This document shows positions 1 to 64,000 of a DNA stretch of 64,000 nucleotides, in pieces. The DNA lies in the NCBI RefSeq assembly GCF_001425485.1, contig NZ_LMQW01000002.1, positions 62,506 through 126,505 on the forward strand, read 5' to 3'. Made by a program: the position numbers and the translations under genes. The stretch is from Aureimonas sp. Leaf427 (GTDB lineage Bacteria; Pseudomonadota; Alphaproteobacteria; Rhizobiales; Rhizobiaceae). Numbering within the stretch: position 1 is the first letter of the stretch; every line of letters starts with the position of its first letter. The notes beneath the pieces were generated by a model. The model was not told the origin of the DNA. It was given only the letters and a program-made list of their open reading frames with translations, and ran no database searches.

Positions 1-447
1 GACGAGAAAGCCCGTGCTCGGCACGGCATAGGGCCGGTCCCGCGTCCGCAGGATCGCCTCGGCCTTGCGATGCACGTCGAACGGCAGGATCGTCATGCTG
101 CTCCCGAGCGGCCCCAGCCGCGCCTCGGCCTCCGCGGTCCAGCAGCGCCCGTCCGCGTCCGGGTCTTCGAGAGGTCCCGCCTTGCGGGCGAAGGGAAACA
201 GGATGCTTCCGGCGGCGCGGACGACGGGCCGGCTGATGAAGCCGGGATCGTCCAGCCATTCGCGCATCTGGCCGCCATGATTGACGAGGGCGAGATGCGT
301 CACGCGGCGCCCGGCATGCGCGCCGAAGCCGCTCGCATTGTTGAAGCGCACGACCCAATCCGCCGCATCGATCCGCCCGCCCTGATCCGCCATGTCGGGC
401 GCGTTGCCGACGATCGCGATGGATCGCGGCGTCAATCTCTCTGTCAT
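1..447 (-). CDS. GT29-like (sialyltransferase-family) glycosyltransferase, 3' end cut by window
   Basis: The frame stays open from an ATG at 447 to the left edge, giving 149 N-terminal residues. The start IAIVGN (residues 10-15), followed by IDAADWVVRFNN (26-37) and a GRRVTH stretch, matches the layout of the sialyl L motif of GT29 enzymes (VGN, then D-x-hydrophobic-x-R-x-N). AVPSTGFLV at the truncated end matches the S-motif core PSTG. GT29 enzymes transfer sialic acid or related nonulosonic sugars from a CMP donor; bacterial members are mostly uncharacterised and the substrate cannot be told. No signal peptide is seen, so the enzyme is probably cytoplasmic. It is divergent from the glycosyltransferase run that starts at 635. 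The fold call is fairly firm, the substrate unknown. Confidence 0.75.
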   Translation of the reverse strand, partial: MTERLTPRSIAIVGNAPDMADQGGRIDAADWVVRFNNASGFGAHAGRRVTHLALVNHGGQMREWLDDPGFISRPVVRAAGSILFPFARKAGPLEDPDADGRCWTAEAEARLGPLGSSMTILPFDVHRKAEAILRTRDRPYAVPSTGFLV

Positions 448-634
448 GTTGCTCCGCAATCGCCGTCCGCCCGTTTCATGGAGGTCCCCTACATGCCGCG
501 TGCGGGCACGGCGGCCAGGGAGGGGCGGCGGGCGATTTCGTCGCTGCGGGATGAAAACTCGTCAGATGGCCTTAGATCGACCGTCTCACCCCGCCGTGCA
601 GCCCCGCGCCCGGCCTGTTCCGGAAGGACCGTCC

Positions 635-1768
635 GTGCAAAAGCCGATCGCCTTTTTCGTCCACCACCAGGGACGCGGCCATGCCAACCGGACGATGGCG
701 CTCGCCTCGCAGTTTTCCGCCGACCGTCCGGTCTCCGTGCTCACGGCCGGGCCGCATCTCTTCGACGGCTTCCAGCGCGACATCGAGATCGTCACCCTGC
801 CGAACATGATCGGCGCGAGCGTGCCGACGCCCCGCCTCTATGCCGAGCCGACGCCGCAGGTCATGCACTGCGTGCCGCTCGGCCTTGCCGAGATGCGAAA
901 GACGATGCGCACCATTCTCGATCATCTCGACGACCGGCAGGTCGGCCTCTTCGTCGTCGACGTCTCCTCGGAAATCTCGCTGATGGCGCGCATCGCGAGC
1001 ACGCCCGCCGTCCAGATCCGCATGCATGGCGACCGGTCCGACATCGGCCATATCGGCTCCTACGAATCCTCCGTCGGCATGCTCGCCCCCTTCGACGAGC
1101 GCCTCGAGCAGGACGACTATCCCGCCCATCTGCGGGCGAAGACCTTCTACACCGGCGGCCTCTGCACGACGCGGGACGCCGTGCCGACGAAGGCGGAGGC
1201 GCGCGCCCGGCTGGGGCTCGATCCGGCGCGCGAGATCGTCGTCGCCATCACCGGCGGGGGCGGCAGCGGCACGCCCTATGCGCCCCTGACGGTGGCCGCG
1301 CGCGCGGCGCCCGAGGCGCTCTGGCTGACGCTCGGGCCGACCCATCGCGAGGGCCACGAGACCGACTTCTCCAACCTTATCGAACTCGGCTGGGTGCCGA
1401 ACGTCACCGATCATCTCGCCGCCGCCGACATCGTCGTCGCCTCGGCCGGCGACAACACGATCCACGAGGTCGCCCGGATCGGGCAGAAGCTGATCGTCAT
1501 GCCGGAATGGCGCTATTTCGGCGAGCAGACGCGCAAGGCCGAGGCGCTGGTCCGGCTCGGCGCCGCCGTCGGCGCGCCCGCTTGGCCCGGCGATCTCGCC
1601 GGCTGGCAGTCGCTCCTCGCAGAGGCCCGCGCGCTCGACGTCGAGATCGTGCGCACCCTCTTCGAGCCCGAGGCCGCCCGGCGGGGCGCGGCCTGGCTGG
1701 AGGCGCTGACCGACGAGATGTGGGCGGGCGCCGGCCACGCCGCGCCGGCGCTGAAGGTGGTCGGGTGA
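635..1768 (+). CDS. GT-B fold glycosyltransferase (MurG/GT28-like)
   Basis: The product is 377 residues from a GTG at 635, preceded by GGAAGGA at 621-627. An ATG at 551 in the same frame is the alternative start but has a weaker ribosome site. The N-terminus AFFVHHQGRGHANR is the glycine-rich acceptor-domain loop typical of MurG/UGT-like GT-B enzymes. The C-terminal half has AITGGGGSG, then GWVPNVTDHLAAADIVVASAGDNTIHEVARIG, the usual nucleotide-sugar-binding end (S-A-G then a conserved glutamate). It probably transfers a sugar from a nucleotide donor at the cytoplasmic face. It overlaps the next gene by 4 bp (GTGA), so the three glycosyltransferases form one translationally coupled operon. 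Donor and acceptor are unknown. Confidence 0.85.
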   Translation: MQKPIAFFVHHQGRGHANRTMALASQFSADRPVSVLTAGPHLFDGFQRDIEIVTLPNMIGASVPTPRLYAEPTPQVMHCVPLGLAEMRKTMRTILDHLDDRQVGLFVVDVSSEISLMARIASTPAVQIRMHGDRSDIGHIGSYESSVGMLAPFDERLEQDDYPAHLRAKTFYTGGLCTTRDAVPTKAEARARLGLDPAREIVVAITGGGGSGTPYAPLTVAARAAPEALWLTLGPTHREGHETDFSNLIELGWVPNVTDHLAAADIVVASAGDNTIHEVARIGQKLIVMPEWRYFGEQTRKAEALVRLGAAVGAPAWPGDLAGWQSLLAEARALDVEIVRTLFEPEAARRGAAWLEALTDEMWAGAGHAAPALKVVG

Positions 1769-2445
1769 GGGCTCAAACGTCGGATGCCACGCTCCTGACC
1801 GTTCTGAAGGGCGGCGGGCGCTATGACGGGCTCTGGGTGGAGCGGCTGGCGCGGGGCGCGCGCGCCTTCGCGCCGGCCTTCTCGCGCATTCTCTGCCTCA
1901 CCGATCTCGACCTGAAGATCGCCGGCGTCGAGACGGCGCCGCTGCGCCACGGCTGGCCGGGCTGGTGGTCGAAGATGGAGGCCTTCCGGCCGGGCCTCGC
2001 GGCCGGCCCGATCGTGCTTCTCGATCTCGACACGGTGTTCGCCGCCGACGCCTCGGCGCTGGCGACGCCCGGCCTTGCCGCGATGGAGGATCATTTCCAC
2101 GCCGGGCGCCTGTCCAGCGCGATCCTGCGCTGGCAGGGCGACGAGCTCGCCTTCCTCTACGAGGCCTTCGCCGCCGAGCCCGAGCGCTTCATGCAGCCCG
2201 GCTCCTGCGGCCCCGTGCCGAACGCGGTCCATGGCGATCAGGTCGTGATCGACCATCTCCTGCGCCAACGGGGCGTCGTGCCCGGCTTCGTCCAGCGCCT
2301 TCATCCCGGCCTTCTCGACTTCTACGATCCGGCCAAACGGTCCTATGGCCCGGTCGTGATCTTCATCGGCGACGCCAAGCCGGACGGGGCCGGCGAGCCC
2401 ATCCGCTCGCTCTGGACGGGGATGCCGGCCGATGCCGCCTTCTGA
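1765..2445 (+). CDS. Small DxD-type glycosyltransferase
   Basis: The product is 226 residues from a GTG that overlaps the previous stop as GTGA. The motif VLLDLDTVF near residue 83 is a classical DxD metal/nucleotide-sugar site of GT-A enzymes (GT8-like layout), followed by a short alpha/beta remainder. A run GDQVVIDHLL about 165 residues in is like the second conserved block of this group, and WSKMEAF resembles the donor-pocket region. No signal or membrane segment is seen. Position and overlap put it in the same operon as its neighbours, so it probably adds a sugar to the same glycan or glycoside. Specificity is unknown. Confidence 0.7.
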   Translation: MRAQTSDATLLTVLKGGGRYDGLWVERLARGARAFAPAFSRILCLTDLDLKIAGVETAPLRHGWPGWWSKMEAFRPGLAAGPIVLLDLDTVFAADASALATPGLAAMEDHFHAGRLSSAILRWQGDELAFLYEAFAAEPERFMQPGSCGPVPNAVHGDQVVIDHLLRQRGVVPGFVQRLHPGLLDFYDPAKRSYGPVVIFIGDAKPDGAGEPIRSLWTGMPADAAF

Positions 2446-3571
2446 GACCGGGCCGAATGTTCTCGGCCTGCCGGAGGTCGAGGCGATCGACATCTCCGGC
2501 GAGCCGTCGCGTCTCGCCGCATGCGCCCTCGTCGCCTGCGTTCCCGCGCAGAACGAGGAGGGCTGGATCGCCCGCTGCCTCGCCGCGCTCGATGCGGAGC
2601 TTTGGCCGGGCGAGGGCGTTCTCCTTCTCGCCAACGGGTGCACGGACGCGACCATCGCCATCGCGCGCGCCGTGACCGCCGGCTGGACGCGGCCCTTTCT
2701 CCTCGTCGACTGCCGCTGGCGGCCGGGCGAGGGCAGCGCGCCGCTCGCCCGGCGGATCACCTTCGACATGGCCGAGGCCCTCGCGCCGGATGCGCTGATC
2801 CTTTCCATCGACGGCGACACGGTGGTCCTGCCCGGGCTGCGCGCGGCCTATGCGGCCGAGTTCGAGCGCGGCTTCGATCTCGTCTGTGGGCGGATCGGCT
2901 TCCTGCCGGAGGAGGCGGCCCTCCTGCCGCACGCCGATCCCGGCAGCGAGGCCGTCATTCGCGACTATCGCGAGACGACGCGCGAGATCGCCGCGCTGCT
3001 CCGCCCCGATCCCGACAATCCCTGGCCCCATCACGGCAATATCGGCGGCGCCAATTTTGCGATGCGGGCGGCGGCCTACCGGATCGCCGGCCCGCTGCCG
3101 ATCCTGCCCTCGGGCGAGGACCGGGCCCTGCGTCGCAGGTTCGAGGCCCATGGCCGTCGCATCCGCTATTGCGACGGGGCACGGGTCGAGACCTCCTGCC
3201 GGCTGGAGGGGCGCGCCGCCGGCGGCCTGTCGGAGGAGCTGCGGCGCAACCGGACGCAAACCGATCCGCTGGTGGACGAGCTTCTGGAGCCCGCGGAGAC
3301 GCTTCTTCTGCGCTTGCGGGCCGAGGCGGCGTTCCTCGCCGCGCCGCTGGCCGAGGACCGCGCCCGCATCCTGACGAGGCTCGGCCTTGCCGCCGGGGAG
3401 GCCGCGCGGCTGGCCGAGACCGTCGGGGGGCTCGGCTGGCACGCGGCGGAGGAGGCGAGCCCCGCGCTCAGGCGGACGCGGCTTCGCCTCTCCGATCTCC
3501 GCCGCCTTCTGCCGGGGCTGCAGGCGGCGCGGGACGCCATTCGAGAAGCTCGATCCGGTAGTCCGGCGTAG
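2432..3571 (+). CDS. Family 2 glycosyltransferase
   Basis: The product is 379 residues. The GT2 core starts with VACVPAQNEEGWI (residues 34-46), then LLANGCTDAT, the DxD motif ILSIDGDTVV near residue 130, and a late acidic block LPSGEDRALRRRFEAHG (the ED of GT2 enzymes). The start overlaps the preceding gene by 14 bp. The C-terminal 100 residues are Arg/Leu/Glu-rich helices without membrane spans, so a processive synthase is unlikely. The last 104 bp overlap the 3' end of the deacetylase/methyltransferase gene on the other strand. It probably acts in the same glycosylation pathway. Confidence 0.88.
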   Translation: MPPSETGPNVLGLPEVEAIDISGEPSRLAACALVACVPAQNEEGWIARCLAALDAELWPGEGVLLLANGCTDATIAIARAVTAGWTRPFLLVDCRWRPGEGSAPLARRITFDMAEALAPDALILSIDGDTVVLPGLRAAYAAEFERGFDLVCGRIGFLPEEAALLPHADPGSEAVIRDYRETTREIAALLRPDPDNPWPHHGNIGGANFAMRAAAYRIAGPLPILPSGEDRALRRRFEAHGRRIRYCDGARVETSCRLEGRAAGGLSEELRRNRTQTDPLVDELLEPAETLLLRLRAEAAFLAAPLAEDRARILTRLGLAAGEAARLAETVGGLGWHAAEEASPALRRTRLRLSDLRRLLPGLQAARDAIREARSGSPA

Positions 3572-4847
3572 ACGAGACCCGGACCGTCTTCGCGCCCGCG
3601 CCGAGGCAGGCGGCGAAGACGTCGGCGGCCTCGCGCCCGCCGAGCGGCGTGTCGGTGGGGCCGAGATAGGAGACGAGGAGGAGATGGGCGCCCGGCACCA
3701 TCCGCGCCGAGAGGGCTCCCGCCAGCGCGGCAAGGCCCGCCTCGTTCAGGAAGTAGAGGACCTCCGAGAGAAGGACGAGGTCGAAGGCCCCTTCGGGCAG
3801 GGCGTCCGGCATGGCGCCCACCGCGAAGCGCACATCGGGCGACGTCGTCCGCGCCCGCGCGCGCTCCACGATGGCGGGCTCGCGGTCGACGCCGAGGATG
3901 GCCCCCGCGATGCCGGCTTCCACGAGGCCGCGCGACAGGAAACCCTCGCCGCAGCCGGCCTCCAGCGCGCTCGCATAGCGCCGGCCCTCCAGCATCGCGA
4001 GGCTGGCGGCGCGCTTGTCGGCCTCGTAGGCGGAGGAGCGGACATGCCAGGGATCGCCGTCGCCGGCATAGAGGCGCGCGAAATGCTCGGGGCCGGGCAC
4101 ATGGCCCGGCATGGCCTCCCAGCCGTAGCGCTCCAGCGGGTCCTCCTGCGCCGCGAGAAACCAGCCGGGCAGAACGAAGCCTTCGGGATCGTCCGACACG
4201 ACGAGGCCGAGCTGGCTGCGATGGCAGGCGATGGCGCCTCGCTTGCGCGCGATGTCCGTCGCGACCTTGAAGGCGACCAGCCCCTCCGAGCGGAAGGGCG
4301 CGTCCGGCGGCAGGCGACGCGACCAGACCTCGTAATGGAGAAGCCGCAAAGCCGGGCGAAGCGCGCGGACGCGGCGGGCCAGCTCGGCCGCCGCATGATG
4401 GTCGGGATGGGGATCGTCGGGATGGGGCGCGGCGAGCGCGGTGGCGCCGATCCGGTCGCAGAGTGCGGCGATGCGCGCGGCGGCCTCCTCGAAGCCGGGG
4501 CTGCGGCCGGAGGCGCCGTCCGGCAGCGAGAGGCGAAGCTCCTCCGCCCCCGCGCAGCCGAGCGCCGCCATGGCCGCGCGCTGCTCCTCCACCCGAAGCG
4601 CGGCGAGGGATGGCGGCGGCATCTGCCGGGAGGCGCGGTGCGAGCCCTCGCCATCGGTGAGGGCGACGAGGCCGATCCGCCGGCCGAGGCGCCCGGCGGC
4701 GAGGAGAAGCGCGGAGGCGCCGAGCGTCTCGTCGTCGGGATGGGGCGAGAGGACGACGAGGCCCCCGTCGCCGATCAGCCGCTCTGCGGGCGCGACGGGG
4801 GCGGCCGCCATCATCCCGTTCCAGAGGCCCAGCGTGCCCTCGCTCAT
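3468..4847 (-). CDS. Bifunctional PIG-L deacetylase / SAM-dependent methyltransferase (NodS-like)
   Basis: The 459-residue protein starts at an ATG that overlaps the previous stop (ATGA). The N-terminal domain is a zinc PIG-L/LmbE deacetylase: SPHPDDETLG gives H36 and D39, and HPDH (147-150) supplies the third ligand, as in MshB and BshB, which N-deacetylate GlcNAc conjugates. The C-terminal domain from about residue 255 opens with DPWHVRSSAYEADKR, a stretch typical of NodS-type N-methyltransferases, with motif I LEAGCGEG at 295-302 and a DLVLLSEVLYFL block. Fusing the two suggests that a sugar N-acetyl group is removed and the freed amine methylated. It is transcribed with the acyl-CoA-dehydrogenase-like gene and converges on the GT2 gene. 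Confidence 0.9.
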   Translation of the reverse strand: MSEGTLGLWNGMMAAAPVAPAERLIGDGGLVVLSPHPDDETLGASALLLAAGRLGRRIGLVALTDGEGSHRASRQMPPPSLAALRVEEQRAAMAALGCAGAEELRLSLPDGASGRSPGFEEAAARIAALCDRIGATALAAPHPDDPHPDHHAAAELARRVRALRPALRLLHYEVWSRRLPPDAPFRSEGLVAFKVATDIARKRGAIACHRSQLGLVVSDDPEGFVLPGWFLAAQEDPLERYGWEAMPGHVPGPEHFARLYAGDGDPWHVRSSAYEADKRAASLAMLEGRRYASALEAGCGEGFLSRGLVEAGIAGAILGVDREPAIVERARARTTSPDVRFAVGAMPDALPEGAFDLVLLSEVLYFLNEAGLAALAGALSARMVPGAHLLLVSYLGPTDTPLGGREAADVFAACLGAGAKTVRVSSTPDYRIELLEWRPAPPAAPAEGGGDRRGEAASA

Positions 4848-5983
4848 CGGGCCATGTCCGCGGCGAGAACGCGCCCGTGCTGGAGGAGAACCGCGTCGGG
4901 ATTGGCCTGCCGGATATAGACCGAGAGATCGCGCGTCAGCGCCTCCAGCGGATGGCTCCGGGCAAACGAGCCGAGGCCGAGGCCGCGCTCGGAAAGATCG
5001 ATCACCGTCATCGCCGCCTCCTCCGTCACGAGCCGCCCATAGGCCGAGAGCGCCACGGCCTTGGCGATGGCGGGGGCGTCGCCGATCGCGGCTCCCGTCT
5101 CGATGCGCGCGGCCGTGTCCTCGATCCAGAGCCGCGCCGTGCGGGCGGAGAGGATCGCCTGTCCGATCCGCGCCATCTGGAGCGGGTGGCCGTCGCGTCC
5201 GGTTCGGCCGAGCTCGCCGGCGAGCCCCCCGACGATCGCCTCGATCGCGCCCAGCTGGGCCGCCGCGCAGCGCCATATGCCGCCGACGAAGAAGGGCTCG
5301 CGCCGGTAGTCGTCGGGCGCGCCGATCCGGTCGGCTGGCGTCACCGGAACGCCGTCGAACGTGTAGGTGCCGGAGATCGAGCGCCGCATGCCCCGCATGT
5401 CGAAGCTCGACAGATCGACGCGGGCCTTCTCGCGCACGTCGAGAAGGAGGAGGTGCATCCGCCCGGTCTCGGCCTCCGTGATCGGCACCAGCGCGGTGTG
5501 GAGAAGCCCGGCGCCCGAGGCGTAGCGCTTGGCGCCGGACAGCGTGACGCCGCCGCGCGCGTCCTCGACGAGGCGCACGGGCTCAGGCCCCTCCGCGCCC
5601 CAGACGCCGAGAAGGCCGCCTTCGCCGAGCACGCGGAGAACGCGCGCCTGTTGCGCTGCCGTGCCGTAGAGGGCGATCAGCTGGAGCGCGTTGACATGGC
5701 CCTCGAAGAGGCGCGCGAGGCTGAGCTCGATCCCGCCGAGCGTCACCAGTGCGTCGAAGACCGCGCGCCAGCCGGGCTCGAAGCGATAGCCGCCGTCCGC
5801 TGCGGGCGTCGCGAAGGCCGAGAGGAGCCCGTGCCGGGCGAGCACCTCGACGAAGGGCGCCGGGTCGTCCCGCCCCGCCTCGCGCTCGCGCACGGCCAGC
5901 AGGTCGGCCCTCACGGCATCCGGCAGGAGTTCGGCCTCGGCGGGCTCGCGGAGGGATCGGAGGGAGGGCGGGGCAAGGCTCAT
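4844..5983 (-). CDS. Acyl-CoA dehydrogenase family protein
   Basis: The product is 379 residues from an ATG at 5983 with GGAGA 9 bp upstream; longer in-frame starts exist but lack such a site. It has the acyl-CoA dehydrogenase layout: a helical N-terminal domain, a central beta domain (LLGVWGAEGPEPVRL, LSGAKRYASGAG, VSF-like ISGTYTFDGVPV) and a C-terminal four-helix bundle ending in RQANPDAVLLQHGR. The sequence is divergent, and I cannot place the usual catalytic glutamate with confidence, so it may act on a carrier-bound or sugar-linked acyl group, or as a flavin oxidase/hydroxylase. The 4-bp overlap with the deacetylase/methyltransferase gene implies a shared pathway. Confidence 0.8.
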   Translation of the reverse strand: MSLAPPSLRSLREPAEAELLPDAVRADLLAVREREAGRDDPAPFVEVLARHGLLSAFATPAADGGYRFEPGWRAVFDALVTLGGIELSLARLFEGHVNALQLIALYGTAAQQARVLRVLGEGGLLGVWGAEGPEPVRLVEDARGGVTLSGAKRYASGAGLLHTALVPITEAETGRMHLLLLDVREKARVDLSSFDMRGMRRSISGTYTFDGVPVTPADRIGAPDDYRREPFFVGGIWRCAAAQLGAIEAIVGGLAGELGRTGRDGHPLQMARIGQAILSARTARLWIEDTAARIETGAAIGDAPAIAKAVALSAYGRLVTEEAAMTVIDLSERGLGLGSFARSHPLEALTRDLSVYIRQANPDAVLLQHGRVLAADMAR

Positions 5984-6508
5984 GACGGACGGTCTCCGGA
6001 TGCCGTTCACGAAGGCATCGAAAGCCTGACATATGACCGACGAGCGAAATGGCGATCCGCCGGGCGACAAACCCGTGCGATCCGGCGGCGCGACGACGTC
6101 GCGGCGCGCCGTTCCCGGACGTAAGATGCGATCGAGACCGGGAGCCGGCTCCGGCCATCCAGGGCGATAGAATATAGAAGCGATAGACGTCTTGGATTTT
6201 GTTCGCGTTCCGCGGAGATTTTCTGATCTTGCGACGACTGCACGCATCAGTTTTTCAACTGAAAGCATTAGATTGTCTGATTGCTTTGAAAAACCCGGAA
6301 AATAAATGGCAATACATCGGACATGCCGACTGAACTATGGCCTGCGGTGTTCGCGGGAGACGATGCTGTGTGCGGCGCGATATCGCGGGGGATTTCTTCC
6401 ATCGCGCGAGGCGTGCGCATCGATAGCATCTCACGAGGCCCGAAACTTTGCGGTCACAATCGTCCCGGGCGCCTCGACAGATGTCGTCGAGTATCCTAAA
6501 GAAGAGAA
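5984..6508. other. 525-bp divergent intergenic region
   Basis: The region lies between the minus-strand acyl-CoA-dehydrogenase-like gene and the plus-strand TetR gene and is visibly richer in A and T than its surroundings. No convincing coding frame, tRNA or terminator is seen. It should hold both promoters and the leader of each transcript. The only clear symmetry is a 12-bp palindrome at 6376-6387. Confidence 0.5.
6376..6387. promoter_or_regulatory. 12-bp perfect palindrome, possible TetR operator
   Basis: CGCGATATCGCG reads the same on both strands. It lies about 120 bp before the TetR start, in the divergent region. A self-regulating TetR dimer is a natural candidate to bind it, but a 12-bp GC-rich palindrome can arise by chance in this genome. 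Confidence 0.3.
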
Positions 6509-7159
6509 ATGGCACCGACGAAGACAGTTTCGACCCGAGTGGGCGGCACGACGCCCAAGGGTCTGCAGCGAAAGACGGAATTGGCCGATCAGGCCGTGCA
6601 CAGCCTTGCATTGCAGAGCTATGCGCAGACGTCGCTTCGCGATATAGCGGCCGCCGCCGACATCAACATAGGTCGCCTGCATTACTACTTCGACGACAAG
6701 ACCGACCTCATCATCTACGCGGTCAAGCACTTCAAGCAGACCTTCGTGGCCGATCTCTCCGGCGGCATCGACAAGCAGCGATCGCTCGAAGCCGGTGTCC
6801 AGACGCTGGTCCAGAGGCTCACCGAAGCGCCGGAAATGCACCGGTTCTGGTACGATCTGCGCAATCAGGCCCTGTTCGAGCCGAAATATCGCAGCGTCGT
6901 TGCCGAGATCGAGCGCGAGCTGAAGGAGATGACGGCCGCTCTCCTCGTCCTGATCGACCCCGAGCGCGACGTCGGCCCTCATCTCGAACTAGCCTATGTC
7001 GTTCTCGACGGGCTCTTCTTCCGCGGGCTCCAGTGCCTTCTCTACGGCGAGACGAACGTCCCGGAGCGCCTGACGGCGGCGCTTCTCAGCTCCGCCGGGC
7101 ATTTCCAGGAGTTCGGCAGCCTCTCGCCCTGGTCGTCGAACCCGCTGCCCCTTCGCTGA
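6509..7159 (+). CDS. TetR/AcrR family transcriptional regulator
   Basis: The product is 216 residues, with a purine-rich ribosome site (AAGAAGAGAA) just before the ATG. The N-terminal helix-turn-helix reads TSLRDIAAAADINIGRLHYYFDDKTDLI (about residues 41-68), the standard TetR signature with the YYF recognition helix. The ligand domain is helical and unassigned. It is divergent from the acyl-CoA-dehydrogenase/deacetylase operon and convergent with ugpC. The likely targets are its own promoter and the divergent operon, so it may be the switch for the left-end tailoring cluster. Confidence 0.88.
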   Translation: MAPTKTVSTRVGGTTPKGLQRKTELADQAVHSLALQSYAQTSLRDIAAAADINIGRLHYYFDDKTDLIIYAVKHFKQTFVADLSGGIDKQRSLEAGVQTLVQRLTEAPEMHRFWYDLRNQALFEPKYRSVVAEIERELKEMTAALLVLIDPERDVGPHLELAYVVLDGLFFRGLQCLLYGETNVPERLTAALLSSAGHFQEFGSLSPWSSNPLPLR

Positions 7160-7172
7160 TATCGGCGCCCTT

Positions 7173-7191
7173 CCCCGGCGAACGGCCGGGG
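7173..7191. terminator. Hairpin between convergent tetR and ugpC
   Basis: CCCCGGC (7173-7179) and GCCGGGG (7185-7191) form a perfect 7-bp stem with a 5-nt loop GAACG, midway between two converging genes. No T-run follows, so termination strength is uncertain. Confidence 0.4.
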
Positions 7192-7223
7192 ACGCGGAGG
7201 CGCGGGTCGTTCGGGCCGGGCTC

Positions 7224-8309
7224 TCAGGCGGCGATGCGCCGGCCGTCGGCTCCGAAGGCGTGAAGGGCGGCCGACGGCGCGAAGATGCGCGCGCGCTGGC
7301 CGATCTCCAGCGCCGTCCGGCCGGGAACGCGGAAGACGAGCGGGCTCGCGCCGCCCTCCGGCGTTCCGTGCACGTAGCTCTCCGCGCCCGCCAGCTCGAT
7401 CGCGCCGACGGTCACGTCAGCCGAAAAGCCTTCCCTTCCGTCGCCGAGCGTGAAGGCCTCGGGCCCCTCGCCGAGCGAGAAGGCCTCGGGGCGTACGCCG
7501 AGCGTGAAGGGCCCGTCGCCCGCCGGCGCGAAACCGGCGAGCCGCCCGCCGCCGGGAAGCGCCGAGCCGCCGCGCGCGGCGGGAAGAAGGTTCATGCCGG
7601 GCGAGCCGATGAAGCCGGCGACGAAGAGGCTGGCGGGCTTCTCGTAGAGATCGATCGGCCGCCCCACCTGCTCCACGAGGCCCGCATTGAGGACGACGAG
7701 CCGGTCGGCGAGGGTCATGGCCTCCATCTGGTCGTGCGTGACGTAGACGCTCGTCGTCGCGAGCGCCCTCTGCAGGCGGCGGATCTCGATGCGCATCTGG
7801 ACGCGCAGCTTGGCGTCGAGATTGGAGAGCGGCTCGTCGAAGAGGAAGGCGGCGGGCTCGCGCACGATGGCGCGGCCCATGGCGACGCGCTGGCGCTGGC
7901 CGCCGGAGAGCTGGCCCGGCCTGCGGTCGAGAAAGCCCGCGATCTCCAGCGAGGCGGCCGCCTGCGCCACGCGCCGCTCGATCTCGGCGCCCTTCATGCC
8001 GCGGTTCTTCAGCCCGTAGGAGAGGTTCTGGCGCACCGTCATGTGGGGATAGAGCGCATAGTTCTGGAACACCATGGCGATGTCCCGGTCGGCCGGCTCG
8101 AGGTCGTTGACGACGCGCCCGCCGATCTCGATCGTGCCGGAGGTGACGGTCTCCAGCCCCGCGATCATGCGCAGCAGGGTCGACTTTCCGCAGCCGGACG
8201 GGCCGACGAGCACGAGAAGCTCGCCATCGGCGATCTCCAGCGAGATGCCGCGCACGGCCTCGGTCTCGCCGTAGCGCTTGCGGACGTCCTTGAGGGTGAT
8301 GGAGGCCAT
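7224..8309 (-). CDS. ugpC: Glycerol-3-phosphate ABC importer, ATP-binding protein
   Basis: The 361-residue ATPase is of the MalK/UgpC group: Walker [10 protein letters not shown] (36-44), Q-loop [11 protein letters not shown], signature LSGGQ (134-138), Walker B FLFDEP (155-160), H-loop YVTHDQ, then a TOBE regulatory domain. It is the last gene of the ugpBAEC operon, 7 bp after ugpE, and energises import of sn-glycerol-3-phosphate or its diesters at the inner membrane. The TOBE domain holds an unusual run of three 9-residue repeats (268-294). MsmK-type ATPases look alike, but the UgpA, UgpE and UgpB neighbours settle the call. Confidence 0.93.
7428..7508 (-). repeat. Three 27-bp tandem repeats inside ugpC
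   Basis: The stretch encodes [18 protein letters not shown] and FTLGDGREG in a row, three diverged copies of a 9-residue unit at residues 268-294. The first unit is the conserved LGVRPE of the TOBE domain; the others look like duplications that keep the frame. Confidence 0.8.
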
Positions 8310-8316
8310 GTCTCTC

Positions 8317-9165
8317 TTACTTTTCCGACTCGACGAGGCCCTTCACGAACCATCGCTGCATCAGGACCACGACCAGCACCGGCGGCAGGATCGCGAAGAT
8401 CGCCGTCACCATCACGAGCGGCCAGGGCGTCTCGGCATCGGCGAAGGAGACCATCTTGCGCAGCGCGATGACGATCGTGTTCATCTGGTTGTCGTTGGTG
8501 ATGAGGAGCGGCCAGAGATACTGCGTCCAGCCGTAGATGAAGAGGATGACGAAGAGCGCGGCGATGTTGGTCTTGGAGAGCGGGATCAGGATGTCGCGCA
8601 GGAAGCGCATCGGCCCCGCCGCGTCGATCCGCGCGGCCTCCACCAGCTCGGCCGGAATCGTCATGAAGAACTGGCGGAAGAGGAAGGTCGCCGTGGCGGA
8701 GGCCATCAGCGGCAGGGTCAGGCCCGTATAGGTGTCGATGAGGCCGAGATCGACCATCACCTTGTAGGTCGGCAGGATGCGCACCTCGACCGGCAGCATC
8801 AGCGTGACGAAGATGATCCAGAAGGCGACCATCCGGCCGGGAAAGCGGAAATAGACGATGGCAAAGGCCGAGAGGATCGAGATCGCGATCTTGCCGACCG
8901 CGATGGCGGTGGCGACGATCGCCGTGTTCCACAGGAGCCGCGCGATCGAGACGCCGCCGATCTGCGAGGCGCCGGAGAAGAGGGCCGTTCCGTAGTTCTC
9001 CAGGAACTCGCCGCCGGGCGTCAGCGGCAAGGGCGGGGAGAGGATGGTGCGCAGCGTCTGCGTGGAGGCGACGAACGTGTAGTAGATCGGGAAGGCGACG
9101 ATCAGGATGCCGAGCACGAGCACGAGATGGGCGAGCGGCCGGGCGAAGGGGCGATGCTCGACCAT
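8317..9165 (-). CDS. ugpE: Glycerol-3-phosphate ABC importer, permease UgpE
   Basis: The 282-residue inner-membrane permease follows E. coli UgpE closely over its length (for example [44 protein letters not shown], and the C-terminal [12 protein letters not shown]). It has six predicted membrane helices and the EAA loop [25 protein letters not shown], which docks on UgpC. The start overlaps the ugpA stop by one base (TGATG), so translation is coupled. With UgpA it forms the channel for glycerol-3-phosphate. Confidence 0.95.
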
Positions 9166-10052
9166 CAGCTGTAATGCACCTTGCGCTCGACGAAGCGGAA
9201 CTGGACGGCGGTGAGCGCGATCACGATCGCCATCAGGATCACCGACTGGGCGGCCGAGGAGCCGAGGTCGAGATTGACGAAACCGTCGTTGAACACCTTG
9301 TAGACCAGCGTCTCCGTCGCCTTGGCGGGCCCGCCGCCCGTCACCGCGTGGATGATGCCGAACGTGTCGAAGAAGGCGTAGACGCAGTTCACGACGAGGA
9401 GGAAGAAGCTCGTCGGCGCGATCAGCGGGAAGACGATCGTCCAGAAGCGCTTGGGCCCCCGCGCGCCGTCGATGGCGGCCGCCTCGATCAGCGAGCGCGG
9501 CACCGACTGGAGCGCCGCGACGAAGAAGAGGAAATTGTAGCTGATCTGCTTCCAGGCCGCCGCCATCACGACGAGGACCATGGCCTGGTCCCCGTCGAGC
9601 AGCGGGTCCCAGTTGTAGCCGGTGGCGCGCAGCATATAGGCGAAGGTGCCCATGGTGGGCGAGAACATGAAGAGCCAGAGCAGGCCCGCCACCGCCGGCG
9701 CCACCGCATAGGGCCAGATGAGGAGCGTGCGGTAGAAGCCCTTGCCGCGCGTGACCGTCTCCGCCGCCGAGGCGAGGAAGAGCGACAGGCTCATGGCGAG
9801 CGCGGCGGTGGCGAAGGAGAAGACCAGCGTCACCTTCAGCGCGTGGAGATAGTTCGGGTCCGCCAGCACCGCCTGGAAATTGGCGAGGCCGACGAACTCG
9901 GTGGAGAGCCCGAAGGCGTCCTCGCGCAGCGTCGACTGATAGAGGGCCTGGGCGCTCGGCCAGTAGAAGAAGACGAGCGTCACCGCGATCTGGGGCGCGA
10001 GCAGCAGATAGGGCAGGACCTTGCCGGGAAAGACGACGCGGGGAGAGGCCAT
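9165..10052 (-). CDS. ugpA: Glycerol-3-phosphate ABC importer, permease UgpA
   Basis: The product is 295 residues, matching the usual UgpA length. It has an N-terminal membrane helix ([20 protein letters not shown]), five further helices and the EAA loop [25 protein letters not shown]. The late segment [27 protein letters not shown] is characteristic of UgpA/MalF-type partners. It lies 23 bp after ugpB and overlaps ugpE by one base. It pairs with UgpE in the inner membrane. Confidence 0.94.
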
Positions 10053-10075
10053 CGGGGTCTAGCGGTGATCCGCCT

Positions 10076-11377
10076 TCAGCGCACGGCGGCGGCGATGGCG
10101 GCGTCGGCGCGTTCCTTGGCCTTGGAAAGCGCGGTCTTGGCGTCCTGGCTGCCGTTCAGCATGGCCTCGAACTCCTCGTTCTCGATGTCGCGCACCTGCG
10201 GCAGGTTGACGAGGCGCACGCCCTTGGAGTTCTCGGTCGGCGCCTTGCCCGTCATCTGGGTGATCGGCGTCTCGCGGCCGGGATTCTTCTCGTAGAAGCC
10301 GCTCGCCTTGGTGGCCTCGTAGGCCTCCAGCGTGACCGGCAGATAGCCGGACTTCTGGTGCAGGCGCGACTGGATCTCGGGCTTGGACAGGAAGTTGAAG
10401 AACTCCGCGACGCCCTTGTACTCCGCGTCCGTCTTGCCGCCGAAGACCCAGAGGCTGGCGCCGCCGGGGATCGTGTTCTGCGGCGCGCCGTTGCCCTTCG
10501 TGTCGTAGGGCAGCTGGCCGATGCCGTAGTTCATGCCGGACTTCACGACGTCGCCGAGACCGCCGGAGGATTCGGTGAGGATCGCGCATTCGCCGGAGAG
10601 GAAGAGCTGCTTGGCCTCGGCCGTGCGGCCGCCGTAGCGGAAGACGCCCTCCTTGGCGAGATCGGCGATCGCCTGGAAATGCTCGACATAGATCGGCTGG
10701 TCGATCGCCAGCTCCACCTTGCCGCCGGCAAGGCCGTTCTCGCCGCTGGCATAGGAGACGTTGTTCCAGGCCGCGAAGTTCTCGAGGTGAATCCAGGTCA
10801 GCCAGGTGGAGGTGTAGCCGCAGGGCGCCGCCCCGCTCTCCTTGATCTTGCGCGCGGCGGCGAAGACCTCGTCCCAGGTCTTGGGCGGCTGGTTCGCGTC
10901 GAGCCCCGCCTTCTGGAAGGCGTCCTTGTTGTAGTAGAGGATCGGCGAGGAGGAGTTGTAGGGGAAGGACAGCATCGTGCCGTCCGGCTTGGAATAGTAG
11001 TTGACGATGCCCGGCAGGTATTTCGACTTGTCGAACGTGTAGCCGCCCTGTTCCAGGATCTCGGCCACGGGCTTGATCGCGCCCTCCGCGCCCATCATCA
11101 CGCCGGTGCCGACGTCGAAGACCTGGATGATGGCCGGCGTCTGCTTGGCGCGGAAGGCGGCGATGCCGGCGTTCAGCGTCTCGGGATAGGTGCCCTTGTA
11201 GACCGGCTTGACGACGTAGTCGCCCTGGCCGGCGTTGAACTCCTTGGCGAGCTCCTCGACCACGTCGTTGTTGGCGCCGTTCATGGCATGCCACCACTGA
11301 AGCTCGGTCGCGGCATGGGCGGAGCCGGCGAAGGCCGTGCCGAAAGCGAGGGCGCAAAGGATCGAGCGTGCGGACAT
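10076..11377 (-). CDS. ugpB: Glycerol-3-phosphate-binding periplasmic protein
   Basis: The product is 433 residues with a Sec signal peptide cleaved after about residue 22 (GSAHA|ATEL). The mature start ELQWWHAMNGANNDVVEELAKEFN is typical of UgpB and the family 1 solute-binding proteins, and the length fits UgpB. The start has a strong GGAGGAA site. It is the first gene of ugpBAEC; high expression of the binder relative to the permeases would be expected. In many bacteria ugp is a phosphate-starvation operon, but no convincing Pho box was seen here. Confidence 0.93.
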   Translation of the reverse strand: MSARSILCALAFGTAFAGSAHAATELQWWHAMNGANNDVVEELAKEFNAGQGDYVVKPVYKGTYPETLNAGIAAFRAKQTPAIIQVFDVGTGVMMGAEGAIKPVAEILEQGGYTFDKSKYLPGIVNYYSKPDGTMLSFPYNSSSPILYYNKDAFQKAGLDANQPPKTWDEVFAAARKIKESGAAPCGYTSTWLTWIHLENFAAWNNVSYASGENGLAGGKVELAIDQPIYVEHFQAIADLAKEGVFRYGGRTAEAKQLFLSGECAILTESSGGLGDVVKSGMNYGIGQLPYDTKGNGAPQNTIPGGASLWVFGGKTDAEYKGVAEFFNFLSKPEIQSRLHQKSGYLPVTLEAYEATKASGFYEKNPGRETPITQMTGKAPTENSKGVRLVNLPQVRDIENEEFEAMLNGSQDAKTALSKAKERADAAIAAAVR

Positions 11378-11634
11378 GGGTGTTCCTCCCGAAGGCGTCG
11401 GCGAAGGGGTCTTTCCCTTCCGTGGGCTTGCGCCTCTAGCCGATGCTCATATCAATTTCACGACGGTCTTCGCCGCCTGCTGCCGGCCGCAGGGAGCCAT
11501 CCGAACGGGCCGGCGTCAACCGTTTCGATGGGATACCTTAGCATTAGAGCCGGCATCGTCTGCGCCAGGCTCTGCGGCCGGACAGGCGGCGGCAGGGCCT
11601 CCCGCCCCACCGCCGCTGCCTGGCTATGGCCGGC

Positions 11635-12645
11635 TCAGTTGGCGGACTTGCCGCAGGTCGTCTCGGCGTTTTCCGGGGTGCAGACCTCGGTGCCGGTGAT
11701 GATCATCGGCGGCAGGGTCTCCTTCTTCGTCAGCTTGTCCAGCGCCATGATCGTCTCGTAGCCCATGTCGTAGGGCCGCTGGCCGACGTTGAAATGGCTG
11801 AGGCCCTTGGCGAGCAGCGGCAGCTGCGGCCCGAAATTGTCGCCGAAGACGACGACGAGCTCTTTGGCGTCGAGCCGCGCCCGGAAGGGCTCCATGGCCT
11901 GCGTATAGGCCTGCGGGGCATATTGCGCCCAGCCGCCGACGGCGACGAGCGCGTCGAGCTCGGGATTGCTGGTCATGACGTCGCGGACCTGCTGGGCGGC
12001 GAGCGCGATGTCGTCATTGTTGTAGACCGGGCAGCCGGCGGGCTCGGTCCAGCCGTTCGTGTCATTCAGCGCGCCCGCCGGCTTGTCCTTGGTCGTTCCC
12101 GCCAGCGTGTCGCGAATGCCCTGGATGCGGCCGTTGAGGTTTTCCGAGGCCGGGGCGCCCGACTGGATGCAGACCGAGCCGCCCTTCTTCCCGGCCTCCA
12201 GAACCTTCTCGGCCAGGACCTTGCCGAACTCGTAATTGTCGGTGCCGATATAGGTGGCGCGCAGCTTGGCGTCCTCGGGCAGGACGTCGGTGTCGAAGGT
12301 GACGACGGGAATGCCCGCATCGTTCGCCATCTTCAGGATGCGCGCCATGGCCTTGGGGTTTCCGGCGGAGATGCCGATCCCGTCGACGCCGCGCGTGATG
12401 ACGTCCTGGGCGAGCTGCACTTGCTTCGCCTCGTCGTATTCGGTCGGGCCGATATAGGTGCAGGTGACGTCGCCGAGCTTGGCGGCGGCGGCCTTGCAGC
12501 CGGCGTCGATCGGCGGGCTGAAGGCATTGTTCAGGACCTTGAAGACGAGGGCGAACTCGCGGTCGGCGGCCTGTACGGGCGCGGCGAGGAGGCCGCCGGC
12601 AAGGCATGCGGCGGCGGCGGTCATCAGGCGGTGTTTCATCGGCAT
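11635..12645 (-). CDS. Sugar ABC importer, periplasmic binding protein (RbsB-like)
   Basis: The start chosen is the ATG at 12645 (MPMKHR), with GGGAGAAA upstream, giving 336 residues; a longer frame reaches 12708 but has no ribosome site. A signal peptide ends near APVQA|ADR. The body is a type-I periplasmic fold (ALVFKVLNNAFSPPIDAGCKAAA, GIGISAGNP, VVTFDTDV, ATYIGTDNYEFGKVLAE), as in ribose, allose and fructose binders. Several cysteines (VTCTY, SVCIQS, AGCPVY, EVCTPE, ETTCGK) suggest disulfides. It is the third gene of an ATPase-permease-binder operon. The sugar is unknown. Confidence 0.88.
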   Translation of the reverse strand: MPMKHRLMTAAAACLAGGLLAAPVQAADREFALVFKVLNNAFSPPIDAGCKAAAAKLGDVTCTYIGPTEYDEAKQVQLAQDVITRGVDGIGISAGNPKAMARILKMANDAGIPVVTFDTDVLPEDAKLRATYIGTDNYEFGKVLAEKVLEAGKKGGSVCIQSGAPASENLNGRIQGIRDTLAGTTKDKPAGALNDTNGWTEPAGCPVYNNDDIALAAQQVRDVMTSNPELDALVAVGGWAQYAPQAYTQAMEPFRARLDAKELVVVFGDNFGPQLPLLAKGLSHFNVGQRPYDMGYETIMALDKLTKKETLPPMIITGTEVCTPENAETTCGKSAN

Positions 12646-12709
12646 GGTCGTTTCTCCCGTTGTGGTTCGTGATCCGCGGGGTCGTTCGAATGCCCCGGAC
12701 GGTTTCACC

Positions 12710-12744
12710 GCCGCCGCCCACCGATGTCAGGCCCGGGCGGCGGC
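12710..12744 (-). promoter_or_regulatory. Intercistronic hairpin before the sugar-binding-protein gene
   Basis: GCCGCCGCCC (12710-12719) and GGGCGGCGGC (12735-12744) form a perfect 10-bp stem with a 15-nt loop between the permease stop and the binder start. Such hairpins often protect mRNA ends and set a higher level of the binding protein than of the membrane parts. Confidence 0.5.
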
Positions 12745-12767
12745 AAGTCCCTGAAAAGCTGCATGTC

Positions 12768-13787
12768 TCACACCTTCGACGAACGCACCCGCTCCAGAAG
12801 CACGGCGCCGAGGATGAAGCTGCCGACGAAGAAGCCCTGCCAGAACGGGTTCACGCCGGCGATGAGAAGCGAATTGCGGATGACCTCGACGAGCACGGCG
12901 CCGATCGCCGCGCCGATGGCCGTGCCGAAGCCGCCGACGAGGCTGGCGCCGCCGATGACGGTGGCGGCGATCACCTGAAGCTCGTAGCCGGTGCCGATCG
13001 CATTGGTGACGGCGCCGAGCCAGCCGACGAGGAAGATGGCCGCCACCGCCGCCATGAGGCCGCTGAAGGCATAGGTCGAGACCTTGATCAGCTCCACCGG
13101 AATGCCGCAGAGCCGCGCGGCGTGCTCGTTGCCGCCGACGGCGTAGACGTAGCGGCCCCATCGCGTCGTGGTGAGCAGGAGATGCAGGACGACGATGCCC
13201 GCGATCAGCGCGAAGATGACGTTGGGCAGGCCGAAGGTCTTGCCGCCGCCGAGCGAAAGAAGCTGCTCGGTCCAGGTGCCGAACTCGTAGAAGACCGTGT
13301 TCTGGCTGATGACGAGGGCGAGGCTGCGCCCCATGGAGAGCGTGGCGAGCGTCACCACGAAGGGCGGCAGCTTCAGATAGGCGATCACCGCGCCGTTGAA
13401 GGCGCCGCAGAGCGCGCCGAGAAGGAGGATGGCGGGGATGGCGACCGGCAGGGGCCAGCCGGCGACGAGCACGATGCCGAGCGCGATGCCGCAGAGGCCC
13501 AGGATCGAGCCGACCGAGATGTCGATGCCGCCGCTGATGATGACCGGCGTCATGCCGAGCGCCATGATGCCGATGAAGCAGGCGTTCTGGAGAACGTTGA
13601 GGAGATTGCCGGAGGTCGCGAATTTCGGCGAGACCAGCGTGACGAGAAGGCCGAGCACGAGGATCGCGACCGCGATCCAGGCCTCCTGCGTCGCCCCCAG
13701 CCGCCCGAAGAGCGAGCGGCGGGGCGTGCTGGTGAGATCGATGGCCATGCCATGAGGATCGGAGGCGGGATCGGAGGCGGGTGACAT
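12768..13787 (-). CDS. Sugar ABC importer, permease (RbsC/FrcC-like)
   Basis: The product is 339 residues with 8-10 hydrophobic helices of the branched RbsC family. Typical stretches are GIMALGMTPVIISGGIDISVGSILGL, FVVTLATLSMGRSLALVIS, and AIGTGYELQVIAATVIGGASLVGG. It lies 15 bp after the ATPase gene and precedes the binder. It forms a homodimeric channel in the inner membrane for a monosaccharide or polyol. The substrate is not evident from sequence. Confidence 0.9.
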   Translation of the reverse strand: MSPASDPASDPHGMAIDLTSTPRRSLFGRLGATQEAWIAVAILVLGLLVTLVSPKFATSGNLLNVLQNACFIGIMALGMTPVIISGGIDISVGSILGLCGIALGIVLVAGWPLPVAIPAILLLGALCGAFNGAVIAYLKLPPFVVTLATLSMGRSLALVISQNTVFYEFGTWTEQLLSLGGGKTFGLPNVIFALIAGIVVLHLLLTTTRWGRYVYAVGGNEHAARLCGIPVELIKVSTYAFSGLMAAVAAIFLVGWLGAVTNAIGTGYELQVIAATVIGGASLVGGFGTAIGAAIGAVLVEVIRNSLLIAGVNPFWQGFFVGSFILGAVLLERVRSSKV

Positions 13788-13802
13788 CGGGCGGTCGATC
13801 CT

Positions 13803-14546
13803 TCAGGCCGAGGCGATGGCGCCCGTGATGAGGCCGGTGACCTCCTCCGGGCTGGACTGGCCGATGGGCTTGTCGGCCACTTTCCGCCCGCGGCGCATGA
13901 CGACGACGCGGTCGCAGACGTCGAAGACGTCGGGCATGCGGTGGCTGATCAGGATGACCGCGAGCCCCTGGTCGCGCATGCGCCGGATCAGCGCGAGCAC
14001 CTCGGCGACCTGCCGCACGCTGATCGCGGCCGTCGGCTCGTCCATGAGCACGATTTTGGACTTGGCGAGCCGCGTGCGGGCGATGGCGACGGCCTGGCGC
14101 TGCCCGCCCGACATGCGCGCCACGAGATCGGCCGGGCGCGTCTCCGACTTCAGCTCGCGGAAGAGCTCGTCCGCCCGCGCGTTCATCCGCTTCTTGTCGA
14201 CGATGCTGAACGGTCCCCAGCGGCGCATCAGCTCCCGCCCGAGAAAGACGTTCGCCGCCGCCGTCAGGTTGTTGCAGAGCGCCAGGTCCTGGTAGACGAC
14301 CTCGATCCCGTGGCGCCGGGCATCGGAGGGGCCGGTCAGCTGAAGCGCCTTGCCCTCCAGCGTGTAGGTTCCGGCGGTCGGCAGGAAGTTGCCGGCGATT
14401 GTCTTGACCAGCGTCGACTTGCCCGCGCCGTTGTCGCCCATCAGCCCCAGGACTTCGCCCGCGTGAATGTCGAGGCTCACCTCGTTCAGCGCGCGGATCG
14501 CACCGAAATCCTTCACGATGCCGTCCAGTCGCGCAAGAACCGCCAT
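13803..14546 (-). CDS. Sugar ABC importer, single-domain ATPase (FrcA-like)
   Basis: The product is 247 residues, a single ATPase domain as in FrcA rather than the double RbsA. Walker A GDNGAGKST, signature MSGGQRQAVAIART, Walker B KIVLMDEPTAA, and H-loop LISHRM are all present. It is first in the operon (ATPase, permease, binder), an order that differs from the usual frcBCA. It hydrolyses ATP to drive the permease. The leader at 14547-14765 (219 bp) holds its promoter and the end of the LysR gene. Confidence 0.9.
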   Translation of the reverse strand: MAVLARLDGIVKDFGAIRALNEVSLDIHAGEVLGLMGDNGAGKSTLVKTIAGNFLPTAGTYTLEGKALQLTGPSDARRHGIEVVYQDLALCNNLTAAANVFLGRELMRRWGPFSIVDKKRMNARADELFRELKSETRPADLVARMSGGQRQAVAIARTRLAKSKIVLMDEPTAAISVRQVAEVLALIRRMRDQGLAVILISHRMPDVFDVCDRVVVMRRGRKVADKPIGQSSPEEVTGLITGAIASA

Positions 14547-14765
14547 CGCCCGCCTTCAACACATTGTGACATCCAGCAACAAACACGGCGCAAAAGGCCC
14601 GTCAACGCAATTGGTAAGTTTTGCATCGCAATAGATATATTGCATCGCGATTTCGAGCTGCGGCGCCGCCTGCGGCCATATCTTGCCGCCTCGGAAACGT
14701 TACTTGGCAAAGCATTCGGACAGACCGGCGCGGAACGCGCTGCCGAAGGGGGCGGGTTCAGGCGC

Positions 14766-15692
14766 TCAGACGCCCGCCCCTGGCACCGGGCCATCCGGAC
14801 GAAGGGAGGCCGCGAGGAAGTCCACGAAGGCGCGGATGCGGGCGGCCATGTGCTCGTGCCGCACGAAGAGCGCGTGGACGGTCTCCATCTCGCCGGGGTT
14901 GAAGGCTTCGAGGATCGGCACGAGCCGGCCCTCCTCGATCTCGCGCTGCACGTAGAGCCGCCCGACGCGCGCGATGCCGAGGCCGGAGGCGCAGAGGCGC
15001 CGCAGGGCGGGGCCGGCGTCGAGCAGCGCATTGCCGGAGACGGCCATTTCCCATTCGCGCCCCGTCGCCGGATCGCGGAAGGGCCAGCCCGCGACGCTGC
15101 GCCGGAAGTTGAAGCCGAGGCAGTTGTGGCGCTCGAGCTCGCTGGGATGGGCGGGCGTTCCGTGCCGTGCCAGATAGGCGGGGGCGGCGACGACGACCCG
15201 CCCGGCCTCGACGATCTTGCGCGCGTTGAGGCTGGAATCGGCGAGCGGCCCCGCGCGCAGCGCGACGTCGGCCCGCTCGTCGAAGAGATCGACGACGCGG
15301 TCGTGGATGGAGAGGTCGAGGTCCACCTGCGGATAGCGATCGAGGAAGCTCGGCACGAGCGGCAGAAGCAGGCTCTCGCCGAAGCCCGCGCTCGACGTCA
15401 CCTTCAGCCGCCCGCGCGGCGCCGCGCTCGCCCCGTTCGCGACCGCCCGTTCGGCGTCGTCGATATCGGCGAGGATCTGCCGCGCCCGCGCCAGATACAG
15501 CTCGCCCTCTGGCGTGGCCTTGAGCTTTCGCGTGCTGCGCATCAGAAGCCGCGTGCCCAGCCGCTGCTCGATCCGCGTCAAGAGCTTGGCGACGGCCGAG
15601 GGCGTCAGCCCCAAGCGCCGGCCGGCCGCCGAGAAGCTGCCATGTTCGAGACTGGCCACGAACACGTCCATCTCGCCCGCTCGGTTGTCCAT
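14766..15692 (-). CDS. LysR-family regulator
   Basis: The start used is ATG 15692 (MDNRAGEMDVF), behind GAGAGG, giving 308 residues; a longer frame to 15743 would run into the divergent promoter. The N-terminal helix-turn-helix is HGSFSAAGRRLGLTPSAVAKLLTRIEQRLG, followed by the LysR substrate domain (GRLKVTSSAGFGESLLLPLVPSFLDRYP). It is of the small-CrgA-like type that often represses an adjacent divergent oxidoreductase. Here the divergent neighbour is the aldo/keto reductase with an SDR, which are the likely targets. Confidence 0.9.
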   Translation of the reverse strand: MDNRAGEMDVFVASLEHGSFSAAGRRLGLTPSAVAKLLTRIEQRLGTRLLMRSTRKLKATPEGELYLARARQILADIDDAERAVANGASAAPRGRLKVTSSAGFGESLLLPLVPSFLDRYPQVDLDLSIHDRVVDLFDERADVALRAGPLADSSLNARKIVEAGRVVVAAPAYLARHGTPAHPSELERHNCLGFNFRRSVAGWPFRDPATGREWEMAVSGNALLDAGPALRRLCASGLGIARVGRLYVQREIEEGRLVPILEAFNPGEMETVHALFVRHEHMAARIRAFVDFLAASLRPDGPVPGAGV

Positions 15693-15705
15693 CTTGCGCC
15701 TCTCA

Positions 15706-15725
15706 CTTGGGAACTGCAGTCCAAG
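15706..15725. promoter_or_regulatory. Dyad in the LysR / aldo-keto reductase promoter
   Basis: CTTGG and CCAAG flank a 10-base centre that contains the palindrome ACTGCAGT. It starts 14 bp upstream of the LysR gene in the divergent region. Position and symmetry suit a LysR operator. Confidence 0.4.
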
Positions 15726-15826
15726 ATGCTTGTCTCGCTGCACGGGTTCCGGCGCAAGTGGAAAGGGCCGATATGGAGATGACGAGACGAGCGGATCGCC
15801 GCGCCCCAGCCCGAGAGGACCTTCCC

Positions 15827-16657
15827 ATGCAGACCGTCACCGCAAAGGACGCGACCATCCCGGCGCTTGGCTTCGGCACGTTCCGCATGCCGGGACCCGA
15901 TGTCCTGCGGATCGTCCCCCAGGCCCTCCAGATCGGCTTTCGCCATGTCGACACCGCGCAGATCTACGGCAACGAGGCCGAGGTCGGCGAGGCGATCGCG
16001 GGGTCCGGCATCCCGCGGAACGAGATCTTCCTGACGACGAAGGTCTGGGTCGACAACTACCGGCACGCGGACTTCCTCGCCTCGGTGGACGAGAGCCTCG
16101 CCAAGCTTCGGACCGATCGCGTCGATCTCCTCCTTCTGCACTGGCCGAGCGCGGCCGTGCCGCTGGCCGAGCAGATCGGCGCGCTGAACGAGGTCGCCCG
16201 GGCCGGAAAGGCCCGCCATATCGGCGTCTCCAACTTCAACACCACGCTGATGCGCGCGGCCGTCGCCGCCAGCGAGCGCCCGCTGGTCGTCAACCAGGTC
16301 GAGGTCCATCCCTATATCGACCAGTCGCCTGTCGTCTCGGCCGCTGCCGAGCTCGGCCTTGCGATCACGGCCTATTTCGCCATGGCGGACGGGCGCGTCT
16401 TCGCCGATCCCGTCCTCTCCAACATCGCCGCCGCCAAGGGGCGGAGCGTCGCGCAGGTCGTGCTGCGCTGGATCGTCCAGCGCGGGATGATCGTCCTGTC
16501 GAAGACCGTCAGCGAAGCGCGCGTCGCCGAGAACGCGGCGATCTTCGACTTCGCGCTCTCGCCGGACGAGATGGCCGCCATCTCCGCGCTCGTCGAGCCG
16601 AAGGGGCGCATCGTCAGCCCGGAGGGCCTCGCGCCCGTCTGGGACGTCGCCGCCTGA
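15827..16657 (+). CDS. Aldo/keto reductase
   Basis: The start ATG at 15827 follows GAGAGGAC; an upstream in-frame extension to 15707 lacks a site. The 276-residue product is a TIM-barrel NADPH reductase: PALGFGTFRMPG, the catalytic Asp and Tyr in FRHVDTAQIYGNE, Lys in LTTKVW, His in LLLLHWPS, and cofactor residues in ILSKTVSEARVAEN. It probably reduces aldehydes or ketoacids in the cytoplasm, as do the DkgB-type enzymes. It forms a short operon with the SDR and lies divergent to LysR. Confidence 0.92.
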   Translation: MQTVTAKDATIPALGFGTFRMPGPDVLRIVPQALQIGFRHVDTAQIYGNEAEVGEAIAGSGIPRNEIFLTTKVWVDNYRHADFLASVDESLAKLRTDRVDLLLLHWPSAAVPLAEQIGALNEVARAGKARHIGVSNFNTTLMRAAVAASERPLVVNQVEVHPYIDQSPVVSAAAELGLAITAYFAMADGRVFADPVLSNIAAAKGRSVAQVVLRWIVQRGMIVLSKTVSEARVAENAAIFDFALSPDEMAAISALVEPKGRIVSPEGLAPVWDVAA

Positions 16658-16704
16658 CGAACAAGACGCGCCGCACCAAGCCCTTTCACCGAAAGAACCG
16701 ACCC

Positions 16705-17487
16705 ATGGACCTGCAGCTTCACGGAAAGACCGCCCTCGTCACCGGCTCCACCGCCGGCATCGGCCTCGCCATCGCCAGGCGGCTGGCGGAGGAGGGGGCG
16801 AGCGTCGTCCTCACCGGGCGTTCGCGGGAGAAGATCGACGCCGCGCTCGCCGACATCGGCGTTCCCACCGCACGCGGCATCGCCGCCGATCCCGCGACGG
16901 AGGAAGGTGCCGCCGACCTCGTGCGCGAGCTGCCCGAGGTCGACATCCTCGTCAACAATCTCGGCATCTACGAATCCAAGCCCTTCGCCGAGATCACCGA
17001 TGCCGACTGGCGCCGCTTCTTCGAGGTGAACGTGCTCAGCGGCGCGCGCCTCGCGCGGTCCTACTTCCCCGGCATGCTGGCGCGCGACGCCGGGCGGATC
17101 ATCTTCATCGCCAGCGAATCCGGCCTGATGGTGCCGCCCGACATGATCCATTACGGCATGACGAAGACCGCGCAACTCGCCATCGCGCGGGGATTGGCGG
17201 GCCTCACCAAGGGCACGCGCGTCACGGTCAACTCCGTCCTTCCCGGCACCACGCGCTCGGAGGGGATCGAGGCCTTCCTGAAGAGCGTCGCCACCGATCC
17301 GGCCGCGCCCATGGCCGAGATCGAGGCCGGCTTCTTCGCCAAGGACCGCGCGACCTCGCTTCTCCAGCGCATGATCGAGCCAGAGGAGATCGCAAGCCTC
17401 GTCGCCTATGTGGCGAGCCCGCTTTCGGCCGCGACCAACGGCGCGGCCCTGCGCGTCGACGGCGGCATCACGCCGACGATTGTTTGA
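16705..17487 (+). CDS. Short-chain dehydrogenase/reductase
   Basis: The product is 260 residues. The NAD(P) motif is TGSTAGIGLAIA (residues 14-25), with NNLGIY, the catalytic Ser in FIASESG and the YGMTK pair (Tyr/Lys). The NNLG in place of NNAG and the YGMTK block are seen in a subset of SDRs. It follows the aldo/keto reductase by 47 bp, so both are probably induced by the LysR gene's ligand, perhaps a reactive carbonyl. The stop lies 5 bp from the convergent cytochrome gene. Confidence 0.9.
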   Translation: MDLQLHGKTALVTGSTAGIGLAIARRLAEEGASVVLTGRSREKIDAALADIGVPTARGIAADPATEEGAADLVRELPEVDILVNNLGIYESKPFAEITDADWRRFFEVNVLSGARLARSYFPGMLARDAGRIIFIASESGLMVPPDMIHYGMTKTAQLAIARGLAGLTKGTRVTVNSVLPGTTRSEGIEAFLKSVATDPAAPMAEIEAGFFAKDRATSLLQRMIEPEEIASLVAYVASPLSAATNGAALRVDGGITPTIV

Positions 17488-17492
17488 AGCGG

Positions 17493-18731
17493 TCAGGTCC
17501 GCTTGGCGCTCAGGGTGAAGTCGATGGCGATGGCGGGGGCGAGCCATTCGCCCTTGGCGTCGTTCTCGATCCCGAGCTTGTAGGACAGGCGGTCGATCGC
17601 GGCCCGGCCGGACACGGTGGCGATGCCGGCCGCATCCTCGGCAAAGGTGAAGGGCACTTCGATCGGCGCCTCCACCGCCTTGATCCGCAGCATGCCCTTG
17701 GCAAGATAGCCTTCGGGCGTCTTGGAGAAGGCGTTCAGATGGATCTCGGCGCGCGGAAACGCCGCCGTGTCCAGCCCGTCCGGCCCCGCGAGATTGGAGC
17801 GGATGAAGCTGTCCTCGATCGAGACGGAGGCGGTCTCGACGACGATGTCGGCCCGCGCGGCGCTGAGATCGGCGGGATCGAAGACGACGGCCGCGTTCCA
17901 GTTGCCGACAGCGCCCGCGATGGTCTTGCCGGAAAAGGTGACGGCATAGAAGAGCTTGGAGGCCGCCGGGTCGATCGTCCAGCCGGATGCGGCGCCGGCC
18001 TGTTCGAGCTTGGCCGCATCCGCCGGCGCGCCGCCGGCCTCGCCCCGCCCGATCAAGACGCCGCCGCCCAGAAACAGGGCGACCGCCGTCGCCGCGATCG
18101 GCAGCGCGACGAGCGCGGTGGAGGTGCGGGGCAGCCGGCCGACCGGCATCATGCGCGAGAAGGACGGCGCGTCGTCGATCAGCGAATGCTTCAGCGCTCC
18201 CGCCACATGAAGCGCGATCAGGACGACGAAGGAATAGGCGAGCCAGATATGGGTGGTCTCGGCAAGATCCGCCCCGCCGGGGCCGGCGAGCGCTACGGGC
18301 AAAGGCAGGTTCGGCCAGGGCAGGCTGTCCGAGAGCATGAGAAGCGTCGGGATCTTCGTCGGCGAGGCCGAGACGAGAAGCCAGCCCGACAGCGGCACGA
18401 GCACCATCAGCGCATAGAAAAGAACGTGCACGAGGCCGGCGAGGAGCCGTTCGGCCGGGGCCGAAGGGGGCGCGGCGGGCGCGGGATTGAAGAGGCGCCA
18501 GGCGATGCGCGCCAGCGTCAGCGCCAGGACCGAGATGCCGACCGTCTTGTGCCACTGGAAGACCGCGAAGCGCAGCGCGTCCGGCATCACGTCGAGGCGG
18601 CTCATCGCAAAGCCCAGCACGAGCTGGAAGAGGATCGCGGCCGCGATCGCCCAATGCAGCGCCATGGCGCCGGCATTGTAGCCTTCGACCCGGCCGTGCC
18701 GGGCGGATGCACTCGACGTCATCGCTGCCAT
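17493..18731 (-). CDS. Cytochrome b561 - YceI fusion protein
   Basis: The 412-residue protein has two parts. Residues about 15-215 form a di-haem cytochrome b561 membrane domain with four helices (NAGAMALHWAIAAAILFQLVLG, FQWHKTVGISVLAL, HVLFYALMVLVPLSGWLL, HIWLAYSFVVLIALHVAGALKHSL), including paired histidines. After an extra helix, residues about 245-410 form a periplasmic YceI lipocalin-like barrel (WTIDPAASKLFYAVTFSGKTIAGAVGNW). YceI proteins bind polyisoprenoids such as ubiquinone, so the fusion may move electrons between the membrane quinone pool and a periplasmic partner. It lies downstream of a separate yceI gene but behind its terminator. Confidence 0.88.
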   Translation of the reverse strand: MAAMTSSASARHGRVEGYNAGAMALHWAIAAAILFQLVLGFAMSRLDVMPDALRFAVFQWHKTVGISVLALTLARIAWRLFNPAPAAPPSAPAERLLAGLVHVLFYALMVLVPLSGWLLVSASPTKIPTLLMLSDSLPWPNLPLPVALAGPGGADLAETTHIWLAYSFVVLIALHVAGALKHSLIDDAPSFSRMMPVGRLPRTSTALVALPIAATAVALFLGGGVLIGRGEAGGAPADAAKLEQAGAASGWTIDPAASKLFYAVTFSGKTIAGAVGNWNAAVVFDPADLSAARADIVVETASVSIEDSFIRSNLAGPDGLDTAAFPRAEIHLNAFSKTPEGYLAKGMLRIKAVEAPIEVPFTFAEDAAGIATVSGRAAIDRLSYKLGIENDAKGEWLAPAIAIDFTLSAKRT

Positions 18732-18773
18732 CCCTTGAATCTCATCCGCGGCGTCTCGCCCGCAGGGTCCACG

Positions 18774-18806
18774 ATCGAAAAAGGGCCGGCCTCGCTCGGC
18801 CGGCCC
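18774..18806 (-). terminator. Intrinsic terminator after yceI
   Basis: On the minus strand, GGGCCGGCC pairs with GGCCGGCCC (18783-18791 and 18798-18806; perfect 9-bp stem, 6-nt loop) and is followed at once by TTTTTCGATC. This is a textbook Rho-independent terminator. It separates the secreted YceI transcript from the cytochrome b561-YceI gene. Confidence 0.85.
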
Positions 18807-18867
18807 CCTTGTCCTTCGCCGCCGTCGTCCCGAGCCTTGCGGGAGACCGGCGGTGTCTTCTGTGCGC

Positions 18868-19467
18868 TTACTGAGCGACGAACTCGGTCTCGATGGTGAC
18901 GAGGACGTCGTCCGCCACCGGGCCGACCAGCGTCGCGACGCCGAACTCGGAGCGCTTGATCGTGCCCGTCGCGGAGAAGCCGACGGTCGGCTTCTTGCTC
19001 ATCGGATGCGGGTTGAGGGCGGCGTTCAGCTTGACGTCGAGCGTGACGGGCTTGGTCACGCCGTGGAAGGTCAGGTCGCCCGTCACCGTGCCGGTGTCGG
19101 CACCGGTCGTCTCGATTTTGGTGGAGACGAAGGTGATCGTGTCGAACTTCGCGGCATCGAAGAACATGTCGCTGGCGATCTCGGCGTTGAAGTCCTTGCC
19201 GGCCGCGCCGTCGTTCGTGTCGACCGACTTCGGGTCGATCGTCGCCGTCAGCTTCGACTTCGTCGGGTCGGCGGGGTCGAGCACGAGCGTCGCGTCGATC
19301 CCGTCGAAGCGGCCGATATAGTTGGACAGGCCGAAATGCTTCACCGACCAGAGCACGTTCGTATGCGCCTTGTCGGCGGCATAGGTGCCGGCGGGCACGT
19401 CGATCGACTGGGCCTGCGACAGCGAGGCGCTGGCGAGAAGGATGGCGGCGGCAAGTGTCATGCGCAT
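18868..19467 (-). CDS. Secreted YceI-family protein
   Basis: The product is 199 residues with a Sec signal peptide (MRMTLAAAILLASASLSQAQ). The mature protein starts with DVPAGTYAADKAHTNVLWSVKHFGLSNYIG, the YceI hallmark of a lipid-binding beta-barrel, and ends in the usual FGVATLVGPVADDVLVTIETEF. YceI proteins are periplasmic isoprenoid binders, often induced by base or osmotic stress. A strong terminator follows. The region 19468-19684 upstream (217 bp) holds no recognisable gene, only its promoter. Confidence 0.92.
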   Translation of the reverse strand: MRMTLAAAILLASASLSQAQSIDVPAGTYAADKAHTNVLWSVKHFGLSNYIGRFDGIDATLVLDPADPTKSKLTATIDPKSVDTNDGAAGKDFNAEIASDMFFDAAKFDTITFVSTKIETTGADTGTVTGDLTFHGVTKPVTLDVKLNAALNPHPMSKKPTVGFSATGTIKRSEFGVATLVGPVADDVLVTIETEFVAQ

Positions 19468-19684
19468 GAAGTGTCTCTCTTTTTGCGAACCGTTGGTCGT
19501 GGCGGAGAGTTAGGCGATTTCGCCGCCGCGATACAGCATTCCCTGCTGCGACGCACTGTTCAACGAAATCGGACGGGAATGCGGAGCGTGCCTCGGGGCG
19601 GGCGGGCGAGGTCGAACGCAGGGGCTGCGACGGCCCCGCTTTCGGCGGACGGCCGGGATCGCTCGAGCGCGATGGGCAGGCGTT

Positions 19685-20782
19685 TTACAGGAGCCGCGTA
19701 TCGGCCACGGCCCATTCGACCGATGCCCGCTCGCCGGTTCGGAACACCGGCATGTCGGCACGATGAGGCTGCTTCACATGCAGCATCTGCCCGCCGACCT
19801 CGATTCCGTAGCGCGTCAGCTCGCCCATGAAGATCGCCTCGCGGACGAGGCCGTTCAGGCGGTTGATGCCGGGCTCGACGAGGCCGCCCGATGGCTCGAT
19901 GCGCAGCTTCTCCGGCCGGATCATGCAGAGCGCCTCGTCGGAGGCCGGCGCGTCGCCGACGCGCGCGACGATCGTCTCGTCCCCGACGGCGACCCTCTGA
20001 AGGCCGTTTTCCCGACGGCCATCGGCGCGGCCGGACAACCAGTTGGCCTCGCCGATGAAGGAGGCGACGAAGCGGTTGCCGGGTTCGTCGTAGAGCGTCG
20101 TCGGCGGGCCGATCTGCTCGATCCGGCCGTGATTGAGGACGGCGATGCGGTCGGACATGGTCAGCGCCTCCCTCTGGTCGTGCGTGACATAGACGAAGGT
20201 GATGCCGAGCCGGTCGTGCAGACCCTTGATTTCCAGCTGCATCTGCTCGCGCAGCTGCTTGTCGAGCGCCGAAAGCGGCTCGTCCATCAGGAGCACCGGC
20301 GGGCCGAAGATGACGGCCCGGGCGATGGCGACGCGCTGCTGCTGTCCGCCGGAGAGCTGCTGGGGGAAGCGGGTCTCGTAGCCGGAAAGCTGCACGAGAT
20401 CGAGCGTGCGGCGGACGCGCTCCTCCCGCTCGGCCCGGCCGACGCCCCGCTGCTTCAAGGAGAAGCCGACATTCTCCGCGATCGTCATATGCGGGAACAG
20501 CGCGTAGTTCTGGAACACCATGCCGACGCCGCGCCGCTCCGGCGGCAGGTCGGTCACGTCCCGCCCGCCGATCGAGATGCGCCCGCGCGTCGGGCGGTCG
20601 AAGCCGGCGATCATCATCAGGAGGGTGGACTTGCCGGAGCCCGAAGGCCCCAGCAGGCTGATGAACTCGCCGCCCCGGATGTCGAGATCGATCTTCTCGA
20701 TGGCGACGAGCTTCATGTACTGGCGGCGGATGCCCGACAGAGCGATGGTCGCGCCAGTCGGGCCCTTGGTCGGGATCTGCAT
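19685..20782 (-). CDS. Polyamine-type ABC importer, ATP-binding protein (PotA-like)
   Basis: The product is 365 residues: Walker A GPSGSGKST, FQNYALFPHMT, LSGGQQQRVAIARA, Walker B VLLMDEPLSALD, YVTHDQREAL, then a TOBE domain (MIRPEKLRI). This is the PotA/PotG group, serving spermidine, putrescine or related cations. It is the distal gene of the operon permease B, permease C, binder, ATPase. It starts 67 bp after the binder stop, across a 23-bp tandem repeat. Substrate is inferred only from family and from the amine-oxidase-like neighbour. Confidence 0.9.
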   Translation of the reverse strand: MQIPTKGPTGATIALSGIRRQYMKLVAIEKIDLDIRGGEFISLLGPSGSGKSTLLMMIAGFDRPTRGRISIGGRDVTDLPPERRGVGMVFQNYALFPHMTIAENVGFSLKQRGVGRAEREERVRRTLDLVQLSGYETRFPQQLSGGQQQRVAIARAVIFGPPVLLMDEPLSALDKQLREQMQLEIKGLHDRLGITFVYVTHDQREALTMSDRIAVLNHGRIEQIGPPTTLYDEPGNRFVASFIGEANWLSGRADGRRENGLQRVAVGDETIVARVGDAPASDEALCMIRPEKLRIEPSGGLVEPGINRLNGLVREAIFMGELTRYGIEVGGQMLHVKQPHRADMPVFRTGERASVEWAVADTRLL

Positions 20783-20800
20783 GGGTCGGGTCTTCCGTTC

Positions 20801-20869
20801 CGTTCAACCGGTGACGAACGTTCCGTTCATCCGAGGACGAACGAGACGTTCATCCGAGGACGAAGGCCT
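20801..20869. repeat. Three tandem 23-bp repeats over the binder stop codon
   Basis: Units start at 20801, 20824 and 20847. Units 2 and 3 share CGTTCATCCGAGGACGAA exactly; unit 1 differs at about three of those positions (CGTTCAACCGGTGACGAA). Unit 3 contains the last codons and stop of the binding-protein gene, so the intergenic copies look like duplications of the 3' end of that gene. Confidence 0.85.
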
Positions 20870-22040
20870 CCCAGCGCTTTAGGACCTCGTCGCGCTTGGT
20901 CGCCCAGTCCCGATCGTCGTAGACGATCATCTTGGCCTTGTTCTCGCTATAGGAGGGCAGGGTCTTCAGGATGTCGGCGGGGACGAGCGGCTCGGCCTTC
21001 CTGTTGATGAAGCCGTAGGGGATCAGCATCGAAAGGCGCGCCTGCTGCACGGGCATGCTCATGAAGGCGCAGAGCTTCATGGCGTTCTCGCGATTGGGCG
21101 CGCCCTTCAGCACGCACCAGCAGTCGTTGCGCAGCATCTGGTCCTGCCAGACGATCTCCAGGGGCGCGCCGGCCTTCACCGCGCTGTCGATGCGGCCGTT
21201 CCAGGCGGTGGCCATGACCACCTCGTCGTCGGCGAGCATCTGGGCGGGCATGGCGCCGGCCTCCCACCATTTCACGACGTCCGGCTTCAGCGTTCCGAGG
21301 CTCTTGAAGGCCCGGTCGAGATCCATTGGGTAGACGTCCTTCGGGGCGACGCCGTCCGCCATCAAGGCGATCTCGAGATCGGGCGTCAGGCCGCCGCTGC
21401 CCGACTGCATGGCGCGGGGCCCGGGAAAGGCCTCCCGGTTCCAGAGGTCGGCATTGTCCTTCGGCGCGGTGTCGAAGGCGTCCTTGCGATAGGCGTAGAT
21501 CTGCGCATAGGGCAGCATGCGGTAGTAATGTTCGGTAAGATCGCCGGCGTCGATGTTCTCCCTGTCGAACTGGGAATAGTCCATCGCCTCGAAGTAGTCG
21601 CCCTTGCTCTGAAGGCTGAGAACCGAGCCCGGTTCGTTCTCGCACATGTCGTACTCGTAGTTGCCGGTATCGACCATCGCCTTGATCTTGGTCGTGTCCG
21701 GCCCCTCGCTCTCGATCACCTCGATGCCGGTGAGGCGCGTGAACGGCTCGAGATAGGCCTTGCGCTGCGCCTCCTGGAACGTGCCGCCATAGCCGCAGAA
21801 CCGCACGCTGCCCGACCCCTTCAGCGCGTCGGGAACGGCGGTGATCTCCGGCAGCTCGGCATCGGCGGCGAGAGCGGGAAAGGCGAAGAGGCTCGTCATC
21901 TGCGTCGCGGCGAGGGCGGTGAGGCCGAACTTGCCCGCGGCCGCGATGAAGCGGCGGCGCGTGAGATCGGCCACATGCGGCGGCTGCGAGGAGAGGAGGG
22001 ACAGAAGACCCTCGAAGGGATGGGGGGGGCGACGGGTCAT
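20850..22040 (-). CDS. Polyamine-type ABC importer, Tat-exported binding protein
   Basis: The product is 396 residues with a long N-terminus and a twin-arginine signal (LTRRRFIAAAGKFGLTALAA, residues 26-45), cut near ALAA|DAEL. The mature part is a PotD/family-1 binder (GSVRFCGYGGTFQEAQRKAYLEPF, KAMVDTGNYEYDMCENE, KWWEAGAMPAQMLADDEVVMATAWNGR). Tat export suggests folding before transport. It probably captures a polyamine or a similar amine in the periplasm. Its last codons lie within the 23-bp repeat array. Confidence 0.9.
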   Translation of the reverse strand: MTRRPPHPFEGLLSLLSSQPPHVADLTRRRFIAAAGKFGLTALAATQMTSLFAFPALAADAELPEITAVPDALKGSGSVRFCGYGGTFQEAQRKAYLEPFTRLTGIEVIESEGPDTTKIKAMVDTGNYEYDMCENEPGSVLSLQSKGDYFEAMDYSQFDRENIDAGDLTEHYYRMLPYAQIYAYRKDAFDTAPKDNADLWNREAFPGPRAMQSGSGGLTPDLEIALMADGVAPKDVYPMDLDRAFKSLGTLKPDVVKWWEAGAMPAQMLADDEVVMATAWNGRIDSAVKAGAPLEIVWQDQMLRNDCWCVLKGAPNRENAMKLCAFMSMPVQQARLSMLIPYGFINRKAEPLVPADILKTLPSYSENKAKMIVYDDRDWATKRDEVLKRWEAFVLG

Positions 22041-22083
22041 CTGCGTTGTCCTTGGGCTCGAGGGGGAAGACGATCGGAAGGAG

Positions 22084-22890
22084 TCATGCGACCGGCCGGG
22101 TTCGCAGGCGCTGGGCGCGGCGGCGCAGGATCTCGGCGACGAGCATGAGAGTGACGGTGAGGAGGATGAGAAGGCTGGAGGCGGCGGCGATCGTCGGCTC
22201 GATCTGGAAGCGGATCTGGTCCCACATCCGGCGCGGCAGCGTGACGGCCGTCGAGCCCGACATGAAGAGGGCGACGATCAGCTCGTCGAAGGAGGTGACG
22301 AAGGCGAAGACCGCGCCCGCGAAGATGCCGGGCCGGATCAGCGGCAGCGTCACCTGCCGGAAGGCGCCGAGCGGCGAGGCGCCGAGATTGCGCGCGGCTT
22401 GTTCGAGCCGCGGATCGACGCCCGACAGCGCGGTGCCGACGGTGATGACGACGAATGGGACGGAGAGGCAGGTGTGCGCGACGAAGAGCGCGATCGGGCT
22501 GCCGACCATCTGGTACTGCGCATAGGCATAGTAGAGGCCGACCGCGACGATGATGCCGGGCACGATCACCGGCGACAGGATCAGCCCCGCCGCGAGGCGA
22601 CGCCCGACGAAGCGCGAGCGCGTCAGGCCGACGGCCGCCGGCACGCCGAGAACCAGCGAGGCCAGCATCACGCTGAAGCCGATGCCGAGCGAGGTCAGCG
22701 CCGAGTTCGTCCAGGGCGCGCTGGCGAAGAAGGCCTCGTACCATTGCAGGGAGAAGCCGGGCGGCGGGAAGGTCAGGAACTTCGTGGAGGCGAAGGAGAG
22801 GACGAGCACGATCGCGACCGGCACGAGCAGGAAGGCGATCACCAGGGCGGAGAAGAGGCCGAGGGCGAGGGTCGAGAGACGTGGCACCAT
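22084..22890 (-). CDS. Polyamine-type ABC importer, permease (PotC-like)
   Basis: The product is 268 residues with six membrane helices, starting LALGLFSALVIAFLLVPVAIVLVLSF and the PPPGFSLQWYEAFF element typical of PotC/PotI. The EAA loop is EQAARNLGASPLGAFRQVTLPLI. It follows the PotB-like gene by 3 bp and precedes the binder. With its partner it forms the inner-membrane channel. Confidence 0.9.
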   Translation of the reverse strand: MVPRLSTLALGLFSALVIAFLLVPVAIVLVLSFASTKFLTFPPPGFSLQWYEAFFASAPWTNSALTSLGIGFSVMLASLVLGVPAAVGLTRSRFVGRRLAAGLILSPVIVPGIIVAVGLYYAYAQYQMVGSPIALFVAHTCLSVPFVVITVGTALSGVDPRLEQAARNLGASPLGAFRQVTLPLIRPGIFAGAVFAFVTSFDELIVALFMSGSTAVTLPRRMWDQIRFQIEPTIAAASSLLILLTVTLMLVAEILRRRAQRLRTRPVA

Positions 22891-22893
22891 GCT

Positions 22894-23817
22894 CTATCGC
22901 CTCACGACGGGATTGAGCGGCACGAAGCGGGCGAAGACGGCGCAGACGGCGAGGACGATGGAGAGCAGGATGGCGGCCATGGCGGCGGCGGCCGGCCAGT
23001 CGAACTGGCGCACCCGGTTCTCGATCAGCATGGAGATCATCATGTCGGACGGGCCGCCGACGAGCGCGGGCGTGATGTAGAAGCCGATCGCGAGAGTGAA
23101 GACGAGAACGGTGCCGGCCGCGATGCCGGGACCTGACAGCGGCAGGATCACCTGCCGGAAGGCCGAGAGGGGGCTGGCGCCGAGGCCCTTGGCGGCGTCC
23201 ATCAGCCGCCAGTCGAGCGAGCGCAGCGTCGAATAGAGCGGCAGGACCATGAAGGGCAGGAGGACGTGGACCATCGCGATCGTGACGGCGATGCGCGTGT
23301 TCAGAAGCTGCAGCGGCCGGTCGACGAAACCGAGGGCGATCAGCGCGTCGTTGACGAGGCCGCGCCGGCCGAGCAGCACCATCCAGGCATAGGTGCGCAC
23401 GAGAATGCTGGTCCAGAACGGCACGAGCACCAGGACGAAGAGGATGTTCGCCGTTCCCTCGCCGAGCCGGGCCATGAAATAGGCGAGAGGATAGGCGAGG
23501 ACGAGACAAAGCGACGTGGTGACGAGGCTGACCGAAGCCGTGATGCCGAGGACGCGCCAGAAGCTCCCGGTGAAGAGCACGGACTCGTAGGCCGACAGCC
23601 AGCCCTCCGGCCCCGAGAAGGAGCGCGACAGCATGCCGAGCACGGGAAAGGCGTAGAAGATCGCGAGGAAGGCGAGGAGCGGCAGGGCCAGGACGGCGGT
23701 GAAGTCCCAAGGCTCGCGGGGCAGGGCTCGAGCGCTCGCGGCTCCGGGCGGGTCGGAGGCGATCGCGGCCGGAAGGGCCGACCCGTCTTGGACGTCCAGG
23801 CGATGTCCTGGTAGCAT
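22894..23817 (-). CDS. Polyamine-type ABC importer, permease (PotB-like)
   Basis: The start used is ATG 23817 (MLPGHRLD) behind GAGGA, giving 307 residues; a GTG at 23856 in frame would add 13 residues. It has an N-terminal tail, then six helices beginning FTAVLALPLLAFLAIFYAFPVLGM, with the EAA loop LMDAAKGLGASPLSAFRQVILPLS and a FYITPALVGGPSDMMISMLIENRV stretch typical of PotB/PotH. It is the first gene of the importer operon and faces the XRE-cupin regulator across a strong dyad. Confidence 0.9.
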   Translation of the reverse strand: MLPGHRLDVQDGSALPAAIASDPPGAASARALPREPWDFTAVLALPLLAFLAIFYAFPVLGMLSRSFSGPEGWLSAYESVLFTGSFWRVLGITASVSLVTTSLCLVLAYPLAYFMARLGEGTANILFVLVLVPFWTSILVRTYAWMVLLGRRGLVNDALIALGFVDRPLQLLNTRIAVTIAMVHVLLPFMVLPLYSTLRSLDWRLMDAAKGLGASPLSAFRQVILPLSGPGIAAGTVLVFTLAIGFYITPALVGGPSDMMISMLIENRVRQFDWPAAAAMAAILLSIVLAVCAVFARFVPLNPVVRR

Positions 23818-23903
23818 CGATCGTCCTCGTTCTGCTGGAAAAACGGCCTTCGGCACCCTCTGCCCATCTCGTAGTCAAAGTGATACATGGGGGTTCGATT
23901 TTT

Positions 23904-23943
23904 GCAAGGACTGAAATTCGCAGTTTGAAATTTCAGTCCTTGC
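23904..23943. promoter_or_regulatory. 15-bp-arm inverted repeat between importer operon and XRE-cupin gene
   Basis: GCAAGGACTGAAATT (23904-23918) and AATTTCAGTCCTTGC (23929-23943) are exact reverse complements around a 10-base spacer. It lies 86 bp before the importer start and 70 bp before the regulator start. The layout fits an operator for the divergent XRE-cupin repressor controlling both genes; a terminator is unlikely, since both genes run away from it. Confidence 0.7.
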
Positions 23944-24013
23944 TCGCGAAAATGTCGGAGGGATCGAGCCTGTCTCGATCGGCCTCGATCGAACCGCCCG
24001 GTGAAAGCGCCCG

Positions 24014-24598
24014 ATGGACGACATGACGACCGCGGATGCCGGCCTTCCCGAGGCTCCGACGCTGGGAGCCAAGCTGCGCATGCGCCGGCGTATCCAGCGC
24101 ATGTCGCTGGAGCGGCTGGCCGAGAAGACCGGGCTTTCGACCGGCCTGCTCAGCCAGGTGGAGCGCGACATCAACGCGCCGTCGATCCGCTCCCTGAAGC
24201 TGATCTGCGAGGCGCTCGACGTGCCGCCGGCCTGGTTCTTCGAAGGCGCGGTCGCGGACACGCCCCACATCGTGCGTCAGTCCCAGCGGCGGCGCATCGA
24301 TCTCAGCCAGCGCGGCATGATGAAGGAGCTCCTGTCGCCCGACACGGTGCCCGGCATTCAGATGATGCAGCTGACGATCCAGCCGGGCTCCAGCACGGGC
24401 GAGGAGGAATACGGCCTCGACGCCGCCGAATGCGGCACGGTTCTCTCCGGCCGCCTCGGCTTCCAGATCCAGGGACGGCGGCATGTCATCGAGACCGGCG
24501 ACTCCTTCGCCTTTCCCGATGGCGCGCAGCATCGCTTCTGGTGCGAGGGCGACCGGCCCGTGACCGTGCTGATCGTGGTCGCGCCCGCGATCTATTGA
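24014..24598 (+). CDS. XRE-family regulator with cupin domain (PuuR-like)
   Basis: The product is 194 residues. An N-terminal Cro/CI helix-turn-helix (LGAKLRMRRRIQRMSLERLAEKTGLSTGLLSQVERD, about 17-52) is joined to a C-terminal cupin barrel (QPGSSTGEEEYGLDAAECGTVLSGRLGFQI, GDSFAFPDGAQHRFW). This is the PuuR architecture, where the cupin senses putrescine or another small amine. It is divergent from the polyamine-type importer, followed by an oppositely oriented amine-oxidase-like gene, so local control of amine uptake is likely. Confidence 0.88.
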   Translation: MDDMTTADAGLPEAPTLGAKLRMRRRIQRMSLERLAEKTGLSTGLLSQVERDINAPSIRSLKLICEALDVPPAWFFEGAVADTPHIVRQSQRRRIDLSQRGMMKELLSPDTVPGIQMMQLTIQPGSSTGEEEYGLDAAECGTVLSGRLGFQIQGRRHVIETGDSFAFPDGAQHRFWCEGDRPVTVLIVVAPAIY

Positions 24599-24690
24599 AA
24601 GGCCGGCCCGGCGGCAGAGACGCTTCAAGCGCTCTCGCCCCGGTTTGGACTTGAAGCCGCCGAGAGCGGCCTGCCTCAAATTTACAGCCT

Positions 24691-25983
24691 CTAGACCCCG
24701 AGCCGGTCGCGCACCCGGCCGTAGACGATGCGCGCCTCGATGCCGACCCGGCGGAACGCATGGAAGGGGATCGGCTTCAGGCCCTGGCCGACCGGCAGGT
24801 CGATCGGCTCGCGGCCCTTTGAGGCGATGCGCCGGGCGATCAGCCGTCCCGCGACGGTCGCCATGGCGACGCCGCGCCCGTTATAGCCGAGCATGGTGTA
24901 GAGGCCGGGTTCGGGCTCGTTCAGATGGGGATAGTGATCGGTCGTCACCGCCACGCGCCCCGACCAGCGATAGGGCCAGTCCTGGCCCCGAAGCGCCGGA
25001 AACAGCCGCTCGGCATAGCGCAGGAGATGGTCGAAATCGGCCGGGCTCGTTTCCGGCCGCTGGGGCCCGCGCCCGCCCATCAGGAGGCGGCCGGCATCGT
25101 CGAGCCGGTAGTAGACCGTGTCCCAGCCGATCTCGTAGAGCGAGGACCTGCCCGGCATGATCGCCGCCCGGAGCGCCGGCGGCAGCGGCCCGGTCGCGGC
25201 GATCGCGCTGAAGACGGGAACGATCGTCTGCGCAAGGCCCGGCCAGAGATCGCCCGTATAGCCGTTGGTGCCGATGACGACGGTCTCGGCCGCGACCGAT
25301 CCGCCCTTGGTGCGCACCAGCCAGCCGCCGCCGCTCCGCTCGACGGCGAGGGCCGGCGAGCGATCGTGGAGCTTCGCGCCGGCTTCGATCGCCGCCTTTG
25401 CGAGGCCTCTGGCATAGGAGAGCGGATTGAGATGGCCGCCGCGCCGGTCGAGGAGGGCGGAGCGGTAGCGGTCCGTGCCGGTGCGCGCGCGCGCGGCCTC
25501 GGCGCCAAGGAGGTCCACCGGCATGCCGCGCGCGCGGCACTGCTCGTAGAGCTTGGCGACCGCCGCCTCGGCCGGTGCCGTCACGGCGGCGCGCACGGTG
25601 CCCGTGCGGCTCGCCGCGCAGTCGATGCCGAGACGCTCGACGAGGGCGAAGACCTCGTCCGGCGCCGCGTAGGACAAAGCCACCATGCGCCGGCCGAGAT
25701 CGCGGCCCCAATCGGCTTCCACCTCGTCGGGATCGGGTTTCAGGCCGGGATTGACCTGTCCGCCGTTGCGGCCCGAACAGCCGTGGCCGAGCGCCTCCGC
25801 CTCCACCAGCACGGCCCGGACGCCCGCTTCGGCCAGATGCAGCGCCGTGGAGAGGCCCGTATAGCCCCCGCCGACGATCGCGACCTCGGCCCGCGCCTCG
25901 CCCGACAGCGGTTCGGTCGGCGGCGGCGCCGTCGCGGATTCGAGATAGAGGTTCCGCGTAACGGTGGTCGCGTCGGGCGTCAT
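24691..25983 (-). CDS. FAD-dependent amine oxidoreductase (PuuB/DadA-like)
   Basis: The product is 430 residues. The FAD motif VAIVGGGYTGLSTALHLAEAG (34-54) is followed by VEAEALGHGCSGRNGGQVNPGL, the SGRNGG stretch typical of gamma-glutamylputrescine oxidase-like and glycine-oxidase-like enzymes. The C-terminal end has the second flavin-contact block TMLGYNGRGVAMATVAGRLIA. It probably oxidises a primary or secondary amine, releasing an aldehyde or keto product. It sits beside the amine importer and PuuR-like regulator on the minus strand. No glutamylputrescine synthetase is present, so the exact substrate is open. Confidence 0.88.
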   Translation of the reverse strand: MTPDATTVTRNLYLESATAPPPTEPLSGEARAEVAIVGGGYTGLSTALHLAEAGVRAVLVEAEALGHGCSGRNGGQVNPGLKPDPDEVEADWGRDLGRRMVALSYAAPDEVFALVERLGIDCAASRTGTVRAAVTAPAEAAVAKLYEQCRARGMPVDLLGAEAARARTGTDRYRSALLDRRGGHLNPLSYARGLAKAAIEAGAKLHDRSPALAVERSGGGWLVRTKGGSVAAETVVIGTNGYTGDLWPGLAQTIVPVFSAIAATGPLPPALRAAIMPGRSSLYEIGWDTVYYRLDDAGRLLMGGRGPQRPETSPADFDHLLRYAERLFPALRGQDWPYRWSGRVAVTTDHYPHLNEPEPGLYTMLGYNGRGVAMATVAGRLIARRIASKGREPIDLPVGQGLKPIPFHAFRRVGIEARIVYGRVRDRLGV

Positions 25984-26082
25984 GGGGAGCTCTGCAAGGC
26001 GCCCGCCGTCGCGGCGGGCAGGACGGCGCCGGGAGAAGCGCCGTCGCCATCATGTCTCAAATGAAAATCGGCGCAAGTTTTT

Positions 26083-27024
26083 TCACCGGCGCGCCCGGAT
26101 GGACCGGGCGAGCCCGAGAGCCGGGTGCCGTGTGTCGATCGCCGCGATCTCGGCCGCCATTTCCGCGGCGATCCAATCGCGGACGGCCTCGACCGCGGGG
26201 CTCGCCGGCCGGGCCTTCAAGCGCACGAGCTGGCACGGCCGGCCGGTGACGCGAAGGCGTGGGGCAGCCGGCACGAGGGCGCCTTCGCGCAGCCAGTGGG
26301 CGACGACGTTCAGCCAGCCGAGCGCGACGCCCTGCCCGAGAAGCGCCGCCTGCACCACGATCGCGTAATCGGAAAAGGCGAGGGACTGCGCCGGGCGGAT
26401 CGTTCCCGCGAGATCGCCGAGAAGGTCCGACAGGCCGGCCTCGCCGGAGAGATCGATCATCGCGCCGCCGCCGACCTCCGGGCCGTGGGCATCGCGATAG
26501 GCGGGACTGCAGACCGGCAGCACGACCTCCGGCGCCAGCAGCGTCACCTCGTGCGCCATGTCGAAGGCGTCGAAGCGCATGCCGAGATCCACGTCGTCGA
26601 CCGGTCCCCGGGCGGGGCCGGGCAGGAGGCGGAAGTGGAGATCGATCTCCGGCAGCTCGGCCTGGAACCGCCCCATGCGCGGCATCAGCCAATGGGTGGT
26701 GAAGGCGGTGGAGACCGACAGCGTCACGCTGCGCTGGCCGCTCCGCCGGGCTTCGATCTCCGTCAGGGCGGCCTCGATGCCGGCGAAACTCTTGGTCAGG
26801 CCCGCAAAAAGCAGCGCCCCGCTGTCGGTCGGCGAACTCCCCGTCGCCGAGCGCAGGAGGAGACGCAGTCCGACATGGGCCTCCAGCCGCGCCACCATCC
26901 GGCTGACGGCGGCCGGCGTCACGTTCAGCTCGCGCGCCGCACCCGCAAAGCTCTTCAGCCGTACGCTCGCCTCGAAGGCGAGAAGCGCGTTCATCGAGGG
27001 CACGAGGCGGCGGAGCGAGGACAT
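26083..27024 (-). CDS. LysR-family regulator (GcvA-like)
   Basis: The start chosen is ATG 27024 (MSSLRRLVPSM), giving 313 residues; the frame stays open to 27264 but that covers the divergent HAD gene. The helix-turn-helix is MNALLAFEASVRLKSFAGAARELNVTPAAVSRMVARLE, of the GcvA type that begins near L-x-A-F-E-A. The effector domain is standard (VTLSVSTAFTTHWLMPRM). It faces the HAD-GMC-SDR operon and probably controls it through the palindrome at 27049. Confidence 0.9.
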   Translation of the reverse strand: MSSLRRLVPSMNALLAFEASVRLKSFAGAARELNVTPAAVSRMVARLEAHVGLRLLLRSATGSSPTDSGALLFAGLTKSFAGIEAALTEIEARRSGQRSVTLSVSTAFTTHWLMPRMGRFQAELPEIDLHFRLLPGPARGPVDDVDLGMRFDAFDMAHEVTLLAPEVVLPVCSPAYRDAHGPEVGGGAMIDLSGEAGLSDLLGDLAGTIRPAQSLAFSDYAIVVQAALLGQGVALGWLNVVAHWLREGALVPAAPRLRVTGRPCQLVRLKARPASPAVEAVRDWIAAEMAAEIAAIDTRHPALGLARSIRARR

Positions 27025-27048
27025 GACCTTTTGTAACGACCTCGCCGA

Positions 27049-27062
27049 CAATTGCGCAATTG
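27049..27062. promoter_or_regulatory. 14-bp perfect palindrome between LysR and HAD genes
   Basis: CAATTGCGCAATTG is self-complementary and is flanked by CCGA and CGGTCGG. It lies 25 bp upstream of the LysR start and 78 bp before the HAD start, where an autoregulating LysR protein would bind. Confidence 0.5.
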
Positions 27063-27139
27063 CGGTCGGGCACGGACCCGCGTCATCCTCTCTCCTCGAC
27101 AGGCGCGCGAGGGTGCCGCCGAAGCTAAGGAGCAAGGTC

Positions 27140-27844
27140 ATGGCATTCGAGCGTTTCAAGGTTCTCACCTTCGACGTCGTCGGCACGCTGATCGATTTCG
27201 AGAAGGGGGTGCTCGACAGCGTGCGCGGCCTCAATCCCGGCGCGTCGCTGACCGACGACGCCATCTTCGGCCCCTATGTCGAGGGCCGCGACCTCTATCC
27301 CGGCCGCTCGTCCGAGGCGATGGGGGACGTCTACAAGCACCTCGCGGAAAAGCTCGGGCTCGATGCCGGCGAGGGTGCGGCCGCGGCCTTCCAGGGGAAG
27401 ATGCTCCGCCACCCCGCCTTCTCCGACTCGGTGGAGGCCCTGAAGCGGCTGCGGGCGCGCTTTCGCCTCGTCGCGATGACCAATGCCGACCGCGTGGCCT
27501 TTTCGAGCTACGCGCACACGCTCGGCTCGCCCTTCCACGATAGCGTGACGGCCGACGAGACGGGCGTGCCCAAGCCCGATCCGAGCTTCTTCTTCTACAA
27601 TCTCGGCCGCCAGTCGGCCCATGGTTTCCGCCAGGAGGAAATCCTCCATGTCGCCCAGAGCCAGTATCACGACATCGGCGTCGCCCGGGACCTCGGCTAC
27701 TCCGTCTGCTGGATTCAGCGCCGCATGGGCCAGGACGGCTTCGGCGGATCGCCCGTGCCGAAGACGGTGACGAAGCCGGACTTCCACTTCGCCACCCTGG
27801 CCGAACTCGCCGATGCGATCGACGCCGATCTCGGCCCCCGTTGA
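27140..27844 (+). CDS. HAD-superfamily hydrolase (haloacid dehalogenase type II-like)
   Basis: The product is 234 residues from ATG 27140 behind AAGGAG. HAD motif I is LTFDVVGTLID, with the nucleophile Asp followed by V-V-G-T rather than D-G-T; that is closer to L-2-haloacid dehalogenases (DxYGT) than to phosphatases, which need the second Asp. Motif II is VAMTNAD and motif III is GVPKPDPSFF, with a HVAQSQYHDIGVARDLG block. It probably hydrolyses a small organic acid derivative. It leads an operon with a GMC oxidoreductase and an SDR. Confidence 0.85.
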   Translation: MAFERFKVLTFDVVGTLIDFEKGVLDSVRGLNPGASLTDDAIFGPYVEGRDLYPGRSSEAMGDVYKHLAEKLGLDAGEGAAAAFQGKMLRHPAFSDSVEALKRLRARFRLVAMTNADRVAFSSYAHTLGSPFHDSVTADETGVPKPDPSFFFYNLGRQSAHGFRQEEILHVAQSQYHDIGVARDLGYSVCWIQRRMGQDGFGGSPVPKTVTKPDFHFATLAELADAIDADLGPR

Positions 27845-27904
27845 CGAAGGAAGCCGAGCCCGCGCCCTTGCCCGAGCTCAAGCCCCAGGAAGTGTGACGA
27901 GGAC

Positions 27905-29602
27905 ATGCGACCGGACATCCTCATTCTCGGCGGCGGTTCGGCGGGCTGCGTTCTCGCCGCGCGCCTGTCGGAAGATCCCGACCGACGCGTCGTTCTCGTC
28001 GAGGCCGGGCGCGACATCTCGTCCGAGACCATGCCGCCGGAGATCCGCAGCCGTTATCCCGGGCGCGCCTATCTCGACGTCCGCAACATCTGGGCCGGGC
28101 TGACCGCCCGCATGGGCGCCTCTCCCGGCAATCGCGACGACCGGATGCCCCGGCGCTACGAGCAGGCGCGGCTTCTGGGCGGCGGCTCGGCGATCAATGC
28201 GCTGATGGCCAATCGCGGCGCGCCCGCCGACTACGACGAGTGGGAGGCGCTCGGCGCCGATGGCTGGGCCTGGGAGGACTGCCTCCCCTATTTCCGCAAG
28301 CTCGAGAGCGACCGCGACTTTGCGGGTCCTCTCCATGGAACGGACGGGCCGATCCTCGTGCGCCGGGCGCCGCCGGAGCGTCTGTCGCCCTTCGTGCAGC
28401 GCGTCATGCAGGTGCTCGATGCGCGCGGCCACCCCATCCGGCCCGACCAGAACGGCGACTGGGAGGACGGCACCTATGTCGGCGCCATCGCGGCCAGCGA
28501 CGACGGCACCCGGATTCCGACATCGGTCGCCTATCTGACGTCGGCCGTGCGCGCCCGGCCGAACCTTTCCATCCGCACGGACCATCTCGTCGAGCGCATC
28601 CTCTTCGCGGGGAACCGGGCGGTCGGCGCGCGGATCGCGCCGACGGACGGAGGGCCCGCCGAGACGATCCTCGCCGGCGAGATCGTCGTCGCCTCTGGCG
28701 CGATCCACTCCCCGGCGCTGCTTTTGCGCAGCGGCGTCGGCCCCGGCGCGGACCTTGCCTGTCTCGGCATTCCCCTCGTCGCGGAGCGGCCGGGCGTCGG
28801 GCGCAATCTCATGGAGCATCCCTCGATCGCCGTCTCGGCCGTGCTCTCCAAGGCCGGGCGCACGCCCTGTCCGGACGAGCACCACGAACAGGCGATCTGG
28901 CGCTTCTCCTCCGGTCTCGCCGGAACGCCGTCCGGCGACATGCACGGGGCGATCCTGTCGCGCTCGGGCTGGCACTCGGTCGGCCTGCGGCTCGGCACGA
29001 TCTTCTTCTGGGTGAACAAGTCCCATTCGCGCGGCGAGCTGGCGTTGGCCACGCCCGATCCGCGCGCCGAACCCGCCATCGACTTCCGCATGCTGTCCGA
29101 CCCGCGCGACCGCGAGCGCTTGAAGCTCGCCGTGCGGCGCGGCGCGGAGGTGCTGCTCGACCCGGCCATGGCCGATCTCTGCCGTCACGTCTTCCCGACC
29201 AGCTATTCGCCGCGCGTCGCCCGCGTCGCCGTGTCCGGCCGATGGAACGCTTTGCAGCGCGGCGCCCTCAGCGCCTCGCTCGATCTGTCCGGCCCGCTCG
29301 TCGGAGCGCTGATAACGTCGGTCGTCACGCAAGGGCTAACGCTGGGCGCTCTGCTCGACGACGACGCCGCGCTCGACGACTTCGTCATGCGCTCCGTGGG
29401 TGGAACCTGGCATCCCTCCGGGACCTGCCGGATGGGCCGCGCGACCGACCGTCTCGCGGTGACGGACGCGCAAGGCCGCGTTCACGGAACGCAGGCGCTG
29501 CGGGTCTGCGACGCCTCGCTGATGCCCACGATCCCCCGCGCCAACACCAACGTGCCGACGATCATGATCGCCGAACGCATCGCGGACGTCATGCGGTCCT
29601 GA
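27905..29602 (+). CDS. GMC-family FAD oxidoreductase (choline/alcohol dehydrogenase-like)
   Basis: The product is 565 residues. The FAD-binding motif ILGGGSAGCVLAARLSE is at the extreme N-terminus (6-22), then ARLLGGGSAINALMANRG, the GMC signature. The catalytic region carries GGTWHPSGTCRMG with its His, and IPRANTNVPTIMIAERIAD at the C-terminus supplies the Asn. Family members oxidise alcohols such as choline, polyethylene glycol or sugars to aldehydes or ketones. It lies between the HAD and SDR genes under LysR control. The substrate is unknown; betaine synthesis is unlikely without betB nearby. Confidence 0.9.
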   Translation: MRPDILILGGGSAGCVLAARLSEDPDRRVVLVEAGRDISSETMPPEIRSRYPGRAYLDVRNIWAGLTARMGASPGNRDDRMPRRYEQARLLGGGSAINALMANRGAPADYDEWEALGADGWAWEDCLPYFRKLESDRDFAGPLHGTDGPILVRRAPPERLSPFVQRVMQVLDARGHPIRPDQNGDWEDGTYVGAIAASDDGTRIPTSVAYLTSAVRARPNLSIRTDHLVERILFAGNRAVGARIAPTDGGPAETILAGEIVVASGAIHSPALLLRSGVGPGADLACLGIPLVAERPGVGRNLMEHPSIAVSAVLSKAGRTPCPDEHHEQAIWRFSSGLAGTPSGDMHGAILSRSGWHSVGLRLGTIFFWVNKSHSRGELALATPDPRAEPAIDFRMLSDPRDRERLKLAVRRGAEVLLDPAMADLCRHVFPTSYSPRVARVAVSGRWNALQRGALSASLDLSGPLVGALITSVVTQGLTLGALLDDDAALDDFVMRSVGGTWHPSGTCRMGRATDRLAVTDAQGRVHGTQALRVCDASLMPTIPRANTNVPTIMIAERIADVMRS

Positions 29603-29771
29603 TCGGAGGGGCCGTCGCATGCCTCTCCGGCTCGTCCGCGCCGGGCATCCGCGGATCGATCCGCCCGTGCCTGCCGGACCTTCTCGAAAGCGTCTGGTTT
29701 GTCGGCGTCGGCGCGCCGTGGCAGAAGCTGGGCGAAGCGGGGCGGGTGCCCGTGCGGGGTTCGGGGGCAGG

Positions 29772-30551
29772 ATGCAGGCGAGCGAGGGGATGCGGCGGTT
29801 CGATCTGTCCGGCAGGGTCGTCTGGGTCACGGGGGCCAGCCGGGGGATCGGGGCCGCGCTCGCCGTCGCGCTGGCGCGAGGCGGGGCGTCGCTCGTTCTG
29901 GGGGCCCGCAGGATCGAGGATCTCGACGAGACGGCGCGAGCGGTCGCCGCGGCCGGTGCGGCGGTCCTGCCGGTCGCCCTCGACGTCACGAAGACGGCGA
30001 GCATCGAAGGCTCCGTTCGCCGGGCCACGGAGCGTTTCGGGCGCCTCGACGTGCTCGTCAACAATGCCGGCATCGAGGAGGTCCGCCCGAGCTTCGACGT
30101 CGACGAAGAGCTTTGGGACCGCATCCTCGACACCAATCTGAAGGGGGCCTTCTTCGCGGCGCAGGCGGCGGGAAGGGCCATGCGGGCGGGCGGCGGCGGC
30201 AGCATCGTCAACATCGCTTCGCTGACCTCGATGGTCGGCGTGCCGACCGCGGTCCCCTACGGCTCGTCGAAGTCGGGCCTTCTCGGCATGACGCGGGCGC
30301 TGGCGGCGGAATGGGCGCCCTTCGGCATCCGGGTGAACGCCATCGCGCCCGGCTATTTCCGCACGTCCATGACCGATACCTTCTACGAGAGCGGGGACTG
30401 GCAGGAGCGCATGCTGGGGCGCATTCCCATGAACCGCTTCGGCGAGCTGGACGATCTGGCGGGCGCCGCGCAGTTTCTGGCGAGCGATGCCTCCGCCTAC
30501 ATGACAGGACAGTGCATCGCGATCGACGGCGGATTTCTCGCCTCCATCTGA
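29772..30551 (+). CDS. Short-chain dehydrogenase/reductase (FabG-like)
   Basis: The start used is ATG 29772 (MQASEGMRRF) behind GGGGGCAGG; the frame is open to 29619 without a site. The 259-residue product has TGASRGIGAALAVALA, NNAGIEE, IASLTSMVG and the catalytic YGSSKSG, then ending MTGQCIAIDGGFLASI. It is a standard classical SDR. It lies 169 bp after the GMC gene, the last gene of this group, and probably oxidises or reduces the product of the GMC or HAD step. Confidence 0.88.
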   Translation: MQASEGMRRFDLSGRVVWVTGASRGIGAALAVALARGGASLVLGARRIEDLDETARAVAAAGAAVLPVALDVTKTASIEGSVRRATERFGRLDVLVNNAGIEEVRPSFDVDEELWDRILDTNLKGAFFAAQAAGRAMRAGGGGSIVNIASLTSMVGVPTAVPYGSSKSGLLGMTRALAAEWAPFGIRVNAIAPGYFRTSMTDTFYESGDWQERMLGRIPMNRFGELDDLAGAAQFLASDASAYMTGQCIAIDGGFLASI

Positions 30552-30745
30552 TGCCCGCCACCGTGGCCAAGGCCGCTGATATCCCGCGCCGCGCCTCGAC
30601 AGGCTCGGGAGGCGCTGCGGCGGCCGATGCCGCCGTCCTGCCATGACCTTCGACAAGTCGAGGTCGGGGCCACCCCCGCTCTCGAGCGTTCGCCCCACTG
30701 CCTGAAATTGAGGCTTGCGCTCCGGGTGCAGCTCGATCAAGCATG

Positions 30746-30762
30746 TTGTATGGACTTGTATG
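30746..30762. promoter_or_regulatory. Possible HutC-type GntR operator
   Basis: TTGTATGGACTTGTATG holds two TTGTATG repeats 10 bp apart. CTTGTATG is a half-site of known HutC operators, and GTATGGAC matches the HutC-subfamily consensus GTMTAKAC at 7 of 8 positions. It lies 50 bp before the ABC ATPase gene of the operon that carries a GntR/UTRA gene. The rest of 30552-30811 holds nothing recognisable. Confidence 0.4.
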
Positions 30763-30811
30763 AGCCTGACATGATGACCGAGGCCTCCGCCTCCTGCAGG
30801 GGGCCGCGCCG

Positions 30812-31987
30812 ATGAGCGCGGCGGGGCGGCCGATCGCGGCGACGGCCGGGCAGGCGGCACCTCGCGCCGAGCCCGCCGTGTCCGTTCGCGATGTCGCGAT
30901 GGTGTTTTCCGGTCAGGCCGCCGTCGCGGATGCGTCCTTCGATCTGGCGCCCGGCCGGTTCCTGACGATCCTCGGCCCGTCCGGCTCCGGCAAGACGACG
31001 CTGCTCCGCATGATCGCAGGGTTCCAGCAGCCGACGCGCGGCGAGATCGCGATCAACGGGCGCCCCGTCTCGGCCGTGCCGCCGCACAAGCGCCGGGTCG
31101 GCATGGTCTTCCAGAAGCTCGCCCTCTTTCCGCACATGACGGCGGCCGAGAACGTCGCCTTTCCGTTGAAGATGCGGCGCTTCGATGCGCGGGAGATCCC
31201 GGCGCGCGTCCGGCGCTATCTCGACCTCGTCCATCTCGGCCCCTTCGCCGACCGTCGCATTCACGAACTGTCCGGCGGCCAGCAGCAGCGCGTGGCGATC
31301 GCGCGGGCGCTCGTCTTCGAGCCCGATCTCCTTCTCCTCGACGAGCCGCTCGCCGCCCTCGACCGCAAGCTGCGCGAGGAGATGCAGCTGGAGTTTCGGC
31401 GCATCCAGAAGGAACTCGGCATCACCACGATCAACGTCACGCACGACCAGCGGGAAGCGCTCGTCGTGTCCGACGAGGTGATCGTGATGGAGGGCGGGCG
31501 CATCCAGCAGATGGCCGATCCGATGTCGGCCTATCGCGAGCCGGCCAATGCCTTCGTCGCCGGCTTCATCGGCGTCACGAACCGGATCGGAGGAACGCTG
31601 TCGGAGGCCGCCGGCGAGGCGGTGACGATCGAGGCGGTCTTCGGCCCCTGCCGAGGCCGCTGGTCGGGCTCGGCCGGCCGGCCCCCGCGCGCGGGCGAGG
31701 CCGTCACCGGCATGCTCCGCGCCGAACAGATCCGCGTCGCGGCGCCGGGCGCCGAGGGGCCGGCGGGGCTCCAGACCGCCGGGCTCGATACGCAGTGCCT
31801 CGCCGAGATCGTCGACGTCATCTTCGAGGGCGAGCGCGTCGTCTACGAGGCGCGGCTCGCCGGCGGGGCCGACACGATCCTGCGCGTCTTCGACCACGAT
31901 CCCGTCGGCCATGCCGTCCAGCCCGTCGGCGCCGCCGTGCGGCTCGGCTGGAATCGCCGGGACCTCATCGTCTTTCCGAACGACTGA
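30812..31987 (+). CDS. Pot/Fbp-type ABC importer, ATP-binding protein
   Basis: The product is 391 residues from ATG 30812 behind AGGGGG. Domains: Walker A GPSGSGKTT, FQKLALFPHMT, LSGGQQQRVAIARAL, Walker B LLLLDEPLAALD, VTHDQREAL, then a C-terminal TOBE-like region. The 25 or so N-terminal residues before the domain are low-complexity and may reflect a later real start. It is the first gene of the operon ATPase, binder, two permeases, HisD-like, GntR, FMN dehydrogenase. It drives uptake of a small organic substrate. Confidence 0.9.
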   Translation: MSAAGRPIAATAGQAAPRAEPAVSVRDVAMVFSGQAAVADASFDLAPGRFLTILGPSGSGKTTLLRMIAGFQQPTRGEIAINGRPVSAVPPHKRRVGMVFQKLALFPHMTAAENVAFPLKMRRFDAREIPARVRRYLDLVHLGPFADRRIHELSGGQQQRVAIARALVFEPDLLLLDEPLAALDRKLREEMQLEFRRIQKELGITTINVTHDQREALVVSDEVIVMEGGRIQQMADPMSAYREPANAFVAGFIGVTNRIGGTLSEAAGEAVTIEAVFGPCRGRWSGSAGRPPRAGEAVTGMLRAEQIRVAAPGAEGPAGLQTAGLDTQCLAEIVDVIFEGERVVYEARLAGGADTILRVFDHDPVGHAVQPVGAAVRLGWNRRDLIVFPND

Positions 31988-32016
31988 CCGCCATCCCCGA
32001 AGAGGAGCCACGCCCC

Positions 32017-33129
32017 ATGCCGGACACGACATCCTTCCTCGAACTCTCCCGCCGCAGCTTCCTGCAGGGGGCCGCCGCCGCGGGCTCCTTCGGGGCGGCC
32101 TCCGCGCTGGGACTGCGCGCGGCTTTCGCAGAGGAGCCGGAAAAGCCGGCGGAGATCATCGTGCGCGCCTGGGGCGGGTCCTGGGTCGAGGCGCTGAAGG
32201 CCGGCGTGTCCGATCCCTTCACCAAGGCGACCGGCATCGCGGTGCGCCACGATCTGACCGAAGACAACGAGATCCAGCCGAAGGTCTGGGCCGCCGTCGC
32301 CCAGAAGCGCGTGCCGCCGATCCACATCAACTGGGACACGACGACCAACGCGACGAAGTCCGCCCTTCGCGGCGTCACCGAGGATCTCTCGGACCTGCCG
32401 AACCTTGCCGCCGTCACCGATCTCGCCAAGCCCGTCGGGCTCGACGGCTATCCGATCGTCAACACCTACGGCTACGTCTACGTCCTCGCCTACCGCCCCT
32501 CCGCCTTCCCCGAGGGCGCGCCGACCTCCTGGAAGGCGCTGCTCGACCCGAAGTTCAAGGGCCGCATCGCGCTCTACAACGACGGGATCGGCTTCCACTT
32601 CCCGGCCCAGGTCGCCGGCGGCGGCAAGCTGGAGGACATTCCGGGCAACATGCAGCCGGCCTGGGACTTCATCGCCAAGGTCAAGGAGCAGCAGCCGCTG
32701 CTCGGCGAGGACCCGGATTTCACGACCTGGTTCCAGAACGGCGAGATCGACCTCGCCTGCACCATCTCGACCAATGCGCGCGAGGCCAAGAAGAACGGCA
32801 TCGACGTCGCCTGGACCGTGCCGGAAGAGGGCGCGAAGTTCGACACGGACGGGCTCTGGATTCCCAAGGGCCTGCCCGAGAACGAGCTCTACTGGGCCAA
32901 GAAATACATCGACATGGCCATCACCAAGGACGGCCAGCAGGTCTGGCTGGACGGCCTCGGCCTGCCCGGCGTCGTGCCGGGCCTGACCCCGCCCGCCGAC
33001 CTTGCGGGCGACCCGTCCTATCCGACCAAGCCCGAGGACTTCCAGCACCTCATCCGCATCTCCTCCAAGGTGCAGGTCGAGAACGAGGCCGAGTGGTTCG
33101 GCAAGTTCAAGGCCATCATGCAGGGGTGA
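32017..33129 (+). CDS. Pot/Fbp-type ABC importer, Tat-exported binding protein
   Basis: The start is ATG 32017 (MPDTTSF) behind AGAGGAG; product 370 residues. A twin-arginine signal (LSRRSFLQGAAAAGSFGAAS, about 9-28) is cut near AAFA|EEPE. The mature domain IIVRAWGGSWVEALKAGVSDPFTKATGIAV is that of PotD/Fbp binders, with an IHINWDTTTNATKSALRG stretch. It is the periplasmic receptor of the operon. The substrate is unknown; the oxidising enzymes downstream suggest an alcohol, polyol or hydroxyacid. Confidence 0.88.
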   Translation: MPDTTSFLELSRRSFLQGAAAAGSFGAASALGLRAAFAEEPEKPAEIIVRAWGGSWVEALKAGVSDPFTKATGIAVRHDLTEDNEIQPKVWAAVAQKRVPPIHINWDTTTNATKSALRGVTEDLSDLPNLAAVTDLAKPVGLDGYPIVNTYGYVYVLAYRPSAFPEGAPTSWKALLDPKFKGRIALYNDGIGFHFPAQVAGGGKLEDIPGNMQPAWDFIAKVKEQQPLLGEDPDFTTWFQNGEIDLACTISTNAREAKKNGIDVAWTVPEEGAKFDTDGLWIPKGLPENELYWAKKYIDMAITKDGQQVWLDGLGLPGVVPGLTPPADLAGDPSYPTKPEDFQHLIRISSKVQVENEAEWFGKFKAIMQG

Positions 33130-33155
33130 GACCAGCCGCGACGGCGACGCGCCTT

Positions 33156-33302
33156 CTTCTCCCCTGCGGGGAGAAGGTCGCGGCAGCGGGATGAGGGGGG
33201 CGGCACAGCCGCCTCGGCGCGGCGTCGCTGCCGCCGCGACCTTCATCCGCCCCTCATCCGGCTGGCGCTTCGCGCCATCCACCTTCTCCCCGCGGGGGAG
33301 AA
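33156..33302. repeat. Rhizobial-type intergenic palindromic repeat
   Basis: Two hairpin units face each other. CTTCTCCCC-TGC-GGGGAGAAG (33156-33176) leads into GGCAGCGGGATGAGGGGG, and the opposite half has CCCTCATCCGGCTGGCG leading into CTTCTCCCC-GCG-GGGGAGAA (33283-33302). The CCTTCTCCCC hairpin joined to GGATGAGGGG is the hallmark of short extragenic elements spread through Rhizobiales genomes. It sits between the binder and the first permease of one operon, where it may form an mRNA structure that lowers permease expression. Confidence 0.8.
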
Positions 33303-33349
33303 AAATGGCGGCCTGCCGCCACCGCCCATTCCCTTGGATGAAAAGCATC

Positions 33350-34300
33350 ATGCCCCTTCGGCCCTCCCGCTCCGCCTATCCCCTGTCCTGGCGCATCCTC
33401 GACGCGCTGGAGGCGGGCGGGCGGGCGGTCTGGCCGGCGCGGTTCGCCAGGGGGGTGCCCTGGCTCATGCTGGCGCCCGCGATCCTCCTCGTCGGGCTGC
33501 TCGTCGCCAGCCTTGCCGAGATCGCCGATGCGAGCCTTCGCACGCTCGACACGGCGACCTTCCTGCCTTCCGCGGACCGGTCGCTCGCGAACTATGCGAG
33601 GGCCTTTTCCGAGCCGGTCGTGCTGGCGGTGGGCCTGCGCAGCTTCGGCGGGGCGCTTCTCGTCACCCTCGCGACGCTGATCCTCGCCTTTCCCTATGCC
33701 TATGCCATGGTGCGGACCCCGTCGGCCGCCTGGCGCAAGACGCTTCTGATCGCGCTGTTCCTGCCCTTCTTCATCGGGCAGGTCGTGCGCGCCTATGGCT
33801 GGCTCATCCTTCTCGGCAACCAGGGCCTCGCCAACGAGATGCTCGGCCTCGTCGGCCTCGGGCCCTACCGGCTGCTCTTCAACTACTGGGCCGTGCTCTT
33901 CGGCCTGACGCAATACATGCTGCCCTTCGCCGTGCTCATGCTGGCGCCCGCGCTCTCGGCCATTCCCGAAGAGGTCGAGGCCGCCGCGGGATCGCTCGGC
34001 GCCAACTGGGGGCGCACCTTCCTCCATGTCGTGTTTCCCATGGCGAGGCCCGGCTTCGTCGGCGCCGGTCTCGTCGTGCTGACGCTGACGCTGACGGACT
34101 TCGCCATCCCCGCCATTCTCGGCGGCGGCGGGCAGGACTTCATCGCGAACGCCATCTACGACCAATTCTTCCGCACCTCCGACCAGGGCATGGGCGCGAC
34201 GCTGACCCTCCTTCTCGTTCTCGTCGGCTCGACGCTGGTCGGCCTCGTCTTCGCCCTCTTCGGCGCCGGAACGCTCGCGCTGCGGGGGCCGGGCAAATGA
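33350..34300 (+). CDS. Pot/Fbp-type ABC importer, permease 1 (PotB-like)
   Basis: The start is ATG 33350 (MPLRPSRSAYP); an ATG at 33338 would add four residues. The product is 316 residues with six helices (PWLMLAPAILLVGLLVASLAEIA first) and the EAA loop EEVEAAAGSLGANWGRTFLHVVFPMA. The late segment LTDFAIPAILGGGGQDFIANAIYDQF is typical of PotB-like partners. It overlaps the next permease by 4 bp (ATGA). Confidence 0.9.
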   Translation: MPLRPSRSAYPLSWRILDALEAGGRAVWPARFARGVPWLMLAPAILLVGLLVASLAEIADASLRTLDTATFLPSADRSLANYARAFSEPVVLAVGLRSFGGALLVTLATLILAFPYAYAMVRTPSAAWRKTLLIALFLPFFIGQVVRAYGWLILLGNQGLANEMLGLVGLGPYRLLFNYWAVLFGLTQYMLPFAVLMLAPALSAIPEEVEAAAGSLGANWGRTFLHVVFPMARPGFVGAGLVVLTLTLTDFAIPAILGGGGQDFIANAIYDQFFRTSDQGMGATLTLLLVLVGSTLVGLVFALFGAGTLALRGPGK

Positions 34301-35097
34301 GGGAATCGCGCGGCAAGCGGCTGACGATCGGGACGCTCGTCGCCGTCTCGCTCCTGATCCTTTCGGCTCCGACGCTCGTCGTCCTCGGCGCCTCCTTCAC
34401 GGCCGGCAACATCATCGCCTTCCCGCCGGACGGGCTCTCCCTGAAATGGTACGCCAAGGTCGCGGGCGCGAGCGATCTGCGCCAGGCCTTCTGGCGCTCG
34501 CTCCAGGTCGCGCTGATCTGCACCGCCATCGCCGTCCCGGCGGGCACGCTCGCGGGCCTTGCGCTCGCCAAGCACCGCGTGCGCTTTTCGAGCGCGCTGC
34601 AGGTCTACCTGCTCCTGCCCTTCACCATTCCGCTGATCGGCTCGGGCATCGGGCTGATGCTCGTCTTCGGGGAGGCGGGCGTTCTCGGCTCGCTCTGGCC
34701 GGTGGGTCTGGCGGCCTGCGTGATCAACCTGCCCTTCATGATCTGGGCGGTGACGGCGAGCGCGGGCTCGCTCGACCCGGACTTGGAACTGGCCGCTGCA
34801 AGCTGCGGCGCGCCGCCGCTCCAGGCCTTCCTTCTCGTCACCGTGCCGGCCGTCGCGCCCGGCATCATCACGGGCTCGCTCCTCATGTTCATCCTGGCGC
34901 TGAACGAGTTCCTGGTCAGCCTCCTCCTCGTCGACGCGCGCACGGTGACGCTGCCGGTCCAGATCTACAATTCCATCCGCTCCATCATCACGCCCGACCT
35001 CGCCGCGATCTCGGTCGTCTTCATCGCCTGCGCGGCGCTCGCCATCCTCGCCCTCGATCGCCTCGTCGGCCTCGACATCTTCCTGAAATCGAAGTGA
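34297..35097 (+). CDS. Pot/Fbp-type ABC importer, permease 2 (PotC-like)
   Basis: The product is 266 residues, coupled to permease 1 by an ATGA overlap. It has six helices, the FPPDGLSLKWYAKV element near the first periplasmic loop and an EAA loop LELAAASCGAPPLQAFLLVTVPAV. The end ALNEFLVSLLLVDARTVTLPVQIYNSIRS is characteristic of PotC/PotI. It completes the importer and precedes the HisD-like gene by 11 bp. Confidence 0.9.
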   Translation: MRESRGKRLTIGTLVAVSLLILSAPTLVVLGASFTAGNIIAFPPDGLSLKWYAKVAGASDLRQAFWRSLQVALICTAIAVPAGTLAGLALAKHRVRFSSALQVYLLLPFTIPLIGSGIGLMLVFGEAGVLGSLWPVGLAACVINLPFMIWAVTASAGSLDPDLELAAASCGAPPLQAFLLVTVPAVAPGIITGSLLMFILALNEFLVSLLLVDARTVTLPVQIYNSIRSIITPDLAAISVVFIACAALAILALDRLVGLDIFLKSK

Positions 35098-35108
35098 CGG
35101 CTCCTCCC

Positions 35109-36458
35109 ATGTCCCCTCAGACGTCCTCTCAGACCTGCTCCTTCCACGATCTCGCCGACCTCGACGCCGCGGGCCGCGCGCGCCTGCTGCGCCGGTCGGA
35201 GACGGACCTTTCCGCCTTCGTCGAGAAGGTCCGGCCGATCATCGAGGCCGTGCGCACCGAGGGCGACGCGGCGCTCCTGCGCTTTGCGCGCGCGTTCGAC
35301 GGCGCGGCCGTTCCGCCCGGCGGGCTCCGGGCGAGCGAGGCCGAGTTCGACGCCGCCTTCGCCGCCGTCGAGCCGGAGGTGGTGGAGTCCATCCGCTTCG
35401 GCATCGACAACATCCGCCGCTTCCACGAGGAGCAGAAGCCCGAGCCCATGTGGTTCAAGGAGATGCGGCCCGGCGCCTTCGCGGGCGACCGCTGGACGCC
35501 GATCCAGTCCGCCGCGCTCTACGTGCCGCGCGGCAAGGGCGCCTTTCCCTCCGTCACGATGATGACGAGCGTGCCGGCCGTCGTCGCGGGCGTGCCCGAC
35601 CTCTGCATCCTGACGCCGCCCACCGCCGACGGCTCGGTCGATGCCGCGACGCTCGTCGCCGCGCGCATCGCCGGCGTCGAGACGGTCTACAAGGTCGGCG
35701 GCGCGCAGGCCGTGGCGGCGGCCGCCTACGGCACCGAGACCATCGGGCGGAAGATCAAGATCGTCGGCCCCGGCTCGCCCTTCGTCGTCGCGGCGAAGAG
35801 CCTCCTCTCAGGCGTGCTCGACACCGGGCTTCCCGCCGGCCCGTCCGAGGCGGTCATCTTCGCGGACGAGACGGTCGACGGCGCGCTCGCCGCGCTCGAC
35901 CTCCTGATCGAGGCCGAGCACGGGCCGGACAGTTCCGCCTATCTCGTCACCCACGACCGGCGCGTCGCGGAGGAGGCGATGGCCGCGCTTCCCGGACACT
36001 GGGCCCGCATGACCGAGCAGCGCACCGCCTTCTCGAAGGCGGTGCTGACCGGCGCCTATGGCGGCATCGTCCTCACCGCTTCGCTGGAGGAGAGCTACCG
36101 CTTCATCAACGACTACGCGCCGGAGCATCTGGAGATCCTCTCCACCGAGCCCTTCCGCCATCTCGGGCGGATCACCGAGGCGGCCGAGATCCTGATGGGG
36201 CCGCACACGCCCGTGACGCTCGGCAATTTCGTGCTCGGCCCGAACGCCGTCCTGCCGACGAGCCGCTGGGCGCGCACCTACGGGCCGCTGTCGGTGACCG
36301 ATTTCCTGAAGCGCTCCTCGATCGGCTACGTCACCTCGACCGGCTATCCCGAGCTCGCCCTCCATGCCCGGCGCCTCGCGCGCTACGAGGGCTTCTCCTC
36401 GCACGAGAACGCGGTGTCGGAGGTTCGCGACGAGATTCTCGCACGGCCCCGCCGATGA
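35109..36458 (+). CDS. HisD-like NAD-dependent alcohol dehydrogenase (catabolic paralogue)
   Basis: The product is 449 residues, the usual HisD length. HisD hallmarks are present: AALYVPRGKGAFPSVTMM, KVGGAQAVAAAAYGTETIG, GPSEAVIFAD, the EAEHGPDSSAYLVT zinc-ligand block, APEHLEI with the catalytic Glu-His, and EGFSSHENAV at the end. The block that in E. coli HisD reads GDYASGTNHVLPT here reads GNFVLGPNAVLPT, so the ligand Asp and the substrate His appear to be Asn and Ala. This argues against histidine biosynthesis; catabolic HisD relatives such as HpsN oxidise other alcohols to acids. It lies in an importer operon with a 2-hydroxyacid dehydrogenase. Confidence 0.85.
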   Translation: MSPQTSSQTCSFHDLADLDAAGRARLLRRSETDLSAFVEKVRPIIEAVRTEGDAALLRFARAFDGAAVPPGGLRASEAEFDAAFAAVEPEVVESIRFGIDNIRRFHEEQKPEPMWFKEMRPGAFAGDRWTPIQSAALYVPRGKGAFPSVTMMTSVPAVVAGVPDLCILTPPTADGSVDAATLVAARIAGVETVYKVGGAQAVAAAAYGTETIGRKIKIVGPGSPFVVAAKSLLSGVLDTGLPAGPSEAVIFADETVDGALAALDLLIEAEHGPDSSAYLVTHDRRVAEEAMAALPGHWARMTEQRTAFSKAVLTGAYGGIVLTASLEESYRFINDYAPEHLEILSTEPFRHLGRITEAAEILMGPHTPVTLGNFVLGPNAVLPTSRWARTYGPLSVTDFLKRSSIGYVTSTGYPELALHARRLARYEGFSSHENAVSEVRDEILARPRR

Positions 36459-36528
36459 GATCCGCGCGGCTCGCGCGGGGCGGGGCCGAAAGGCTCGATC
36501 CCGTCACGGGGACGGACGGGGGTGGCGC

Positions 36529-37260
36529 ATGACGGCGCTGCCGGAGGCGGCTTCCCCGCTCTACGAGCGGGTCAAGCACTACATCCTCGGCCATATCGAG
36601 GCCGGCCGCTGGGCGCGCGACCAGCGCCTGCCCTCCGAGAACGATCTCGTCCAGGCGCTCGGCGTCTCGCGCATGACGGTCAACCGGGCGATGACGGAGC
36701 TGACGCGCGAGGGCGTGCTGAAGCGGGTCCAGGGCGTCGGCACCTTCGTCGCCGCGCCGCGGCCGCGCTCGGCCCTCGTCGAGGTGGCGAACATCCCGGC
36801 CGAGATCGGGGCGCGGGGACACCGCCACCGCGCGCTCGTCCTGACGCTGGAGCGCGTCGTGCCGCCCGCGGAGATCCTCGCCTCCTTCGAGTTCGAGCGG
36901 CCGCGCGAGGTCTTCCATTCGCAGATCGTGCATTACGAGGACGAGGTGCCCGTGCAGTTCGAGGAGCGCTACGTCAATGCCGACCTCGCGCCCCACTACG
37001 ACCGGCAGGACTTCTCCCGCATCTCGACGCTCGACTATCTCCAGAGCGTGACGGCGCTGACCGAGATCGAGCACGTCGTCTCCGCGATCGCGGCGGATGC
37101 CGAGACCGGGCGCCATCTCGGCGTCGAGCTCGGCGAGCCCTGCCTTCTCCTCCACCGGCGGACCTGGACCGGCCCGCGCGTCGCCACCGTCAACCGCCTT
37201 CTCTATGCGGGCAGCCGCCATTCGCTCGGCAGCCGCTACAAGCCGACGAGCGCGCCATGA
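36529..37260 (+). CDS. GntR-family regulator, HutC/UTRA type
   Basis: The product is 243 residues with GGGGGT before the ATG. The winged helix is LYERVKHYILGHIEAGRWARDQRLPSENDLVQALGVSRMTVNRAMTELTREG, followed by a UTRA ligand domain (VVPPAEILASFEFERPREVFHSQIVHYEDEVPVQFEERYVN). UTRA regulators bind a catabolic intermediate and release the operator. It overlaps the FMN dehydrogenase start by 4 bp, so it is made with the operon it probably represses. A HutC-like site lies before 30812. Confidence 0.92.
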   Translation: MTALPEAASPLYERVKHYILGHIEAGRWARDQRLPSENDLVQALGVSRMTVNRAMTELTREGVLKRVQGVGTFVAAPRPRSALVEVANIPAEIGARGHRHRALVLTLERVVPPAEILASFEFERPREVFHSQIVHYEDEVPVQFEERYVNADLAPHYDRQDFSRISTLDYLQSVTALTEIEHVVSAIAADAETGRHLGVELGEPCLLLHRRTWTGPRVATVNRLLYAGSRHSLGSRYKPTSAP

Positions 37261-38432
37261 GCCCGACCTTCGCCAATGTCGAGGATGCCCGCCGCATCGC
37301 GCGCCGCCGGCTGCCGACGATCTTCTTCGACTATATCGACGGCGGCTCGTCGGCCGAGACGACGCTTCGGGCCAATACCGGCGATTTCTCGCGCCTCCGG
37401 CTGCACCAGCGCGTTCTCGCCGGCCTCGAGCCCCGCGATCTCTCCAGCCAATTCCTCGGGCAGCGCCATCCCTTGCCCTTCATGCTGGGGCCGGTCGGCT
37501 TTCTCGGCCTCTTCGCCGGCGGCGGCGAGATCCTCGCCGCGCGCGCGGCCCATGCGGCGGGCATTCCCTCCTGCCTCTCCAACTTCTCGATCGCCTCGCT
37601 CGACGATGTCAGGCGCGCCGGATGCGCTGGGCCCCTGCACTTCCAGCTCTACGTCCTGAAGGACCGGGGCCTTGCCGAGGCGTTTCTCGCGGCGGCCGAG
37701 CATGCGGGCGTCGAGACGCTGCATCTGACGGTCGACACCGCCGTCACCGGCATCCGCGAGCGCGACGCCCGCAACGGCTTTCGCGCCGCGACCCGCATCG
37801 GGCCGCGAATGGGTCTCGGCTTCGCCCTCCGGCCGGCCTGGGCGCTCGACATGCTGCGGGCGGGAAAACCCGGCGTCGGCGCGGTGCGCGGGCGGACCGA
37901 GTTCGGCGCCAACATCCTCGCGCAGGCCGGCACGCTGTCGCGCCTCATCGATCCCGCGCTCTCCTGGGCCGATGTCGACTGGCTGCGCGAGCGCTGGACC
38001 GGGCGGCTGACGATCAAGGGCATCCTGCATCCGCAGGACGCACGGCTGGCGAAGCGCGCCGGCGTCGATGCGATCGTCGTGTCCAACCATGGCGGCCGCC
38101 AGCTCGACGGCGCGCCCTCCACCATCGGCGCGCTTCCCGGCATCGTGGAGGCGGGGGAGGGCCTGGAGGTTCTCCTCGACGGCGGCGTCCGGCGCGGAAC
38201 GGACATCGTCAAGGCGCTCGCCCTCGGCGCCTCCGGCGTCCTCCTCGGCCGCGCCTATGCCTGGGGCATCGCCGCCGGCGGCGAGGCGGGCGCCGCCCGC
38301 GTCATCGCGCTTCTGAAGGAGGAGATCCACGTCACGCTGGCGCTGATGGGCCTGTCGTCGATCGACGCGCTGAAACGGCTCGGCCGCGATGCGCTGGTCC
38401 CGGCCGACGACCCGGCTTTCGCCCCGCGTTGA
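37257..38432 (+). CDS. FMN-dependent 2-hydroxyacid dehydrogenase (LldD/MdlB-like)
   Basis: The product is 391 residues, coupled to the GntR gene by ATGA. It has the FMN-barrel hallmarks: FFDYIDGGSSAETTLRAN, LPFMLGPVGFLGLF, the substrate/FMN region LHLTVDTAVTGIRERDARNG, LTIKGI, the active-site SNHGGRQLDGAPST with the catalytic His, and LDGGVRRGTDIVKALALGASGVLLGR. It oxidises an (S)-2-hydroxyacid to a 2-oxoacid and passes electrons to quinone or oxygen. With the HisD-like enzyme this gives a route alcohol to hydroxyacid to oxoacid for the imported compound. Confidence 0.92.
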   Translation: MSPTFANVEDARRIARRRLPTIFFDYIDGGSSAETTLRANTGDFSRLRLHQRVLAGLEPRDLSSQFLGQRHPLPFMLGPVGFLGLFAGGGEILAARAAHAAGIPSCLSNFSIASLDDVRRAGCAGPLHFQLYVLKDRGLAEAFLAAAEHAGVETLHLTVDTAVTGIRERDARNGFRAATRIGPRMGLGFALRPAWALDMLRAGKPGVGAVRGRTEFGANILAQAGTLSRLIDPALSWADVDWLRERWTGRLTIKGILHPQDARLAKRAGVDAIVVSNHGGRQLDGAPSTIGALPGIVEAGEGLEVLLDGGVRRGTDIVKALALGASGVLLGRAYAWGIAAGGEAGAARVIALLKEEIHVTLALMGLSSIDALKRLGRDALVPADDPAFAPR

Positions 38433-38448
38433 GCCGAAGCCGGATCGA

Positions 38449-38480
38449 GGCTGCCGGCCGGGCGGCGTTCGCCGGCAGCC
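38449..38480. terminator. Bidirectional hairpin between FMN dehydrogenase and MFS genes
   Basis: GGCTGCCGGC (38449-38458) and GCCGGCAGCC (38471-38480) form a perfect 10-bp stem with a 12-nt loop, in the 66-bp gap of two converging genes. No T-run is seen, so it may act with Rho or as a 3' stabiliser. Confidence 0.6.
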
Positions 38481-38498
38481 TATGACGGCCTTCCGCCG

Positions 38499-40079
38499 TC
38501 AGGCCGGCCTCGTCGTGCCGTGCGAGGGATCGCAAGGGGCCGGCCCCTCGTTCGGGGCGTCCTCCTCGGCGGCTTCCTCCTCGCGCAGGAACAGGAAGAC
38601 GACGAGGGCGGTGACGGTGGTGATGGCGGAGAGGAGGAAGAGGAGCCAGGCGAAGGCCTCTCCGTAGAGGGCGAGGAGGCCAGCGGCATCGGTGCCGGGG
38701 AGGAGGGCGAGGGCGGATGCGAGATCGCCGGCCGCCAGATGCTGCGCCGAGGCGGGGATGTCGCCAGCATGTCCGGCCGCGCCGAGCCGTCCCGCCAGGA
38801 GCATCGCGAGGATCGCGCCGACGATGGCGAGCGCCACGCCCTCGCCCGCGACGCGCACGGTGGAGAAGATGCCGGTCGCCATGCCCGCGCGCTCCTTCGG
38901 CACGACGCTGACGGCCAGCCCGTCCATCAGCCCCCAGGGCAGGCTGATGCCCGTCCCGACGAGGAGGAGGGGCAGCGCGGTGACGGCGGCGGGCGAGCCG
39001 ACCGGCGTCATGGCCAGCCAGAACAGGCCGGCCGCCGAGGCGAGAAGCCCCGCGCCGCAGATCGTGGCGGCGCGGAACCAGCGCGTCAGCAGCCCCGCCG
39101 CGACGGGCAGGACGAGGAGCGGCGCGGAGAGCGCGATCATCAGGCTGCCGGCCGCGACCTCGCTCATGCCCTCGATGCCGATGAAGCGCACGGGCAGGAG
39201 GATGAGGAGAACCACGAAGGCATAGGCCGGGGCGGCGGCGAGAAGCTGGACGCCGACGAAGCGCGGATAGCGAAAGAGCGTGAGATCGAGGAGGGGCCGC
39301 AGGGCCCGCCGCTCGATCGCGACGAAGAGCGCGAGGACGAGGACGGACCCGGCGAGAAGGCCGAGCACCGCCGCGTCGCTCCAGCCGCGCTCGGGAACGA
39401 GCAGCATGCCGTAGGTGAAGAGGGCGAGCATGGCGGTGAAGCTCGCCGCGCCCGGCCTGTCGAGACCGCGCGAGGCGGCATCGCGGCTTTCCGTCAGCGC
39501 CGACGATCCCAGCCCGAAGGCGAGGGCGGTCAAGGCGACCACGGCGAGGAAGATGCTGCGCCAGCCGAAGGCCTCGATCATCAGGCCGGAGGCGATCGGG
39601 CCGAGCGACAGGCCGACGCCGAAGCTCGTGCCGACGAGGCTGAAGGCGCGAAGGCGCGCGCGCCCCTCGAAGACTTGGGCGAGCGCCGCCGAGCCGCCGG
39701 CATAGGCCGCCGCCGCCGCGAGGCCCTGTCCGCCGCGCAGGAGATCGAAGACGAGCATGTTCGGCGCGAAGGCGAGCGCCAGCGAGACCAGCGCGAAGGC
39801 GAGCGTGCCGGAGAGGAAGACGCGCTTGCGCCCGTGGCTGTCGGCCAGCGCGCCCATGACCATCAGCCCGGAGCCGAAGGTCAGCATGAAGGCGTTCGTC
39901 GCCCAGGCCAGCGCGACCGGCGTGCCGCCGAGCGCGCGGCCGATGGCGGGCAGGGCGACGGCGGTGCCGGTGAAGGTCAGCGGCATGGCAGCGGCGGCGA
40001 GGCAGACCGCCAGGAGCGCGAGCCGCGGCAAGGCGCCGTCCGGCGTCGCGATGCGATCGATCGACATATCGGTGGACAT
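38499..40079 (-). CDS. MFS drug/metabolite exporter, DHA2 (EmrB/QacA) type
   Basis: The product is 526 residues with about 14 membrane helices. The A-motif GALADSHGRKRVFLSG and an early TGTAVALPAIGRALGG (the D1/C-like block of DHA2 pumps) are present, and the C-terminus is a hydrophilic acidic tail (FLREEEAAEEDAPNEG). It probably exports a toxic or excess small molecule by proton antiport. It is divergent from a LysR gene, the usual arrangement for inducible efflux. Confidence 0.9.
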   Translation of the reverse strand: MSTDMSIDRIATPDGALPRLALLAVCLAAAAMPLTFTGTAVALPAIGRALGGTPVALAWATNAFMLTFGSGLMVMGALADSHGRKRVFLSGTLAFALVSLALAFAPNMLVFDLLRGGQGLAAAAAYAGGSAALAQVFEGRARLRAFSLVGTSFGVGLSLGPIASGLMIEAFGWRSIFLAVVALTALAFGLGSSALTESRDAASRGLDRPGAASFTAMLALFTYGMLLVPERGWSDAAVLGLLAGSVLVLALFVAIERRALRPLLDLTLFRYPRFVGVQLLAAAPAYAFVVLLILLPVRFIGIEGMSEVAAGSLMIALSAPLLVLPVAAGLLTRWFRAATICGAGLLASAAGLFWLAMTPVGSPAAVTALPLLLVGTGISLPWGLMDGLAVSVVPKERAGMATGIFSTVRVAGEGVALAIVGAILAMLLAGRLGAAGHAGDIPASAQHLAAGDLASALALLPGTDAAGLLALYGEAFAWLLFLLSAITTVTALVVFLFLREEEAAEEDAPNEGPAPCDPSHGTTRPA

Positions 40080-40191
40080 GGAGACGGGTCCGATCTGCTG
40101 GAGGGCGGGGAGAGGCCTCCCCGATCGACCAGCAGTTTATTCCGGCTCGAATTCCCGATAAGACGACGGCAGGTCCGATCATTATGGAAAG

Positions 40192-41136
40192 ATGCGCTCG
40201 AATGAGGCGATCGTGGATCGACTGACCGGCCTTTCCGCCTTCGTCCGCACGGCGGATCTGGGAAGCTTCGTCGCGGCGGGCCGCGTGCTCGGCCTGTCGC
40301 CCTCGGCCGTCGGCAAGGCGGTGACGCGGCTGGAGAACCAGCTGGGCGTGCGGCTCGTGCAGCGCTCGACCCGCAGCCTGCGGCTGACGGAGGAGGGGCG
40401 CGCCTTCCACGAGCGCTGCCGGCGCATTCTCGACGATCTCGACGACGCGCAGGAAAGCCTGATGCGGACCCGCGAGGCGCCGCGCGGGCGCATCAAGGTG
40501 TCCAGCCCGGTCGTCGCCTATCATCTCCTCCTGCCGGTCCTGCCGGACTTCATGGCGCGCTACCCAGAGATCGAGCTCGAGCTGGAGTTCACCGATCGCA
40601 TCGTCGATCTCGTCGAGGAGGGCGTCGACGTCGCCATCCGCAGCGGGCTTCTGCCCGACAGCCGCCTCATGGTGCGGGCGCTGCGCCCGTTCCAGCTTCT
40701 GCTCTGCGCCTCGCCGGCCTATGTGGAAATCCACGGCCGGCCCGAAAGCCCGCGCGATCTGGCGCGCCATCGCTGCATCGGCTTTCGCCATCCCAACAGC
40801 GGCAAGGTCCAGCCCTGGCCGCTGCGCCTGCCGGAGGGCGAGCCCGAACCGCCCATCGGCCGCGTGCTCTCCTGCAACAACATGGAGGCGCTCAACGGCG
40901 CGGTGCGGCGGGGGCTCGGCATCGGCTGCATGCCCGATTTCCTGGCGGAGGCCTCCTTCGCCTCCGGCGCGCTGGTGCCGCTCCTCGTCGATCATCTCGA
41001 CGCGCCCGGCCAGTTCAACCTCATCTGGCCGTCGAGCCGTCACCTCTCGCCGAAGGTGCGCGTCTTCGTCGACTTCGTCGTCGAGCGCCTCTTCTCCACC
41101 GAATGTCCCCCGCCGGGGGAGATCGCGCGGGGTTGA
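40192..41136 (+). CDS. LysR-family regulator (CrgA-like)
   Basis: The product is 314 residues. The N-terminus DRLTGLSAFVRTADLGSFVAAGRVLGLSPSAVGKAVTRLENQLGVRLVQRSTRSLRLT is the helix-turn-helix of the CrgA/AaeR-type LysR group, with effector domain GRIKVSSPVVAYHLLLPVLPDFMARYPEIELELEF. The divergent MFS exporter 112 bp away is the probable target. No obvious strong dyad was found in the intergenic region. Confidence 0.9.
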   Translation: MRSNEAIVDRLTGLSAFVRTADLGSFVAAGRVLGLSPSAVGKAVTRLENQLGVRLVQRSTRSLRLTEEGRAFHERCRRILDDLDDAQESLMRTREAPRGRIKVSSPVVAYHLLLPVLPDFMARYPEIELELEFTDRIVDLVEEGVDVAIRSGLLPDSRLMVRALRPFQLLLCASPAYVEIHGRPESPRDLARHRCIGFRHPNSGKVQPWPLRLPEGEPEPPIGRVLSCNNMEALNGAVRRGLGIGCMPDFLAEASFASGALVPLLVDHLDAPGQFNLIWPSSRHLSPKVRVFVDFVVERLFSTECPPPGEIARG

Positions 41137-41189
41137 GGAATCCGCCCGCGCTTGCCCATCTTTTACTCAGGTTCGATAATGCCCTCGAA

Positions 41190-41230
41190 TTGACATTCGG
41201 CCGGAATCGTCATGATATGTCTATGCATAT
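41190..41230 (+). promoter_or_regulatory. Promoter with HutC-type operator before the amino-acid importer
   Basis: A perfect -35 TTGACA (41190-41195) is followed after 17 bp by TGATAT (41213-41218), an acceptable -10. The -10 is overlapped by ATGTCTATGCAT (41217-41228), inside the dyad ATATG-N6-CATAT (41215-41230). GTCTATGC matches the HutC consensus GTMTAKAC at 7 of 8 bases, and the 12-mer differs by one base from a site at 51512. Position over the -10 suits a repressor, most likely the GntR gene of this operon. Confidence 0.65.
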
Positions 41231-41279
41231 GACGAAAGACGACGCTGTTTCGGTCGGTTCCGGCCCCGTGGAGATCAGA

Positions 41280-42110
41280 ATGAAGAAACGCACTCTCTTG
41301 CAGGCCACGCTCGGTCTGGCGCTCATGCTGTCCCTGCCGCAGGCGGCCCATGCCGAGGATGCGCTGGCGCGCGTGAAGGCGGCGGGCGTCCTGAAGGTGG
41401 GCACCGAGACGGCCTTCGCGCCCTTCGACTTCATCGACGAGGCGGGCGAGCATGTCGGGCTCAACGTCGACGCCTTCGAGGAGATCGGCAAGGAGCTCGG
41501 CGTCAAGATCGAATGGACCGAGCTGCCCTGGGACGGCGTCTTCCCGGCGCTCGAGGCCGGCCAGTTCGACATCGTGGCGGGACCTGCGACCATCACCAAG
41601 GCGCGCACCGAGCGCTACCGCTTCCTCTCGCCGGTCGCCGAGGCGACGGTCGCGATCCTGAAGGGCGCCAAGGACGAGACGATCCAGAAGCCCGAGGACA
41701 TCGCCGGCAAGGTCGTGGGCGCCGGCAAGGCGACCTCCCAGCTCGCCCAGGTCCAGGCCTTCGGCAAGACGCTGCCCCAGCCCGTCGAGACGCGCGAATA
41801 TCCCGGCTTCAACGAGGCCTATGCGGATCTGGCGACCGGGCGCATCGCGGCGGTGGCGAACTCGCTGCCGAACATCGCCTATGTCGCCTCCAAGCAGCCC
41901 GACACGTTCGCCGTGGTCGAGCCCGCCTTCGGCCAGAAGAGCTATTTCGGCTTCATCGGCACCAAGAAGGCCGACGACCAGCCCCTGCTCGACGCCGTCC
42001 AGGCGGCGCTCGTCAAGATCAAGGGCGACGGCCGGATGAAGACGCTTCAGGAGAAGTGGTTCGGCACGTCCTTCGACACGCCCGACGTCGCGCCGGAACC
42101 CGCCTTCTAA
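41280..42110 (+). CDS. Polar amino-acid ABC importer, periplasmic binding protein
   Basis: The start is ATG 41280 (MKKRTLLQATLG), with GGAG upstream; longer in-frame starts overlap the promoter. The product is 276 residues with a signal peptide cut near AAHA|EDAL. The mature protein (AGVLKVGTETAFAPFDFIDEAGEHVGLNVDAFEEIGKELGVKIEW) is a family-3 binder of polar amino acids. It is the first gene of a complete importer operon (binder, two permeases, ATPase) ending with a GntR regulator and an FAD dehydrogenase. Confidence 0.92.
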   Translation: MKKRTLLQATLGLALMLSLPQAAHAEDALARVKAAGVLKVGTETAFAPFDFIDEAGEHVGLNVDAFEEIGKELGVKIEWTELPWDGVFPALEAGQFDIVAGPATITKARTERYRFLSPVAEATVAILKGAKDETIQKPEDIAGKVVGAGKATSQLAQVQAFGKTLPQPVETREYPGFNEAYADLATGRIAAVANSLPNIAYVASKQPDTFAVVEPAFGQKSYFGFIGTKKADDQPLLDAVQAALVKIKGDGRMKTLQEKWFGTSFDTPDVAPEPAF

Positions 42111-42128
42111 AGCTTCGAACGAAGCGAT

Positions 42129-42177
42129 GCCGCAGCCGCAGCCCCGGCCTCCGATCAGGCGGGCCGGCGGCTGCGGC
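42129..42177 (+). promoter_or_regulatory. Intercistronic hairpin between binder and permease genes
   Basis: GCCGCAGCCGC (42129-42139) and GCGGCTGCGGC (42167-42177) pair perfectly over 11 bp, with a further inner stem in the loop. It sits 18 bp after the binder stop and 32 bp before the permease start. It probably stabilises the binder message and reduces read-through to the permeases. Confidence 0.6.
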
Positions 42178-42209
42178 TTCGCGTGATCATAACCCAACGG
42201 GAACTCGCC

Positions 42210-42854
42210 ATGTCGATGCGACTGTTCGAGCTGATGCTGGCGGCGGCGGGCTACACCGTCGTTCTCAGCTTCGCCTCGATCGCGATCGGGCTCGTGATCG
42301 GCCTCGTCGTCTGCGCGGCCAAGCTCTCGCCCCGGCGCCTCCTGCGCTGGCCGGCCGATGTCTTCGTCAGCTTCTTCCGGGGCGTGCCGCTCCTCGTCCA
42401 GCTCCTCCTCATCTACAACCTGCTTCCCACGCTCGGCCTCAGCGTTCCCAGCGTCGTCGCCGCGCTGATCGGCCTGTCGCTCTGCACGGCGGCCTATCAG
42501 GCCGAGAACCTGCGCGGCGGGTTCCAGAGCGTTCCGCGCGGTCTCCTGGAGGCCGCCGACATGAGCGGCCTCACACCCTGGCAGCAGTTCCGCCGCATCC
42601 GCGCGCCGATCGCCCTGCGCCTCACCATTCCCGCGCTCGTCAACGAGGCCATCCTCATCCTCAAGGCCTCCTCGCTGATCTCGGTCGTCGGCGTCGTCGA
42701 GCTGACGCGCATGGCGCAGAACCTCTCGGCCTCGACCTATCGGCCGCTCCTCTTCTACTCGGTCGCGGGCGGCATCTATCTCGCCATCAACTGGATCGTG
42801 GCGGGCGGCGGCTGGTTCGCCGAGCGCCGGATGCGCAAGGGCTCGCTCGCATGA
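42210..42854 (+). CDS. Polar amino-acid ABC importer, permease 1
   Basis: The start ATG 42210 (MSMRLF) follows GGGAA; a GTG at 42183 would add nine residues. The 214-residue product is a HisM/GlnP-type permease: ELMLAAAGYTVVLSFASIAIGLVIGLVVCAAKLS, FFRGVPLLVQLLLIYNLLP, and the EAA loop GLLEAADMSGLTPWQQFRRIRAPIALRLTIPALVNE. It overlaps permease 2 by 4 bp and works as a heterodimer with it. Confidence 0.9.
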   Translation: MSMRLFELMLAAAGYTVVLSFASIAIGLVIGLVVCAAKLSPRRLLRWPADVFVSFFRGVPLLVQLLLIYNLLPTLGLSVPSVVAALIGLSLCTAAYQAENLRGGFQSVPRGLLEAADMSGLTPWQQFRRIRAPIALRLTIPALVNEAILILKASSLISVVGVVELTRMAQNLSASTYRPLLFYSVAGGIYLAINWIVAGGGWFAERRMRKGSLA

Positions 42855-43513
42855 GCTTCGACGCTTCCGTCATCGTCGCGGCACTGCCCGCCGTCCTTTC
42901 CGGCCTCAAGGTCACGCTGGGCATCTGGCTGGCGGCGATGGTCGCCGGCGCCGCCCTCGGCTTCGTCGTCGCGGCCCTGCGCCATTCCGGGCGGTGGCCG
43001 CTCGATCTCGGCCTTCGCTTCGTGGTGGAGGTCCTGCGCGGCACGCCCTTCCTCGTCCAGATCTTCCTTCTCTACTTCGGCGGCCCGTTCGTCGGCCTGC
43101 GGCTCGATCCCGTCCCCGCCGGTCTCTTGGGCCTCACCCTCTATGCGGCCGCCTATTTCTCCGAGATCTTCCGCGCCGGCTTCCAGGCGGTGCCGAAGGG
43201 CCATATCGAGGCGGCCGAATGCGCCGGCTTCAGCCGCGCGCAGATCCTGCGCCGCATCCTCGTGCCCGAGATGACGCTGCTCGTCCTGCCGCAATGCGTG
43301 AACATGGCGGTCGTGCTCCTCAAGGAGACCGCCGTCCTCTCGATCATCGCCGTGCCGGAAATGACGGCCGTCATCAGCGCGCTCGGCTCCCAGCAATATG
43401 CCTTCGTCGAATCGCTCTTCCTGCTCGCTCTGGTCTACTGGCTGCTGGTCGAGGCCTGCGGCTGGGCGGGACGGGCGGCGGAGCGCCGGCTCTCGAAATT
43501 CAGGTTCGCATGA
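42851..43513 (+). CDS. Polar amino-acid ABC importer, permease 2
   Basis: The product is 220 residues, ATGA-coupled on both sides. It has the HisQ/GlnP layout: AALPAVLSGLKVTLGIWLAAMVAGAALGFVVAALR, VVEVLRGTPFLVQIFLLYFGGP, and the EAA loop GHIEAAECAGFSRAQILRRILVPEM. The two permeases form the inner-membrane channel. Sequence alone does not tell the amino acid. Confidence 0.9.
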   Translation: MSFDASVIVAALPAVLSGLKVTLGIWLAAMVAGAALGFVVAALRHSGRWPLDLGLRFVVEVLRGTPFLVQIFLLYFGGPFVGLRLDPVPAGLLGLTLYAAAYFSEIFRAGFQAVPKGHIEAAECAGFSRAQILRRILVPEMTLLVLPQCVNMAVVLLKETAVLSIIAVPEMTAVISALGSQQYAFVESLFLLALVYWLLVEACGWAGRAAERRLSKFRFA

Positions 43514-44316
43514 CAACCGCTCCCTCCGCCGTCTCCATCCGCAACCTGTCCAAGACCTTCGGCAAGACGGAGGTCCTGCACGGCATTTCGCTGGAGATCC
43601 CGCGCGGCCGCACGACGTCGCTGATCGGCCCCTCCGGCTCCGGCAAGTCCACGCTCCTGCGCTGCATCGCCTTTCTGGAAGAGGCGACGACGGGCACGAT
43701 TCTCGTCAACGGCCAGCCGCTCGGCTTCGAGGAGCAGCCGGACGGCAGGCGCGTGCGCCTCCCCGCCCAGCGCATCCGGCAGGTCCGCTCGGGGATCGGC
43801 ATGGTGTTCCAGCAGTTCAACCTCTGGCCCCACATGACCGCGCTCGGCAACGTCACCGAGGCGCTCGTCACCGTGCGGCGCCTGTCCCGCGCGGAGGCGG
43901 AGGAGCGCGGCATGGCGCAGCTTCGCCATGTCGGGCTGGCCGAGCGCTCGCACCACTACCCGTCCGAGCTCTCCGGCGGCCAGCAGCAGCGCGTGGCGAT
44001 CGCGCGGGCCCTCGCGCTGGAGCCCGAGCTTCTCCTCTTCGACGAGCCGACGGCCTCGCTCGACCCCGAGCTGACCGGCGAGGTGCTGAACGTCATGCGC
44101 GATCTCGGCGCGGAAGGGATGACCATGGTCGTCGTCACGCACGAGATCGGCTTCGCCGCGACGGTGGGCCACCGCATCGCCTTTCTCGACCACGGCCGCA
44201 TCCTCCTCGACGGAACGCCCCAGGAGGTCTTCGACGGCCCGCGCCATCCCCGCCTCACGCAGTTCCTCGAAACCTATCTCGACCGCGGCGCGGCCATGCT
44301 GGTGAAGCCCTCATGA
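43510..44316 (+). CDS. Polar amino-acid ABC importer, ATP-binding protein
   Basis: The product is 268 residues. Walker A GPSGSGKST, FQQFNLWPHMTALGNV (the HisP/GlnQ block), LSGGQQQRVAIARALALEP, Walker B LLLFDEPTASLDPEL, and VVVTHEIGFAATVGHRIAFLDHGRILLDG are all present. It energises uptake of a polar amino acid. It overlaps permease 2 by 4 bp, and its stop overlaps a 14-codon ORF that leads into the GntR gene. Confidence 0.92.
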   Translation: MTTAPSAVSIRNLSKTFGKTEVLHGISLEIPRGRTTSLIGPSGSGKSTLLRCIAFLEEATTGTILVNGQPLGFEEQPDGRRVRLPAQRIRQVRSGIGMVFQQFNLWPHMTALGNVTEALVTVRRLSRAEAEERGMAQLRHVGLAERSHHYPSELSGGQQQRVAIARALALEPELLLFDEPTASLDPELTGEVLNVMRDLGAEGMTMVVVTHEIGFAATVGHRIAFLDHGRILLDGTPQEVFDGPRHPRLTQFLETYLDRGAAMLVKPS

Positions 44317-44349
44317 TCCGGGTGGACGTGATCCCGGCGGACCGGTCGC

Positions 44350-45150
44350 TTGCATAGGCTCGGCGACGACGAGCTTCCCTGGGCGCCGGGCATCGCCGAG
44401 CCCCGCGCCCGCTCGGGCACGACGCGCCATGCCCGGATCGTCGGCGACATCCGCGCGCGGATCGTGGAGGGACGCTGGCCGTCCGGCTTCAAGCTGCCGG
44501 TGGAGACCGAGCTGGCCGAGAGCTACGGCGTGTCGCGCATGACCATGAACAAGGCGCTCGCGCAGCTCGCCCGGGAGGGCTTCCTGATCCGGCGCAAGAA
44601 GATCGGCACGCAGGTCGCCCAGCCGCGCGCGCAGTCGGTGGTCATGGCCATCGCCGACATCGGCGACGAGGTGCGCGCGTCGGGCCGCCAGCACCGGTTC
44701 GCCCTGCGCGAGCACGTCTCCCGCCCCGCCTCGGGCGAGGATGTCGGCCTTCTCGGCGAGGTCGTGGAGGGCGCGCCGATCGTCCGGCTGGAAGGGCTGC
44801 ATCTGGCGGACGGCGCCCCGTTCTGCCTGGAGCGGCGCCTCATCAATCCCGCCGTCGCGGCCGAGGCGGCCAGCCAGGACTTCACCGATCTGGCGCCCGG
44901 CGCCTGGCTCTTCAAGACCGTTCCCTGGAGCGTCGCCAGCCACCGCGTGCGGGCGGTCAACGCGACGGTCGGCGAGGCGCGCATCCTGGACGTGGCGGTC
45001 AGCGAGGCGTGCCTGGAAATCGTGCGGTGCACCCATGTCTCGAACGACTGGGTCACCTGGGTCCGGCTGCTCTATCCCGGCAGCGGCCACCAGCTCGTGG
45101 CGCGGTTCGGTCCGCAGTCCGACGAGACCGCGTCGGACGAGCGCGCCTAA
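44350..45150 (+). CDS. GntR-family regulator, HutC/UTRA type (probable TTG start)
   Basis: The only start in this frame before the DNA-binding domain is TTG 44350, giving 266 residues. The winged helix is HARIVGDIRARIVEGRWPSGFKLPVETELAESYGVSRMTMNKALAQLAREG (about 27-77), followed by a UTRA ligand domain (VVEGAPIVRLEGLHLADGAPFCLERRLINP). The C-terminal W-V-R-L-L-Y-P-G-S block is the usual UTRA end. It follows the importer ATPase and precedes the FAD dehydrogenase, and is the best candidate to bind the ATGTCTATRCAT-type sites at 41217 and 51512. A frame error in the 44313-44357 stretch is possible. Confidence 0.85.
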   Translation: MHRLGDDELPWAPGIAEPRARSGTTRHARIVGDIRARIVEGRWPSGFKLPVETELAESYGVSRMTMNKALAQLAREGFLIRRKKIGTQVAQPRAQSVVMAIADIGDEVRASGRQHRFALREHVSRPASGEDVGLLGEVVEGAPIVRLEGLHLADGAPFCLERRLINPAVAAEAASQDFTDLAPGAWLFKTVPWSVASHRVRAVNATVGEARILDVAVSEACLEIVRCTHVSNDWVTWVRLLYPGSGHQLVARFGPQSDETASDERA

Positions 45151-45231
45151 GGGGGCCGCCCCGCGAAACCCTGCGGGCGCATGCGCGACGCCGTGCCGCC
45201 CGAGGTCATAGAGACGAGAAGGACGACAGGC

Positions 45232-46605
45232 ATGGGCCTCGACATCTCCGCGGGCTGGGCCGAACTCGACGCCCTGTTTCCCGGCCGCATCGAGCGCGGG
45301 CAGGCGCTGCGCGAGCAGCACGGCCTCGGCGACAGCTGGCATCCCGCCATGCCGCCCGAGGCGGTGTTCATGGCGCGGACGACCGAGGAGGTCGCGTCCG
45401 TCATGGCGGTCTGCCATCGCCACGCCCTGCCGGTCGTGCCCTTCGGCGCGGGGTCCAGCATCGAGGGCCAGGTGCAGGCGGTGCGGGGCGGGCTGTCGCT
45501 CGATCTCTCCGGGATGACCCGCATCCTGCGCATCGGCCAGGGCGACATGGACTGCACGGTGGAAGCGGGCGTCACGCGGCAGGCGCTGAACGAGGAGCTG
45601 CGCGCCACCGGCCTCTTCTTCCCGATCGACGTCGGCACCCATGCCACGCTCGGCGGGCTCGCCTCCAACAACGCGTCCGGCACGATCACCGTGCGCTACG
45701 GCACGATGCGCAACCTCGTCATGGGGCTGACGGTGGTTCTGGCGGACGGCCGCATCGTGAAAACGGGCGGGCGGGCGCGAAAGTCCTCCTCGGGATACGA
45801 CCTGACGCGGCTCCTGATCGGCGCGGAGGGAACGCTCGGCATCATCACGGAGCTGACCCTGCGCCTCCACGGCGTGCCCGAGCGCTCCATCGGCGGGCTC
45901 TACGGCTTCGAGACGATCGAGGCGGCCACGCAGACGGTGGTGGAGGCGATGCAGTGCGGCCTCGGCCTCAACCGGATCGAGCTTCTCGACGCGCTGCAGG
46001 TCCGCGCGATCAACCTCTACAACCGGACCGACCTGCCGGAACGGCCGAGCCTCATGGTCGACATGGCGGGAACCGAGCTGCAGGTTGCGGCCGACATGGA
46101 CCTCTTCGGCGACCTCGCCACCGGCCACGGCGCCACGATCCGCCTCGCCGAGACGCCGGAGGCCTACAACGCGCTCTGGAAGCTTCGGCACAGCGCGCTC
46201 TACGCGGCCCGCGCCCTGAAGCCGGGCTGCAGCAGCCTCTCGACCGACGTCTGCGTGCCCGTCACGAACCTGCCCGCCGTCATCCGCGCGATCAAGGACC
46301 GGATCGAGGCCGCCGGCGTCGTGGCGCCGCTGCACGGGCATGTCGGCGACGGCAACTTCCACCTCGTCATGCTCTTCGATCCCGCCGAGCCCGGTGAGCT
46401 CGAGACGATCCGCGCCCTCCATGCCGAGCTGATCGAGATGGCGATCGCCTTCGACGGCACGATCACCGGCGAGCACGGCGTCGGGCTCGGCAAGAAGCCC
46501 TACATGGAGGCCGAGCATGGCGGGGCGCTGGACGTGATGCGGGAGATCAAGCGGGCGCTGGACCCGAAGAACATCCTCAATCCCGGCAAGATCTTCGATC
46601 TCTGA
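45232..46605 (+). CDS. FAD-linked 2-hydroxyacid dehydrogenase (GlcD / D-lactate dehydrogenase-like)
   Basis: The start ATG 45232 (MGLDISAGW) follows AAGGACGACAGG; an ATG at 45181 in frame lacks a site. The 457-residue product has the FAD PCMH domain (PVVPFGAGSSIEGQVQAVRGGLSLDLS, GVTRQALNEEL, GLASNNASGTITVRYGTMRNLV, GAEGTLGIITELTLRL) and the C-terminal cap with HGHVGDGNFHL and the end TGEHGVGLGKKPYM. It oxidises a D-2-hydroxyacid such as D-lactate, glycolate or an aromatic hydroxyacid. Position after the amino-acid importer suggests use of the imported compound or of its deaminated product. Confidence 0.9.
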   Translation: MGLDISAGWAELDALFPGRIERGQALREQHGLGDSWHPAMPPEAVFMARTTEEVASVMAVCHRHALPVVPFGAGSSIEGQVQAVRGGLSLDLSGMTRILRIGQGDMDCTVEAGVTRQALNEELRATGLFFPIDVGTHATLGGLASNNASGTITVRYGTMRNLVMGLTVVLADGRIVKTGGRARKSSSGYDLTRLLIGAEGTLGIITELTLRLHGVPERSIGGLYGFETIEAATQTVVEAMQCGLGLNRIELLDALQVRAINLYNRTDLPERPSLMVDMAGTELQVAADMDLFGDLATGHGATIRLAETPEAYNALWKLRHSALYAARALKPGCSSLSTDVCVPVTNLPAVIRAIKDRIEAAGVVAPLHGHVGDGNFHLVMLFDPAEPGELETIRALHAELIEMAIAFDGTITGEHGVGLGKKPYMEAEHGGALDVMREIKRALDPKNILNPGKIFDL

Positions 46606-46642
46606 TACCGAGAGACATTGGAAATGACTCTTGGTATTCCGC

Positions 46643-46685
46643 TTGCGAATGTCTCAAGCCTCGGACGAAATTGAGACATTCGCAA
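46643..46685. terminator. Perfect 15-bp inverted repeat between convergent genes
   Basis: TTGCGAATGTCTCAA (46643-46657) and TTGAGACATTCGCAA (46671-46685) are exact reverse complements around a 13-base loop. The site lies between the converging FAD dehydrogenase and flavin reductase genes, so a bidirectional terminator is likely. The arms are unusually AT-rich for this genome and no clear T-run follows, so a protein-binding site is the alternative. Confidence 0.5.
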
Positions 46686-46755
46686 TGTCTTCAACGGCCG
46701 GATGCGTCGGCATCTTCGGCCGTTGGTATGAAGCCGCCCGGCGCCCGAGGGCCGG

Positions 46756-47295
46756 TCAGCCGGCGAGGGCCTCGAAGCGGCCGTAGCTGCCGTCGCAGTA
46801 GAGAAGCGGATCGGCCGCCTCGGCCCCGGACACGCCGGCGATCCGGGCGATCAGAACGGAATGGGTGCCGTAGGCCATGCGGGCGTCGATGACGCAGAAG
46901 AGCCTCGCCTGCGCCTCCTCCAGCCAGGGCAGGCCGTCGATCGCCTCGCCCGGCGCGTCCAGCCGGTGCCAGCCGCCATGCGACAGGCGCGCATGGGCGG
47001 GCGCGCCGGCGATCGTCGTCGCCAGTTCGTGGGCCTCCCGGCCGAGGATCTGCAGCGAGAAGGCGCCCCGCTCGCCCAGGACGTCGTGCGAGGAGGCGGA
47101 GCGGTTGACGCAGACGAGAAGCGAGGGCGGGTCCATCGAGACGGAGTTGACGGCGGTGGCGACCATCGCATGGCGCTCGCCTTCGTGTTCCGTCGCGATC
47201 AGCGTCACCGTCGAGCCGATGCCCCGCCAGAGCTGGCGGAAGGTCTCGGCGTCGCCCGGCCGAAGAACCGGGCGGGGCAGGGCGTCTCCACTCAT
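46756..47295 (-). CDS. Flavin reductase (FMN/FAD:NAD(P)H oxidoreductase component)
   Basis: The product is 179 residues from ATG 47295 behind GAAGGACC. It has the flavin-reductase-like split barrel: FRQLWRGIGSTVTLIATEHEGERHAMVATAVNSVSMDPPSLLVCVNRSAS, then LGERGAFSLQIL and CDGSYGRF. It supplies reduced FMN to a partner monooxygenase. It lies 47 bp downstream of the LLM monooxygenase on the same strand, a standard two-component pair. Confidence 0.9.
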   Translation of the reverse strand: MSGDALPRPVLRPGDAETFRQLWRGIGSTVTLIATEHEGERHAMVATAVNSVSMDPPSLLVCVNRSASSHDVLGERGAFSLQILGREAHELATTIAGAPAHARLSHGGWHRLDAPGEAIDGLPWLEEAQARLFCVIDARMAYGTHSVLIARIAGVSGAEAADPLLYCDGSYGRFEALAG

Positions 47296-47342
47296 CGTCC
47301 GAGGTCCTTCTCTGCGGGAATCGGCGGGTTCGACGGCCCGGC

Positions 47343-48695
47343 TCAAGCGGTCCGCCGCGCGACCGTGTAGCGGTTCGGCGGGGTGGAGATGCCGAGATTG
47401 GCGCGCAGCGTCGTGCCCTCGTATTCCTCGCGGAACAGGCCGCGACGGGTGAGCTCGGGCACGACGAGGCGGGTGAAGTCTTCCAGGCTCGAAGGAAGCG
47501 TCGGGCACATGAGGATGAAGCCGTCGGCCGCGCGGGTCTCGAACCATTCCTGCATGAAGTCGGCGATCTCGGCCGGCGTGCCGGTCAGGCCGTTGCCGGT
47601 GTGCTGGCGGGCGTAATGGGTGATCAGCTCGCGCATCGTGTGCCCCTGCGTGACGAAGGCCTTCAGCTCGTCGAACATGGCCTTGGAGCCCTTGGCCTTT
47701 TCGGGCATGCGCTCCATCGGGAAGGGCGCGTCGAGATCGACGCCGCGAAGGTCCGCCTCCAGGAACTCCTGCAGCATGAGAAGCCCGACATCGGGATGCA
47801 TGAGGTCGACGAGCCGGCTCGCCTTGGCCTCGGCCTCCGCGCGCGTATCGCCGACATTGATGACGATGCCGGGCATGATCTTGAGGTCGTCGACGCTCCG
47901 CCCGTATTTCGCCATCCGCCCCTTCACGTTGGCGTAGAAGGCGCGGTTCTTCTCCACGTTCGAAGCGAGCGAGAAGACCATTTCGGCGGTGCGGGCGGCC
48001 AGCTCCATGCCCTGTTCCGAGCCGCCGGCCTGCGCGATCACCGGGCGCCCCTGCGGCGTGCGGGCGATGTTCAGCGGCCCGCGCACCTGGAAATGCTTGC
48101 CCTTGTGGTCGAGCGTGTGGAGCTTGTCCTTGTCGTAGTAGAGGCCGCTCTCGCGGTCGAGCAGCAGCGCGTCGTCCTCGAAACTGTCCCAAAGGCCGAA
48201 GACCGTGTCGATGAACTCCTCGCCGCGCTCGTAGCGCTCGGCATGGGGGGCGAGGCCTTCGCGATTGTAGTTGTAGCCGGTCTCGTCGTGGTCTGACGTC
48301 ACGACGTTCCAGCACATCCGCCCGCCCGACATATGGTCCGCCGAGGCGTAGAGCCGGGCGATGTTGTAGGGCTCGTAATAGCTGGTCGAGGCGGTCGCCA
48401 CGAAGCCGATCCGGCTCGTGTGCTGGGAGAGCGCCGTGATGGCCGTGATCGGCTCGAAGCGGTTCATCTTGGTCGGGTTGCGGCAGAGGGCGGCGGGGTC
48501 GCCGATCGCCGAGGCCGGGCTGTCGGCGAAGAACATGAAGTCGAGCTTGGCCGCCTCGGAGATCTTCGCGCAGTCGATGAGATGTCGAAGATCGTTGGCG
48601 CCGCGCACGTCGCTGCCCGGATGCAGCCAGGCCGCCGGATGGAAGCCGAACGTATAGACGAAGGTGCCGAGCTTGAGCTTGTCCGTTCGGGTCAT
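47343..48695 (-). CDS. FMNH2-dependent monooxygenase, NtaA/SnaA/DszA family
   Basis: The product is 450 residues, matching the NtaA/SnaA/DszA/SoxA group. Hallmarks include FHPAAWLHP, ISEAAKLDFMFFADS, FEPITAITALSQHTSRIGFVATASTSYYEPYNIAR, NVVTSDHDETGYNYNREG and PVIAQAGGSEQGMELAARTAEMVFS. Such enzymes use FMNH2 and oxygen to attack amines, thioethers or chelators such as NTA. The reductase follows in the operon and a LysR gene is divergent. Substrate unknown. Confidence 0.9.
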   Translation of the reverse strand: MTRTDKLKLGTFVYTFGFHPAAWLHPGSDVRGANDLRHLIDCAKISEAAKLDFMFFADSPASAIGDPAALCRNPTKMNRFEPITAITALSQHTSRIGFVATASTSYYEPYNIARLYASADHMSGGRMCWNVVTSDHDETGYNYNREGLAPHAERYERGEEFIDTVFGLWDSFEDDALLLDRESGLYYDKDKLHTLDHKGKHFQVRGPLNIARTPQGRPVIAQAGGSEQGMELAARTAEMVFSLASNVEKNRAFYANVKGRMAKYGRSVDDLKIMPGIVINVGDTRAEAEAKASRLVDLMHPDVGLLMLQEFLEADLRGVDLDAPFPMERMPEKAKGSKAMFDELKAFVTQGHTMRELITHYARQHTGNGLTGTPAEIADFMQEWFETRAADGFILMCPTLPSSLEDFTRLVVPELTRRGLFREEYEGTTLRANLGISTPPNRYTVARRTA

Positions 48696-48767
48696 GCGGG
48701 GGTCCTGCAGCGGGAGGCGGGGCGGTGCGACGGGCTCAGTATGGCCCGGCCGGGGCTTGCAGGAAGC

Positions 48768-48801
48768 GCAGTTTTTCTGTCCTATCCTGCAGAAAATCTG
48801 C
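48768..48801. promoter_or_regulatory. Two GCAG-N5-CTG repeats before the LysR gene
   Basis: GCAGTTTTTCTG (48768-48779) and GCAGAAAATCTGC (48789-48801) share the pattern GCAG, five W bases, CTG, with start points 21 bp apart. They lie in the 119-bp divergent region between the monooxygenase and LysR genes. Two turns apart on one helical face fits a LysR recall/activation pair of sites. Confidence 0.45.
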
Positions 48802-48814
48802 CTCTTTCTCCTCG

Positions 48815-49732
48815 ATGCCGGCCATGCCCCGACTGCCGCCCCTCAAAGCCCTCCAGGCCTTCGACGCGCTGGCGCGCACCGGCAGCGTCGGCCTTGCCGC
48901 GCGCGATCTCGGCGTGACGCCGGGGGCGGTCGGGCAGCAGCTGCGCAAGCTCGAGGAGGCGCTGGGCGTCGCGCTCGTGGAGCACGACGGACGGGGCCTC
49001 GGCCTGACGCCGCTCGGCCGGACCTATCACGCCAAGATCCGCGAGGGTTTCGCCGCCTTCGCCGAGGCCGGCACGCTTCTGCGCGCCGCCGCCGCCGACG
49101 TGATCGTCGTCTCCTGCCTGACGACGGTGCTCGGCAAGTGGATCGGCCGCCGGATGCGCGACTGGACGGATCTCGGCTCCCATGCCCGCATCGCGCTGAT
49201 CGGCAGCGACGAGGAGCCGGACCTCGCGCGCGGGGAGGCGGACCTTCGCATCTATTACGGCGACCGGGCCCATCCGCCCCACCGCGCCGAGCTCTTCACC
49301 GATCAGGTCGTGCCGGCCTGCGCGCCCCAGCTGATCGAAGGGCGGAGCCTCTCCGCGCCGGACGACATCCTGCGCTTTCCGCTGCTCCACATCGCCTGGA
49401 ACCCCCGCTTTGTCGAGGGGCCGGGCTGGGCGGACTGGGGGCGCCTGATCGGCCGCACCGTGCCGGAGCCGGACCTCACCTACAGCCAGTCCGGCGGGGC
49501 GATCGACGCCGCGATCGCCGGCCAGGGCTTCGTCCTCGCCCAGATGGCCTTCATCGGCCCGGAGCTGGAGGCCGGCCGCCTCGTCGTTCCCCACGACCTG
49601 CGCCTGCCGCTGCCGCTGCCCTATCAGCTCGCCTGGACGCCGGCATCGCTGGAAAAGCCGGGCGCGCGGGCCTTCCACCGCTGGCTGCTCGGGGAAGGCC
49701 GCGCGCAGGGCCTCGTCTCCCGCCCGCCGTGA
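48815..49732 (+). CDS. LysR-family regulator (GcvA-like)
   Basis: The start used is ATG 48815 (MPAMPRLPPLKAL), 305 residues; ATG 48824 is also possible. The helix-turn-helix is LKALQAFDALARTGSVGLAARDLGVTPGAVGQQLRKLEEALG. The effector domain begins ADVIVVSCLTTVLGKWIGRRM. It faces the LLM monooxygenase operon, its probable target, and converges with hutH, only 29 bp away. No terminator was seen there. Confidence 0.9.
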   Translation: MPAMPRLPPLKALQAFDALARTGSVGLAARDLGVTPGAVGQQLRKLEEALGVALVEHDGRGLGLTPLGRTYHAKIREGFAAFAEAGTLLRAAAADVIVVSCLTTVLGKWIGRRMRDWTDLGSHARIALIGSDEEPDLARGEADLRIYYGDRAHPPHRAELFTDQVVPACAPQLIEGRSLSAPDDILRFPLLHIAWNPRFVEGPGWADWGRLIGRTVPEPDLTYSQSGGAIDAAIAGQGFVLAQMAFIGPELEAGRLVVPHDLRLPLPLPYQLAWTPASLEKPGARAFHRWLLGEGRAQGLVSRPP

Positions 49733-49761
49733 CAGACAGGAATGCGCGGTGTTTGGATCAG

Positions 49762-51297
49762 TCAGGGATGAAGTTCGGGCAGAAGCCCCTTCGACACGCT
49801 CGCCTCGAGCGATCCGTCGGCCACGAGGGCTGCGGCGGCGCGCAGGTCGTCCGCCAGATAGCGGTCCTCCTCGAGAGAAGGCACGATGGCGCGGAGCGCG
49901 GCCAGCGCCTTGGCGAGGTCCGGGCTCGTCGCGAGCGGCCCGCGCAGCTCGATCCCCTGGCCGGCGGTCACGGCCTCGATGCCGACGATGCCGAAGAGGT
50001 TCTCGGTCATCGGCAGGAGACGCCGCGCGCCGTGGCAGGCCATGGAGACGTGGTCCTCCTGGTTGGCCGAGGTCGGCGTCGAATCGACCGAGGCGGGATG
50101 GGCCATCTGCTTGTTTTCGCTCATCAGGGCGGCGGACGTGACCTCGGCGATCATCAGGCCGGAGTTCAGCCCCGGCTTCCTGGCGAGGAAGGCGGGCAGG
50201 CCGAAGGAGAGCGTCGGATCGACGAGAAGCGCGATGCGGCGCTGGGCGATGGCGCCGATCTCGCAGATGGCGAGCGCGATCTGGTCGGCGGCGAAGGCCA
50301 CCGGCTCGGCGTGGAAATTGCCGCCGGAGACGACCGAGCCGTCCGAGAGGACGAGCGGATTGTCGGTGACGGCATTGGCCTCGATCGTCAGCGTCTGCGC
50401 GGCCTGGCGCAGGAGATCGAGGCAGGCCCCGTCCACCTGCGGCTGGCAGCGGATGCAATAGGGGTCCTGCACGCGCTCGTCGCCGTCGAGATGGCTCGCG
50501 CGGATCGCCGAGCCTTCGAGGAGCCCGCGCAGCGCGGCGCCCGCGTCGATCTGCCCGCGATGGCCGCGAAGCGTGTGGATCTCGGCATGGAAGGGCGCGG
50601 AGGAGCCCATGGCGGCGTCGGTGGACAGGGCGCCGGTGACGAGCGCGGCCTTGAGAGCGCGGTGGGCGCGCAAGAGGCCCGCCAGCGCCAGCGCGGTGGA
50701 GACCTGCGTGCCGTTGATCAGCGCGAGCCCCTCCTTGGCCGCGAGGACGACCGGCTCCAGCCCGGCACGCGAGAGGGCTTCGGCGCCGGGCATGCGCTCG
50801 CCGGCGAAGACCGCCTCGCCTGCGCCCATCATCACCGCGGCCATGTGCGCCAGCGGCGCCAGATCGCCCGATGCCCCGACCGAGCCCTTTTCGGGGATGA
50901 CCGGCGTGACGCCGGCTTCCAGCATCGCCTCGATCAGCCGCACGACCTCGATCCGCACGCCCGACGCGCCCCGGCCGAGCGAGACGAGCTTCAGCACCAT
51001 GACGAGCCGCACGACGTTTTCGGGCAGCGGCGCGCCGAAGCCGCAGCAATGCGACAGGATCAGATTGCGCTGGAGCGTGACGAGATCGGCGGGGTCGATC
51101 TTGATGGAGGCGAGTTTTCCGAAGCCCGTGTTGATGCCGTAGACCGGCGCCTCGCCGCCCGCGATGGCCGTGATCCGCTCCGCGCTCCGGCGGATCGCGG
51201 CGTCGAAGGAGCCGTCCAGACGCGCGGCCTCGCCGGTCCAGTAGATCCGTTCGATCGTCGCCAGCGTGACGGCGGCGGGATGGAGAATGACGGTCAT
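49762..51297 (-). CDS. hutH: Histidine ammonia-lyase
   Basis: The product is 511 residues, the usual HAL length, with AAGGAG just before the ATG. The MIO-forming ASG triad lies at 142-144 inside [18 protein letters not shown]-specific blocks are present: [24 protein letters not shown] and [15 protein letters not shown] near the C-terminus. It removes ammonia from L-histidine to give urocanate. No hutU, hutI or hutG is in the window, so the rest of the pathway must lie elsewhere. A HutC-type operator lies 103 bp upstream, and it is divergent from a peptide-type importer. Confidence 0.93.
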
Positions 51298-51399
51298 GGG
51301 TTCGCTCCTTCTGGCGTCGAGGCGGGGGCTTGGAAACGGGAGAGCCTGCGGCGGCGCGTCGGCCAGCCGGGCGGCTGCGGCGAGGACCTAAAGCGGGAA

Positions 51400-51411
51400 A
51401 TGTATAGACCT
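51400..51411 (-). promoter_or_regulatory. HutC-type GntR operator upstream of hutH
   Basis: The sequence contains GTATAGAC (51402-51409), an exact match to the GTMTAKAC consensus of the HutC subfamily. Read on the minus strand it is GGTCTATACAT, with a -10-like TATACA for hutH. The remaining 51298-51769 region (472 bp) holds the two operators, a 9-bp dyad, both promoters and no gene. Confidence 0.65.
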
Positions 51412-51472
51412 GTCTTCAGCTGTCAGGCGGCTTCGTCACGGGCCACTACCTCTTGAAACAAGGGCACACTCC

Positions 51473-51496
51473 GCGATGTCGTCGATCCGACATCGC
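51473..51496. promoter_or_regulatory. 9-bp-arm inverted repeat between the two operators
   Basis: GCGATGTCG (51473-51481) and CGACATCGC (51488-51496) pair perfectly around TCGATC. It lies between the hutH and importer operators in the divergent region. It may be a site for a second regulator; as a hairpin it would fall at or before the importer transcript start. Confidence 0.45.
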
Positions 51497-51511
51497 ATGG
51501 ATCGACCGCTC

Positions 51512-51523
51512 ATGTCTATACAT
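51512..51523 (+). promoter_or_regulatory. HutC-type GntR operator upstream of the peptide-type importer
   Basis: ATGTCTATACAT contains GTCTATAC (51514-51521), an exact GTMTAKAC match. It is 11/12 identical to the site at 41217 that covers the amino-acid importer -10. The TATACA inside it could itself be the -10 of the importer operon, 250 bp before the first gene. Confidence 0.7.
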
Positions 51524-51769
51524 GAAAAGCACCAGATAAGCACAGACCTCGCAGCCGCGCGCCCCCGCGCCGACCATCGGGCTCGGCAGGTCGCGATGAC
51601 ACCGATGGGCAAGAGGGCGGCCACGCGCAAAGCCATTTCGGCTGGCGGGCATCCCGGAGCACGTTCGTGCTTCCAAATCCACGATTTGAGTAGACATTAT
51701 GGGCCGTCCCAGCAGGCCGGCGGCCGCGCGGACGACGCCGACCGCGTGACATCCGCAGGAGGATTTTCC

Positions 51770-53410
51770 ATGAGCCCGTTCTCCATCGTCTCCCGGCGCG
51801 GCTTCGGCGCGATGGCGGTGGCGCTCGCGCTCGCGCTCGCCTCCTCGGCGGCCTTCGCGCAGGACGCGCCCAGGACCGGCGGCACGCTGGTCTATCTGGA
51901 GCCCCAGCCCCACACCGTGCTCTATCCTCCGGCGGGCGGCTTCTATCCGAACGGCGGCATCCTCAACCAGATCACCGACAAGCTCACCTATCAGAACCCG
52001 CAGACGCTGGAGATCGAGCCCTGGATCGCCGAGAGCTGGGAGATCGACGCGACCTCGACGACCTACACGTTCCGCCTGCGTCCCGGCGTCACCTTTTCCG
52101 ACGGCGCGCCGCTCGACGCGAGCGCGGTGGCGCTGAACTTCGACACGTTCGGGCTCGGCGACAAGGAGCGCAACTTCCCGGTCTCGGAGGTGCTGAACAA
52201 TTACGAGCGCTCCGAGGTCCTCGATCCACTGACCGTGCGCTTCCACTTCAAGGCGCCGAGCCCCGGCTTCCTCCAGGGCACGTCCGTCATCGGCTCCGGC
52301 CTCGTCTCGCCGGCGACGCTCCGGCGCAACTTCGCCGAGCTCGGCGACGCGCGGCTGATCGTCGGCTCCGGCCCCTTCACCGTGGAGAGCGAGACGCTCG
52401 GCACCGAACTCGTCCTGAAGGCGCGCGAGGACTACGCCTGGGGACCGGCCAAGCTCGCCCACAAGGGCCGCGCCTATCTCGACGCCATCCGCTACGTGAT
52501 CGTGCCGGAGGACGGCGTGCGCATCGGGGCGCTGACCTCGGGCCAGGGCGACGTCGTCCGCCAGGTCCAGGCCTATGACGAGGAGGGCCTCACCTCGCAG
52601 GGCTTCGCGATCTCCGCTCCCTCGACGCGCGGGGTGAACAACTCGATCGTCTTCCGCCCCGACAATCCCCTCGTCGCGGACGTGAAGGTGCGCCGCGCCC
52701 TGCTGCACGGAACCGACACCAAGGCGATCGTCCAGACGCTGTTCTCCGGGAACTACCCGGTCGCGACCTCGGTCCTCGCCTCGACGGCGCTCGGCTATGT
52801 CGACCTCTCCGACAAGCTGCGCTTCGACGCGACCGAAGCCGCCAGGCTCCTCGACGAGGCCGGCTGGACGATCGGGGCCTCCGGCCTTCGCGAGAAGGAC
52901 GGGCAAACGCTCGAACTCACCGCCTACGAGTCGCTTCCCCAGCCGCAGAACAAGGCGGCGCTCCAGCTCGTCGCCCAGCAATGGGGCGCGCTCGGCGTCA
53001 AGCTGAACGTGCTCGGTGGCGACGCCGGCACGGCGGTGTCCGACAATCTCGACCCCGCCAAGACGCCGGTCTCGCCGGCCATGGTCGGCCGCGCCGATCC
53101 CGACGTCCTGAAGAGCCATTTCTATCCGAAGAACCGCAACGTCCTTCTCCAGACCGGCGGCATCAGCGACAAGGTGAAGAGTTTCCGGGACGACAGGCTG
53201 AACGCCCTCCTGGAGACGATCGCCAGCGAGACGGACCGCGCCAGGCGCCTGTCGCTCGCGGGCGACGTCCAGCGCTACGTGGTGGACGAGGCCTATGCGA
53301 TCCCGATCTTCGAGGAGCCGCAGGTCTTCGGCGCAGCGCCCGACGTGAAGGGCCTCGCCTTCGAGGCGGTCGGCCGGCCGAGCTTCTACGGCGTCTGGCT
53401 CGACAGATGA
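51770..53410 (+). CDS. Peptide-type ABC importer, binding protein (KPN_01854-like)
   Basis: The start ATG 51770 follows a perfect AGGAGG at 51757-51762; product 546 residues. A signal peptide (SRRGFGAMAVALALALASSAAFA|QD) has a possible twin-arginine motif. The family-5 (OppA/DppA) body reads GGTLVYLEPQPHTVLYPPAGGFYPNGGILNQITDKL, FRLRPGVTFSDGAPLDASAVALNFD, and VRRALLHGTDTKAIVQ. The gene order with LLM and two CMD proteins marks the KPN_01854-type system. The ligand is unknown. Confidence 0.9.
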   Translation: MSPFSIVSRRGFGAMAVALALALASSAAFAQDAPRTGGTLVYLEPQPHTVLYPPAGGFYPNGGILNQITDKLTYQNPQTLEIEPWIAESWEIDATSTTYTFRLRPGVTFSDGAPLDASAVALNFDTFGLGDKERNFPVSEVLNNYERSEVLDPLTVRFHFKAPSPGFLQGTSVIGSGLVSPATLRRNFAELGDARLIVGSGPFTVESETLGTELVLKAREDYAWGPAKLAHKGRAYLDAIRYVIVPEDGVRIGALTSGQGDVVRQVQAYDEEGLTSQGFAISAPSTRGVNNSIVFRPDNPLVADVKVRRALLHGTDTKAIVQTLFSGNYPVATSVLASTALGYVDLSDKLRFDATEAARLLDEAGWTIGASGLREKDGQTLELTAYESLPQPQNKAALQLVAQQWGALGVKLNVLGGDAGTAVSDNLDPAKTPVSPAMVGRADPDVLKSHFYPKNRNVLLQTGGISDKVKSFRDDRLNALLETIASETDRARRLSLAGDVQRYVVDEAYAIPIFEEPQVFGAAPDVKGLAFEAVGRPSFYGVWLDR

Positions 53411-54399
53411 GCGGCGCCCGCAAGGCTCCCCGCCTTCTCGCCGGGCGCCTTCTGGCCGCCCGCCTCCTGGCCGGGCGCCTCGCGCAGGCCGCCTTCGTGC
53501 TCTGGGCGGCCTTCACGGTCTCCTTCGTCCTCCTCCAGCTCATGCCGGGCGACGCGGTGCTGATCCGCTTCGTCGGCGGCGACATGGGGCTGAGCCCGGA
53601 GGCGGTGGCGGGCATCCGCGCCTTCTACGGGGCGGACGATCCCGTCTGGAGCCAATATGTCCGCACGCTTCTCGGCTTCCTCCAGGGCGATTTCGGCTAT
53701 TCCATCGCGTCCGGCGCCTCCGTCGCGGGCGAGATCGCGGCCAACCTTCCGGCCACGCTCTGGCTCTCCGGCCTCGCCTTCCTCGCCGCGATCGCACTGG
53801 CGCTTCTCGTGACGCTCCTCGCCTCGCTCGCGCCCTTCCGCTTGCTGCGCGAGGTCTTCGCGGCGCTGCCCGGCCTCCTCGTCTCGATCCCGATCTTCTG
53901 GCTCGGCATCGTGCTGATCCAGATCGTCTCCTTCCGCCTCGGGCTCGTCTCGGTGATCGCGCCCGGCCCCTGGGAACGGCTGATCCTGCCGGTCGCGGCC
54001 ATCGCGGTTCCGATCGCAGCGCCCATCGCGCAGATCCTCCTGCGCAATCTCGACGCGCTCTCGGCGCAGGGCTTCGTCACCGTCGCCCGCGCCAAGGGCG
54101 CGACCCGCGCGCAGGTTCTCTTGCGCCACACGCTGCGCAACGCGCTCCTGCCGGTCCTCACCATCGCCGGCCTTCTCTTCGGAGAGCTTCTGGCGGGCGC
54201 CGTCGTCACCGAGACCGTGTTCGGGCTCAACGGCATCGGGCGGCTCGCCGAGCGGTCCGTGCGCAGCCAGGACGCGGCCGTGCTGCAGGCCGTGGTGGTG
54301 ATCGCGGCCCTCGGCTTCGTCCTCGTCAATCTCCTCGTCGATCTCCTCTATCCCCTGGTCGATCCGCGATTGCGGCGGGCGGGCGCGGTGGCGGCATGA
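53407..54399 (+). CDS. Peptide-type ABC importer, permease (DppB-like)
   Basis: The product is 330 residues, ATGA-coupled to the binder. After an Arg-rich tail with a near-repeat (LLAGRLLAARLLAGRL), it has six helices and the DppB blocks FVLWAAFTVSFVLLQLMPGDAV, YSIASGASVAGEIAANLPATLWLSGLAFL, and the EAA loop FVTVARAKGATRAQVLLRHTLRNALLPVLTIAG. It forms the inner-membrane channel with the next gene. Confidence 0.92.
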   Translation: MSGARKAPRLLAGRLLAARLLAGRLAQAAFVLWAAFTVSFVLLQLMPGDAVLIRFVGGDMGLSPEAVAGIRAFYGADDPVWSQYVRTLLGFLQGDFGYSIASGASVAGEIAANLPATLWLSGLAFLAAIALALLVTLLASLAPFRLLREVFAALPGLLVSIPIFWLGIVLIQIVSFRLGLVSVIAPGPWERLILPVAAIAVPIAAPIAQILLRNLDALSAQGFVTVARAKGATRAQVLLRHTLRNALLPVLTIAGLLFGELLAGAVVTETVFGLNGIGRLAERSVRSQDAAVLQAVVVIAALGFVLVNLLVDLLYPLVDPRLRRAGAVAA

Positions 54400-55262
54400 G
54401 CACGGTGTCGACGCTCGCCCCCTTCGAGGCGTCGCGGCCCCGCCGCGCGACCGCCCGCGCCGGTTCGCGCGGGGTTCCGATCGGTCTGGCGCTGGCCGTC
54501 GCCGTTCTGGTGCTCGCCCTCTGCCTTGCCGTCGCGCCGTCGCTCTTCACCGGCCAGAGCGCCGTGGCGGGCGTGGCCGGCCAGCAGCTGAAGCCCCCCT
54601 CGGTCGCGCATTGGCTCGGCACGGACGAACTCGGGCGCGACCTCTTCGCCCGCATCGTCCACGGCGCGCGCTATTCCCTCTCGGGCGCGGCGATCGCGGT
54701 CGGCATCGGCCTCGGTCTCGGCACCCTGATCGGCCTTCTCGCCGGCGCGGTCGGCGGGCGCACCGATGGCGCCCTGATGCGCCTCGTCGACGTCATGCTG
54801 GCGATCCCGACGCTGCTCCTGTCGCTCGCCTTCATCGTCATCCTCGGCTTCGGCCATGTGCAAGTGGCGGTCGCCGTCGGCATCACCTCCATCGCGAGCT
54901 TCGCGCGGCTCGTGCGCTCCGAGGTCCTGACGGTGCGGCGGGCGGACTATGTGGAAGCCGCCTTCGGCTCGGGCGGCAGCTTCTCCGCCGTGCTCTGGCG
55001 CCACATCCTGCCGAACTCGATGACCACGGTCCTCGCCTATGCCGCGCTTCAGCTGGGCTGGGCCGTCCTCCAGATCTCGGCGCTCGGCTTTCTCGGCTAC
55101 GGCGCGCCGCCGCCGACGCCCGAATGGGGCCTGATGATCGCGGAAGGCCGCAGCTACATGGCGCGCGCCTGGTGGCTCACCGTCTTTCCCGGCCTTGCCA
55201 CGATCCTCGTCGTCCTCGCCGCGAACCGCGTCGGGCGTTTCCTGTCGGGAGGGGGCCGATGA
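54396..55262 (+). CDS. Peptide-type ABC importer, permease (DppC-like)
   Basis: The product is 288 residues, coupled at both ends by 4-bp overlaps. DppC blocks are HWLGTDELGRDLFARIVHGARYSLSGAAIAVGIGLGLGTLIGLLAG, RLVDVMLAIPTLLLSLAFIVILG, and the EAA loop DYVEAAFGSGGSFSAVLWRHILPNSM. It is the second inner-membrane half of the importer. Confidence 0.92.
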   Translation: MSTVSTLAPFEASRPRRATARAGSRGVPIGLALAVAVLVLALCLAVAPSLFTGQSAVAGVAGQQLKPPSVAHWLGTDELGRDLFARIVHGARYSLSGAAIAVGIGLGLGTLIGLLAGAVGGRTDGALMRLVDVMLAIPTLLLSLAFIVILGFGHVQVAVAVGITSIASFARLVRSEVLTVRRADYVEAAFGSGGSFSAVLWRHILPNSMTTVLAYAALQLGWAVLQISALGFLGYGAPPPTPEWGLMIAEGRSYMARAWWLTVFPGLATILVVLAANRVGRFLSGGGR

Positions 55263-56884
55263 GCACCGCGCCGGACGACGCGCCCCTCCTTCGCGTCGAC
55301 GGCCTTCGCGTCGGCTATGACGGCCAAGCCGTGGTCGAAGATGTCGGCTTCTCCGTCCGGCCGGGAGAGGTCGTCGCCCTCGTCGGCGAGTCCGGGTCCG
55401 GCAAGACGACGGTCGCGCAGTCGATCGTCGGCCTCCTGCCCGCGAACGGGCGTATCCTCGGCGGCCGCATCCTTCTTAGCGGCGAGGAGATTTCGGGCTG
55501 GTCCGACCGGCGGCTTTCCGCCATCCGCGGCCGTGTCGTCAGCCTCGTGCCGCAGGACCCCGGCTCCTCGCTCGATCCCGTCCAGACGATCGGCGCGCAG
55601 CTCGCCGAAATCTTCCGCCTGCACGGCGCGCGCGACCGGGCCGCGATCCGCGCCGAGGTTCTCGCCCTTCTGGAGCGCGTCGGCCTCTCCGATCCCGAGC
55701 TGCGGGTCCGGCAATATCCGCACGAGCTGTCCGGCGGCATGAAGCAGCGCGTCCTCATCGCCATCGCGCTCGCGCTGAAGCCACAGCTCGTCATCGCGGA
55801 CGAGCCGACCTCCGCGCTCGACGTGACGGTCCAGCGCCGCATCCTCGACCTCATCGACGAGCTGCGCCGCGAGCACGGGACGGCGGTCCTCCTCGTCACG
55901 CACGATCTCGCCGTAGCGGCGGACCGGGCCGACCGGATCGTGGTCATGCGCGGCGGCCGGATCGTGGAAACGGGGGAGGCGCGCCAGCTTCTCGAAGCGC
56001 CGCGCGAGGCCTATACGCGGCGCCTCCTCGAGGATGCGCCCGCCTTCGCCGCGCCCTCGCGCAAGCCGCCCGTTCCCTCGGCCGCGCCGCCGATCGTCGA
56101 GGTGGAGGGGCTGGTCCAGGATTTCCCCACCGACCGGGGGCCGTTCCGCGCGGTCGAGGAGGCGAGCTTCCGCATCGCGCCCGGCACGACCCATGCGCTG
56201 GTCGGCGAATCGGGGTCCGGCAAGACCACGACGGGCCGCGCCGTGCTCGGCCTCCTGCGCCCGACGGCCGGGCGCGTCACGGTGGACGGGCAGGACGTCG
56301 CCTCGCTCAAGGGGGCCGATCTCAAGCGCTTCCGGCGCACGATCCAGCTCGTCTATCAGAACCCCTTCGCCTCGTTGGACCCGCGCCAGAGCGTGCGCGA
56401 CATCGTCGAGGAACCGCTCCTCAACTTCGAGCCGATCGCGCGCGAGGAGCGCCGGCGGCGGGTGGAGGCGATCCTCGACCGGGTGCATCTGCCGGCGGAG
56501 CTGGCCACGCGGCGCCCCGGCGCCCTGTCCGGCGGGCAGCGCCAGCGCGTCGCCATCGCCCGCGCGCTGATCCTCCGGCCGCGCATCCTCGTGCTCGACG
56601 AGGCGGTCTCGGCCCTCGACGTCACGGTCCAGGCGCAGATCCTGCGGCTTCTGGACGAGCTTCAGCGCGAACTGGGCCTGACCTATCTCTTCATCTCCCA
56701 CGATCTCGCCGTCGTGCGCGCCATCGCCGATACGGTGAGCGTCCTCAAGGCCGGGCGGATCGTGGAGGAGGGGCCCGTCGAGGACGTCTTCGGCCGGCCG
56801 GCCGCCGCCTATACGCGCGAGCTGATCGGCGCCATTCCGGGGCGCGGCCGGTCCCTGTTCCGCCGGGAGGCGACGCTCGCATGA
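55259..56884 (+). CDS. Peptide-type ABC importer, fused double ATPase (DppD-DppF)
   Basis: The product is 541 residues with two complete ATPase domains. Domain 1 (about 8-255): GESGSGKTT, SLVPQDPGSSLDPVQTIGAQL, LSGGMKQRVLIAIALALKP, LVIADEPTSALDVTVQ. Domain 2 (about 278-535): [65 protein letters not shown]. Note that the second Walker B is DEA instead of the usual DEP. Fused DppD/DppF proteins are known in alphaproteobacteria. It powers import. Confidence 0.92.
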   Translation: MSTAPDDAPLLRVDGLRVGYDGQAVVEDVGFSVRPGEVVALVGESGSGKTTVAQSIVGLLPANGRILGGRILLSGEEISGWSDRRLSAIRGRVVSLVPQDPGSSLDPVQTIGAQLAEIFRLHGARDRAAIRAEVLALLERVGLSDPELRVRQYPHELSGGMKQRVLIAIALALKPQLVIADEPTSALDVTVQRRILDLIDELRREHGTAVLLVTHDLAVAADRADRIVVMRGGRIVETGEARQLLEAPREAYTRRLLEDAPAFAAPSRKPPVPSAAPPIVEVEGLVQDFPTDRGPFRAVEEASFRIAPGTTHALVGESGSGKTTTGRAVLGLLRPTAGRVTVDGQDVASLKGADLKRFRRTIQLVYQNPFASLDPRQSVRDIVEEPLLNFEPIAREERRRRVEAILDRVHLPAELATRRPGALSGGQRQRVAIARALILRPRILVLDEAVSALDVTVQAQILRLLDELQRELGLTYLFISHDLAVVRAIADTVSVLKAGRIVEEGPVEDVFGRPAAAYTRELIGAIPGRGRSLFRREATLA

Positions 56885-57903
56885 CCAAACGCATCGGCTT
56901 CTTCACCCGCATCCTCGACGATGCCGAGCCCGCCGAGCGCTACCGGCTGGCGCGCGAGCAGATCGTGGCGGCCGAGCGGCTCGGCTTCGACACGGCCTGG
57001 ATCGCGCAGCACCATTTCAACCGCGACGAGGGCGGCCAGCCCTCGCCCTTCGTGTTCCTTTCGAACGTCGCGGCCGTCACCTCGCGCATCCGCCTCGGCA
57101 CCGGCATCGTGACGCTGCCGCTGGACGAGCCGGTGCGCGTCGCCGAGGACGCCGCGGTGCTCGACCATCTGTCGGGCGGCCGGCTGGAGCTCGGCCTCGG
57201 CTCCGGCGGCACGGCGTCCTCCTTCGCCGCCTTCGATCTCGACGGCGCGGAGCGCGGCGCGATCTTCGGGCGCAAGGTCGACGTGCTGCGCCGCGCCCTT
57301 CGCGGCGAGCCGCTCGGCGGGGACAACCGCCTCTATCCGCCGGCCGGCACGCTCGACCGGCGCATCTGGCAGGCGACCTTCTCGGTGCCGGGCGGGGCGC
57401 GGGCGGGCGAGGCCGGCGACGGGCTTCTCCTGTCGCGCACGCAGCCCCGGCCGGAAGGGCGCCCGGACCTGCCGCTGGCCGAGCTTCAGCTGCCGATCGT
57501 GGAGGCCTATCTCGCCGCGCTGCCGCCGGGCGCTGCGCCCCGCATCCTCGCCTCGCGCAGCGTCTTCGTGGCCGACCGGCGCGAGGAGGCCCGGCGCCTC
57601 GCCGAGACCGGCCTTCGCCGCGTCGCTGCCCATTTCGCCGCGCAGGGCCATGTCCTTCTCGGCGACGGCCTCGACGATCTCCTCAAGACCTTCGACAGCC
57701 ATGTCGGCACGCCCGAGGAGGTCGCCGAAAGCCTGTCGCGCGACGCGACGCTCGCCCATGCGAGCGAGGTCGCGGTGCAGGTCCATTCGATCGACCCGCC
57801 ACACCCCGCCATCCTCAGATCGATCGAACTCTTCGCGACGGAGGTCGCCCCGGCGCTCGGCTGGCGCGAGCCCGCCCGCGCGGCGCTCGCCCGCGCGATC
57901 TGA
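56881..57903 (+). CDS. Luciferase-like FMN-dependent monooxygenase (KPN_01858-like)
   Basis: The product is 340 residues, ATGA-coupled to the ATPase. It is a bacterial-luciferase-like TIM barrel: RIGFFTRILDD, LGFDTAWIAQHHFNRDEGGQPSPFVFLSNVAAVTSRIRLGTGIVTLPLDEPVRVAEDAAVLDHLSGGRLELGLGSGGTASSF. No flavin reductase is in this operon, so reduced FMN must come from elsewhere (one at 46756 is near). It probably oxidises the imported compound. The conserved association with the importer and CMD proteins is known; the reaction is not. Confidence 0.9.
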   Translation: MTKRIGFFTRILDDAEPAERYRLAREQIVAAERLGFDTAWIAQHHFNRDEGGQPSPFVFLSNVAAVTSRIRLGTGIVTLPLDEPVRVAEDAAVLDHLSGGRLELGLGSGGTASSFAAFDLDGAERGAIFGRKVDVLRRALRGEPLGGDNRLYPPAGTLDRRIWQATFSVPGGARAGEAGDGLLLSRTQPRPEGRPDLPLAELQLPIVEAYLAALPPGAAPRILASRSVFVADRREEARRLAETGLRRVAAHFAAQGHVLLGDGLDDLLKTFDSHVGTPEEVAESLSRDATLAHASEVAVQVHSIDPPHPAILRSIELFATEVAPALGWREPARAALARAI

Positions 57904-57928
57904 CCCTTCAACCTTCGGAAGACACGTC

Positions 57929-58528
57929 ATGAGCCAAGCCTCCGCCGACATCATCGACACGCTCGCCGGCATCCGCGCGGGCTCCACGCTGGACGCCGTC
58001 CGGGCCAAGCGCTCGGTCGCGCGCGAGAACGCGCAGAGGAGCTACGAGCTTCTGCTCCATCCCGCCGAACCCGGCGAGGCGAGCGTGGAAGAGCGGCGGG
58101 CCGTCGCCGCCTTCGTGGCGCTGCTCCACCGGGATGCGGCGATCGCCGACCATTACACCCGCCTTCTCGCCGCGCCCGACCTCCAGCGGACGCTGGCCGG
58201 GGAGGCGGAAAAGGCGGCGGCCGACGGACCCTACGGCGCCTATCCGAAAGGGCCGCTCAGCGCAGAGGACGCGGCGGGACTGATCTATCGGGCCGGGGAG
58301 GACGCGCGCTCGGCGCTCGGGGCCCGTCTCGCTGCGGCGCTGGAGCACGCCCATCTCCTCGTCTTCCACCCGCGCGACGCGGATGGCGAAGCCCTCGGCC
58401 GGCTCGTTTCCGCCGGATGGAGCGCGGACGGGATCGTGATCCTCTCGCAGCTCGTCTCCTTCCTCGCCTTCCAGATCCGCGCGGCGATCGGCCTGCGCGC
58501 CCTCGTCGACGCCGGAGAAGCCGCATGA
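57929..58528 (+). CDS. CMD-domain protein, Avi_7170-like
   Basis: The product is 199 residues and mostly helical. It has the carboxymuconolactone decarboxylase/AhpD-type fold without a clear CxxC pair: VEERRAVAAFVALLHRDAAIADHYTRLL and WSADGIVILSQLVSFLAFQIRAAIGLRAL at the C-terminus. It sits 25 bp after the LLM gene and overlaps the next gene by 4 bp. In related clusters it accompanies the AhpD-like partner. Its catalytic role is not established. Confidence 0.8.
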   Translation: MSQASADIIDTLAGIRAGSTLDAVRAKRSVARENAQRSYELLLHPAEPGEASVEERRAVAAFVALLHRDAAIADHYTRLLAAPDLQRTLAGEAEKAAADGPYGAYPKGPLSAEDAAGLIYRAGEDARSALGARLAAALEHAHLLVFHPRDADGEALGRLVSAGWSADGIVILSQLVSFLAFQIRAAIGLRALVDAGEAA

Positions 58529-59163
58529 ACGCCCCCGTCGCCGCGCCGGATTCGCCGGTTCTCCTTAGCCGGCCGGACCACCGGGAGGCCGACCGCTTCA
58601 CGCAGGACGAGCTGAACTGGGTGCCGGCCCTCGCGCCGCTTCCCGTCGAGGACCTGACCGAGCGGCATTACGAAGGCCTGACCGAGCGAGCCCGCGCGCA
58701 GTCGCCCTATTTCCGGCTCCTCGTCCGCGACCCGGAGGTGCTGGGCGCGCGCACGCGGACCGACAAGGACATCTTCTACAATGGCGACGGCGGCCTGCCG
58801 CGCGCCGAGCGGGAACTGGCCGCGACGGCCGTCTCGCGGGTCAACGGCTGCATCTTCTGCGCCTCCGTCCACGCCCGTTTCGCCACGCGGCATTCGGGCC
58901 GCGGCGAGGAGATCGACCGCCTGCTGCGGGACGGCGTCTCCGTCGATCTCGATCCGCGATGGAACGCGATCTCGGCGGCGTCCGAGCGCCTGACGCGCAC
59001 GCCCTCGGCCTTCGGCGCGAAGGACGTGCGCGAATTGCGGGAGGTCGGACTTAGCGACGACGAGGTGGCCGATCTCGTCTTCGCCGCCGCCTTCTTCAAC
59101 TGGGCGAACCGGCTGATGCTGTCGCTGGGCGGGCCCGAGGCGCCGCAGGAGCCGGGGAGCTAG
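58525..59163 (+). CDS. Alkylhydroperoxidase-domain protein, Avi_7169-like
   Basis: The product is 212 residues, coupled to the previous gene. It carries the AhpD active site: C109-IF-C112-ASV-H116 (CIFCASVH), preceded by E-L-A-A-T-A-V-S-R-V-N-G. The N-terminal DELNWVPALAPLPVEDLTERHYEGL block is specific to this subgroup. AhpD-type proteins use the two cysteines for peroxide reduction or thiol exchange. It may remove peroxide or an activated intermediate formed by the luciferase-like enzyme. It is the last gene of the operon. Confidence 0.85.
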   Translation: MNAPVAAPDSPVLLSRPDHREADRFTQDELNWVPALAPLPVEDLTERHYEGLTERARAQSPYFRLLVRDPEVLGARTRTDKDIFYNGDGGLPRAERELAATAVSRVNGCIFCASVHARFATRHSGRGEEIDRLLRDGVSVDLDPRWNAISAASERLTRTPSAFGAKDVRELREVGLSDDEVADLVFAAAFFNWANRLMLSLGGPEAPQEPGS

Positions 59164-59189
59164 CAAACGTTTCGTCGAAGGGGGCGGCG

Positions 59190-59205
59190 CGGGGCGGGCG
59201 CCCCG
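59190..59205. terminator. Short hairpin between convergent operons
   Basis: CGGGGC (59190-59195) and GCCCCG (59200-59205) form a 6-bp stem with loop GGGC, in the 52-bp gap between two converging operons. A short GTTGCC follows on the plus strand. Weak as an intrinsic terminator. Confidence 0.35.
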
Positions 59206-59215
59206 TTGCCACCTG

Positions 59216-60337
59216 TCAACGCCGCAGTTCGGCGGCGAGGTCGATCAGGCCGGGCTCGGTGCCGGCGACGGACGGGTCGGAGACGTCGATGAAGGCATCG
59301 ACGCGCAGGCTGACCGGCAGCGTCACGCCGGGATCGAGCGCGACGATGACGTCGAGCACGCGCGCGTCGCGCTTCTCGGTCGGCGAGCCGTCCGAGACCG
59401 TCTTGGCGCCGAGGCGCGGGCTGATGCGCGTCACCCGGCCCTTCAGGTCGTGCCCGCCGAGCGCGGGGGCCGAAATGCGGGCGCTCTGGCCGACGCGCAG
59501 CGCGGCGATGTCGCTCTCGTCGATCTGCGCGCGCACGACGAGATGCGTCAGATCCGCGATCTGGACGATGGGCACCGCCGGCTGGGTGGAGACGGCCTCG
59601 CCGACCTCGCGGTAGAGGCGCAGGATCGTGCCGTCGGTGGGCGCCTTGAGATAGGATTTGGCGAGCGTCGCCTCCGCCTCCTCCACCTGATGGAGGGCCA
59701 GCGCCATCGTTGCCTTCGCGGCGGCGACCGTCTCGCCGCGCTCGCCCTCGCGCAGCATGGACAAGGCCTCGGCAGCGGAATCGCGCCGATGCCGCCCGGC
59801 CTTCACGGCGCTGTCTGCGGTGTCGGCGGCCTCCTGCGTGACCGAGCCCTTGCCGACGAGCTTGCCGCGGCGGGCGGCCTGAAGCTCCAGAAGGTGGAGC
59901 GAGGCCTCTTCGCCGGCCAGTTCGCTTTCCGCCCGCGCGATCTCCTGGGGCCGCGGGCCCTTCGACGCCATCTCGAACTCGGCGGTGCGGATGTCGAGCG
60001 TCGCCTTCGTCTGGGCGAGCCGCGCCTTCAGATCGTCGTTCGCAAGCTCGGCCAGAACCGTGCCCCGCGCGACCCTGTCGCCTTCCAGGGCCGTGATGCG
60101 GGCGATCGTGCCGAGCATGGGGAAGGCGAGATCGATCTCCCCGCCGGCGGGCTCGACGATGCCGAGGCCCGTCACCACGCGGGCGCCCTCCGGCGCGGCC
60201 TCGCCGGAGGAGGACAAAGGCGCTAGCGACGCGGCCGAAACCTCCGCGGTCTCCGGGCCCCGCTTTTCGGCGTCGGGCCAGGCGAGGGCGCCGAGCGCCA
60301 GCGCCGCGACGGCGACGAGACCGATCCTGTACTTCAT
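59216..60337 (-). CDS. DevB/HlyD-type membrane-fusion protein
   Basis: The product is 373 residues. An N-terminal membrane anchor (GLVAVAALALGALAWP) is followed by a biotinyl-lipoyl-like half (LAFPMLGTIARITALEGDRVARGTVLAELANDDL), a long coiled-coil hairpin (about 105-220, with MASKGPRPQEIARAESELAGEEASLHLLEL) and a barrel domain (SYLKAPTDGTILRLYREVGEAVSTQPAVPIVQIADLTHLVVRAQIDE). This is the DevB layout of ABC-driven glycolipid or siderophore exporters. It bridges the inner-membrane ABC unit to an outer-membrane channel. It overlaps the ATPase gene by 4 bp. Confidence 0.9.
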   Translation of the reverse strand: MKYRIGLVAVAALALGALAWPDAEKRGPETAEVSAASLAPLSSSGEAAPEGARVVTGLGIVEPAGGEIDLAFPMLGTIARITALEGDRVARGTVLAELANDDLKARLAQTKATLDIRTAEFEMASKGPRPQEIARAESELAGEEASLHLLELQAARRGKLVGKGSVTQEAADTADSAVKAGRHRRDSAAEALSMLREGERGETVAAAKATMALALHQVEEAEATLAKSYLKAPTDGTILRLYREVGEAVSTQPAVPIVQIADLTHLVVRAQIDESDIAALRVGQSARISAPALGGHDLKGRVTRISPRLGAKTVSDGSPTEKRDARVLDVIVALDPGVTLPVSLRVDAFIDVSDPSVAGTEPGLIDLAAELRR

Positions 60338-61053
60338 CGCGCGATCCTCATGCTGTGCGGGCGAGCCGGGTCGTCGCCGACCACGAGCCCGTCCTCGATC
60401 GTGACGTGGCGGTCCACCTTGTCCATCAGGCGCTGGTCGTGGGAGACGATCACGACGACGCGGCCCTCCTCGTGCGCCAGCCGGCGCAGCAGCTCCACGA
60501 CGGCGCCGCCGCTCTGTCCGTCGAGCGCGGCCGTCGGCTCGTCCGCCAGGATCACGGCGGGATCGTGGGCGAGCGCGCGGGCGACGGCGACGCGCTGGCG
60601 CTGGCCGCCGGAGAGCTGGCCGGGCTTGTGGTCCGCGCGGTCGGCAAGGCCGAGCTCGCCGAGAAGGGCGCGCGCGCGCGCCTCCGCCTTCGCCCGGCCG
60701 TAACCGATGAGATCGAGCGGCACGGCGACGTTCTCCCAGGCCGAAAGGGTCGGGAAGAGGTTGAAGAACTGGAAGACGAAGCCGATGCGCGCCAAGCGCA
60801 GCCGGCGGAGCGCGGGCGCCTTCGCCCCCGTCGTCGCATCGCCGCAGATGCGCACGGAGCCCTGGTCCGGCACCTTCATCGCGCCCATCAGCTGGAGCAG
60901 CGTCGTCTTGCCGCTTCCCGAAGGGCCGCGGATCATCAGCACTTCGCCGCCTTGTGCGCAGAGCGAGACGCCGCGCAGCGCATAGGTGCCGGTCTCCCCC
61001 TTTCCGTAGCGAAGATGCGCGCCCTCCACGACGACGCTGCGCGCGCCGCTCAT
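60334..61053 (-). CDS. DevA/LolD-type ABC exporter ATPase
   Basis: The product is 239 residues from ATG 61053 (MSGARSVV), coupled to the permease by an ATGA overlap. It has MIRGPSGSGKTTLLQLMGAMKVPDQG (Walker A), [58 protein letters not shown] and VIVSHDQRLMDKVDR. This is the MacB/LolD/DevA group. It drives the DevC permease to move a lipid, peptide or siderophore to the fusion protein. Confidence 0.92.
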   Translation of the reverse strand: MSGARSVVVEGAHLRYGKGETGTYALRGVSLCAQGGEVLMIRGPSGSGKTTLLQLMGAMKVPDQGSVRICGDATTGAKAPALRRLRLARIGFVFQFFNLFPTLSAWENVAVPLDLIGYGRAKAEARARALLGELGLADRADHKPGQLSGGQRQRVAVARALAHDPAVILADEPTAALDGQSGGAVVELLRRLAHEEGRVVVIVSHDQRLMDKVDRHVTIEDGLVVGDDPARPHSMRIAR

Positions 61054-62174
61054 CGGAAGACGCTCGTCGGGTCGATCGTCATCAGCTTGCGGATGGCGAT
61101 GACGGAGGAGAGCATGCACATGAGAAGCGCGGCGACGCCGAGGCCGGCGATGGTCAGCGGCGTCAGGATGATCGCGGCGGGGGAGCTTGCCGAGGCGGCG
61201 GCGACGGCGAGCGCGATGGCGGCGGCGATGGTGAAGCCGATGCCGCCGCTGATCAGGGCCTGCTTGATGACGATGGCGTTCAGATAGCGCCCGTTCGCGC
61301 CGATCGCGCTCAAGGTGGCGTATTCGCCGATCCGCTCGACGGTGGCGGCATAGAGCGTCTGCGCGACGATGACGATGCCGACGAGCGCGCCGAGCGCGCC
61401 GCCCAGAATCAGCGCGGAGCCGGCGCCGGTGGTGAAGATCCAGTAGTTCTGCGTCTTCGCCGCGAAGGCGCCCGAGGTCATCACGTCGCTGTCGGGCACC
61501 ACCGCGGCCAGCCGCTCGGTGAGGACCTCCGGCGAGACGCCGGGCGCGGCGCGCACGAGGACATAGCTCATCGCACCGTCCTGCAGGTCGGTGTAGCGCA
61601 GGGCGTTGTTGTAGCTGGTGAAGACGTAGGGCGCCTGGGTGAAGGTGCGCACGCCCGTCGTGAAGCCGCGCACGACCGCGCGCCGGTTGGCGATCTCCAC
61701 GCCGTCGCCGATCGCGGAGATGCCGAGCTTGTCCGCATAGAGCCGGTCGACGATGACGGAATTGGGCGCGGCCAGCTGGTCGAGCGAGCCCTCGGTGAGG
61801 TTCCAGGGCGCGCCCATCATGGTGCGCGTGTCGACGCCGACGACGATCACCATCTGCGTGCCGCCGAGCGGCTTCTTCCAGCCGACGAAGCGCACGATGT
61901 AGCGGCTGGCCTCGCCGACGCCCTCCACCTTCAGCGCCTGATAGAGCGTGCGCTCGTTCTGGATCGAGGCCTGATCGACATTCGTCGTGCCGCGCGCGGC
62001 GATCCAGACGTCGGCGCCGGCATGGCGCACGAGGCCCGAGGTCGTCTCCGTGAAGCCGAAGAGCATGCCCGCCTGGACCGAGATGAGGACGACGGAAAAC
62101 ACGATGCCGACGAGGGTCGCGATGAAGCGCACGGGGTCGTGGATGAGGTTGCGCCAGGCGATGAGCGTCGTCAT
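61050..62174 (-). CDS. DevC-type ABC exporter permease (FtsX-like)
   Basis: The start used is ATG 62174 (MTTLIAWRNL), 374 residues; the frame continues to 62312 but that stretch has no ribosome site and overlaps another ORF. It has the FtsX/MacB plan: one N-terminal helix (DPVRFIATLVGIVFSVVLISVQAGMLFGF), a large periplasmic domain (about 50-255, with AGADVWIAARGTTNVDQAS) and three C-terminal helices (ALGALVGIVIVAQTLYAATVERIGEYATLSAIGA, GGIGFTIAAAIALAV, VAALLMCMLSSVIAIRKLMTIDP). It is first of the exporter genes and its ATG overlaps the stop of a 35-codon ORF. Confidence 0.9.
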   Translation of the reverse strand: MTTLIAWRNLIHDPVRFIATLVGIVFSVVLISVQAGMLFGFTETTSGLVRHAGADVWIAARGTTNVDQASIQNERTLYQALKVEGVGEASRYIVRFVGWKKPLGGTQMVIVVGVDTRTMMGAPWNLTEGSLDQLAAPNSVIVDRLYADKLGISAIGDGVEIANRRAVVRGFTTGVRTFTQAPYVFTSYNNALRYTDLQDGAMSYVLVRAAPGVSPEVLTERLAAVVPDSDVMTSGAFAAKTQNYWIFTTGAGSALILGGALGALVGIVIVAQTLYAATVERIGEYATLSAIGANGRYLNAIVIKQALISGGIGFTIAAAIALAVAAASASSPAAIILTPLTIAGLGVAALLMCMLSSVIAIRKLMTIDPTSVFR

Positions 62175-62278
62175 GCCGGCACCGCCGCGAGCGACAGCAC
62201 GGCCGGGGACGCGGCGAAGGGCCTGCACCAGCGGCGCCCGAAGGCCGCGGCGCCGGTCTCGTCGGTTCCAAGAGGCAT
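62171..62278 (-). CDS. Possible 35-residue ORF coupled to the exporter
   Basis: An ATG at 62278, with GGGAACGGGAT upstream, opens a 35-codon frame (MPLGTDETGAAAF, then GRRWCRPF and ending LSLAAVPA). Its stop overlaps the DevC start as ATGA, so translation would be coupled. One cysteine is present; there is no signal peptide or clear leader motif. The peptide could be a real exported or regulatory product, a translational coupler for devC, or a chance frame in GC-rich DNA. I do not recognise it. Confidence 0.35.
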   Translation of the reverse strand: MPLGTDETGAAAFGRRWCRPFAASPAVLSLAAVPA

Positions 62279-62466
62279 GTCGATCCCGTTCCCAGAGGCC
62301 GTGCGCCGCCATCTCCGCGCGTCGAGGACGGCGCGCGGTCGGGGCGGTCGAAAGAGGTCGATGCGCGCGAGGCTCCCGGCCCGGAACGCCCCGCGCGGAT
62401 CGGCGCGCCGCAACTGTATCGCGAAAGGTTTTAAGCTTTCCCGCCGGGCGAAGAGCTTCGGCGCGC

Positions 62467-62483
62467 TGAACTTACTAAGTTCA
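62467..62483. promoter_or_regulatory. 17-bp perfect palindrome upstream of the exporter operon
   Basis: TGAACTTACTAAGTTCA has two perfect 8-bp arms around one central base. It lies 23 bp beyond... inside the 227-bp gap between the PPTase stop (62506) and the 35-codon ORF, about 190 bp before that ORF, in an AT-rich patch of an otherwise GC-rich region. It looks like a TetR-type operator for the exporter promoter. The regulator is not in the window. Confidence 0.65.
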
Positions 62484-62505
62484 ACGAAGTATCGTCCCGG
62501 CGCGA

Positions 62506-63153
62506 TCATGGCAGGAGGGCCCAGGCGCCGTGATAGCCGGGCAGACCTTCGAGGTCCCCGAAGATCCAGCCCTCCCAGACGTCCGGCTCGCCCTCGGCCG
62601 GGCCGATGCGCCGTCCGTCCGGCCCGTGCGTGATCTCGACGGAGCGAGGATCGCGGAGAAGGCCGGTGCCGATGCCTTTCAAGAGCGCCTCCTTCAGCAC
62701 GAAGGCTCGGAGGAAGGCGCGATGGGGATCGTCCGACCTCGCCAGGGCGCGCTGCTCGGCCTCGGTGAGGACATGGAGGCCGAGGGCCTGCGGATCGAAA
62801 TCGTCGCGATGGCGCTCGACGTCGATGCCGAGCGCGCGGGCCTCGCCGAGCGCGACGCAGACGAGATCGCCGGAATGGGCGACGTTGAAGGCGGGACCTT
62901 CCGGCAGGCCGAGAACGGGCTTGCCGAAGGCGTTGGCCCGAAGCGGCACGGCGGCGGGCGCGAGGCCGAGGGCGGCGCCGAGCAGGGTGCGCAGGAGCCC
63001 GCGTCCGAGACGGAAGCGGTCGCGATCCTCGGGCCTGACATAGCGGGCGGCGCGCGCGCGCTCCTCCTCGCACAGCGCCTCGGCCCAATGTGCGGGGTCG
63101 CTGTCGGAGAGGCGGAGCGTGCGGATCTCGATCCGCTCGGGCAGGGGCCTCAT
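62506..63153 (-). CDS. 4'-phosphopantetheinyl transferase (Sfp type)
   Basis: The product is 215 residues, about the Sfp/EntD length. The hallmarks are FNVAHSGDLVCVALG, GIDVERHRD (Mg-binding Asp and Glu) and FVLKEALLKGIGTGL, which is the W/F-xx-KEA-xx-K signature. It transfers phosphopantetheine from CoA to carrier-protein domains of NRPS, PKS or fatty-acid-type synthases. Its start overlaps the stop of the upstream gene by 4 bp (ATGA), so both are coupled. No carrier protein lies inside the window, so its client is outside it. Likely shares a pathway with the DevBCA-type exporter. Confidence 0.92.
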   Translation of the reverse strand: MRPLPERIEIRTLRLSDSDPAHWAEALCEEERARAARYVRPEDRDRFRLGRGLLRTLLGAALGLAPAAVPLRANAFGKPVLGLPEGPAFNVAHSGDLVCVALGEARALGIDVERHRDDFDPQALGLHVLTEAEQRALARSDDPHRAFLRAFVLKEALLKGIGTGLLRDPRSVEITHGPDGRRIGPAEGEPDVWEGWIFGDLEGLPGYHGAWALLP

Positions 63154-64000
63154 GGCTCGGGCGGGCCGTCCGCGCCGATCGCGCGCAGCCGGGTCGTCTT
63201 GAAGCGGTCGAGATGGTCGATCGCCGAGCGCCCGACCTCGCGCACCATCATGAGGCTCGAGCGGTCGGTGCCGACGAAGCGGCTGCAGACGCATTTATGG
63301 GCGTCGTAGACGCCGGCCAGCTCCGCCGCGATGCGCTCGTAGGCGCTGGCGTCGCGCTCGCGCAGGGCGTCGAGGGAGGATTTCGTCAGCTTCATCCGGC
63401 GCACGAGATGGCGGTGGTCGCTGGAGAGAAGGCCGCTGAAGCCGTCGGGCTGGAAGGGCGAGCCCATGCTGATGCGGATGAGATCCTCGTAGACCTCGGC
63501 CGGGAAGTCGCCGGTGAAGCGCAGCGAGGCGGCGCAGGCGCGGAGCGTGATCGCGGCGAGATCGGCGGCCTCCAGGAGCGCCGCGTCGTTCCCCGCCGCG
63601 CCGGCTGTGTCGATCGCCTCGAAGGCGAAGATCAGCGCCTGCGTCAGCGCGGCGAAGACCTGATGGCCGTGGATCCAGCGGCGGACGGCGTGGAGGACCT
63701 CCACCGGCCGCTCCGCCCGCGTCCAGTTCGTCCCGGCCCGTCCCGCCGGCGCGCCGATGGCGACGCCGATTCCGATGGCGAGGGCGGCGGCCAGCGCCTC
63801 CGCGATGGCGGCGAGATCGGCCTCGCCCACCGTGGAGCCGGCCTCCTCGACGTCGAGCTGCAGCACCTCGCGCGCGGCGAGGAGCGAGTGGAGATAGCCC
63901 GCGGGATGGCCGTGGGCGACCCGGCGCACGCGGAAGAAGGCGTCGTGGACCTCGGGACTGGCGCCGTCTCCGGCCGCGATGAGGCCCGCCGGATCGCACG
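63150..64000 (-). CDS. Unrecognised helical protein, N-terminus beyond the window
   Basis: The frame is open to the right edge, leaving about 283 C-terminal residues; a GTG at 63929 could be an internal start only. The sequence is helix-rich with no signal peptide. Possible functional residues are His in RRWIHGHQVF, and SSDHRHLVRRM, AHKCVCSRFVG and AIDHLDRFKTTRL, which could hold a metal or haem. The layout is compatible with the indoleamine-dioxygenase/haem-oxygenase-like helical folds, but I cannot identify the family. It is coupled to the phosphopantetheinyl transferase by an ATGA overlap, so a role in secondary-metabolite formation is inferred. Confidence 0.6.
   Translation of the reverse strand, partial: CDPAGLIAAGDGASPEVHDAFFRVRRVAHGHPAGYLHSLLAAREVLQLDVEEAGSTVGEADLAAIAEALAAALAIGIGVAIGAPAGRAGTNWTRAERPVEVLHAVRRWIHGHQVFAALTQALIFAFEAIDTAGAAGNDAALLEAADLAAITLRACAASLRFTGDFPAEVYEDLIRISMGSPFQPDGFSGLLSSDHRHLVRRMKLTKSSLDALRERDASAYERIAAELAGVYDAHKCVCSRFVGTDRSSLMMVREVGRSAIDHLDRFKTTRLRAIGADGPPEP

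Follow-up and report, generated by a model that had tools for sequence, protein, structure and literature searches.

A four-function gene set with an acyl-CoA-dehydrogenase-fold flavoenzyme in Aureimonas and other bacteria, a candidate amino-glycoside pathway in stress-gene neighbourhoods

Introduction

The early steps of mycothiol and bacillithiol synthesis (MshA-MshB and BshA-BshB) pair a glycosyltransferase with a PIG-L de-N-acetylase to give a small intracellular glucosamine glycoside, and both MshA and BshA are glycosyltransferases of family 4 (GT4). DszC, MsuC, SfnB and the nitrososynthases KijD3 and DnmZ, all class D flavin monooxygenases, are the relevant reference for a flavoenzyme of the locus described here. 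This locus lies at the start of a window of 64,000 nucleotides from Aureimonas sp. Leaf427 (contig NZ_LMQW01000002.1, positions 62,506 to 126,505). Its conserved unit comprises four functions: the flavoenzyme K on an acyl-CoA dehydrogenase (ACAD) fold, a PIG-L deacetylase, a NodS-like methyltransferase (MT) and the soluble family 2 glycosyltransferase (GT2) I. Among the matches listed in a search of the full-text literature, with subscription papers and preprints outside its scope, no paper describes this gene set, in agreement with a preliminary description of the window that proposed an undescribed system.

Gene layout of the locus

All six genes that the preliminary description placed in positions 1-5983 are found, tight overlaps included, the first being cut by the window edge (Table 1). 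On the same strand, G and H overlap by 4 bp, H and I by 14 bp and J and K by 7 bp, as calculated from the coordinates, while I and J are convergent and have 104 bp in common at their 3′ ends. Relatives hold homologues of the window genes in matching order, so that the arrangement is not a product of chance. The cluster extends ∼6 kb to the left of the window (locus L003), and the complete F encoded there has 209 amino acids and matches PF00777 at 29.3 bits (cut-off 23). An NCBIfam cut-off is reached by none of the six window proteins, F being scanned as its edge-cut piece. In the annotations examined, the core proteins carry generic names only.

Table 1. Genes and domains of the locus and its left flank
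Gene	Assignment	Position in window	Strand	Remarks
K	ACAD-fold enzyme, class D flavin-monooxygenase-like	4844..5983	-	heads core operon; Pfam 17.8 and 16.9 bits, both below cut-offs
J	PIG-L de-N-acetylase and NodS-family SAM methyltransferase fusion	3468..4850	-	PIG-L 75.7 bits (cut-off 28.2); NodS 40.3 bits (cut-off 24)
J, PIG-L domain	Pfam match	4371-4754		
J, MT domain	PF05401 match	3738-4055		
I	soluble GT-A-fold GT2	2432..3571	+	23.3 bits, exactly the PF00535 cut-off
H	uncharacterised, DLDT motif, possibly GT-A glycosyltransferase	1765..2445	+	optional second block
G	GT28 (MurG-like) glycosyltransferase	635..1768	+	PF04101 31.2 bits (cut-off 22); optional second block
F	GT29-like	1..444	-	cut by window edge, runs on to L003:17336; optional second block
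A	GT2			left flank
B	GT4-HAD fusion, sucrose-phosphate-synthase/phosphatase-like			left flank
C	GT4			left flank
D	GT4			left flank
E	GT2-like by eye			left flank; without Pfam match

Linkage and spread of the core

The linkage of the core was counted at loci from searches with K, which gave 64 distinct matches. Of these, 61 were fetched with flanks, leaving out the window's own match and two weak ones (G435 and the second match in G483). Loci were counted if K scored above 95 bits (n = 57), so that L118, L121 and L122 (other ACAD-like proteins, K at 95 bits or less) were dropped, as was L120, which holds only a C-terminal piece of K adjoining PIG-L and MT; L105-L108, the same contigs as the named loci L011, L010, L009 and L008, were counted once. 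With a neighbour limit of 3 kb from K, MT is present at 55/57 loci, PIG-L at 49/57, a GT2 at 46/57 and all four functions at 42/57. MT and PIG-L lie on the same strand as K in 55/55 and 49/49 cases at the sampled loci, and in 21/22 and 22/22 cases at the named loci. The order at most loci is K-PIG-L-MT on one strand, and in Aureimonas and its relatives PIG-L and MT form a single protein.

The core is also found in Deinococcus and Acinetobacter, genera known for desiccation or radiation tolerance, and in Nostoc, Kitasatospora, Comamonas and Sulfitobacter, and the set is kept across Proteobacteria, Deinococcota, Cyanobacteria and Actinomycetota while the neighbours in the island vary. At 11 phylum-level loci (L148-L158), where K scores only 101-144 bits, MT is present at 11, PIG-L at 10 (one of them weak, at 35 bits) and I at 8. 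A phage collection queried with the Bradyrhizobium K returned no match. Eight sampled genomes have no PIG-L near K, and four of these encode a homologue elsewhere, in one case 12 kb away. Four genomes of a single genus (g257) carry K, MT and GT2 with no PIG-L at E 1e-8 genome-wide, so that de-N-acetylation is not indispensable.

The fusion protein J and the glycosyltransferase I

As the preliminary description had it, J is a PIG-L/NodS-like fusion, both domains scoring above their Pfam cut-offs. The metal site of the PIG-L domain, H-x-D-D...H-x-D-H, is formed by His37, Asp39, Asp40, His148, Asp150 and His151, which are invariant in 24/24 sequences. Relatives of this domain in the Protein Data Bank (PDB) are diacetylchitobiose deacetylase, BshB1 and MshB, and its top NCBIfam score is to BshB1, at 51.4 bits against a cut-off of 182.5. 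Among PDB relatives of the MT domain, NodS (3ofj) ranks second (3e-29), and the domain belongs to the NodS family by the gathering score of PF05401, while it reaches only 41.5 bits with the NodS equivalog of NCBIfam (cut-off 300). This last score bears out the earlier view that this is not the Nod pathway itself. A scan of 12 proteins from the cluster and its edge showed neither NodA nor NodC.

Residues Arg107, Asp127, Asp129, Glu229, Asp230, Ser255 and Arg257 of I are invariant, and no membrane segment is seen by eye. Its function could not be read from structure, where the best PDB match, the fucosyltransferase WrtF, has a TM of ∼0.44 of the query and does not indicate the donor sugar.

K, a flavoenzyme on the acyl-CoA dehydrogenase fold

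The AlphaFold model of K (mean pLDDT 91.8) confirms an ACAD fold. The catalytic glutamate of the dehydrogenases, at the YEGT position, is absent from 39/39 K proteins, which have alanine (24) or proline (15) in its place, while 5/6 ACADs of the same genome, used as a control, retain it. A further 19, more distant K relatives have no glutamate at this position by eye, most of them carrying a glutamate or aspartate three residues on, and three SfnB controls likewise have the ACAD fold and lack the dehydrogenase glutamate. On the basis of this missing residue, we reject a true acyl-CoA dehydrogenase as the identity of K. K has its own motifs, Glu94-Gly95-His96 and Arg358 Gln359...Asp363, which are invariant among the aligned relatives.

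In a profile search of the PDB, the nearest solved relatives of K are MsuC (1.1e-20), DszC (4.4e-20) and TdsC (4e-19), a modest margin over the best match named only as an acyl-CoA dehydrogenase (7.6e-17). Two entries at 4e-19, 5z8t and 5gj7, carry the label acyl-CoA dehydrogenase type 2, and 5z8t is elsewhere titled a monooxygenase. Comparison of folds gives Z scores of 33-35 to ACADs and monooxygenases alike and does not separate the two classes, and the NCBIfam scores of K to SfnB (40.6 bits) and DszC (35.9 bits) lie below cut-offs of 430.9 and 850. By sequence, K is modestly nearer to the class D flavin monooxygenases than to the dehydrogenases, and an oxygenation reaction is predicted. 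Together with the loss of the ACAD glutamate, the monooxygenase-like profile makes the desaturation or N-acylation suggested in the preliminary description unlikely. N-oxygenation in particular is only weakly suggested, since the nitrososynthases (2e-14 to 2e-13) fall below several ACADs in the profile search. No flavin reductase was recognised within the cluster.

In a Foldseek search, K gives its highest TM, 0.80, to the nitrososynthases KijD3 and 3mxl among the 50 matches listed. This match, the BshB1 score of J and the catalases near some of the loci could be taken to indicate that the product is a redox buffer like mycothiol or bacillithiol, or an antibiotic-like small molecule, made by the same glycosyltransferase/deacetylase logic. 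We regard such a product as distinctly improbable, as the BshB1 cut-off lies well above the score obtained, the 12 scanned proteins include no recognisable cysteine ligase, and a spread over many genera fits a stress module, not a strain-specific antibiotic cluster.

An optional second block of glycosyltransferases

Genes F, G and H and the glycosyltransferases of the left flank form an optional block, together with the sucrose-phosphate synthase/phosphatase fusion, and are not part of the core. Up to eight glycosyltransferase or glycosyltransferase-like genes adjoin the core in the window's genome, many of which are also present at L008-L011, L013, L015 and L016, and relatives of G at other loci are 73-79% identical. 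H matches nothing in Pfam and nothing in the PDB at an E-value below 0.73, so that only a DLDT motif noted by eye speaks for a glycosyltransferase. Three other glycosyltransferases (C-, G- and A-like) adjoin the core at eight sampled loci in two families (L087, L088, L090-L093, L095 and L098), and three also do so in Novosphingobium and Sphingobium.

Neighbourhoods rich in glycosyltransferases are common in envelope loci, and these genes could accordingly point to the tailoring of a lipid-linked or surface glycan, which the glycosyltransferases would extend, J would deacetylate and methylate, and K would modify on its acyl chain. The block containing B, however, adjoins the core at only 6/57 sampled loci (B itself lies within 10 kb of K in 7/59 genomes), and in Aureimonas L006, L007 and L012, K, J and I are present while the other glycosyltransferases are absent from the fetched flanks. 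The 12 scanned proteins include no flippase, polymerase, prenyl-phosphate transferase or acyltransferase, and K lacks the ACAD base, all of which leaves us to consider glycan tailoring unlikely. These results give no sign of the lipid-linked oligosaccharide of the preliminary description and speak against its four glycosyltransferases as a unit; the joint travel of the genes in relatives, which it put forward as a check, is seen for the core of K, PIG-L, MT and GT2, the other glycosyltransferases being optional.

Stress-gene neighbourhood

A catalase lies within 10 kb of K in 11/46 genomes, compared with 0/49 for OtsA anchors, although a single genus accounts for 7 of these 11. Only full-length heme and manganese catalases were counted, shorter catalase-like matches and the OtsA fragment of G509 being excluded, and the 46 K anchors include one partial K (G671). 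No catalase lies near the cluster in the genome of the window itself. On two Comamonas plasmids the genes run otsA-K-PIG-L-MT-GT-otsB, with the core inside the otsA/otsB pair, and on two Acinetobacter plasmids otsAB and a catalase adjoin the core. OtsA is encoded within 10 kb of K in only 3/59 sampled genomes, one of these a contig-end fragment, which marks the trehalose link as a feature of lineages and excludes it as a general rule; OtsA occurs anywhere in 53/59 genomes, a sample that consists of core-bearing genomes and so offers no baseline. This context of catalases and of trehalose and sucrose synthesis was absent from the preliminary description.

Regulation by EcfG was considered through its site (GGAAC-N16-18-CGTT). 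Upstream of K, strict sites are found for 1/51 and loose sites for 5/51 genes, compared with 7/742 and 52/742 for other genes, and with no enrichment EcfG control of K was rejected; the counts upstream of I (strict 1/35, loose 6/35) are too few for inference. The window holds no strict site anywhere. A one-mismatch EcfG-like site is seen by eye upstream of K. In a report on an Acinetobacter baumannii ATCC 17978 dksA mutant, otsA, otsB and katE, whether or not linked to the core, are lowered (PMC10325922). Passages of a paper on otsA of A. oleivorans contain no deacetylase or glycosyl- term (PMC5658608), and one passage of a desiccation transcriptome has other acyl-CoA dehydrogenases going down (PMC13130816).

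Other neighbours of the core, such as DUF892 proteins, LigD, Ku and the PA2169 family, are unrelated stress genes, and some loci are on plasmids. With the catalases and OtsAB, they would also fit a mobile stress island in which K, J and I serve separate stress functions and not one pathway, as would the genomes in which core genes are missing or have moved (L079, L086, L123 and L124). The single-strand order K-PIG-L-MT at most loci, the gene overlaps and the PIG-L/MT fusion tell against such an assembly, and so does the persistence of the set over four phyla while its neighbours change; we therefore hold it to be decidedly improbable.

A proposed pathway

From the conserved unit, its enzyme families and catalytic motifs and its stress-gene neighbourhood, we infer an order of steps, a chemistry, a product and a protective role. 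Inside the cell, the core would make a small amino-glycoside that helps the bacterium to survive drying and oxidative stress, a reading to which we give an even chance. First, I would place an N-acetylhexosamine, most simply N-acetylglucosamine, on a small acceptor. The PIG-L domain, with the family and metal site expected of such an enzyme, would then remove the acetyl group from this presumed substrate, a reaction known from MshB, BshB and diacetylchitobiose deacetylase, and the NodS-family domain would methylate the freed amine. The fusion of the two domains argues that deacetylation and methylation are consecutive. Finally, K, using reduced flavin from a reductase encoded elsewhere, would oxygenate the product, in line with the loss of the ACAD base, and not dehydrogenate an acyl chain; the oxygenation may take place at nitrogen, as with the amino-sugar nitrososynthases. 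The acceptor, or a larger glycoside, may be made in the window's genome and some relatives by the second block with its sucrose-phosphate synthase/phosphatase-like fusion and several glycosyltransferases; OtsA and OtsB, the enzymes of trehalose synthesis, would occupy the place of this block in Comamonas.

A more specific and more tentative form of this proposal, which we find somewhat doubtful, is a widespread and undescribed pathway in which an amino-glycoside associated with trehalose or sucrose would lose its N-acetyl group, be methylated at the amine and be oxygenated at nitrogen by a new ACAD-fold branch, giving an N-methyl or N-oxy amino sugar that would protect against drying and peroxide from Deinococcus to Acinetobacter. 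The module is found in both plasmid and chromosomal stress neighbourhoods, those of Deinococcus and Acinetobacter included. Were a protective metabolite made, it would belong to a class of natural stress protectants that has escaped notice, K would stand for a new branch of flavoenzymes, and studies of dry survival in such bacteria would gain a set of genes open to direct test.

Comparison with known systems

The sucrose-phosphate synthase/phosphatase and OtsA/OtsB enzymes are neighbours and not core members, B fusing both sucrose activities by family and OtsA/OtsB adjoining the core in Comamonas and Acinetobacter. As in Nod factor tailoring by NodB and NodS, de-N-acetylation is paired with a NodS-family methyltransferase, although the core has PIG-L where the Nod pathway has NodB, the score to the NodS equivalog is low, and NodA and NodC are missing among the scanned proteins. 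With mycothiol and bacillithiol synthesis, the core shares a glycosyltransferase and a PIG-L enzyme with a conserved metal site, MshB and BshB1 being among its PDB relatives; it differs in its GT2 and in the additional NodS-like methyltransferase and flavoenzyme, and the scanned proteins include no cysteine ligase. While K has E-G-H and R-Q...D motifs of its own and scores far below the SfnB and DszC cut-offs, it resembles the class D flavin monooxygenases in its ACAD fold without the dehydrogenase glutamate, and these enzymes supply its best PDB profile and Foldseek matches.

Cluster content and extent

The cluster extends leftward past the edge of the window (G000:C2:62506-126505; genome 5.4 Mb) to include genes E, D, C, B and A. 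In the PDB, the B protein matches the sucrose-phosphatase 1s2o as well as 2r60, whose annotation reads group 1 glycosyl transferase. Among named organisms, J comes closest to proteins of Aureimonas endophytica (70% identity) and its congeners, which points to an Aureimonas-like host. None of the six window proteins reached an NCBIfam cut-off as scanned. ABC transporter gene sets adjoin the cluster, with a TetR-family regulator next to them; neither has an evident link to the core.

Cluster genes and other features located in the window or on fetched loci (L numbers)
Feature	Location	Assignment
F	window 1-5983, cut by window edge	GT29-like
G	window 1-5983	GT28
H	window 1-5983	no recognisable family
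I	window 1-5983	GT2
J	window 1-5983	PIG-L + NodS-like methyltransferase (MT)
K	window 1-5983	acyl-CoA dehydrogenase (ACAD)-like
E	left of window (L003)	no Pfam match; GT2-like by eye
D and C	left of window (L003)	GT4
B	left of window (L003)	692-aa fusion: sucrose-phosphate-synthase-like GT4 + sucrose-phosphatase (PF05116, 205 bits)
A	left of window (L003)	GT2
I and J, convergent	window 2432-4850	104-bp overlap
TetR-family regulator	window 6509-7159	
ABC transporter gene sets	window 7224-14546, minus strand	sugar-importer-like by eye
K, Deinococcus radiophilus	L023:5710-7959	extra N-terminal region
K, D. radiodurans	L123:8543-10882	extra N-terminal region
K, Methylobacterium sp. FF17	L124:9899-11065	67-kb plasmid
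PIG-L + MT, genome G671	L120, ~8614-10187	beside partial K match

A conserved core and a separable glycosyltransferase block

The cluster consists of two separable blocks rather than one unit. The preliminary description had treated the genes at 1-5983 as a single six-gene, glycosyltransferase-rich tailoring cluster; in relatives, K, PIG-L, MT and the GT2 I do travel together, but the glycosyltransferase (GT) block separates from them. Relatives of K, some of them weak matches, occur in 14/61 genomes of the family and 33/347 of the order (K search, E 1e-8), 6/289 of the class (K search, E 1e-10) and 21/299 of the phylum (K profile, E 1e-25), each count including the window's own genome. Sixty-one loci were fetched with flanks, and the 57 in which K exceeds 95 bits form the base for linkage counts. 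At ≤3 kb from K lie MT at 55 of these loci, PIG-L at 49, GT2 I at 46 and all four genes at 42, with MT (55/55) and PIG-L (49/49) always on the strand of K; PIG-L and MT are fused at four. Among 25 named loci, one of which is the window's own, K is present at 24, MT at 22 (21 on K's strand), PIG-L at 22, GT2 at 21, all four at 20 and the fusion at five.

By annotation or profile, the named organisms with a complete or nearly complete set include Sulfitobacter, Paracoccus, Novosphingobium, Sphingobium, Komagataeibacter, Bradyrhizobium, Deinococcus radiophilus, Nostoc, Kitasatospora, Acinetobacter haemolyticus, A. towneri, Pandoraea, Cupriavidus and two Comamonas, as well as Roseomonas and D. radiodurans, both of which lack GT2. 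A helicase gene stands between MT and PIG-L in D. radiodurans, a catalase gene separates PIG-L from the rest of the core in Cupriavidus, and Methylobacterium sp. FF17 has K alone, with the other core genes absent nearby. MT is missing at two sampled loci (L079, L160). PIG-L is missing near K at eight. It is encoded elsewhere in four of these genomes, in one case 12 kb off. No PIG-L was found at E 1e-8 in the remaining four, which all belong to genus g257; this shows that the proposed pathway tolerates losing de-N-acetylation or draws its amine from elsewhere. At L120 the K match is limited to the last ~80 residues, and this stretch reads as a decayed or diverged copy.

The GT block varies around this core. 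K, J and I occur at Aureimonas loci L006, L007 and L012, with other GTs absent from the fetched flanks, while L008-L011, L013, L015 and L016 have the core plus much of the block (L105-L108 duplicate the contigs of L011, L010, L009 and L008). At L014 the block and J are present, but K does not exceed 95 bits anywhere in the stretch fetched. Every part bar H was found in G852, from another family of the same class (L159; G is cut by the stretch edge), and B, G and A occur together with MT and K in G795, which shares only the phylum (L154). Three other GTs, distantly C-like, G-like and A- or I-like, adjoin the core at eight sampled loci (L087, L088, L090-L093, L095, L098) and in Novosphingobium and Sphingobium.

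The ACAD-like protein K

From its sequence relationships, K is read as a class-D-monooxygenase-like branch. Searched against the PDB, a profile built from 39 K proteins has MsuC (1.1e-20), DszC (4.4e-20) and TdsC (4e-19) as its first matches, followed from 7.6e-17 by proteins named only acyl-CoA dehydrogenase, with nitrososynthases (2e-14 to 2e-13) below several of these. The predicted fold (pLDDT 91.8) also retrieves monooxygenases first in Foldseek, with a top TM of 0.80 (KijD3, 3mxl) among the 50 matches listed, while a slower structural aligner places monooxygenases and dehydrogenases level (Z 33-35). In an alignment with same-genome proteins, the position of the ACAD catalytic glutamate holds Glu in 5/6 ACADs and Asp in 3/3 SfnBs; in the K proteins it holds Ala (24) or Pro (15), and Glu in 0/39. 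The RQ motif, or a TQ variant of it, persists in nineteen more distant relatives, which by eye have no Glu at the catalytic place; most carry Glu/Asp three residues on.

The two Deinococcus K proteins are extended at the N terminus by nearly 400 residues; this region has no Pfam match in D. radiophilus and by eye looks like a glycoside-hydrolase barrel. Five proteins of G000 (C23, C50, C2) exceed the NCBIfam cut-off for SfnB, and two tandem pairs account for four of these; by annotation, this indicates rich sulfur scavenging.

J and I

The PIG-L metal residues are invariant (24/24), and the nearest solved structures to this domain are TT1542, diacetylchitobiose deacetylase and BshB1. The MT profile matches 4isc (1.1e-46), named only methyltransferase and presumably a Pseudomonas syringae structure, and NodS 3ofj (3e-29). 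In the GT-A protein I, the DxD and ED motifs are conserved and no membrane segment is seen by eye; no informative close structure was found for it. Where both I and MT are present, I lies on the strand opposite to that of K at 7/46 sampled and 10/21 named loci. GT2 and MT genes that converge and overlap at their 3′ ends are seen repeatedly in unrelated genomes (the window, L006, L023, L026), and this overlap may be regulatory.

Stress-gene neighbourhood

A heme or manganese catalase lies ≤10 kb from K in 11/46 genomes, compared with 0/49 loci of the trehalose gene otsA in the same genome set and ∼0.4 expected under uniform placement (Fisher p 0.0002, which overstates independent events because one genus supplies 7/11 cases, the others coming from three further families). 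Among 19 plasmid regions viewed, of which two lack gene annotation, seven also have a catalase annotated close to the core: those of Sulfitobacter, Novosphingobium, Paracoccus, Sphingobium, two Acinetobacter and Cupriavidus. In the window's own genome, no catalase was found near the cluster. Two Comamonas plasmids show the order otsA-K-PIG-L-MT-GT-otsB, with genes that overlap or nearly abut, G842 has otsB-otsA-K-PIG-L-MT-I on one strand, and in two Acinetobacter plasmids otsAB begins ∼2 kb past the GT gene. B is ≤10 kb from K in 7/59 genomes. An EcfG promoter for K was not supported.

The Acinetobacter plasmids (L161, L162), from one human blood culture and one chicken carcass, are mobilizable and carry the core with catalase, otsAB, DUF421 and DUF2171 genes; this setting is a portable stress island.

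Proposed product and relation to known pathways

The core fits synthesis of a putative intracellular small amino-glycoside made for stress. This proposal draws on the enzymes encoded, because no export, polymerisation or acylation enzymes are recognised among the 12 cluster and edge proteins scanned, the GT is soluble and PIG-L and MT are fused, and on the compatible-solute and catalase genes that keep company with the core. Glycosyl transfer would be followed by PIG-L de-N-acetylation, with NodS-like methylation and flavin oxidation in addition. The enzyme families are each already known; no description of their combination was found among the matches listed from the full text of open-licence PMC papers. 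Mycothiol and bacillithiol synthesis share the logic of a GT followed by a de-N-acetylase, to which the core described here would add NodS-like methylation and flavin oxidation.
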